IMG/VR virus record: IMGVR_UViG_3300017735_000081
Coordinates: 1 to 26,950 of that record
Length of the DNA: 26,950 nt
Strand: one strand, 5' to 3'
DNA from: a virus
In this document: positions 1-26,950 of the stretch, one piece after another
How the letters are laid out: the number at the start of each line of letters is the position of its first letter
How positions within the stretch are numbered: the first letter of the stretch is position 1
Position numbers and translations under genes: made by a program
The notes under the pieces: model-generated
The model's database searches: none
Told to the model about the DNA's origin: nothing
Seen by the model: only the letters and a program-made list of their open reading frames with translations

Positions 1-564
1 GTAAATATTTTTATTTGTTTTGCTATGGGTTACTTCATAAATGTTTAATCCAAATATTTCACCGATTGGATAACAATCTTCTGAAACTATAACTTTATCT
101 CTTGGTTTAACAACCTCGTCGAATGTATCATTAATAAGTTTTTCACTTAATACCTTATATGATCCTGGAGATAATTTATTATTTTCTAATACAAACCATT
201 CTGTTTGTTCAGACATAAAATCAAGCGGATCAATATTAAGTGATTTTTTTATTTCTTTATCGCTGACACCAAACTTTTCTTTTAGTAAGAATAGCGCTGC
301 AGCGTAAGAAGCTATTTTAGACCCGCCGCCAGGCACCTTTGCCATAATTTTTTTGATATTAAATACCAGCCTATGAAAAGGTGTATAATAATTTTTATAC
401 GTGTCTCTATTATCCATAGTATTAAGATCAAATGTTTTTAATTTTTTACCGTCTTTATCGATGATGCCTTTTTTGTAGGCTTCGGTATCTTCAAAACTTG
501 TAGTAAGAAGCCTTAAGAATCTAAACGTATAGACAAGATCACCAGCTCGTTTGACCAATCCCAT
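1..564 (-). CDS. Conserved phage protein, 3' end beyond the window (partial)
   Basis: The frame is open from ATG at 564-562 to the window edge, giving at least 188 residues with no stop; the C-terminus is missing. The protein starts MGLVKRAGDLVYTFRFLRLL and has a segment with K-V-P-G-G-G-S-K-I-A-S-Y-A-A-A-L-F-L-L-K near residues 83-102. I recall similar proteins in marine T4-like phages, but know no function. The start codon overlaps the stop of the upstream gene by one base (TAATG), so translation is probably coupled. It is the last visible gene of a late operon that begins at the late promoter at 2531-2538, which suggests a virion or assembly role; that is inference from position only. Confidence 0.8.
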   Translation of the reverse strand, partial: MGLVKRAGDLVYTFRFLRLLTTSFEDTEAYKKGIIDKDGKKLKTFDLNTMDNRDTYKNYYTPFHRLVFNIKKIMAKVPGGGSKIASYAAALFLLKEKFGVSDKEIKKSLNIDPLDFMSEQTEWFVLENNKLSPGSYKVLSEKLINDTFDEVVKPRDKVIVSEDCYPIGEIFGLNIYEVTHSKTNKNIY

Positions 565-932
565 TATATTTTCCTTAATTTGTCTACTACATTCTGATCC
601 ATTGTTATATCAGTATACTGATCATTTTTAATATAATTTAAGAAGATAAGAAACGGTTTTAAAGCCGACCAATATCTATCTTCTATTTGATACTCTAACA
701 TTCTCAATGTCGGTTGCACATCAAATACATTAAACAATACTATAAGATGATTAAGTATTAGTCTTTCAGGCACACTACCATTATTAGTATAACGAAAAAA
801 TAAACGTTTAAGATACATAAATCTTTTCATGTCATTATAAAATTCTTCAGCATCTATACAATTAGGTTTATAATATTGCTGCATTGCATAAAGCATAAAG
901 TTATCTTCTGACAACTTATCAAATAATTTCAT
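564..932 (-). CDS. Small conserved T4-like phage protein (DUF7207-like)
   Basis: 122 residues, soluble, no signal peptide. The pattern N-F-M-L-Y-A at the start, then Y-L-K-R-L-F-F-R-Y, then L-I-L-N-H-L-I-V-L-F-N-V-F, matches a small family common in marine T4-like phages that I recall as DUF7207. The function is unknown to me. An AGGTG-like ribosome binding site precedes the ATG. It lies between an HeH/SAP-like protein and the truncated left-edge gene and shares their operon. The family name is from memory; the reading frame itself is secure because of codon-compatible tight packing with both neighbours. Confidence 0.75.
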   Translation of the reverse strand: MKLFDKLSEDNFMLYAMQQYYKPNCIDAEEFYNDMKRFMYLKRLFFRYTNNGSVPERLILNHLIVLFNVFDVQPTLRMLEYQIEDRYWSALKPFLIFLNYIKNDQYTDITMDQNVVDKLRKI

Positions 933-973
933 AACACACCTAATTAGTTTTGATATACTAAATTATATATAAA

Positions 974-1336
974 CTATTTACTAAGTACTGTTTTCATTGC
1001 TTGTACTAAAGACTTTTTAGACTTTCTACGGTCAAGCTCAACACCATTTTCACGCCCGAGCTCTTCTAGCTCTACCTTTGACATAGAGCCTAAGAGATCG
1101 TTTATACCAGCTTCAATTTTACCTTCAGTAATAATATGCTGTATTGCTGCTTCTGCCTCAGCTGCTTCTGCTGTAGGAAGAGAAGTCTCTGGAACTTTAG
1201 CGACTCCGTTATACTCGTTCATTTGAGCTTGAGTAAACCTAGAAGATTTATATAATTCTCTTGTTTTAGGATCTACCCAACCCTTATTCATATCTGGTAC
1301 TGCATGCGCGCACCACGCTGGAGGTTTAATTGCCAT
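974..1336 (-). CDS. Small protein with C-terminal HeH/SAP-like helical motif
   Basis: 120 residues starting MAIKPPAWCAHAVPD. The frame is open further upstream, but that extension overlaps the upstream gene by more than 130 bases and looks like noise, so I chose ATG 1336-1334, four bases after the upstream stop, with an AAAGG site about ten bases before it. The N-terminal half contains K-G-W-V-D-P-K-T-R-E-L. The middle is rich in Ala and Glu. The last 45 residues (K-V-E-L-E-E-L-G-R-E-N-G-V-E-L-D-R-R-K-S-K-K) resemble the helix-extended-helix motif found at the ends of phage head or tail proteins. A role in virion structure is likely but not shown. Confidence 0.75.
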   Translation of the reverse strand: MAIKPPAWCAHAVPDMNKGWVDPKTRELYKSSRFTQAQMNEYNGVAKVPETSLPTAEAAEAEAAIQHIITEGKIEAGINDLLGSMSKVELEELGRENGVELDRRKSKKSLVQAMKTVLSK

Positions 1337-1340
1337 AATA

Positions 1341-2210
1341 TTATGCCTTTGTTGCTGATGGAATAACTTTACTGTCGCCTGCCTTATTGTCGTTGGTTCT
1401 AGCTTTTTTACTGGGTCCAGCATTAGCTGCCTTTTTAACATCATCGCCTGAAGCTTCAGGATTATCTTTAACATCCTTTGGTGTATTCAACATATCCTGA
1501 GCACCTTTAGATGATTTAGATGCATCATTAGGTTCTTGTGCGGCTGCAGCACTTTTGTAATGCTCTCCACGCTTTTCCATGATCCGCGTATATACTGGCC
1601 ATACAGTTGATTCAACTGCAGAAACCTCGTTATCACCCATTTTAGCTTTCTTGGTTTCTTTTTTAGGATTAACTACTACTTCGTCCTCTTCGTTCTTAGC
1701 CGCCTTAGGAATATCAAAAGGAGCTTTCTTCAAAGTAACAGCTTTCTTACCCTTCTCGGACGAGGCTGAAGCCTTTGCTAACTTTTTAGCAAGCGCCATG
1801 TTTTTGCTCTCTTCAACACTTGCTTCTTTTACGTCATCAGCAATTGCTTGTTTTCGATCTACGCCTTGAGTAGCTTTATATTTTGGGTTCACAACTGGCG
1901 GTTTATTTTGTGCAACTGATTTCTTAATCCGATCTCTAGTTGCCTTAGATACCATACTTGAATAACCTTCATCAGTACCTTCTTTTTGATCTGCAATTGC
2001 CTTAGCCGTATCTTTTTTCATAGTAACAGGATATTTTTTACCTGCAAAATTAAAATGTGATTTACCAGCTTTATGTGCTCCAGCTGCAGCGCCGTGGAAC
2101 GCTGTCCGCTCTGCTGCTTGAATAGTTTCTGGGATCTCAAATTCGTTGAGTTTATTTTCTGCGACCTGTTGCAATGCGGCCGCCATTTTACTAATTGATT
2201 CTTGATTCAT
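1341..2210 (-). CDS. Lysine/alanine-rich virion-associated protein
   Basis: 289 residues of low complexity, very rich in Lys, Ala and Asp, with few aromatic residues. Near residues 51-65 there is H-F-N-F-A-G-K-K-Y-P-V-T-M-K-K, a small module I recall from marine myophage proteins of unknown function. The rest reads as a disordered, highly charged tail. This composition is typical of internal head or scaffold-core proteins, but no cleavage or scaffold motif is decisive. It follows the small coiled-coil membrane protein by ten bases and lies in the late operon started at 2531-2538. An antisense frame covers part of it and is a shadow. Confidence 0.75.
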   Translation of the reverse strand: MNQESISKMAAALQQVAENKLNEFEIPETIQAAERTAFHGAAAGAHKAGKSHFNFAGKKYPVTMKKDTAKAIADQKEGTDEGYSSMVSKATRDRIKKSVAQNKPPVVNPKYKATQGVDRKQAIADDVKEASVEESKNMALAKKLAKASASSEKGKKAVTLKKAPFDIPKAAKNEEDEVVVNPKKETKKAKMGDNEVSAVESTVWPVYTRIMEKRGEHYKSAAAAQEPNDASKSSKGAQDMLNTPKDVKDNPEASGDDVKKAANAGPSKKARTNDNKAGDSKVIPSATKA

Positions 2211-2219
2211 TTTATTTCC

Positions 2220-2501
2220 TTACATCCAAATTTGGGCTGCGATTGCACTGGCGCCAACAGCAATGGCAATCCAGAATAATTTATTGATGACGTTAACGGT
2301 ATGAGCGTTTTCATCACATTTTTTTTCGATGATATCAAGTTTTTCCGAGAACTTGTTCATTCTAGTCCAGGAGTCATCTCTATATTTATTGTATGAATCC
2401 ATCTTTTCTTCAAATCTTGCAAGTGTGACTAATGCGTCGGCCATTTTGTCCATCTTATCTTCGATCCGGTCGAGTCGGGCTTCCCAGTTAACTTCTACCA
2501 T
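2220..2501 (-). CDS. Small coiled-coil protein with C-terminal membrane segment (XhlA-like layout)
   Basis: 93 residues from ATG 2501-2499; a TTG codon directly before it extends the frame but has no support. A GGAAAC ribosome binding site precedes the start. Residues 5-70 form a charged heptad-like coiled coil (R-L-D-R-I-E-D-K-M-D-K-M and later F-S-E-K-L-D-I-I-E-K-K). Residues about 72-92 (L-F-W-I-A-I-A-V-G-A-S-A-I-A-A-Q-I) form one membrane helix. The same layout is seen in XhlA-type lysis helper proteins and in many small phage membrane proteins. It is the first gene after a late promoter, so it is made late. A lysis accessory role is possible but unproven. Confidence 0.75.
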   Translation of the reverse strand: MVEVNWEARLDRIEDKMDKMADALVTLARFEEKMDSYNKYRDDSWTRMNKFSEKLDIIEKKCDENAHTVNVINKLFWIAIAVGASAIAAQIWM

Positions 2502-2530
2502 CAATAGTTTCCATTTAATTTTATTAGTGT

Positions 2531-2538
2531 TATTTATA
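2531..2538 (-). promoter_or_regulatory. T4-type late promoter
   Basis: The plus strand reads TATTTATA, so the minus strand carries the exact T4 late octamer TATAAATA, about 30 bases before the ATG at 2501. In T4 this octamer is read by host RNA polymerase with gp55, gp33 and the gp45 clamp. Placement in the short gap between two genes supports it. Confidence 0.75.
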
Positions 2539-2545
2539 ATATAAA

Positions 2546-3238
2546 TTATTTACGAACCAATATCAAGTCAAAAATAGCTCCGCCAGCAGCTGTAGCACCG
2601 GCTGTGGCTCTTACTTCAATATCAGTTTTTTCTTTAAACATCAAAGGGATAGGATAGTCATAAGTTATAGGACTAGCAAAGGATCCAAATTGACCTTTTA
2701 AATTAAACACCCCATTATCTACATCTCGTGAAAAAAGCTTAAAAACAATTTCTTGGCTTTTTTCTATGCTACCTTGAAACTTAACTAGGTAACCAGTAGT
2801 TCTTCTCGGTATAGTGTATAAAGCCATTAATGTTTGACCTTTATCGGCTAGTATAGTAGCTCTAACAGATCCGTCAACTGTAACAGTAATATTACTAGAG
2901 TTAACGTCTTCAGACGGATGAGACTCTAATCTGGCTCTAAACACTCTGATAAAATTAGCTGTAGTTGTCCCCCCTAATGTGACACTCTCAGTTACCGCGT
3001 CATAATTTTCATCAAGCCCTTGAACACTTACAACAGCTCCTGTATCTCCAGCTTGACCTGTAACTGTAGCTGGTCCTGCAGTTTCTATATAGCTATACAG
3101 TCCTCCAGCATCATGAACCGTCTGTATACTGTTGCTTAAACTAGCATTATATCCAAACTTATTAATATGAGAGGTATTGATAACCAACCCACTAGCAATT
3201 TGTATACCTAGGTGTTCAAGATATTGACTAACGGCCAT
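2546..3238 (-). CDS. Virion structural or adhesin-like beta-rich protein
   Basis: 230 residues, mostly Ser, Thr, Gly and Val, predicted beta-rich. After an N-terminal stretch (Q-Y-L-E-H-L-G-I-Q-I-A-S-G) comes a segment with G-Q-A-G-D-T-G-A-V-V-S-V-Q-G-L-D, reminiscent of structural proteins that decorate capsid or tail. The C-terminal part alternates hydrophobic strands and ends A-I-F-D-L-I-L-V-R-K. No signal peptide. Similar proteins are frequent near head and tail genes of marine T4-like phages, but I cannot name the family. It is the last gene of the block starting at 9179; the next gene downstream has its own late promoter. Confidence 0.75.
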   Translation of the reverse strand: MAVSQYLEHLGIQIASGLVINTSHINKFGYNASLSNSIQTVHDAGGLYSYIETAGPATVTGQAGDTGAVVSVQGLDENYDAVTESVTLGGTTTANFIRVFRARLESHPSEDVNSSNITVTVDGSVRATILADKGQTLMALYTIPRRTTGYLVKFQGSIEKSQEIVFKLFSRDVDNGVFNLKGQFGSFASPITYDYPIPLMFKEKTDIEVRATAGATAAGGAIFDLILVRK

Positions 3239-3502
3239 TTAACAATTCCAGCGCCTACGTGCTGCTTTACCTCTTTCACCAGTCCAACTTTTTGATCTTG
3301 CACAAAACGACTTTCTTCGTCCGGCCGCTTTAGATCCTTTTTTTAGTTTACTGGGTTTAGTTGTAACAGCTGTTTGTAGTTTACTACCTGGATTCGCCCG
3401 TTTAAACGCATCGACGCCCTTCTGAGTCATACCGGCACCCTTGTCGGCCGAACGAAAGTGTCCTTTAGAATCTTTTTCTAAAAATGTTTTAAACTTATCC
3501 AC
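3239..3502 (-). CDS. DUF6321-like small basic protein, GTG start, CTS-like N-terminus
   Basis: 87 residues from GTG 3502-3500; the frame is open upstream to 3661, but that region is already coded by the previous gene. The GTG choice puts V/M-D-K-F-K-T-F-L-E-K-D at the N-terminus, matching the short F-K-x-F-L-x-E motif of the neighbouring genes, which supports it. The remainder has the DUF6321 hallmarks I remember: K-G-V-D-A-F-K-R-A-N-P-G-S-K-L, then R-R-K-S-F-C-A-R, and a terminal R-R-R-W-N-C. It overlaps the upstream gene by eight bases and lacks a clear ribosome binding site, so translation is probably coupled. Function unknown; packaging into the head is an inference. Confidence 0.7.
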   Translation of the reverse strand: MDKFKTFLEKDSKGHFRSADKGAGMTQKGVDAFKRANPGSKLQTAVTTKPSKLKKGSKAAGRRKSFCARSKSWTGERGKAARRRWNC

Positions 3503-3728
3503 CGAACTCGTGCCCCGCCACTCTACGCATTTGCTTGTTAAATTCAGATTGTGATGGCTTAGATTTATATAGTTTAATAGAAATCTCAGGGCGTTCTTTA
3601 CCTTTGATTCTCCAGTTATGGCCTTTTTCTTTATGATCAGCGCTAGTAGTTTTAACAACACGACGTTTGTATCCGGCCTCCCAGGACTCAGACTTTTTTT
3701 CTACCATAAACTGCTTAAAACTAATCAT
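3495..3728 (-). CDS. Small basic phage protein with CTS-like N-terminus
   Basis: 77 residues starting M-I-S-F-K-Q-F-M-V-E-K-K, a good match to the capsid-targeting-like motif shared across this block. The body contains E-A-G-Y-K-R-R-V-V-K, H-N-W-R-I-K-G and the C-terminal K-Q-M-R-R-V-A-G-H-E-F-G-G, a pattern I have seen in marine T4-like phages without an assigned function. It is very basic, which suits a DNA-associated internal head protein. The start lies eight bases inside the end of the repeat protein upstream. The reading frame is credible because of the shared motif and packing. Confidence 0.75.
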   Translation of the reverse strand: MISFKQFMVEKKSESWEAGYKRRVVKTTSADHKEKGHNWRIKGKERPEISIKLYKSKPSQSEFNKQMRRVAGHEFGG

Positions 3729-5217
3729 TTGTTTTCTCTTTATTCATCATTTTACGCAGCTTGAGAAGCTTCTCTTTATCGCTGTCTGATACCTTTGCTA
3801 CTTTAGTTGTAGCTTCTGATTTCATAGCATTTTTTACATGCCGCAGTTTTTGTTGATACTTAGCAATCTCTTGGTCAATAGATGGATTATTTGCACCTTT
3901 TAATTTTTTAGTTTGAAGATCGCCGATTTGTCTGCTAAAACTAGCATGCTTATCTTTTAATTTATCTGCAGGATGTTTAAGATAAGGATTCATGTCTTCT
4001 TCAACTGCCTCACCATAAGGTTTTCCAGTAACTGCTTTGCGAAACTGCTTGGCTCTCACGTTTGTAGCCATGTCCATACCTTTTTCGCGGCGGCGAATAA
4101 CATCTTTTTCTTTTGAGATGTCTTTATTGCCTCTTACAATCTTTGCAGTTGCAGAGTTACGTGCGCGATCACTTTGTGCTTTAGCTTTATTATGATACCT
4201 ATCCATTGCTGCTGGAGTATCTAATACTTCATCAACTGATTCTTTTTTTCTTTTTATTCCTACAGCGTGTATAGCACCCTTTAAACGGTTATTTGCTTTT
4301 CTTGTACCGCTGAAAGCATCATCACCCTTTGTTTTATCTAAATAAGATTGAGCGGTTTTTTTAGAAATTTCATTAACTTCTTCTTTAGCTGGGACCTTTG
4401 CTTTACCTGTAAGCTTATCAACAGCCATGTCTGTACCTTTTTGGCGTTTAAGAAATTGAGAAATACCTTTTTTACGTTGCTTTTCATAACCTTTTTTGAC
4501 ATCAGCTGAAGCACCGGCTTGACCCATTCCACCAGTTCCAGTACGATCTCCTGCATGCGCAGCAGAAGCTGGTACTTTTTTCAAATATCTACCAACCATT
4601 CCTTTTGAAATTTCATCTACTTGTTCTACTTCTTCTTTCATATCTTTAACTTTACCATTCTTTAAATGGCGCTTAATAGTTTTACCAGCTTTTGTTTGCA
4701 TAGTTACAATATGACCACCAGCTGGGTGAGGCTTACTATTGATGATTTTCATTTTGTCACGCTGCCCGGCATAAGTATTAGCTTCATTTTTCTTTTGAGC
4801 TGCAATATATTCTTTTCTGCTGCACCAATTTTCTCCGGCCATATCATAAGCATCGTACATGCAGCTTTCGTTTGTGGGCTTACCATACGTATCACCGCAT
4901 GATTTACATACTTTTTCTTTCATAGAATAAGATTCATTCTTTGGAACACAATTAGGTACCATTTTGTTTCCCTTTTTCTTCATTCCAACTTGCTTATGGC
5001 TATCCCAACAAGCTTCGTCTGTTTTTTTCTTAAAGGTTTCAAGACCTTTTTTACCACCAGCAGCCATTCTGTCAGCTTTATTAGCCTGAGTAGTTGCAAT
5101 GCGCTTCATACCGCCTTCACTCTTAACTACTTCTTTATCTACAGGAACCATACGAATTTTAGGTTTTCCATCAGGTCCTACATATTTTTCAGGTTTTCTG
5201 TCTGCTGATTTTGTCAT
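3721..5217 (-). CDS. Large lysine-rich modular repeat protein, candidate internal head protein
   Basis: 498 residues, strongly basic and largely disordered. Residues about 69-94 carry the C-W-D-S-H-K-Q-V-G-M-K-K-K-...-V-P-N-C-V module common in marine myophages. A Cys cluster follows (C-K-S-C at about 104-107, two more Cys by 132) and could bind zinc. The middle holds about three degenerate repeats, each beginning E-x-V-x-(Q/N)-V-D-E-I or similar and containing a tyrosine-lysine core and an R-x-K-G-x-x-x-A segment. The V-D-E/V-N-E boundaries resemble sites used by T4 gp21 prohead protease, which cuts after [LI]-x-E. Unlike its neighbours it lacks the N-terminal F-K-x-F motif. A packaged polyprotein is a plausible reading. 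Confidence 0.8.
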   Translation of the reverse strand: MTKSADRKPEKYVGPDGKPKIRMVPVDKEVVKSEGGMKRIATTQANKADRMAAGGKKGLETFKKKTDEACWDSHKQVGMKKKGNKMVPNCVPKNESYSMKEKVCKSCGDTYGKPTNESCMYDAYDMAGENWCSRKEYIAAQKKNEANTYAGQRDKMKIINSKPHPAGGHIVTMQTKAGKTIKRHLKNGKVKDMKEEVEQVDEISKGMVGRYLKKVPASAAHAGDRTGTGGMGQAGASADVKKGYEKQRKKGISQFLKRQKGTDMAVDKLTGKAKVPAKEEVNEISKKTAQSYLDKTKGDDAFSGTRKANNRLKGAIHAVGIKRKKESVDEVLDTPAAMDRYHNKAKAQSDRARNSATAKIVRGNKDISKEKDVIRRREKGMDMATNVRAKQFRKAVTGKPYGEAVEEDMNPYLKHPADKLKDKHASFSRQIGDLQTKKLKGANNPSIDQEIAKYQQKLRHVKNAMKSEATTKVAKVSDSDKEKLLKLRKMMNKEKTND

Positions 5218-5218
5218 T

Positions 5219-5476
5219 TTAGCCTCTTACTTTCGCTGCCAGATCTTTGTCTGCTTTTCCCCATGTACCAGATGATTTGGTAACAAATGAATTTACTCTT
5301 GCATGTCCCCATTGTGATGGAGTAGTACCCGGCCGATGGCCGGTTTTCCATGCGGCTACACCTCTATTATAAACTTGACGAAGAACACCTAATGGCATGC
5401 CAGTTTTTTCTGCTTTTTTCTTAAGAGAAGCCGTAGCATCTTCTGCAATATACGCTTTAAAATTAATCATCGCCAT
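5219..5476 (-). CDS. DUF5824-like protein with CTS-like N-terminus
   Basis: 85 residues. N-terminus M-A-M-I-N-F-K-A-Y-I-A-E-D is the closest match in the window to the T4 internal-protein signal (Y-Q-E-F-I-A-E-A in T4). The rest carries L-R-Q-V-Y-N-R-G-V-A-A-W-K-T-G-H-R-P-G-T-T-P-S-Q-W-G-H-A-R-V-N-S-F, the signature I associate with DUF5824. The function of that family is unknown to me. The start at 5476 overlaps the upstream gene by 14 bases; a second ATG at 5470 would give M-I-N-F-K-A-Y and is equally possible. Family identity is confident from the motif, the biological role is not. Confidence 0.85.
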   Translation of the reverse strand: MAMINFKAYIAEDATASLKKKAEKTGMPLGVLRQVYNRGVAAWKTGHRPGTTPSQWGHARVNSFVTKSSGTWGKADKDLAAKVRG

Positions 5477-6677
5477 ACATCTTTCTATATTTTATGGTGT
5501 GTTTAGATAATCTTGTTTTTGCTTTTGCATCACCAGGCGCAGGCTTATATGCCTTTGGATCACTATCAGACATTTTTGCCTGTTTTTTAAACTGCCTATC
5601 TCTTGCAATCTTCTGTGCTTTCTTTAGACCTCTATGATAATTAGCCGGCTGGGAACCCGGCCTATCTTTAATGTCACTATCCTGTGCTTCTGTTGTTTCA
5701 CCTGGAGTTATTTTCTTAGCTTTTCTGGTTGATTCAGGCGTGCCCCAATCAGGCTTATCTGCATACATTGATGCTTCATTAAGAGACTCTCTAACAATAC
5801 CATCATTATCTTCATTAGGAAGATTAGCAACATCCCATTCTACTTTTTGATTAGGGTCTATTTTAGACACATCGTCAAGCCAGCATCTCCACGTTTCACC
5901 TTTTGATTCTACTATAAGATAATTCGTACCAAGGTATTTTATATTGCCTACAATACCCTTTTTAGTTAGTACAACTTTTTCACCTTCTTCAAAAATATTA
6001 TCTCTAAGGTAAGCTTCACGTAAATCAGAGACGGGCTCTAATTGAATATGATTTTTAAATTGTTTTTCTTCTTTTAGTCCTAGCCCAGACCTTACATCAT
6101 TAAATAATCGTTTTGCGTTTGAATTTGACATATTGGATGGAAGGCTTCTGGCAAACCCAGTAAAATCATTGGCTACGGCATATCCCCTCTGTTTAGTTCC
6201 GGAAGCGCCTTCTGCTCCATCAGCATCGGGGTCTCTTTCACCTGCAGATATAATTTTTATGCCGCCTTCAAAATTATAAAATCCATGATCACCTTTTTTT
6301 CCATTATATTTATTTAAACGCACATCATATTGGGTAACGCGATCTGATCCTGCAACCATAACTACCTTCTTATAACCTTGATCATATAAAAATGATAAAG
6401 CATGAAAAGGTGTTTTAATTTTATTATTTAAAATAATAGACCGTGCGTGCTTCGGAAACATTTTTCTAATATGTTTTACTTTATCTTTATATTGCAACGG
6501 ATTTTTTTTCTTGTCATTAGATTGTGACAAGAATATTCTATATGGAAATCTCCGTGCTTTTTTAGATAAAGTATCTAGTAACTTACCATGACCAATAGTA
6601 GGTGGATTCATTCTACCAAAGGTAAAATAAACTACATTTTCTTCTTCAACAAGAAACTGACTAAAACGATTTATCAT
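5463..6677 (-). CDS. Nucleotidyltransferase-fold (HxGH-type) protein with KOW-like domain
   Basis: 404 residues. After a CTS-like start (M-I-N-R-F-S-Q-F-L-V-E-E), residues 16-175 form a Rossmann-type cytidylyltransferase-like domain. The G-R-M-N-P-P-T-I-G-H motif (T27-I-G-H30) is the nucleotide-binding signature, and S-G-T-K-Q-R near 159-164 sits where the family's second signature is expected. Such enzymes transfer a nucleotide to a phosphorylated substrate (as in NMNAT, PPAT or TagD); the substrate here cannot be told. Residues about 231-270 look like a small KOW/SH3-like barrel. The C-terminal 110 residues are basic and disordered, with L-N-E-A near 299-302 as a possible prohead protease site. 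An enzyme that may be packaged in the virion. Confidence 0.85.
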   Translation of the reverse strand: MINRFSQFLVEEENVVYFTFGRMNPPTIGHGKLLDTLSKKARRFPYRIFLSQSNDKKKNPLQYKDKVKHIRKMFPKHARSIILNNKIKTPFHALSFLYDQGYKKVVMVAGSDRVTQYDVRLNKYNGKKGDHGFYNFEGGIKIISAGERDPDADGAEGASGTKQRGYAVANDFTGFARSLPSNMSNSNAKRLFNDVRSGLGLKEEKQFKNHIQLEPVSDLREAYLRDNIFEEGEKVVLTKKGIVGNIKYLGTNYLIVESKGETWRCWLDDVSKIDPNQKVEWDVANLPNEDNDGIVRESLNEASMYADKPDWGTPESTRKAKKITPGETTEAQDSDIKDRPGSQPANYHRGLKKAQKIARDRQFKKQAKMSDSDPKAYKPAPGDAKAKTRLSKHTIKYRKMYGDD

Positions 6678-6678
6678 A

Positions 6679-7134
6679 TTACCCGCGTTTTCTACCTAAT
6701 TCTGTTTGACGTATTTTAGGAAGCATTTTTTTGGCCAACCTAGTTATTCTAGGAGCCATTTTATCTAAACGCTTTTCGATCTCTTGTTTCCGTGCCGGAG
6801 TAAGATCTGCCTTTGAAATACCCTTAGTAAGCTTTTTAGCTATAGCATTACGAGCAGCCTTACGGGATCTTTTAGCAAGAACCTTAGGGTTAGCAACTTT
6901 AGCTGCTGCCTTTTTACGGCCGACTGCTAATCTAGCCTGATACTTTTTCATTGATCGCGCCTTAGCTCTTCGCTGGGTCATAGTAAGAGCCTCATCAGTA
7001 GGCTCTACTGCTTCGGCGTTATTTCCGGTAGGCGTATACTGTTTACGTTTTTTAGCTGCATGCTTAATCAGGTCATCTTCACCTGGCATGTAATCAACAG
7101 CCATAAAGTCTTTAAAATTTAAATTCTTTGCCAT
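6679..7134 (-). CDS. Highly basic small protein, CTS-like N-terminus
   Basis: 151 residues; most of the sequence after residue 50 is Lys, Arg and Ala (runs such as R-R-A-K-A-R-S-M-K-K-Y and A-K-R-S-R-K-A-A-R-N). It starts M-A-K-N-L-N-F-K-D-F-M-A-V-D, again like the shared packaging-type motif. The composition suggests nucleic-acid binding, as in T4 internal proteins or histone-like phage core proteins. It fits between the nucleotidyltransferase gene (one base apart) and the KxDG protein (no gap). No catalytic motif is visible. The DNA-binding role is inferred from charge alone. Confidence 0.8.
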   Translation of the reverse strand: MAKNLNFKDFMAVDYMPGEDDLIKHAAKKRKQYTPTGNNAEAVEPTDEALTMTQRRAKARSMKKYQARLAVGRKKAAAKVANPKVLAKRSRKAARNAIAKKLTKGISKADLTPARKQEIEKRLDKMAPRITRLAKKMLPKIRQTELGRKRG

Positions 7135-8364
7135 TTAGTTCCTCGTTGGCTTATCCCATCCCTTTAATATATCTGGTGAAAAATTATTGTATGAAAATTC
7201 CATACGATCAATAATTTTTACCGCATCACCACCAATTTTATCAATTGCTACATAACCTTCTTCACCGGTTACTTTATAACCGTTACGAGTTTTAACGAAA
7301 GTATTGATTTTACTCAATTTATTAAGGTTATTTATAAGTTTTAATTTTGCTAAAACTATAACCTTTTGTAAGTCAAACATATACTTTAGGCTATCTTTAT
7401 TACCTTGTGAGAAAAAACTAAGTATTTCATTTAATTTTTTCTGCTGTGCCGTCTTACCTTTTTCACTTTTACGTTTATCTATTTCTTTTTGATATTTCTG
7501 ACTAATCCACGTGATAAGGGCGGTGACATGTCTGTTGGTATCTCCAATGATCTGCCCTTGTCTGACATAGGAGTTGTTGAATTGCTCCACGAGCCTAGCA
7601 AGCTCTGTATTGGATTCCAGTTGTCGTAGAGTTGATCCGGCGATTTTGTTGAATATAAACCCAGCTTGCGAAAGATAGTCGCTAACAATTTCAGTATCCT
7701 TTTTGCTCATAGTAACATTAGTTAAGTCTCTTAACATTGCATCCTGAGACCATACAGTTTTAACTGATTTTAGTTTCGAAACATCGACGCCATAAGAAGC
7801 TTTCATAGACTCAAAAGTATTACCCTTATAGGTTGTATGCCAGACAATACCAATCTTTGCAGACTTAACTGCATCAGCACCTGCTGATTTACTTGGTAAT
7901 GCATAAACAATAGTATTCGGATGAAATGTTACATAAGATTCACTTTTTATCTTTTTCGTCTTGACGTCTCCGGGGCCAAATAAAAAGTCTCCTTGTATTA
8001 CACCTTTAATCCCTAAGGCTGGAAGGTGCTTAAGAGCCAGCTTAAGTTTAACTGCAAGATCACCAGAAGTGTCAGCGTCCACGTCAGCATCAGACTTATA
8101 TACCTTAGGATTTTTATTGAAAATTCCCTTCTTAGCAACAAAGAAATTGCCATCGCGGGGATCAGTGCCAGCAAAGATGGCAGGTGCCCCGTCCCACTTA
8201 ACACTGACAGATCCATCATGCACTCCTCTTAACATATCTCTCAATTCGCGTAAAGCCAGAATAGCTTGCCTTGTACCCTTAACGCCGCCATAGATAACTT
8301 TATCTTCTATGTGCGTCATATGAGTATTTTTATTTTCTTTTATATATGATGTAAAATTTTCCAT
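7135..8364 (-). CDS. DUF6267-like protein with KxDG motif (ligase-type nucleotidyltransferase candidate)
   Basis: 409 residues. N-terminus M-E-N-F-T-S-Y-I-K-E fits the shared packaging-like motif. I recall this family as DUF6267 in T4-like phages. Residues 56-59 read K-W-D-G, the motif I of covalent nucleotidyltransferases (DNA/RNA ligases, capping enzymes), in a suitable context (S-V-S-V-K-W-D-G-A-P-A-I-F). Further possible matches are V-I-Q-G-D-F-L-F (122-129, where ligases have motif III/IIIa) and I-G-I-V-W-H (171-176, near motif IV). The usual motif V K-x-K is not clear. The C-terminal half is helical and lysine-rich. Ligase-like activity is a hypothesis; membership in the conserved phage family is firmer. 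Confidence 0.85.
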   Translation of the reverse strand: MENFTSYIKENKNTHMTHIEDKVIYGGVKGTRQAILALRELRDMLRGVHDGSVSVKWDGAPAIFAGTDPRDGNFFVAKKGIFNKNPKVYKSDADVDADTSGDLAVKLKLALKHLPALGIKGVIQGDFLFGPGDVKTKKIKSESYVTFHPNTIVYALPSKSAGADAVKSAKIGIVWHTTYKGNTFESMKASYGVDVSKLKSVKTVWSQDAMLRDLTNVTMSKKDTEIVSDYLSQAGFIFNKIAGSTLRQLESNTELARLVEQFNNSYVRQGQIIGDTNRHVTALITWISQKYQKEIDKRKSEKGKTAQQKKLNEILSFFSQGNKDSLKYMFDLQKVIVLAKLKLINNLNKLSKINTFVKTRNGYKVTGEEGYVAIDKIGGDAVKIIDRMEFSYNNFSPDILKGWDKPTRN

Positions 8365-8369
8365 TATTT

Positions 8370-9179
8370 TTAACCAATTTTTATTTTAGGTTTAATTGTC
8401 CCTTGAGTAATAACATCTAAGTAGACATCACTTAATTTTGGCTTACCGACCATTACTACTTCTCCTATTTGAGAAGCCGGTGTTTTATTGACCATTAAGA
8501 TAAGTGGATTTTTAGCCAGATAGCCATGCGCTGCTTTTACATAAGGTGCTTCTACGTCTTTTTTCCACATAGGTGCCAGCTCATTGTCGCTTAAAATAGC
8601 TTTTATCTGGCTACCTGACACCCCGGCCTTTTCAGTTGCCAGCTTTTTAATTTCAGGTTTCATGTCGCGTAATCTAAGACCAGCGGAAACCATTTTATCG
8701 ATAGGAACAGTACCGCCTAATTTAAAGTTCTTAAAAAAGCCTTGACTTATATCACCAGCCTTTACTTCGTAAGGTTTATTACCAATCACAATATCAGCGC
8801 CGGCAGATGCCCCACCACCTAGATGCGCGTCGTCTAATATAAAATATAGTGTAGCCTCTCCTGGACCAACACCTTTTAGATTATAGCTGTGCAGAGTTTT
8901 AAACTTATTTAAATTTTCTTTTTTTAACATGCCTATAACACTGTTTAGCTTGCTAATGGTAGGTGTGCCCTTTAAGGTTTTATCCAAGTCAAACTTAGGA
9001 AAGAAATGCATGCGGAACAAATATTGTATTTCAGCCTTATGCTTTAAATTAGTAAAATCATTAGGTGTTAAATTAAACGATGTTATCTTCTGCGCGCGTT
9101 TTAAAAAATCAGTATCTAAATCTGCTACACTAACCATAGACATCTCCTGTAATGTATAATAATTTTTAAAGCGCCGCAT
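8370..9179 (-). CDS. PD-(D/E)XK-like nuclease, CTS-like N-terminus
   Basis: 269 residues starting M-R-R-F-K-N-Y-Y-T-L-Q-E. The core has the order expected for a PD-(D/E)XK nuclease: an acidic residue in G-P-G-E (E108), then G-A-D-I-V-I-G (D129), then Y-E-V-K (E138, K140), with strands between. This fold cuts or trims DNA in restriction enzymes and phage exonucleases. The remainder is mixed helix and strand without another recognised domain. It is the first gene behind an exact late promoter, so it is made with virion proteins; together with the N-terminal motif this suggests delivery with the genome. Substrate and specificity are unknown. Confidence 0.75.
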   Translation of the reverse strand: MRRFKNYYTLQEMSMVSVADLDTDFLKRAQKITSFNLTPNDFTNLKHKAEIQYLFRMHFFPKFDLDKTLKGTPTISKLNSVIGMLKKENLNKFKTLHSYNLKGVGPGEATLYFILDDAHLGGGASAGADIVIGNKPYEVKAGDISQGFFKNFKLGGTVPIDKMVSAGLRLRDMKPEIKKLATEKAGVSGSQIKAILSDNELAPMWKKDVEAPYVKAAHGYLAKNPLILMVNKTPASQIGEVVMVGKPKLSDVYLDVITQGTIKPKIKIG

Positions 9180-9202
9180 AGTAGCTCCTATTATTTTGGT
9201 AC

Positions 9203-9210
9203 TATTTATA
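9203..9210 (-). promoter_or_regulatory. T4-type late promoter
   Basis: Plus strand TATTTATA gives an exact TATAAATA on the minus strand, 24 bases before the ATG at 9179. It lies directly after a terminator in a 66-base gap, so it most likely starts the long late operon that runs down to 2546. Confidence 0.8.
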
Positions 9211-9212
9211 CA

Positions 9213-9238
9213 ATAAAAAAAGAGGCCTAAGCCTCTTT
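9213..9238 (-). terminator. Rho-independent terminator of the DUF932 operon
   Basis: An 8-bp stem (AAAGAGGC/GCCTCTTT, arms 9219-9226 and 9231-9238) with a 4-base loop. Read on the minus strand it is followed by a T-rich run (TTTTTTTATTG). It sits just after the stop of the 60-residue ORF and before the late promoter. Confidence 0.85.
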
Positions 9239-9245
9239 AATTAAA

Positions 9246-9428
9246 TTACATGCGATCTATGTACAACTTATCCTTCTTTTTTACAACTTTATACTCATAT
9301 TGGTTATAACCAGAGTCTATAAGATCTTGATTAAGATTGCTTACCCACTTTTCATATTCATCAACACGATCACCAGGTTCAAGAACCCCCAACAATGAGG
9401 GGTTCTTTTCATCATTTATAATTTTCAT
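9246..9428 (-). CDS. Small hypothetical protein
   Basis: 60 residues starting M-K-I-I-N-D-E-K-N-P and ending K-D-K-L-Y-I-D-R-M. The ATG overlaps the TGA of the DUF932 gene (ATGA), so the two are probably translated together. No known domain is visible; the middle is acidic with a G-D-R-V-D-E-Y-E segment. A perfect 9-bp inverted repeat lies inside the coding region (9381-9407). Real gene status is supported by the coupling and by the terminator placed seven bases after its stop. Confidence 0.65.
   Translation of the reverse strand: MKIINDEKNPSLLGVLEPGDRVDEYEKWVSNLNQDLIDSGYNQYEYKVVKKKDKLYIDRM
9381..9407. repeat. Perfect 9-bp inverted repeat inside a small ORF
   Basis: Arms AAGAACCCC (9381-9389) and GGGGTTCTT (9399-9407) with a 9-base loop, within the start of the 60-residue ORF. 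On the minus-strand mRNA it would form a stable hairpin about 20 bases after the start codon. No T-run follows in that direction; a short T-run follows on the plus strand. Confidence 0.6.
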
Positions 9429-10381
9429 GCTGCTGTTGCAAACTCCACCGCCTTGTTAGCGGCGTTAATCTTACGCCCTTGATTGTAACCAAACCACTGG
9501 TTATTCAACCGACTCTCTGAGCTACGACCTTGAATGTGGTCAGTCATATATGTAACAGAGTTAAATGCCTGCCACCAAGTTCCTTGACCGAACTCTGCAC
9601 CAGGCTGAGTCTCAAGATTAGAAGCTGCTAGTTGAGCTGTGCGTGAGAGTTCCTCAAACGCCGACACAGTACGCTGCTCACGGTGTGGGAATACTTCATT
9701 GTAATACTGCATTAAAGATTCAGTATTAAAGCGACGAGTTGACAAGAATTCCGCCATCTCTTTGTACTGAGCAAACTTTTCAGAAGCAAGGCCCATTTGC
9801 TCTTTAACCATATCAGCATCGAATGTAGAGCGATGGCCAACTTTTACAAAGTTTTTAGACTTTGAGTTTAGAGAAAATGTGAGCGTGTTATTGCATACAA
9901 CACGAATGGGAGTAAAGCGAATATCAACAGCTTTACCATATTGGTGAGGATTGCTAAACAGTAAATAGGAGTCAACTTGGTCTTCGCCGAGAATAGTGAA
10001 AGACTCTTTGACTTTTGCGAGAGCGAATACATTTTTTCCATCCTTTAAAGATCCTGCTACATTCATTTCCATATCACCGGCCATTACGAAATCTGAGAAG
10101 AATTCGAAAGCTTGTGTATTTTGTACTGGATTCCAGTCGTCACCGACCATATCTAAAACTGAACCGTCAGAAGAACGAACCAAAGCTTTTTTACCAGGAA
10201 TTTTTACACCTGATACTGTTTGTACTTCTTCTTTTTCAACTGTCCAATCAAGGCCAGCTTTTACCATAATCTGTTCGGGCGTCATATCGTTCCGAACTTC
10301 AACACCAAGACCGTGCCAAGGTACATCGCCAACATATGCGAGTTGAGCTTGACCGTTAATCATTTCTACTTCATGTGCCAT
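9425..10381 (-). CDS. DUF932-family phage protein
   Basis: 318 residues. The N-terminus M-A-H-E-V-E and the early P-W-H-G-L-G-V-E-V motif (about residues 20-28), followed by M-V-G-D-D-W-N-P-V-Q-N and V-V-C-N-N-T-L, are typical of the DUF932 (phage/plasmid-like, TIGR03299) family. These proteins are common in phages and plasmids; their function is not established. The gene is driven by one copy of the repeated early-type promoter (10410-10438), with a GGAG site just before the start. It is the first of a two-gene unit ended by the terminator at 9213-9238. Length fits the family. Confidence 0.9.
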   Translation of the reverse strand: MAHEVEMINGQAQLAYVGDVPWHGLGVEVRNDMTPEQIMVKAGLDWTVEKEEVQTVSGVKIPGKKALVRSSDGSVLDMVGDDWNPVQNTQAFEFFSDFVMAGDMEMNVAGSLKDGKNVFALAKVKESFTILGEDQVDSYLLFSNPHQYGKAVDIRFTPIRVVCNNTLTFSLNSKSKNFVKVGHRSTFDADMVKEQMGLASEKFAQYKEMAEFLSTRRFNTESLMQYYNEVFPHREQRTVSAFEELSRTAQLAASNLETQPGAEFGQGTWWQAFNSVTYMTDHIQGRSSESRLNNQWFGYNQGRKINAANKAVEFATAA

Positions 10382-10409
10382 TATATAATCTCCATCATTT
10401 TATAAGTAT

Positions 10410-10438
10410 ATTCTACACTATTACAAATCGTTTGTACA
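10410..10438 (-). promoter_or_regulatory. Repeated sigma70-like promoter, copy 1
   Basis: On the minus strand: TGTACA (10438-10433), a 17-base spacer, then TAGAAT (10415-10410). Start site expected near 10403, about 22 bases before the ATG at 10381. The block including the spacer is almost identical to copies at 17441-17469 and 22945-22973. Confidence 0.8.
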
Positions 10439-10457
10439 CAGTTAATTTAGCATTTAG

Positions 10458-10619
10458 CTAACTTTTTTTAGTTAATTTCCATCCGCCTATTTCGGTTTCT
10501 TCCCAGATAATTGTATCGCCCACAGATAAATCTAATTTATCCATAATTTCATCTGGGATCTCAAGCCCTAGTTCGCCGTCACCAGTATCTACAATAGGCA
10601 CATTCCAAATTTTATTCAT
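10458..10619 (-). CDS. Small AbrB/SpoVT-type DNA-binding domain protein
   Basis: 53 residues: M-N-K-I-W-N-V-P-I-V-D-T-G-D-G-E-L-G-L-E, then I-P-D-E-I-M-D-K-L-D-L-S-V-G-D-T-I-I-W. The order of strand, (I/L)-P-x-E, helix, L-x-x-G-D-x-I matches the swapped-hairpin AbrB/MazE domain, here almost alone. Such proteins bind DNA as dimers and act as transition regulators or antitoxins; here a small phage regulator is the simplest reading. No toxin gene is next to it. A GGAAAT site precedes the ATG. It is transcribed away from the plus-strand gene at 10693, leaving a 73-base divergent gap that contains a short palindrome. Confidence 0.75.
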   Translation of the reverse strand: MNKIWNVPIVDTGDGELGLEIPDEIMDKLDLSVGDTIIWEETEIGGWKLTKKS

Positions 10620-10641
10620 TATATTTCCTTTTTTTCATTTT

Positions 10642-10653
10642 GTTAGCACTAAC
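10642..10653. promoter_or_regulatory. Short palindrome in divergent gap (possible operator)
   Basis: GTTAG-CA-CTAAC, a 5-bp inverted repeat midway between the AbrB-like gene and the plus-strand gene at 10693, next to an AT-rich TTTTATACAT stretch that could serve as a -10 region. An operator for the AbrB-like protein is possible, based only on position. Confidence 0.25.
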
Positions 10654-10692
10654 ATTTTATACATAGGTTTATTCAACATAGGAGTCTGCTAC

Positions 10693-10911
10693 ATGTGTTC
10701 ACCTTTCGTGCGAAAAGAAGCTAATCGTTTAAACTGGTTGGTAAAAGGCCATCTCATTAATATTAATGAAAGTGATAAGACAGTCGAAAGGATTTATAAT
10801 AGCTACATAGAAAGATTATGGAACAACACCGAAAGAAGTGAATACGGACTAATTGGATTTGAGGCAGCCTATAAAAGGCGAGAAGCTGAAATTTATTCTT
10901 CTACGGCGTAA
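10693..10911 (+). CDS. Small plus-strand hypothetical protein
   Basis: 72 residues starting M-C-S-P-F-V-R-K-E-A-N-R-L-N-W-L. It is rich in charged residues and Tyr/Trp, with no membrane segment or known domain. An AGGAG ribosome binding site lies eight bases before the ATG, which is better than chance. It is one of only two convincing plus-strand genes. Its 3' end overlaps the 3' end of the opposite gene (10893-11150) by 19 bases, a convergent overlap. No clear promoter is seen, only an AT-rich stretch in the divergent gap. Possibly real. Confidence 0.55.
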   Translation: MCSPFVRKEANRLNWLVKGHLININESDKTVERIYNSYIERLWNNTERSEYGLIGFEAAYKRREAEIYSSTA

Positions 10912-11150
10912 CTGCTATCAGTGCTGCTTTGAGTAATTACTGAACTAAATTCAGCTGCAGCCCACGTCATAACTAAAATGCCTACAAGTCCGATAGCTAC
11001 CCATTTCATTTTCATATCATCGACAATCATTTTGATACCGATCATTTCATTTCCTAAAACACGAAATTGCAATTCCATTTTACCTTCTGGCGTATCTTCG
11101 TCTCTAATTGCATGAGGTGCTTTAACTTTAACTTTTTCTTCTTCGGCCAT
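10893..11150 (-). CDS. Small single-pass membrane protein
   Basis: 85 residues. The first 45 are charged (A-E-E-E-K-V-K-V-K, R-D-E-D-T-P-E-G-K), then one membrane helix near residues 49-66 (W-V-A-I-G-L-V-G-I-L-V-M-T-W-A-A-A), followed by a short polar tail. The N-in, C-out topology is plausible from the charges. It follows the coiled-coil protein gene by nine bases with a GGAGAC site. The pair (one coiled-coil membrane protein, one small single-pass protein) could be lysis or envelope-related, but no holin signature is decisive. Confidence 0.7.
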   Translation of the reverse strand: MAEEEKVKVKAPHAIRDEDTPEGKMELQFRVLGNEMIGIKMIVDDMKMKWVAIGLVGILVMTWAAAEFSSVITQSSTDSSYAVEE

Positions 11151-11159
11151 TATTGTCTC

Positions 11160-11714
11160 CTAGTTGTTTAAAGGATTATTGAGAGCTTCTTGTAACGTCT
11201 CTCTTATGTCGTCGTCTAGTTTATCCATTTTAGCGTCAAGGTCTTTGATGGTCTCTTTCATTACATTACGTACATCTTTTTCAGATGCTCTTACCGTAGC
11301 TTCCACCTCTCGAATAGAAGAGGTTACATCTTTACTTTGTTCATTTAAATCTTTGCGAACTCCAGCAAGTGTTGATTCGATAGATGCCTGAGTATCTTTC
11401 ATTCTATTCTCAGCATCATCAACCTTATCTTCCATTCTTTCAATATTTTCTTCGAGCTTAAAGATATCATCTTTTAAGCCGGACTTAATATCTCTTGTAT
11501 AGTCTATGGCTTCATCAAGCTTGGTTTCGATAACATCATTACGGGCGGCAATAGCATCAGTATCGATATTCTGAATAATCTCTTTCATATCCATATAATC
11601 TTTGTAGATTTCAAACCCGCCCCAAGCTGCACCGCCAAGCGTCGACAGTGCAGTAAGAACCGCGGCCATCTTACCACCAGAAAACTTTAATCCACCAAAT
11701 TCTACTTCAGCCAT
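11160..11714 (-). CDS. Membrane-anchored coiled-coil protein
   Basis: 184 residues. A hydrophobic stretch near residues 15-33 (M-A-A-V-L-T-A-L-S-T-L-G-G-A-A-W-G-G-F) probably anchors or inserts in a membrane. Residues 45-175 form a long, highly charged coiled coil with abundant heptads (I-E-R-M-E-D-K-V-D-D-A-E-N-R-M-K). The C-terminus is N-N-P-L-N-N. Proteins of this shape occur in marine T4-like phages near lysis or exported genes; I do not know the function. Start ATG 11714 directly follows the upstream stop by two bases. Confidence 0.75.
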   Translation of the reverse strand: MAEVEFGGLKFSGGKMAAVLTALSTLGGAAWGGFEIYKDYMDMKEIIQNIDTDAIAARNDVIETKLDEAIDYTRDIKSGLKDDIFKLEENIERMEDKVDDAENRMKDTQASIESTLAGVRKDLNEQSKDVTSSIREVEATVRASEKDVRNVMKETIKDLDAKMDKLDDDIRETLQEALNNPLNN

Positions 11715-11716
11715 TT

Positions 11717-12118
11717 TTAATCCTCAAACTGCAACTGTCTTAACTGTTGTAATTCTCTTTCAAGCTTCATTACTTCAAGTTGCTTCTTTCTTAGCTCTAA
11801 ATCATATAGCCTATTACAATCAATTCTTGTCTTAGCTCTCTTACCTAACGGTATCATTATTCTAGCATACACGCCTACGTCTGTACCACCATTAATATAG
11901 TTGTTGAGCTGATCATAGTCACCTTTGTCTATTAGTCCAGTAACCCCAACTTCTAAATTAGTTGCAGACCCAATTGCATTAGAGCAATCTAATTCACCAG
12001 CACGAAATTTATCGGACTGGTAGTTACCAGGTACGCCAGGCAATTGTAGGTTTAACGAACTCGATTCAGCGTTTAATGCTGACCCTATAACGATAAACAA
12101 TAATATTAAGAGTCTCAT
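11717..12118 (-). CDS. Secreted small protein with signal peptide
   Basis: 133 residues. N-terminal M-R-L-L-I-L-L-F-I-V-I-G-S-A-L-N-A is a clear Sec signal peptide with likely cleavage after L-N-A. The mature part has two conserved-looking Cys (in E-L-D-C-S-N-A and R-I-D-C-N-R-L), a beta-like middle (V-G-V-Y-A-R-I-M-I-P-L-G), and a C-terminal charged helix (R-K-K-Q-L-E-V-M-K-L-E-R-E-L-Q-Q-L). It is expected in the host periplasm, with one possible disulphide. I recognise no named family. It belongs to the block of exported proteins between 11.7 and 15.5 kb. Confidence 0.8.
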   Translation of the reverse strand: MRLLILLFIVIGSALNAESSSLNLQLPGVPGNYQSDKFRAGELDCSNAIGSATNLEVGVTGLIDKGDYDQLNNYINGGTDVGVYARIMIPLGKRAKTRIDCNRLYDLELRKKQLEVMKLERELQQLRQLQFED

Positions 12119-12126
12119 ATTTCATC

Positions 12127-12501
12127 TCACTTAATTCTCGAACAGATTTTAGACTTTACTCCTGACGATGACACGTCTTCCTTTAATTGTTTAGACGTAG
12201 TACAGATATATTCAGCTCTTTTTATATCCTGATCTCGTATATAAATTTCAAATGATTTATGTGAGAGATACTCAAGTTTTAATAAACGCTGCTGTGTTGC
12301 AAAAGGAACTAGATTCCATTCTTTATCAAATACGTTTATTTCATAATATTTTACGTCATTTCTCCTATTCCACATTTTCATGTCCGTAACAGATACACCT
12401 TCAATATAAGATGATCTGAGTTTAGGATATGTAGGTGTTAACTCATGAGCTGTAACGCTTGTTGCAATTACAGCCGCAAACACATAATAAAGCTTTTTCA
12501 T
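12127..12501 (-). CDS. Secreted small protein with signal peptide
   Basis: 124 residues. M-K-K-L-Y-Y-V-F-A-A-V-I-A-T-S-V-T-A is a Sec signal with cleavage expected before H-E-L-T-P. The mature part contains M-W-N-R-R-N-D-V-K-Y-Y-E-I-N-V-F-D-K-E-W, R-L-L-K-L-E-Y-L-S-H-K-S-F-E-I-Y-I-R and two Cys (Y-I-C-T and K-I-C-S). The strand pattern and position of N-R-R slightly recall periplasmic pilus-type chaperones, but the protein is too short to be one. I recall relatives in marine myophages. Start overlaps the upstream stop by one base. Periplasmic location is likely; function unknown. Confidence 0.8.
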   Translation of the reverse strand: MKKLYYVFAAVIATSVTAHELTPTYPKLRSSYIEGVSVTDMKMWNRRNDVKYYEINVFDKEWNLVPFATQQRLLKLEYLSHKSFEIYIRDQDIKRAEYICTTSKQLKEDVSSSGVKSKICSRIK

Positions 12502-12998
12502 TAGTCAGCAATACACTCCGCGACTATGTTAGCTACATATTCACCACCCGGTAAAGATTTGTCTTGTCCATACACTGCTTCTGATTCTACAGTAAACCAA
12601 GTAGAGCCTGCTACTGTAAGATCATATTCAGTATGATTATCATATTCTACCTTTGCAGCTTCATAACCTGACATACCCGCATCAGAAGTAGATGATACGG
12701 AAACTTCACCGTCCCAAGCAATTGAATCAGTAAGAGTCGGTGAGCTACTAAATGAGTTCGGCCATGAAATTTTAGCTGTGTAGTAATCAGCAATTGAAAC
12801 ATCGTAGCGGATAATAGGCAAAACACCGCCATCGGCTGCTAGAGTACTCAATTCGTCTGGAGATGGGTTGCCATACACACCAGCTTTATCTGTAAAAATA
12901 GAGCACTTAGATGACACATTACCTGTGATAGGTGAATCAACTGCAAAGGCAGATGTGGCAACCATCATAGCCGTCATAAACGTAATAGATTTGAACAT
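12501..12998 (-). CDS. Secreted beta-rich protein with signal peptide
   Basis: 165 residues. M-F-K-S-I-T-F-M-T-A-M-M-V-A-T-S-A-F-A is a Sec signal with A-F-A cleavage. The mature domain is rich in Ser, Thr, Tyr and Asp, with alternating strands and two Cys (S-S-K-C-S-I-F near the start, A-E-C-I-A-D at the very end) placed so that a disulphide could close the domain. This resembles small fimbrial-like or coat-U-like secreted domains in general shape only. It lies between two other signal-peptide genes. Export to periplasm or surface is likely. Confidence 0.8.
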   Translation of the reverse strand: MFKSITFMTAMMVATSAFAVDSPITGNVSSKCSIFTDKAGVYGNPSPDELSTLAADGGVLPIIRYDVSIADYYTAKISWPNSFSSSPTLTDSIAWDGEVSVSSTSDAGMSGYEAAKVEYDNHTEYDLTVAGSTWFTVESEAVYGQDKSLPGGEYVANIVAECIAD

Positions 12999-13010
12999 TT
13001 AATTATTCCT

Positions 13011-13925
13011 TTATTGTTCTCTATCATATTGCGAGCGTACCATCTTTTTATGATTAGCATCAGAAGCTAAATTTCTCATCGCTCTTGGATTGTCAGGCAA
13101 ACTCGTATCCTCTAATGTAAGAGTCTCTTCGTATTCACCGCCCGGTATATCTATCATATAGTATGGTTCTATCTTCGGTATAGATGCTAACGCAGCAAAA
13201 ATCCTTTGTTGGTTGGTATTAACCAAATCTTCTATTGTATTTTCGCCACCTAATTCTTTTTCAAAGTTAGATAACTTTTCTTCTGGCATCTTTGTTTCTT
13301 CAACTTCTTGTTCACCTTCTTCGTCGTTTAATGATAAGTTGGCCTGTACCCATTCATCATAAAAAGGATCATCAGGACTTACTTCAAGTTTATTTAAATA
13401 ATCTAATAAGGCCTGATTAAAGCCTGGGCATGCTGGATCAGCTAATGGAGTTGCAGAGCACATCATGAGTCTATCATCTACTTCAAGTCTATAATTATAT
13501 GTCACATTAGGGTCAATGACCTGTCCGTCACCTTCTACATCTATAGAACCATCACCAAACCTAGATGCAGACGTGTATGGAAACCTTACATATTTTTGTA
13601 TTGTTCCCCCTGGATTTCCTTCTATCCAATCATCTCGTTCTTCAAATACGTATCCATTACCGTCTAAGTCTTTATTTCTTACATAAACTGTGGCGCCTGT
13701 ATTAGGATCCTTTACCATAGTATATCTATATGTTAGCCCATGTATATCCACTTTAATATGAGGTATACTACCATCAGCACCGTCTGGTAAAATACCAGTC
13801 ATATTCCACGACAACCCCATTGTCGCAGCATTCTGTGTCACTCCGTATGTTATATCAGAGTAACAATAAGAAGAGGAGACCAGCAACGATACCGCTGCCG
13901 TAGAAAGTAGATTTCTGGTCATCAT
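13011..13925 (-). CDS. Secreted 304-residue phage protein with signal peptide
   Basis: 304 residues. M-M-T-R-N-L-L-S-T-A-A-V-S-L-L-V-S-S-S-Y-C is a signal peptide; the Cys near the cleavage site could mark a lipoprotein, but the box is not canonical. The first half is beta-rich and contains D-L-D-G-N-G-Y-V-F-E-E-R-D-D-W, a calcium-loop-like DxDxNG stretch. Cys residues at M-M-C-S-A and P-A-C-P-G may form a disulphide. The second half is acidic. The first 71 bases overlap the end of the upstream gene in another frame, so the signal peptide and the upstream C-terminal membrane helix share DNA. Function unknown. Confidence 0.8.
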   Translation of the reverse strand: MMTRNLLSTAAVSLLVSSSYCYSDITYGVTQNAATMGLSWNMTGILPDGADGSIPHIKVDIHGLTYRYTMVKDPNTGATVYVRNKDLDGNGYVFEERDDWIEGNPGGTIQKYVRFPYTSASRFGDGSIDVEGDGQVIDPNVTYNYRLEVDDRLMMCSATPLADPACPGFNQALLDYLNKLEVSPDDPFYDEWVQANLSLNDEEGEQEVEETKMPEEKLSNFEKELGGENTIEDLVNTNQQRIFAALASIPKIEPYYMIDIPGGEYEETLTLEDTSLPDNPRAMRNLASDANHKKMVRSQYDREQ

Positions 13926-14430
13926 CCATATCCTTTAGAGGGTTAAAAGAACCACTATCCTCATCTGGCATTTCTTCTTTATTAGCTTCCCATGCCACCT
14001 TTGCCTCAGCGCCAATTAGTCCATCATATGGACAAGGAGTACCAGCATTCATCATCGCATTAAACACTCTTTCATCTTGGCACATAACCGATACTGCTGC
14101 CACTTTCATACCCATATCGTATAATACTTTAGCGTTCTTTAATTTCTCACAGTTCATATCTCTTACTGTACTACCTGTTGATATACCAAGTATCTGTGTC
14201 TGCACGGCGCCAGAAATACCAACCGTACACGAATCAGAATTAGAAGAATTTATAGATGGAGAAATAGCAGAAGGCGGAGGAGACTCTACCTTTGTTTTTG
14301 AATTAGAATCAACTACACTCTCATTATAATTTTCAGTAACGATAGGATCAGAAGCATCTTGAGCACATAAAATGCTTCCGGTTAATAAAAAAATAAAAGT
14401 AATAATATTCTTATACATGTTATACACCAT
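13855..14430 (-). CDS. Exported protein with signal peptide and C-terminal membrane anchor
   Basis: 191 residues (or 187 from M-Y-K-N at 14418). N-terminal hydrophobic I-I-T-F-I-F-L-L-T-G-S-I-L-C-A is a signal peptide; a Ser/Pro-rich linker follows. The conserved core has S-C-T-V-G-I-S-G-A-V-Q-T-Q-I-L-G, D-M-N-C-E-K-L-K-N-A-K-V-L-Y-D-M-G-M-K-V-A-A-V-S-V-M-C-Q-D, and A-G-T-P-C-P-Y, with four regularly placed Cys. I remember this core from marine T4-like phages, unnamed. The last 15 residues (I-V-A-G-L-L-F-L-L-L-L) are a membrane anchor. Expected to be held in the inner membrane facing the periplasm. A late promoter lies 17 bases upstream. Confidence 0.85.
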   Translation of the reverse strand: MVYNMYKNIITFIFLLTGSILCAQDASDPIVTENYNESVVDSNSKTKVESPPPSAISPSINSSNSDSCTVGISGAVQTQILGISTGSTVRDMNCEKLKNAKVLYDMGMKVAAVSVMCQDERVFNAMMNAGTPCPYDGLIGAEAKVAWEANKEEMPDEDSGSFNPLKDMDDDQKSTFYGSGIVAGLLFLLLL

Positions 14431-14446
14431 TCATTGTCAGCGTATC

Positions 14447-14454
14447 TATTTATA
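14447..14454 (-). promoter_or_regulatory. T4-type late promoter
   Basis: Plus strand TATTTATA, so exact TATAAATA on the minus strand, 17 bases before ATG 14430 (29 before the alternative ATG 14418). It lies just past the stop of the 57-residue gene and would drive the exported-protein genes down to 10893. Confidence 0.7.
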
Positions 14455-14459
14455 ATTAA

Positions 14460-14633
14460 TCATTTTTTGATACACAAAGCTTGTTGACCGTCAGGAAAGT
14501 AACCCGGCCTACCTGATAACTCTGCGCCGAGAGCTTCTCTAGCTTGAAAACATTTTATCATAGAAGTATGTTGACTATGCATCTCTACATAGGGTACTGT
14601 ATCATAAAGATATACAAATACCAAAACCCACAT
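14460..14633 (-). CDS. Small exported or membrane protein (57 aa)
   Basis: 57 residues: M-W-V-L-V-F-V-Y-L-Y-D-T-V-P-Y-V-E-M, then M-I-K-C-F-Q-A-R-E-A-L-G-A-E-L-S-G-R-P-G-Y-F-P-D-G-Q-Q-A-L-C-I-K-K. The short N-terminal hydrophobic stretch could be a membrane anchor or uncleaved signal, and two Cys (K-C-F and L-C-I) could pair outside the cytoplasm. The ATG overlaps the upstream stop by one base (TAATG). The F-P-x-G-x-x-A-x-C pattern looks like a deliberately conserved exported mini-domain. It is found by reading the gap between neighbouring genes; function unknown. Confidence 0.75.
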   Translation of the reverse strand: MWVLVFVYLYDTVPYVEMHSQHTSMIKCFQAREALGAELSGRPGYFPDGQQALCIKK

Positions 14634-14980
14634 TACAGACCTTCTTTCTTTTTATCCCATGGCTGAGGGCCTCCATAAGGTTCCCACTCTGCTCCAGCAA
14701 TTATCAAACATGACATTGGCGGGCCGCTGCCATTTGGAAAAGACAAAACAAAAGCTAACGTGCCAGTATCTTGATTTAAGAATATTTGAGCTTCAGAAGT
14801 AAATGTCTTTCCATCTTTAGAAGCAATTGTACCAGTACCGTGAAGCAACAGTGCATTCTTATATTGTATCATTATTCTCATTACTTCAGGCGATGGATCG
14901 CAAGGCACGTTTATCTGAATTATGTCAGCGCGTGCTGGTGTACATACAGCAAGCCCTAAGGCCAATAATAATCTCTTCAT
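14633..14980 (-). CDS. Secreted small protein with signal peptide
   Basis: 115 residues. M-K-R-L-L-L-A-L-G-L-A-V-C-T-P-A-R-A is a Sec signal with A-R-A cleavage before D-I-I-Q-I. The mature part has two Cys (V-P-C-D-P and M-S-C-L-I) and a beta-like body ending G-A-E-W-E-P-Y-G-G-P-Q-P-W-D-K-K-K-E-G-L. An AAGGAT site precedes the ATG. It starts only about 20 bases after the terminator at 15000-15025, so it relies on readthrough or on a promoter hidden in that hairpin region. Periplasmic location likely; no named family. Confidence 0.8.
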   Translation of the reverse strand: MKRLLLALGLAVCTPARADIIQINVPCDPSPEVMRIMIQYKNALLLHGTGTIASKDGKTFTSEAQIFLNQDTGTLAFVLSFPNGSGPPMSCLIIAGAEWEPYGGPQPWDKKKEGL

Positions 14981-14993
14981 AGTATATCCTTCT

Positions 14994-15025
14994 CAATAAA
15001 AAAAAGGGGGCTAACCATGGCCCCC
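14994..15025 (-). terminator. Rho-independent terminator after the beta-barrel gene
   Basis: Minus strand: GGGGGC (15025-15020), 8-base loop, GCCCCC (15011-15006), followed by eight T residues and then ATT. Stem of 6 G-C pairs and a strong U-tract. It lies 38 bases after the stop of the gene at 15063-15455. Confidence 0.9.
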
Positions 15026-15062
15026 GCGCACTTATTGAGTAGTGACCCTGTGTGTATATAGC

Positions 15063-15455
15063 TTAGAAGCTAAAAGTAGCACCTACTTTTGAGCTTACTG
15101 CGTCTTCTGCATCGATATCCCAAGTTGTTTCACCGAACAACTCAACTCCACCGAATACTTCGTAAGTAGCACCAAAGTTAATCTTTGGGTTATCAAGCAT
15201 TTTGTCTACTTTGAACTCTTCATTGTTATATACTGGCAGATCCATGTCAGCTGTAAGACCTACACCAAACATTGTGTATCCAACTTCTGGTGTTACTTTT
15301 ACGCCAAAATCTTCTACAGCGTTACCAGCCGCGTCATTGATGGTATATGCTGCTTCTGATTCTACGCCCCAAGTAATACCTGTTGCACCAATCTCGTTTG
15401 CTGAGATAGACGTTGCTGTTAATAGTGCTGCTGCTGTGATTGCTGCAAATTTCAT
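15063..15455 (-). CDS. Small outer-membrane beta-barrel-like protein
   Basis: 130 residues. M-K-F-A-A-I-T-A-A-A-L-L-T-A-T-S-I-S-A is a Sec signal with cleavage before N-E-I-G. The mature part (about 110 residues) alternates short amphipathic strands, for example I-T-W-G-V-E-S-E-A-A-Y-T and V-G-Y-T-M-F-G-V-G-L-T-A-D-M, and ends in ...K-V-G-A-T-F-S-F. A terminal Phe with alternating hydrophobic residues is the outer-membrane sorting signal read by the BAM complex. About six to eight strands fit. An AGGAAA site precedes the ATG. The gene follows the tmRNA by about 30 bases and ends with its own strong terminator. Surface function (entry exclusion, porin) is open. Confidence 0.8.
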   Translation of the reverse strand: MKFAAITAAALLTATSISANEIGATGITWGVESEAAYTINDAAGNAVEDFGVKVTPEVGYTMFGVGLTADMDLPVYNNEEFKVDKMLDNPKINFGATYEVFGGVELFGETTWDIDAEDAVSSKVGATFSF

Positions 15456-15486
15456 TTTCTTTTTCCTAGATTAAGTTAACATTATT

Positions 15487-15705
15487 AAGCTGCCACGTTT
15501 TCTGTTGCTAGGTAAGTGGCCAACCCCCTGTGTTATGCAGCTAGTGCGTAACCAGATGGTGCAAAATTATCGTTTGCATTTGTGTTTTGTAAACTAGAAT
15601 ACATGTCGATCCTATTTCAGCCCCATCAGAAATACACATTATGTACTTGTGGTGGAGCTGTCCGGTACTGCCCCGGAGTCCATACATCCGTTATTAACGC
15701 TTACA
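15487..15705 (-). ncRNA. ssrA: Circularly permuted two-piece tmRNA (ssrA), phage-encoded
   Basis: tmRNA frees stalled ribosomes by acting as tRNA and mRNA with SmpB. Here the gene is permuted: the acceptor piece (about 15705-15650, ending CAGCTCCACCA) comes first, then a 25-base spacer (15649-15625), then the coding piece from GGGGCTG (15624). Supporting pairs: acceptor stem 15624-15618 with 15660-15654 (7 bp, one G-U); helix P2 15605-15599 with 15687-15681 (7 bp, two G-U); a T-arm stem of 5 bp at 15677-15673/15665-15661 with a non-canonical 7-base loop. The tag frame 15577-15533 encodes ANDNFAPSGYALAA and stops with TAA. After it, GUUG/CAAC and GCCAC/GUGGC interlock as an H-type pseudoknot (15524-15492). 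Ends of both pieces are estimates. CCA is encoded. No smpB is visible, so host SmpB is presumably used. Confidence 0.92.
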
Positions 15706-15711
15706 GGTTAT

Positions 15712-15740
15712 ATATTAACATATGTTTTAAATGTTGTACA
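15712..15740 (-). promoter_or_regulatory. Promoter of the tmRNA gene
   Basis: Minus strand TGTACA (15740-15735), 17-base spacer, TAATAT (15717-15712). The start would be near 15705, right where the acceptor piece should begin. The -35 hexamer and the spacer length equal those of the three repeated phage promoters, though the spacer sequence differs. Confidence 0.7.
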
Positions 15741-15809
15741 TGCTCCATCACAATCTTTCTTGAGTGTGATATAATTAGCACATAGCCATCTGCATCATAT
15801 GCAATCCAT

Positions 15810-16088
15810 TTATACTTTTTCTTCAGTATCGTGAATGTAAAGTTGGATGAGGGCATAGTGGAGAACTTTCATTAAATCCTTACGGGCGTCATCACGACTA
15901 CCCTTCTTCCCATAACGATTTGAATACTTATCAACATTTCCCATACAAAAACCAGTACCGTGACCGCGCTCAATAATTACTTCTGTTGATTGGAATTTAT
16001 TAGTAGCATAATGTCCATCATATGTAGCATCGATATAAGCTTGAAACTCTTCAATCAGCGCGCCTTCATTAAATTTATAATCAATCAT
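15810..16088 (-). CDS. DUF3310-like small protein
   Basis: 92 residues. After an acidic N-terminus, the segment H-Y-A-T-N-K-F-Q-S-T-E-V-I-I-E-R-G-H-G-T-G-F-C-M-G-N-V-D-K-Y-S-N-R-Y-G-K-K-G, then D-D-A-R-K-D-L-M-K-V-L-H-Y-A-L, matches the pattern I know from DUF3310 (HY...EvIe...GFclGNiiKYi-R-GkKg...DL-KA). Family members occur in many phages beside nucleotide-metabolism genes; function is not established. The start follows the cell wall hydrolase gene by zero bases. Length is normal for the family. Confidence 0.8.
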   Translation of the reverse strand: MIDYKFNEGALIEEFQAYIDATYDGHYATNKFQSTEVIIERGHGTGFCMGNVDKYSNRYGKKGSRDDARKDLMKVLHYALIQLYIHDTEEKV

Positions 16089-16571
16089 TTATTCGTCCCA
16101 AACTCCATCCCATGTATAAAATACGTGTTTATCAATTATTTTACTTATTTCCATTTGATCCGCCCATGACGGATTTACGTAAGTTGCGTGATAAAATGTG
16201 GCTCCTTGTGTAGGATCATCTACATTTCCTATCATTACATCTCTAGCAATGACTCTAGCTTGAGCCCACGACTTATTTTCTTTCGGCGTCTGATCTTCAA
16301 TTAAAAATGTCCAACTAAACTGTTTTGGTTGGTACACTACATCACAAATATTATTAGGCCATTCTGTATGCTTTACGCGATTAATTGTAACGTGCGCAAC
16401 TCCGATTTGGCCTTCTATAACTTCACCCCGTGCCTCGTGGTAGATATTCATAGCCAAGCAATTGTGGCTTTCAGGATCTACCTCGGGATTCATCATAGTC
16501 AGAGTTACTGCTACTGCTGCTAGTCCTGACATGGTTAATAATCCACTTGCTATGTTAATTGTTTTTGACAT
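16089..16571 (-). CDS. SleB-type cell wall hydrolase with N-terminal membrane segment
   Basis: 160 residues. Residues about 8-28 (G-L-L-T-M-S-G-L-A-A-V-A-V-T-L-T-M-M) are a signal or anchor sequence. The catalytic domain carries N-C-L-A-M-N-I-Y-H-E-A-R-G-E (about residues 37-50), with the Glu of H-E-A-R-G-E as the expected active residue, then I-G-V-A-H-V-T-I-N-R-V, and the Q-F-S-W-T motif and A-T-F-Y-H-A near the end. This is the Hydrolase_2/SleB family, which cleaves peptidoglycan glycan strands. With the N-terminal segment it can reach the periplasm without a holin pore, so a signal-arrest-type endolysin is a good hypothesis. It sits in a cluster of small early-type genes rather than with virion genes. 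Confidence 0.9.
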   Translation of the reverse strand: MSKTINIASGLLTMSGLAAVAVTLTMMNPEVDPESHNCLAMNIYHEARGEVIEGQIGVAHVTINRVKHTEWPNNICDVVYQPKQFSWTFLIEDQTPKENKSWAQARVIARDVMIGNVDDPTQGATFYHATYVNPSWADQMEISKIIDKHVFYTWDGVWDE

Positions 16572-16578
16572 TGGATAT

Positions 16579-16794
16579 TTATAAACCTAAAACTCGACCT
16601 GCGTGCTCTTTTAAACCTTTATAGGGATTCTCAGTTAGAAACTCTGCAATTTGTTCGAAATAAAACGCAGACTTTTCATCACCTTCGAGTTCTAAAACAC
16701 CGGCACATTCATTCATGAAATCGATAATTTCACCTAGTGCAACGCGGCCATCGCTTCCCATGGCCGCTTTATGTGATTTACCTTTACGCTGCAT
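16579..16794 (-). CDS. Small hypothetical protein
   Basis: 71 residues: M-Q-R-K-G-K-S-H-K-A-A-M-G-S-D-G-R-V, then an acidic helical part (E-I-I-D-F-M-N-E-C-A-G-V-L-E-L-E-G) and F-Y-F-E-Q-I-A-E-F-L. No membrane segment or known domain. The start overlaps the end of the upstream gene by 11 bases, and the stop lies eight bases before the hydrolase start. It belongs to the small-gene operon behind the promoter at 17441-17469. Real gene status rests on the overlapping packing. Confidence 0.6.
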   Translation of the reverse strand: MQRKGKSHKAAMGSDGRVALGEIIDFMNECAGVLELEGDEKSAFYFEQIAEFLTENPYKGLKEHAGRVLGL

Positions 16795-17014
16795 TAGCGG
16801 ATTCCTCCATTTTAATTTCAGTCATCCAAATATCATGTTCAACTTCCATATCAGCTTCTATACGCTCAATATTTTGCTGAAGATCATCTACAATGTCAAG
16901 CAGTTCAATTAAAACAGTGGCACGGCTATGACCAAAATTATGAGAACGACGAACGATGCTCATCAATTTCTTTCTCATCATTATTGCATCTTGAATATCA
17001 TTTACCATAATCAT
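16784..17014 (-). CDS. Small helical hypothetical protein
   Basis: 76 residues, mostly helical: M-I-M-V-N-D-I-Q-D-A-I-M-M-R-K-K-L-M-S-I-V, then R-A-T-V-L-I-E-L-L-D-I-V-D-D-L-Q-Q-N-I-E-R-I-E, then an acidic tail. Coiled-coil formation is likely. The start overlaps the upstream stop by one base (TAATG). A second possible start is M3. No known domain. Likely real by position in a coupled operon. Confidence 0.65.
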   Translation of the reverse strand: MIMVNDIQDAIMMRKKLMSIVRRSHNFGHSRATVLIELLDIVDDLQQNIERIEADMEVEHDIWMTEIKMEESANAA

Positions 17015-17415
17015 TACGCTACTTCCTCCATTTTGTAAATTAAATTAGCTGCTGACATTTCAGGCTTAAATCCGATTGCAACAAAACCATAGTTAGCTAC
17101 AACTAACACATTACCTTCTACATCAACGATGATATCACCGACTGAAAGTGAAGACATACGTGAGAAACGTGTAATCGCTGACTCGGGGCCAATGTTACCG
17201 ATTTCAAAGCAATGCTCAGGAGTTTGAGCGCGAATATCAGAAACATGAGTATAAAGGCCATCTGTAAGAGCTTGATCAGCAATACCAGAAATGTTCTTAC
17301 CGCTAAAATCAAAGTTCATCTCTGTTTTTGCTTCACGCTTAGGATTAGTTTCACCGGCATTGATAGCTTCGATGTCTGCGTCAGAGTATTGAATTTGCCA
17401 AACTGTAAAAATCAT
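17014..17415 (-). CDS. YodL-like small phage protein
   Basis: 133 residues. The N-terminus M-I-F-T-V-W-Q-I-Q-Y-S-D-A-D-I and the C-terminal F-S-R-M-S-S-L-S-V-G-D-I-I-V-D-V-E-G-N-V-L-V-V-A-N-Y-G-F-V-A-I-G-F resemble the YodL-like module: a conserved R-M-x-S-x-S-V-G-D-(I/V) followed by a Gly-Phe strand. The family is widespread in phages and plasmids, without an assigned reaction. It is the first gene behind promoter copy 2, with a GGAG site, so it is probably expressed early. It leads a five-gene operon ending with the DUF3310 gene. Confidence 0.75.
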   Translation of the reverse strand: MIFTVWQIQYSDADIEAINAGETNPKREAKTEMNFDFSGKNISGIADQALTDGLYTHVSDIRAQTPEHCFEIGNIGPESAITRFSRMSSLSVGDIIVDVEGNVLVVANYGFVAIGFKPEMSAANLIYKMEEVA

Positions 17416-17430
17416 GTCATTATCTCCTTA

Positions 17431-17469
17431 TGATATAACCATACTACACTATTCCAAATCGTTTGTACA
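17431..17469 (-). promoter_or_regulatory. Repeated sigma70-like promoter, copy 2
   Basis: Minus strand TGTACA (17469-17464), 17-base spacer, TAGTAT (17446-17441). The 39 bases 17469-17431 are identical to 22973-22935 (copy 3). A start near 17434 precedes the ATG at 17415 by about 19 bases, leaving room for AAGGAG. Confidence 0.85.
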
Positions 17470-17519
17470 CAGTTAATTGCGCTCCAGCCGCAATTTGTTT
17501 TCATTTAAAAACAATAACT

Positions 17520-17527
17520 TATAAATA
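17520..17527 (+). promoter_or_regulatory. T4-type late promoter, plus strand
   Basis: Exact TATAAATA, 22 bases before the ATG at 17549, followed by GGAGGA. It drives the lone plus-strand membrane protein gene late, diverging from the early promoter at 17431-17469. Confidence 0.8.
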
Positions 17528-17548
17528 TCGTTAATATGGAGGAATGAA

Positions 17549-18031
17549 ATGATAGATCCGATCACGGCAATTAGTGCTGCGACGGCTGCTTTCAATGGTG
17601 TGAAGAAACTCGTGGCTGCTGGTCGTGATATAGAAGATGTTGTTGGTCAATTAGGAAAGTGGTATGGAGCCGCAGCAGATTTAAGTAGAGCTGAACAGCA
17701 GAGGAAAAATCCTCCAATGTTTAGCAGATTATTCATGGGTGGTTCAGTCGAAGAAGAGGCGCTGGCCATTATAGTTCAAAAAAAGAAATTAGAAGAGCAA
17801 GAGAAAACTTTACAAGAGTTATTAAACCATAGATTTGGTTATGGCACTTGGAAAGAGATGGTAGAATTGCGCCGAAAGATTAAAAAGGAACGTGAAGAAA
17901 CCATATATAAACAACAAGAGAAACGTCAGGCATTTCAAGAAGGATTACTCTTAATTTTTTTAGTCGTTGCCGGCTTTGCTATTGTAGGCGGTACTACTTT
18001 TATGGTAGGTTTGGGGGCCGGATGGTGGTAA
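17549..18031 (+). CDS. Plus-strand late membrane protein with coiled coil
   Basis: 160 residues. The N-terminus M-I-D-P-I-T-A-I-S-A-A-T-A-A-F-N-G-V-K-K-L-V is a mild amphipathic helix, followed by charged helices (E-E-E-A-L-A-I-I-V-Q-K-K-K-L-E-E-Q). A membrane segment lies near residues 132-156 (L-L-L-I-F-L-V-V-A-G-F-A-I-V-G-G-T-T-F-M-V) and the protein ends G-A-G-W-W. A strong GGAGGA site and an exact late promoter precede it. I recall similar proteins in marine T4-like phages but no function; a lysis or virion role is open. Its stop abuts the stop of the convergent gene with no gap and no visible terminator. Confidence 0.85.
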   Translation: MIDPITAISAATAAFNGVKKLVAAGRDIEDVVGQLGKWYGAAADLSRAEQQRKNPPMFSRLFMGGSVEEEALAIIVQKKKLEEQEKTLQELLNHRFGYGTWKEMVELRRKIKKEREETIYKQQEKRQAFQEGLLLIFLVVAGFAIVGGTTFMVGLGAGWW

Positions 18032-19048
18032 CTACATCATAAAGGCTTCTAACGATTGCTGTACTACTGGAGGATTTCCTTGCCTTTGTTCCCAGCCAGA
18101 TTCCCATCCGGATGCATTAGCTAGTGTTGAAGGAATATGATCAAACGTGCCGTTGCCACGTGGGACATAGTTTTGCCCAAATCTGACAAAGTCACACATC
18201 ACATCTTCTAAATCTTTTGGTTTGCCGCCAGTTCTTTCACGAAGTAAATCCATAAAGTTATCAGCTTTCCAACCACCAGATAGTTTTTTCATACAGCGTA
18301 CTGCATTATTTCCTAAATATGTGTGTGAATCAACGTCAGCGTGTTCAGGGAAATAGTCAGAACAATCCATAGAAAAAGCCGCATATTGAAAGTTAAATTT
18401 TCTATGGCCGTTCGCCGCATTATGTGTATTAAGAAAGTCAACTATTTCTTTATGCCCACGCTTTTCTTTTAAAAAGAAATCAGTAAATCTATTCATAAGA
18501 CCAGGTAATTCTTTTACCATAAAGTCTACATTAGACGTTCCTTTTTTTGGTGCAGGAGGCTGATTACCTATTGACGTGAACAGTGGTTTACCTGATGCCT
18601 TTGTTTGCACTAGGTCTTCTGACATATCTTGAACATCACGGTGTTTTCCCCAATGCTGTACTATATTATTACGATAACCATGATCGTTTTCAAATGATGC
18701 ACCAGAGCCTGTAATTCTGTGACACATAAAAACATATAACCACGTTTTAGTATCCCACTGAATATTATCATTCGCTGCTGATATTTTTCTTCTATCCTTT
18801 TTCTGCCAGCGCCACTTCGGAGTCTTAGAACCAAATCTTAAGTCTTGTAGTACATTTGAAAAGCCAGCAGCATTTCGTGTTTTACAGTCGTAGATATCAA
18901 TCTTCTGCATCAGAGGATCGTTAACAATTTTATTTGCCTCTGGACCTTCATAATCAAGCTCTCCCCAGTTTACATTATCTTGAAGCCATCCAGCTTTTGG
19001 ATAATAATAATTGACAAGAACATCGATTGCTTCTTCATTAAGCCACAT
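18032..19048 (-). CDS. Unrecognised large enzyme-like protein of the base-modification operon
   Basis: 338 residues from ATG 19048-19046; a TTG nine codons upstream is possible but GAGG lies about 11 bases before this ATG. The sequence holds N-D-P-L-M-Q-K-I-D-I-Y-D-C-K-T-R-N, then N-V-L-Q-D-L-R-F-G, M-C-H-R-I-T-G-S-G-A-S-F-E-N-D-H-G-Y, and F-T-S-I-G-N-Q-P-P with S-N-V-D-F-M-V-K-E-L-P. A single polar and aromatic-rich domain, mostly helical. I cannot name the family. Its place last in the operon after hydroxymethylase, PLP and SGNH genes makes it a candidate for the DNA-acting step (for example amino acid:DNA transferase or 5-hmdU-kinase/aGPT-PPlase type), but no catalytic motif is diagnostic. 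Confidence 0.75.
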   Translation of the reverse strand: MWLNEEAIDVLVNYYYPKAGWLQDNVNWGELDYEGPEANKIVNDPLMQKIDIYDCKTRNAAGFSNVLQDLRFGSKTPKWRWQKKDRRKISAANDNIQWDTKTWLYVFMCHRITGSGASFENDHGYRNNIVQHWGKHRDVQDMSEDLVQTKASGKPLFTSIGNQPPAPKKGTSNVDFMVKELPGLMNRFTDFFLKEKRGHKEIVDFLNTHNAANGHRKFNFQYAAFSMDCSDYFPEHADVDSHTYLGNNAVRCMKKLSGGWKADNFMDLLRERTGGKPKDLEDVMCDFVRFGQNYVPRGNGTFDHIPSTLANASGWESGWEQRQGNPPVVQQSLEAFMM

Positions 19049-19922
19049 TCTTAACCCAGCCTCTATAGGAATCAATACTATCAGGAAGATTTTTATTTTG
19101 TAGCACTGGCTCTTTGCCTACGTTCCACATTAATATATTCTTGCCTGAATTTTTTGGAATGTATTTCCATACTTTACCATCATAGGTATCTATAGTCGGA
19201 AATGGTGGCAAGTTTTCTTTTTTCTCTGTAGCTGTAAATGCCAAAGGCTCTGACACAGCTTTGGCTGTACCCAGTTCCCCTGCCTTCATATTACGAGATA
19301 CACAAACAGATGTAAACTTGGCATTTGGCCAAGCTATTTGTAATGCGCGAGTAAGAACACCAGTAGATGTTGCAACATATACTTCATCGGGTGGATCAAT
19401 TGCCATAGCGCTTTTTACAATACCTGCGGTTACCATTTCGTGTTTTAAACCCAATGGAACAAAATAAGCGTCTTTGTTTTTACTGGCCCATTTTTGCGCG
19501 ATCAAGTTTAAATTAGGCATTGCTGCTATTCTGTAAAATTCTGCAGAAGCTCCTCGCTCAATGCAGCAGGCTTGGTGATCGGAAATGCGTTTGGAGGAAG
19601 GCATAAACAGCTTAACATTTTTTCCGTGTCTTTTGGCCACATCAAGTATACTAACACCAGCAAGACCAGTACGAGGCTGAACATATACGATAGTACGGAT
19701 ATGATCAGGGAGAGAAGATATGAGACAATCCCCGCCACGAACCTTACTGCCAGTAATATAATCATCGCGAACAACACGTACACCAGAGTGTTCAGTGACA
19801 ATAGGTTCTCCATATGGATCCTCCCAATCTTTTGCAAGTTCTAAATAATATTCTTTTGGATCGCCGTATAATGCCGGAATATCTTTATTAATGCCATCAA
19901 TTACATGATTATTGTGTGCCAT
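19038..19922 (-). CDS. PLP-dependent enzyme, fold type II (TrpB/ACC deaminase-like)
   Basis: 294 residues. Y-I-T-G-S-K60-V-R-G-G matches the Schiff-base lysine context of fold type II enzymes. Q-P-R-T-G-L-A-G-V-S-I-L-D-V-A-K-R-H-G (82-100), followed by V-K-L-F-M-P and H-Q-A-C-C-I-E-R-G-A, is the small-domain pattern of this fold. V-Y-V-A-T-S-T-G-V-L (181-190) sits where the Gly-rich phosphate-binding loop is expected, though only one Gly remains. The substrate is likely an amino acid; reactions in this fold include beta-replacement, elimination and deamination. The gene follows the SGNH gene by one base overlap, inside the hydroxymethylase operon, so it probably supplies or trims an amino-acid-derived group on a modified base. 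Confidence 0.8.
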   Translation of the reverse strand: MAHNNHVIDGINKDIPALYGDPKEYYLELAKDWEDPYGEPIVTEHSGVRVVRDDYITGSKVRGGDCLISSLPDHIRTIVYVQPRTGLAGVSILDVAKRHGKNVKLFMPSSKRISDHQACCIERGASAEFYRIAAMPNLNLIAQKWASKNKDAYFVPLGLKHEMVTAGIVKSAMAIDPPDEVYVATSTGVLTRALQIAWPNAKFTSVCVSRNMKAGELGTAKAVSEPLAFTATEKKENLPPFPTIDTYDGKVWKYIPKNSGKNILMWNVGKEPVLQNKNLPDSIDSYRGWVKNVA

Positions 19923-20857
19923 TACATGAAACTTTCTAATGTATTTTCTGAAATGCCCCAGTTCATACGACGATAGTACATCGGATTAAGATGGACTGAC
20001 TGAGGTTTTTCCATTCTTTCTGCAGCATAACGTTCTTCATCCATATCATACCACGCTTGAGGTGCTTTTACTAATTTCATTTCATAAATTTTCATACACC
20101 CTTCAATATTCCAAGCTGCTAGCATTCTTTCACCCCTGTCTCCCCAAAATGGTTTGCCTTTATAGTAACCAGTTTTAGGCAGCTTGCGGCCTTCGAATTC
20201 AATAGGCCATGGTACGGCATATTCCACTTCAATGCCAAGACTTCTGCCAAAATCAGAATAAGCTTCGACCATTTTATAGATGCTGCTTTCAACCCTGCAC
20301 AAATGGTGACGCACATCAATATTACCAAGAGATATAGTAACACCTTTATGATGTGGTTTGATATGAGATCTGATATAAGCAAAGTCTTCTTTTATCTGAC
20401 CAAACAATGTAGTCCCATCTTGTTTGACTACACTACTATTCTTCGGTGCGTATGCACACACGTGGCTATCACCAATCGCTAACCATTCGTGTGGTAAATC
20501 ACTACCTACAAGAGACTTAGCTTCAGAAAGCTTCTCAGTTATAGCATCACACCATACTTTATCTATAACGTCTTTTCGCTTCTTTAACTGAGCGCCATAG
20601 TCGACTGGAGGACCGTCAAGCACTGTTATTGTTTCTGATGCAAGTAAGTTATCAATCCAATCCTTAATAACTTCAGTAAAACCTCCCATAAGATTAATGC
20701 TTCCGCCAAAGTTAGCACCAGGCAAAAGATAGACATCTTTATGCTTTCCATTTGTATGGTCAATAGGTACGCCAAGATTTTCTGACCAAGTCCTGGCATA
20801 ACCATAGCTATGGCTCGATTCTTTCTTTGGTATTTTACTAAAGGTTCCGACTATCAT
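19922..20857 (-). CDS. SGNH/GDSL-type hydrolase-like protein
   Basis: 311 residues. A-I-G-D-S-H at 128-132 places Ser131 in the block I motif, L-G-N-I-D at 177-181 gives block III Asn179, and S-V-H-L-N-P at 287-292 gives the catalytic His289. The usual order Ser-Asn-His is kept. About 120 residues precede the Ser motif and contain G-P-P-V-D-Y-G near 82-88; they may be a separate domain. SGNH enzymes cleave or transfer acyl groups (esterases, acyltransferases). No signal peptide, so it acts in the cytoplasm. Coupled to the dCMP deaminase (overlap ATGA) and PLP genes, it may act on a modified nucleotide or DNA; that is inference. Confidence 0.8.
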   Translation of the reverse strand: MIVGTFSKIPKKESSHSYGYARTWSENLGVPIDHTNGKHKDVYLLPGANFGGSINLMGGFTEVIKDWIDNLLASETITVLDGPPVDYGAQLKKRKDVIDKVWCDAITEKLSEAKSLVGSDLPHEWLAIGDSHVCAYAPKNSSVVKQDGTTLFGQIKEDFAYIRSHIKPHHKGVTISLGNIDVRHHLCRVESSIYKMVEAYSDFGRSLGIEVEYAVPWPIEFEGRKLPKTGYYKGKPFWGDRGERMLAAWNIEGCMKIYEMKLVKAPQAWYDMDEERYAAERMEKPQSVHLNPMYYRRMNWGISENTLESFM

Positions 20858-21294
20858 TCTACAAACTCATATGTTATACCTGCTTCGTTGAACAGTATTT
20901 CTGAGTGGCCCCAAGATTTTTTCCAATTTTCTTTTATTTCTTGTTTCGGCATAACAACACGCTTAATACCCACTTGAATCACGCCTTTTGCACACTCAGA
21001 GCACACAGGCAAACCAGTGACATATATTGTGGATTGATCTAAAGACACGCCGTTATATGTGGCGTTATAGATCAAGTTTTGTTCGGCATGCACGATATAT
21101 TGGTACTTAAGTTCTCTATCATTTAAACGCGCCCCACCATCAAATATGCCTCGAGGGAATCCATTATATCCTTGCGCTAAAACCTGACCTTTAGATCCTA
21201 CAGCTACCGCGCCAATTTGCGACGATGGATCTTTAGACCAGGTTCCTACTGTTCTAGCAAGTTCTAAGTAACGAAGATCCCATTTATTACTCAT
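20854..21294 (-). CDS. cd: dCMP deaminase
   Basis: 146 residues. The H69-A-E71 motif and P-V-C98-S-E-C101 supply the zinc ligands and proton shuttle of the cytidine/deoxycytidylate deaminase fold; the G-Y-N-G-F-P-R-G motif near 42-49 is typical of dCMP deaminases. It converts dCMP to dUMP for dTTP synthesis, as T4 cd does. Length is a little shorter than T4's enzyme. The 4-base overlap with the TS-fold gene shows they are made together, so the phage balances dCMP between hydroxymethylation and deamination. Start chosen at M-S-N-K-W-D-L-R. Confidence 0.93.
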   Translation of the reverse strand: MSNKWDLRYLELARTVGTWSKDPSSQIGAVAVGSKGQVLAQGYNGFPRGIFDGGARLNDRELKYQYIVHAEQNLIYNATYNGVSLDQSTIYVTGLPVCSECAKGVIQVGIKRVVMPKQEIKENWKKSWGHSEILFNEAGITYEFVE

Positions 21295-21995
21295 CGCACT
21301 AACTCAAAGTGACGCTCATATACATGAAGATTTTGAACCTGCCAGATCATCATACCAGGTTCAATGGCTGTACCATTTCCATTTGAAGTACGTTCAAAGC
21401 GTCTGAAATTATAATCGTCACACAATTTTTGTACTACGTGCATTTGCCATGCGTTATCATTCTTATATCCAAAGACCACATCATTAGATCTCATTTGCAC
21501 AACAGAATGTAGTAGGCCGTCACGAACATAATACGTGACTGCATTAGTACAAATAAAATCATTCTTGCCATTGTCTTTATAGTCTACCCAGATATTAGGG
21601 CGGTTGTAGACCATAGTGGCACGTCTACCGTCAGGATGTTCTAAAAGCTCTGTCAGTACATTATCATATTGATTGTGATATGAGTCACTAAAAATAAGTT
21701 TGCCATAGTTGGAATTAATTTCACCATGATGGTTGGCAGCATACTTCCATGCATCAGGCGGACCTCGATGCTCACCATAAATGTCATTAATATTAGTTGA
21801 CATATTATGATACCATAATAATTCTTGGTTAATATATCCTTGATTTGGCTGTCCGAAGATTGAAGGTTCGGTGGCAACAAACGACGCGCCGATTAATTCA
21901 ATAGTTTTAGCGCCAGTTTTATCTATAGTGAATGCTTCATCATTGAGCTCACCTATAAAAAACCGGCGGATATCTTCTACGCTATCCATTCTCAT
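21291..21995 (-). CDS. Thymidylate-synthase-fold nucleotide hydroxymethylase
   Basis: 234 residues. TS landmarks are present: E-L-L-W-Y (58-62), G-E-x-x-x-x-Y-G-K (91-99), D-G-R-R (122-125), Cys149 in F-I-C-T-N as the nucleophile, R169-S-N-D172-V-V-F-G, and H224-V-Y226. T4 gp42 and phage hmdU enzymes share this fold and make 5-hydroxymethyl dCMP or dUMP with methylene-THF. At the base-selecting position (Asn177 of E. coli TS) the simplest ungapped alignment gives Asp180 (K-N-D-N), as in dCMP hydroxymethylase. The protein lacks the usual C-terminal extension of TS. A separate ThyX in the same window makes ordinary thymidylate, so this enzyme is likely dedicated to a modified base. Confidence 0.85.
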   Translation of the reverse strand: MRMDSVEDIRRFFIGELNDEAFTIDKTGAKTIELIGASFVATEPSIFGQPNQGYINQELLWYHNMSTNINDIYGEHRGPPDAWKYAANHHGEINSNYGKLIFSDSYHNQYDNVLTELLEHPDGRRATMVYNRPNIWVDYKDNGKNDFICTNAVTYYVRDGLLHSVVQMRSNDVVFGYKNDNAWQMHVVQKLCDDYNFRRFERTSNGNGTAIEPGMMIWQVQNLHVYERHFELVR

Positions 21996-22312
21996 TATTC
22001 ATCTCCTGTTATATAGCGATCATCCATATGATGATGCCCATCTGATATGTGCTGCATTAGTATCATTAATTGTGTGGTGGCGTGTGCAAGATGACTATAG
22101 CCTGATTCAGGATCTAGATCTTCACCATTCCAGAATGAATTAAGGTGGCGTTGAATAGACGAATATGTACGAGACCATTCTGTACAATGTCCGTCATCAC
22201 GCCAATTGTTAGTACCGTATTTATTAGCGCCAAAGCCAAGTACTTCTGCAACTTGGGTCAGCGAATCGATGGGTACTAGTGCGTGCGGGGCTTTTCCATT
22301 ATCATATTTCAT
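21995..22312 (-). CDS. DUF5664-like protein (dATP/dGTP pyrophosphohydrolase domain)
   Basis: 105 residues. K-Y-D-N-G-K-A-P-H-A-L-V-P, then F-G-A-N-K-Y-G-T-N-N-W-R, then R-H-L-N-S-F-W-N-G-E-D-L-D-P-E-S-G-Y-S-H-L-A-H-A is the signature I know as DUF5664, annotated as a dATP/dGTP diphosphohydrolase-type domain. Such enzymes hydrolyse dNTPs to dNMPs and can purge normal nucleotides in phages with modified DNA. No clear ribosome binding site precedes the ATG; the upstream gene stops two bases before it. It opens the core of the base-modification operon together with the hydroxymethylase gene, which starts at its stop. Confidence 0.85.
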   Translation of the reverse strand: MKYDNGKAPHALVPIDSLTQVAEVLGFGANKYGTNNWRDDGHCTEWSRTYSSIQRHLNSFWNGEDLDPESGYSHLAHATTQLMILMQHISDGHHHMDDRYITGDE

Positions 22313-22314
22313 AA

Positions 22315-22752
22315 TTATATTCTATCATATTCTAGTGGATATGTAAACCTATTATTTTTATTAATATGTTTTAGTGCATCTTTTGCATCAACATAATCTA
22401 AGATTTTATACTCGACTACTTGGTTTTCTTCAAGAGGACCAGGCCATGGTCTAGACCACATCCAAATTCCAAGTTTATCAATGCGGCCATTGCGTATTTG
22501 TTTTTGAATATATTCTGACACATGAACACCAGACTTAGAATACATCTTATAGTCAATGGATCCAAGCATCTGATGATATGTATCATATTCATAGCCATCA
22601 TACAAAGTCTGAAATTTATCGACCTTTGCTTGGTGGAATTCTACGAATTCAGAATCCCACCGAAAATAAGGGTTCGGTCGATTATCTTCGTTGACTTTTT
22701 CGTCACGCTGAATAATAAAAGCTTTGTCGACCTTAGCTTTAAAGTGTGTCAT
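22315..22752 (-). CDS. Hypothetical protein of the modification operon
   Basis: 145 residues: M-T-H-F-K-A-K-V-D-K-A-F-I-I, then F-R-W-D-S-E-F-V-E-F-H-Q-A-K-V-D-K-F, then G-I-W-M-W-S-R-P-W-P-G-P-L-E-E-N-Q-V-V-E-Y-K. It is soluble, aromatic-rich, with no motif I can assign. The ATG overlaps the upstream TGA (ATGA). Its last codons coincide with a second promoter-like sequence (22319-22347). The operon context suggests nucleotide metabolism or DNA modification, but the sequence itself does not show it. Confidence 0.7.
   Translation of the reverse strand: MTHFKAKVDKAFIIQRDEKVNEDNRPNPYFRWDSEFVEFHQAKVDKFQTLYDGYEYDTYHQMLGSIDYKMYSKSGVHVSEYIQKQIRNGRIDKLGIWMWSRPWPGPLEENQVVEYKILDYVDAKDALKHINKNNRFTYPLEYDRI
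22319..22347 (-). promoter_or_regulatory. Sigma70-like promoter inside gene end
   Basis: Minus strand TTTACA (22347-22342), 17-base spacer, TAGAAT (22324-22319). It matches the promoter at 23953-23981 closely (GTTTACA and the shared segment ATATGATAGAATAT). The predicted start falls on or beside the A of the ATG at 22312, which has no ribosome binding site, so a leaderless message is possible. Confidence 0.55.
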
Positions 22753-22919
22753 ATTACTCCGCGTTCCATAAGTTGAAAGACTTCAAACGCCACTTCATCA
22801 AACTCCTCTTGCGAAGATTGAGAGAAGTCAAAGCCGAGACCACCCATATTATCAAAGATTTTTTCTGCATAATCTAATGTGCAGTTAAACATTTTTTCAA
22901 TTTCACGAATATACAACAT
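22749..22919 (-). CDS. Small acidic hypothetical protein (56 aa)
   Basis: 56 residues: M-L-Y-I-R-E-I-E-K-M-F-N-C-T-L-D-Y-A-E-K-I-F-D-N-M-G-G-L-G-F-D-F-S-Q and a C-terminal helix ending M-E-R-G-V-I. It was read directly from the gap between the promoter at 22935-22973 and the next gene. A GGAG site precedes the ATG and its TGA overlaps the next ATG by four bases (ATGA). It is the first gene of the modification operon. Helical and acidic, it could be a regulator or an inhibitor, but no family is visible. Confidence 0.75.
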   Translation of the reverse strand: MLYIREIEKMFNCTLDYAEKIFDNMGGLGFDFSQSSQEEFDEVAFEVFQLMERGVI

Positions 22920-22934
22920 TTATTTTTCTCCATT

Positions 22935-22973
22935 TGATATAACCATACTACACTATTCCAAATCGTTTGTACA
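22935..22973 (-). promoter_or_regulatory. Repeated sigma70-like promoter, copy 3
   Basis: Minus strand TGTACA (22973-22968), 17-base spacer, TAGTAT (22950-22945), identical over 39 bases to copy 2. It directly follows the terminator and should start the operon from 22919 down to 18032. A start near 22938 leaves about 19 bases before the ATG. Confidence 0.85.
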
Positions 22974-22974
22974 T

Positions 22975-23000
22975 AAAAAAATGCGCCGAAGCGCATTTTA
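22975..23000 (-). terminator. Rho-independent terminator with UUCG loop
   Basis: Minus strand: AAAATGCGC, loop TTCG, GCGCATTTTTT, stem arms 22981-22986 and 22991-22996 (extendable by A-T pairs). A T-run follows. It closes the Na+/phosphate transporter transcript 31 bases after the stop at 23031. Confidence 0.9.
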
Positions 23001-23030
23001 GTTTTGTTTGTAATCAATAACTTAGAATTT

Positions 23031-23513
23031 TTATCCAAATCTAGCTAAATATTGTCCTATTCGACCTACAAAAGGTAGAAGCATAAGAGCCATAAGTAAG
23101 TTCATTCCCGTATGAGCCATAGCAATTCGTAGTGTGTCACCTTTTGGCATTCCATCAGAGACAAACAAACCAGCTAGCCATATTGTACCTGTCGTGCCGA
23201 TGTTAGCGCCAAGCACACAAGCAATAGCTGCCGGCAGTGGTAAAGCACCAGAAGCGACTAGTGCAATAATAGCAGTAGTAGATAGTGAAGACGATTGCCA
23301 TAGCAATGTCATGATGATTCCGCCGAAGAACATATAGATCGGACTGCCTAGAAACCAGTTAAGGTGTTCCATATTCCCCATAGATTTCATTCCACCTGAG
23401 AATGTCTTAAGTCCAATATAAAAAATGACCAGCCCAACAAGGGCTGTTATCATCGGGTTTCCTAGATCCATCTTCTTTACCTTTTTCCAAAGTTTTTTAC
23501 CTTCATTTTTCAT
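23031..23513 (-). CDS. Half-length Na+/phosphate cotransporter (NptA/SLC34-like)
   Basis: 160 residues with about four hydrophobic segments. L-V-G-L-V-I-F-Y-I-G-L-K-T-F-S-G-G-M-K-S-M at about 25-45, then the family hallmark Q-S-S-S at 73-76 followed by L-S-T-T-A-I-I-A-L-V-A-S-G-A-L-P-L and G-A-N-I-G-T-T at 102-108, match one repeat of the Na_Pi_cotrans family. Full proteins carry two inverted repeats and are over 300 residues; only the first is here, so function would need dimerisation. The start overlaps the MazG-like stop by one base. It would import phosphate during infection; as a host-derived metabolic gene this is inference. Confidence 0.85.
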   Translation of the reverse strand: MKNEGKKLWKKVKKMDLGNPMITALVGLVIFYIGLKTFSGGMKSMGNMEHLNWFLGSPIYMFFGGIIMTLLWQSSSLSTTAIIALVASGALPLPAAIACVLGANIGTTGTIWLAGLFVSDGMPKGDTLRIAMAHTGMNLLMALMLLPFVGRIGQYLARFG

Positions 23514-23926
23514 TAGACGATGCTCGGCAGATCGCCATGATTGCCTTCATGAGATGGCGGAGTCCAACCCCCTGGCTTTAATAAATCAGGTAAACCAAAA
23601 CGATTAGGCCGTCCAGGCTTTACGCCAGGTTCTTTTGCCATATTGGCATCATAGATCTTATTCCATGCCTCATTAGCATCAACACCCATTACATCAAGAG
23701 TGCCAATAGCAAATACGCACATATCAATTAGGCCGTCAACAACTTCCTCTGCATCAGAATTATTAATAGCAGACAGCGTCTCTTGGTATTCTTCACCAAT
23801 CATAAGCATACGAAACATAAGATATTTCTGCATCAAAGCTTTGTCGCCACGATTAGCTTGAAACCAATCGTGTACACCAAACTTGTCGTGCATGTTTTCA
23901 ATATCATTTACCCAATTATCACTCAT
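23513..23926 (-). CDS. MazG-like nucleotide pyrophosphohydrolase
   Basis: 137 residues, all helical. E45-E-Y-Q-E49 and E60-E-V-V-D64-G-L-I-D68 give the E-x-x-E and E-x-x-D metal-binding motifs of the MazG/PRA-PH superfamily, and Y-D-A-N-M-A-K near 92-98 is the usual C-terminal landmark. Such enzymes hydrolyse NTPs or dNTPs to NMP and PPi, or in phages may cut (p)ppGpp-related pools. The C-terminal tail is rich in Pro and Gly. A good promoter (23953-23981) and AAGGAG site precede it. It forms a two-gene unit with the transporter. Confidence 0.85.
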   Translation of the reverse strand: MSDNWVNDIENMHDKFGVHDWFQANRGDKALMQKYLMFRMLMIGEEYQETLSAINNSDAEEVVDGLIDMCVFAIGTLDVMGVDANEAWNKIYDANMAKEPGVKPGRPNRFGLPDLLKPGGWTPPSHEGNHGDLPSIV

Positions 23927-23952
23927 TTAATTCTCCTTGTATCATATAGCAT

Positions 23953-23981
23953 ATTCTATCATATTTGTGGAATATTGTAAA
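23953..23981 (-). promoter_or_regulatory. Sigma70-like early promoter
   Basis: Minus strand TTTACA (23981-23976), 17-base spacer, TAGAAT (23958-23953). The start falls about 20 bases before the MazG-like ATG. Preceded by G, the -35 reads GTTTACA as in T4 early promoters. Confidence 0.8.
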
Positions 23982-23989
23982 CATCTAAT

Positions 23990-24433
23990 TTATGGCTTAT
24001 ACGTTTTATTTTTACCATTATGCTCATTACATGTCACACTTACAACACTGCACCTACCACCTGTTACATTTGCAACCGTCTTACTAATTTCTTTATGCGC
24101 CATATATGCAAAATGTTCTGTACTAACTATAGGAACAATTTTAATTTGAGCCAGTCCTCTGCCTTCTAGTAATTTAAATGTTTTAAGCTGGGGATCAGAT
24201 TCTAATAAAATAACTTTATACGCAAAATTATTTTCTAACCATTTGTTAAATGTTTTTAAAGTATTAAAATCTATTACTGCCCCATTTGCATCTAGCTCAT
24301 CGCATTTAAAATCTACACTAAACGTTAATGAATAGCCATGTAAAAACTGATCATGCAGTGTAGAATTTAAATGCCTAAGGCACCCTTGTAATTCATTATT
24401 ACACCCATAAGTTTTTGTACTATAGTAAGCCAA
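23990..24433 (-). CDS. PTPS/QueD-like protein (6-carboxytetrahydropterin synthase fold)
   Basis: 147 residues. The T-fold pattern is visible: F-L-H-G-Y-S-L-T-F-S-V (30-40), the G-A-V-I-D-F-N-T-L-K-T-F motif (51-62), the S-T-E-H-F-A (104-109) equivalent of P-T-x-E-N, and the closing S-V-V-S-V-T-C-N-E-H (129-138). Typical QueD has L-H-G-H-S with two zinc His; here the second is Tyr34, and the usual lone His before it is not clear, so metal binding may be altered. QueD makes the 7-deazaguanine precursor. No other preQ0 or DpdA gene is in the window. Overlaps the upstream gene by 14 bases. Confidence 0.7.
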   Translation of the reverse strand: MAYYSTKTYGCNNELQGCLRHLNSTLHDQFLHGYSLTFSVDFKCDELDANGAVIDFNTLKTFNKWLENNFAYKVILLESDPQLKTFKLLEGRGLAQIKIVPIVSTEHFAYMAHKEISKTVANVTGGRCSVVSVTCNEHNGKNKTYKP

Positions 24434-24656
24434 GTTGTCCCTTCTCTAATTTTTTAATACCTAGAGCCCAGTTTTCAGCTGCCGATTCTACATACGATAA
24501 AGCTTTGCCAGGAAATTCTTCTTCAAACTTTAAAACATCATTTAGGCCGTTAAAGTATTTTATATAAAACATTTCATTCTTTGCGTCTATTTTTACTTCA
24601 CAATAGTCATCAGTGTCTGATTCGTCTTTGTAATACGTAGAGATTAATCGGCCCAT
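24420..24656 (-). CDS. Small conserved phage protein
   Basis: 78 residues: M-G-R-L-I-S-T-Y-Y-K-D-E, then F-Y-I-K-Y-F-N-G-L-N-D-V and the C-terminal L-S-Y-V-E-S-A-A-E-N-W-A-L-G-I-K-K-L. The latter, Y-V-E-S-A-A-E-N-W-A-L-G, I recall as recurring in T4-like marine phages next to thyX, with no assigned role. Follows ThyX by two bases and leads into the QueD-like gene. Soluble, mixed alpha and beta by eye. Function unknown. Confidence 0.75.
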   Translation of the reverse strand: MGRLISTYYKDESDTDDYCEVKIDAKNEMFYIKYFNGLNDVLKFEEEFPGKALSYVESAAENWALGIKKLEKGQLGLL

Positions 24657-24658
24657 TT

Positions 24659-25345
24659 TTATTCTCCTATAAAGTTTTGAATACTTGGATAAATTTGTCC
24701 TATAGCTTCAGCGACAGACAAGGCTAAGTCCATATGTTCTTTTTGTGTACCATTAGCAGATCTTAGTTCAATATAATGAATCCATGACCTAATAGTACCA
24801 TTTACATACACCCTTGAAACAGTATTTCCTTCGGGCAATACGGCCCTTGCCTGCTCTTTTGCGATACCATTATCTATAGCCCAACTATAGGCCATTTTAG
24901 CAGTTTCAATAACCGCCATCTGCTTATTCGCCCATTCATCTTCAAGAGCCATATCATTATTTTCGACGCTGTTCTGGCGATTCTTAGGATCTTGTAACCT
25001 TGCATCTCTTAAGACAAAATCTGTATCTAAGTCTCTGATATCAGCATATCGCTGCGAGAATTCTTGAAACGAAAAAGATCTATGCCTTAGTAATTGTCTA
25101 GCAATGTCACGTGTTGTTTCAATCTCAATGCACGCAGACGCCATTTCAAATGGGCTCCAATGCCGATGCTTAATTAAATAATCTAAAAGCTTAGCAGTTG
25201 TCTTAGTATTCGCTTGATTTGATGGATTAGAAACTCTTGCACAATATGCAACTAAATCTTGAATATTTTCAAGTCCCATAATCCCAGGTTCACCTGAGTG
25301 AACGTGCTTTACGGGTTGGCTGTATGATATAAGACGGCTTTTCAT
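24659..25345 (-). CDS. thyX: Flavin-dependent thymidylate synthase ThyX
   Basis: 228 residues. The ThyX signature RHR-x7-S is present: R87-H-R89, then S97, followed by Q-R-Y (98-100). A Y-C-A-R-V-S-N-P motif at about 34-41, H-R-H-W-S-P-F-E at 60-67 and the C-terminal T-I-R-S-W-I-H-Y-I-E-L-R also fit. ThyX methylates dUMP using FAD, NADPH and methylene-THF. Length matches bacterial and phage ThyX. Its ATG overlaps the stop of the 39-residue gene by one base. With the dCMP deaminase downstream, it completes a phage dTMP route independent of the TS-fold protein at 21.3-22.0 kb. Confidence 0.96.
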   Translation of the reverse strand: MKSRLISYSQPVKHVHSGEPGIMGLENIQDLVAYCARVSNPSNQANTKTTAKLLDYLIKHRHWSPFEMASACIEIETTRDIARQLLRHRSFSFQEFSQRYADIRDLDTDFVLRDARLQDPKNRQNSVENNDMALEDEWANKQMAVIETAKMAYSWAIDNGIAKEQARAVLPEGNTVSRVYVNGTIRSWIHYIELRSANGTQKEHMDLALSVAEAIGQIYPSIQNFIGE

Positions 25346-25464
25346 TATTTGCCCTGTCCTCTATACTTTTTATATCCACGTTTTTTATGTTTATTCATCG
25401 ATGCCATCTTAACGTTTCTACGCCCGATGCATGTCTTCTTTGAATTAGTAAAACCTTTTGCCAT
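25345..25464 (-). CDS. Tiny basic protein (39 aa) upstream of thyX
   Basis: 39 residues, very basic: M-A-K-G-F-T-N-S-K-K-T-C-I-G-R-R-N-V-K-M, then A-S-M-N-K-H-K-K-R-G-Y-K-K-Y-R-G-Q-G-K. Read directly from the gap between helicase and ThyX. I recall such K-Y-R-G-Q-G-(K/R) mini-proteins in the same place in marine T4-like phages. The size and charge suggest RNA or DNA binding; nothing more can be said. The TAATG overlap with thyX supports translation. Confidence 0.8.
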   Translation of the reverse strand: MAKGFTNSKKTCIGRRNVKMASMNKHKKRGYKKYRGQGK

Positions 25465-25474
25465 TATCTATTCC

Positions 25475-26845
25475 TTACTGTATTTTAAAATCTTTAAAGC
25501 GTTCATTCATGTGGGACTTATCAAAAGCCGGAACATCATCCATGACACCATCAGTCGCATTCTCTGCATCATAAAGTCTCATCCTCGATCGGTCAATACC
25601 TATAACAAATCTTTTATTTGCATTAGGATCGTTATATCTATTCTTAAGTTGTTTGACCATTATTTGGCCTTCTGTCTCAAGCTCTTCTGATGATATGAGG
25701 GCGAACATGAGATCTGCGGTAGCGGGTAATCCAAAAGACTCGGACGTATCTTCAAGCCCAGGATCCGAGCTAGTATAACCACTACGAGTCGTTTGTGTTG
25801 CAGATACGATCGGAACGTCAAACTCCACCGCAAGACCTCGTAGCTCTTCAGCAATTGCTTTAATGTAGGTGTATGAATTGATTGCACCACCCATTCCTTT
25901 CATGCGTGAAGAAGAACATATATTAAGATAATCAATAAAAATCATATCTGGCACAAAGTTCTTTTTTAGTTTAAGTTCATTGAGCAAAGCTCGGAAGTGC
26001 CCTGTATGAGCAGACCCGGTTGGATACTCTTTAATAATAAGCTTGCCATTCGTCTTTGCCGCAACCTGATCAACCTTAGACGTTAGCATATCTTTCGTGA
26101 TGTGCTGTAACTGATCTAACGGAATATTTAACAGATTAGCATCAATACGTTCTGCAATACGTTCTTCTGCCATCTCCATGGTAATATAAAGTACGTTTTT
26201 TCCTTGAGTGAGGACATTACCAGCCATATGACACATAAACAACGATTTGCCTACACCTGTACCGGCAAGTGCGATGTTAAGAGTTTTATTTGGTAATCCG
26301 CCCTTTGTAATCTTGTTAAAATAATCTAAGTCAAACGGAATACGCTCTTCATCTTCGTGATAAAACTCATAACGTTTTTCAACATCTTCAATATAGTCAT
26401 GGCCTACAGACGGATCAAATGTTACGGATAAGGCTTTTGATAGCAAGTCAGGCATGGCGGTCTTAGTAAGTGTCTGATGCTTGCCATCAATAATACTAAT
26501 GCTTTCCATTACTGCATTATGAATAGCTCTGTCCTGACACCATTTTTCAGTAGTATCTATAAGCCATTCTTCATCGGCCTTCTCACTCTTATCAAACACA
26601 TTCGGTAAAATTTCCATAGCCGCAGTGTATTGATCATCATTGAATTTATCAGACTGATCTATTTCTATTTTAAATGAATCAATGGTAGGGAGTTTATTAT
26701 ACTTAGCAACAAACTTTGCCACCTCTTTGAACAGCTGATTATATACTCCCTGAAAATATTCAGGTTTAATAAAGGGAAGAACCTTACGAGTGTAAGGCTC
26801 ATCAATCAATAGATGTTTAAGTATTGTCTGTTCAACGTTACTCAT
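25475..26845 (-). CDS. 41: Replicative DNA helicase (T4 gp41/DnaB-like)
   Basis: 456 residues. The N-terminal helical domain (1-170) begins V-E-Q-T-I-L-K-H-L-L-I, a DnaB-type landmark for primase contact. The RecA-like motor has Walker A A-G-T-G-V-G-K-S (194-201), the T-M-E-M segment (222-225) and Walker B M-I-F-I-D-Y-L-N (301-308), then S-A-T-Q-T-T-R motif H3-like and a K-N-R-Y-N arginine-finger region near the end. The hexamer unwinds DNA ahead of the phage polymerase, moving 5' to 3' on the lagging strand. Length equals T4 gp41. Starts inside the end of the previous gene by eight bases. Confidence 0.95.
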   Translation of the reverse strand: MSNVEQTILKHLLIDEPYTRKVLPFIKPEYFQGVYNQLFKEVAKFVAKYNKLPTIDSFKIEIDQSDKFNDDQYTAAMEILPNVFDKSEKADEEWLIDTTEKWCQDRAIHNAVMESISIIDGKHQTLTKTAMPDLLSKALSVTFDPSVGHDYIEDVEKRYEFYHEDEERIPFDLDYFNKITKGGLPNKTLNIALAGTGVGKSLFMCHMAGNVLTQGKNVLYITMEMAEERIAERIDANLLNIPLDQLQHITKDMLTSKVDQVAAKTNGKLIIKEYPTGSAHTGHFRALLNELKLKKNFVPDMIFIDYLNICSSSRMKGMGGAINSYTYIKAIAEELRGLAVEFDVPIVSATQTTRSGYTSSDPGLEDTSESFGLPATADLMFALISSEELETEGQIMVKQLKNRYNDPNANKRFVIGIDRSRMRLYDAENATDGVMDDVPAFDKSHMNERFKDFKIQ

Positions 26846-26950
26846 TATTTTCCATTTCGTTTAAGTTATTAACTAGTATGCTTTCTAATATTTTTCCGGC
26901 ATATTTTTGAAAGTCAACGCTGTCAACTGATAGGTCGCCATCAGGGGAAA
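26838..26950 (-). CDS. C-terminal end of an unidentified gene (partial)
   Basis: Only about 36 C-terminal residues are inside the window: S-P-D-G-D-L-S-V-D-S-V-D-F-Q-K-Y-A-G-K-I and a helix ending N-L-N-E-M-E-N-N-E. The stop overlaps the helicase start by eight bases, as expected for an operon. In T4-like phages the gene before 41 is often a recombination or replication protein, but this fragment is too short to tell. Confidence 0.6.
   Translation of the reverse strand, partial: SPDGDLSVDSVDFQKYAGKILESILVNNLNEMENNE

Follow-up and report, generated by a model that had tools for sequence, protein, structure and literature searches.

A permuted two-piece tmRNA gene in a T4-like phage, and the small protein genes that its relatives carry in the intervening segment

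Introduction

The intervening segment (IVS) of a permuted tmRNA gene is normally taken as a discarded spacer. Genes of this kind are already on record in phages: a two-piece ssrA was described in the T4-like phage Melnitz, and among 133 phage tmRNA structures 53 were counted as putative two-piece tmRNAs, of which 50 are marine or aquatic (PMC9004378). A survey of 97,179 tmRNAs, whose public database has 11,946 permuted ones, reports a single tRNA gene and a single repeat inside IVSs and leaves protein genes unmentioned, and the group I intron form of tmRNA carries homing endonuclease genes (PMC11915505). For the form of phage DS6A that consists of the tRNA-like domain only, a role as a decoy has been suggested (PMC4131195, PMC11915505).

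We analysed a stretch of 26,950 bases from an IMG/VR virus record (the window), in which an earlier note had claimed a permuted two-piece tmRNA on the minus strand. The claim is borne out, and by itself this tmRNA is a further member of an already known class. The new part is that the excised stretch of the tmRNA gene holds small protein genes in close relatives. We consider it very probable that the gene is a phage-borne, alphaproteobacterial-type permuted tmRNA gene and that, in this phage group, the loop of the IVS is a slot for small protein genes.

Results

An alphaproteobacterial-type permuted tmRNA in the window

Rfam covariance models identify positions 15705-15491 of the minus strand as a circularly permuted, alphaproteobacterial-type two-piece tmRNA (Table 1), with a signal well beyond chance expectation. 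RF04321 scores 88.3 bits (15702-15533, minus strand, E 5.5e-16, gathering score 47) and RF01849 83.9 bits (15757-15491, minus strand, E 1.3e-21, gathering score 50). The earlier note had proposed two software checks; the covariance models agree with it, both scoring above gathering, and ARAGORN made no call at the locus. This program did call several other phage permuted tmRNAs, and it may have missed the one in the window because only 47 nt separate GGGG from the resume codon in this lineage, as against 82 in Melnitz. A BLAST search of phages with the tmRNA region gave no match at 1e-5; relaxing the limit to an E value of 10 brought up several isolates.

Table 1. Features of the tmRNA locus and its neighbours, in window coordinates
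Feature	Position	Strand	Basis or remark
DUF3310-domain gene, upstream	15810..16088	-	Pfam PF11753, 33.2 bits; synteny
51-codon ORF (ORF51)	15701..15856	-	conserved in L135, L138, L141, L142, L153, L178
Acceptor piece, about 56 nt	15650..15705	-	RF04321, RF01849, covariation; 5' end estimated
P2 strands of acceptor piece	15705-15699 and 15689-15682	-	
T-arm of acceptor piece	15677-15661	-	
Acceptor strand CAGCTCC	15660-15654	-	
Encoded ACCA	15653-15650	-	
End of acceptor piece, CAGCTCCACCA	15660-15650	-	
IVS, 25 nt	15625..15649	-	hairpin AAGTACA-TAATG-TGTATTT, no ORF
Coding piece, about 134 nt	15491..15624	-	Rfam, covariation; 3' end estimated
Acceptor strand GGGGCTG of coding piece	15624-15618	-	
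P2 strands of coding piece	15604-15597 and 15594-15588	-	
Tag reading frame GCA..TAA, ANDNFAPSGYALAA, 14 codons	15533..15577	-	codons 15577-15536, TAA 15535-15533
H-type pseudoknot	15492..15526	-	both stems 96-100% paired in relatives
Pseudoknot stem 1, GGGT with ACCT	15526-15523 with 15513-15510	-	two pairs changed on both sides
Pseudoknot stem 2, GCCAC with GTGGC	15520-15516 with 15496-15492	-	
130-aa protein gene	15063..15455	-	after tmRNA

The acceptor stem (7 bp) closes only in the permuted order and includes G3·U70, the classic alanine identity pair. The T-stem is TCCGG/CCGGA with the loop GGCAGTA, and P2 is made of two helices, of 8 and 7 bp. The tag has an LAA-type end and is followed by a stop codon; in the product it would be preceded by the alanine borne by the tmRNA. 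The spacer of 25 bases, the 14-residue tag frame, the pseudoknot downstream of it, the end of the acceptor piece and the start of the coding piece had all been proposed beforehand and are confirmed, and the predicted sizes of the two pieces agree with the 55 and 135 nt or so that had been expected. Compared with shuffled sequences, the window RNA has a modestly more stable fold (z -2.0), in which the acceptor stem, the T-stem, and the IVS hairpin can be seen.

The ssrA of the Methylophilales phage Melnitz (PMC9004378; MZ577097) is likewise a permuted, alphaproteobacterial-type gene of a T4-like marine phage with a small gene directly upstream. Its tag is ANDNYVPVDYALAA, and it differs from the gene of the window in having another gene neighbourhood, a longer coding piece, and an IVS of 142 nt with an ORF. 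The alphaproteobacterial permuted tmRNA (RF01849, RF04321; PMC11915505) shares with the window the gene order, G3-U70, the T-loop type, P2, the tag, and the 3' pseudoknot, whereas the window's coding piece is compact and its relatives have protein genes in the IVS. The earlier note had thought such a gene unusual in a T4-like phage. Permuted tmRNAs are not rare in these phages and the type is already known: besides Melnitz, two-piece tmRNAs are found in the isolates DSS3_MAL1, RcSimone-Hastad, and Cp1R7A-A1, and at least 119 IMG/VR contigs match one exact 20-mer. Plasmids were also searched and yielded no related tmRNA.

Conservation and covariation of the structure

We drew 43 pairs by hand on the window tmRNA and counted them on 12 relatives, in which the pairings of the acceptor stem, P2, and T-arm are kept in the permuted order, as had been claimed. 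Pairing is found in 96.9% of the cells, a value that leans upwards because the structure was drawn on the window; the compensatory changes, present in 6 of the 7 helices and with 12 pairs changed on both sides, are independent of that. When the partners are slid by 1-3 columns, pairing falls to 35-48%. The covariation score is 0.261; shuffles give 0.130, and slid partners no more than 0.064.

The larger collection of 219 distinct phage genes described below has G3-U70 in all 219 and the T-stem pairs in 215-219, the scan that gathered them having not demanded the T-stem base by base. The T-loop of the window had been regarded as non-canonical; it is ordinary for the type, since 95 of the 219 genes have GGCAGTA (98 have GGCGGTA). 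Tested at a fixed offset over 216 genes, the inner P2 helix gave a weak signal (4.0 of 8 paired, against 3.4 when swapped), since other lineages have P2 at different positions; the helix holds in the window's own lineage.

Could the RNA be a remnant without activity, or does it sequester host SmpB as a decoy, in the manner suggested for the DS6A form? The compact coding piece and the deletions before the tag in the Rfam alignment mean that full activity of the window tmRNA is not certain, and a molecule similar to the tRNA-like-domain-only form of DS6A inhibits tmRNA (PMC4131195, PMC11915505). We nevertheless find this explanation improbable, as close relatives keep the LAA-ending tag frame, the stop, and the pseudoknot, unlike the DS6A form.

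Protein genes nested in the IVS of relatives

Because IVS length varied strangely among close relatives, we collected 219 distinct phage permuted tmRNA genes and examined every IVS. The IVS of the window, a hairpin of 25 nt, holds no protein-coding ORF under selection, and lengths elsewhere go up to 499 nt (410 nt in Sinorhizobium phage Phosso). Fifty IVSs measure 130 nt or more. In 41 of them a single ATG ORF takes up at least 70% of the length; on the reverse complement this is so for 4 of the 50, and shuffles give p<=0.05 in 36 of the 50. A Shine-Dalgarno-like 4-mer is present in 35 of the 41 nested ORFs. Nine ORF families, of two to four members each, have dN/dS values of 0.05-0.21, counted only on codons inside the IVS; pooled over these families, the differences at the three codon positions number 195, 96, and 424. 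An exact motif makes for biased sampling, and related contigs do not count as independent, so we also give counts of clusters: the 54 nested ORFs make up 27 sequence clusters.

Homologs outside any IVS exist for 27 of the 52 nested ORFs, often as the direct neighbour of the tmRNA. One family is nested in L035, L094, L288, and L319, and is a free-standing annotated gene just upstream of ssrA in Melnitz. All 16 nested loci tested pass the Rfam gathering scores as permuted tmRNA, and ORFs in common with T4-like reference loci occur on 34 of the 36 contigs tested. In L171 the nested frame stays open to the end of the IVS, and this contig stops soon after. Another contig, L064, has a permuted phage tmRNA (4049-4487) whose T-loop is the standard TTCGAAA, whose acceptor stem has one mismatch, and whose IVS contains an ORF; we considered a trans-split tmRNA there and rejected it, the acceptor piece lying 188 nt upstream with the ORF in between.

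The ORFs in the long IVSs might be chance open frames: the sequence is AT-rich, conserved stops near the end of the IVS give frames a stopping place, IVSs of less than 100 nt among the 219 genes show no excess of ORFs, and most nested ORFs tested have no PHROG match. This reading is strongly disfavoured, and in our view very unlikely, given the excess over the reverse complement and the shuffles, the low dN/dS, and the existence of homologs as ordinary genes outside IVSs.

In the part of the literature covered, nothing turned up on protein genes within the IVS of a tmRNA; our own comparison was among phage genes. The group I intron form resembles the phage slot in having a protein gene within a removed segment of the tmRNA gene. 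In the intron form, what is removed is a self-splicing intron situated in the T-loop, and the genes encode homing endonucleases, whereas the phage slot is the IVS of a permuted gene, with tRNA-type processing without ligation, and its proteins are varied and small.

Different cargo at the same locus

Relatives at the window's locus, with flanks up to 97-99% identical, have differing nested genes or none. L141 shares 97% identity with the window in the upstream gene, 94% across ORF51 and the acceptor piece together, and 98.6% across the coding piece, and has an IVS of 229 nt with a 66-codon gene. The IVS of L142 (164 nt) contains a different gene, and those of L135, L138, and L153 have 25 nt, as in the window. 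The 66-codon gene is shared by L140, L141, L208, and L209, contigs from several metagenomes, which speaks against an assembly artefact. The nested-gene variant is therefore a property of the window's relatives at orthologous loci, such as those of L141 and L142, and the slot of the window is empty. Codon-level selection and presence or absence at the same locus together show that the IVS is a slot for small protein genes.

The ends of the IVS pair with each other (-12.9 kcal/mol for own ends, against -6.3 for swapped ones, n=138), and in the fold of L141 the ORF is enclosed by a 12-bp helix that extends the acceptor stem (z -3.5), so that the slot is the loop of an acceptor-stem/IVS hairpin. 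The frame runs past the RNase P site in 8 of the 27 nested clusters and terminates within the mature coding piece, and processing by RNase P would thus leave the IVS as a nonstop message; the positions of the nested stops may merely follow from stops already fixed in the flanking sequence.

A separate observation concerns L144-L150, whose downstream gene is 83-87% identical to the window's and whose tmRNA is of a different type, starting with GGGGGCG or GGGAGCG and with 82 nt to the tag. This has the appearance of an exchange of tmRNA alleles.

Neighbouring genes and phage context

ORF51 terminates within the 5' strand of the acceptor piece, an overlap suggestive of a common transcript. On the other side, all 34 IMG/VR relatives of the 130-aa gene have a permuted tmRNA directly upstream; judged by eye, the start of the window's protein, MKFAAITAAALLTATS, resembles a signal peptide. 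The window encodes a gp41-type helicase that shares 61-69% identity with the helicases of C48C1, cyanophages, and Melnitz (Kyanoviridae-type phages), and the description of the phage as T4-like therefore stands. No SmpB is found in the 26,950-base fragment, and we therefore assume that of the host. A candidate T4-type late promoter (TATAAAT near 15812) was rejected, as it is inside a reading frame and not kept in L141 or L153. The fragment also has two differing thymidylate synthase-type genes (21291-21995 and 24659-25345), with matches to PF00303 (49.8 bits) and to ThyX/Thy1 PF02511 (140.6 bits), and, in a T4-like phage, a DUF932 protein (9425-10381; PF06067, 144.4 bits).

As an alternative, the contig could be of bacterial origin or span a prophage junction, with the tmRNA being a host ssrA, a gene common as an integration site (PMC11915505). 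This is hardly credible beside the T4-like neighbours and the many syntenic viral contigs; moreover, the one place where genome_contigs (84,980 species) has the exact tag is a T4-like phage contig. This contig, L247 (NHBR02000136.1, from the MAG Muricauda sp. TMED12), has T4-like clamp and clamp-loader type genes along with a permuted tmRNA and looks like a phage contig misbinned into a bacterial MAG. We dropped the inference of a host from the tag, this contig being the only match.

Discussion

The tmRNA account rests on sequence, structure, covariation, and synteny. By analogy with established tmRNA biology, standard trans-translation with host factors is the best account of the RNA. The tmRNA would be transcribed within an operon, and its precursor would fold with the acceptor stem continuing into the helix of the IVS ends. 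RNase P would cut before GGGG, 3' processing would leave the encoded CCA, and the IVS would be lost, the two pieces being held together by acceptor-stem and P2 pairing. Charged by alanyl-tRNA synthetase through G3-U70, the tmRNA would be delivered to stalled ribosomes by host SmpB and EF-Tu; stalled products bearing the tag (A)ANDNFAPSGYALAA would then be directed to host ClpXP-type proteases. Ribosome turnover could thereby be kept up during infection when damaged or nonstop mRNAs accumulate. Translation of the nested genes would take place either before processing, on the whole transcript, or on the IVS after its excision.

For marine T4-like phages, we think it reasonably likely that the excised segment is a recurrent slot, with varied small protein genes in the loop of the acceptor-stem/IVS helix, and that one transcript yields both a two-piece tmRNA and a small mRNA with base-paired ends. 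In 8 of the 27 clusters this would release a nonstop IVS along with the tmRNA; that such an IVS is a substrate of its own tmRNA is speculation.

In this phage group, then, the IVS holds conserved protein genes that vary between phages at an otherwise constant locus. A single transcript would be both a ribosome-rescue RNA and an mRNA, a natural case for a conflict between RNase P processing and translation, and small phage proteins encoded inside an RNA gene may escape annotation.
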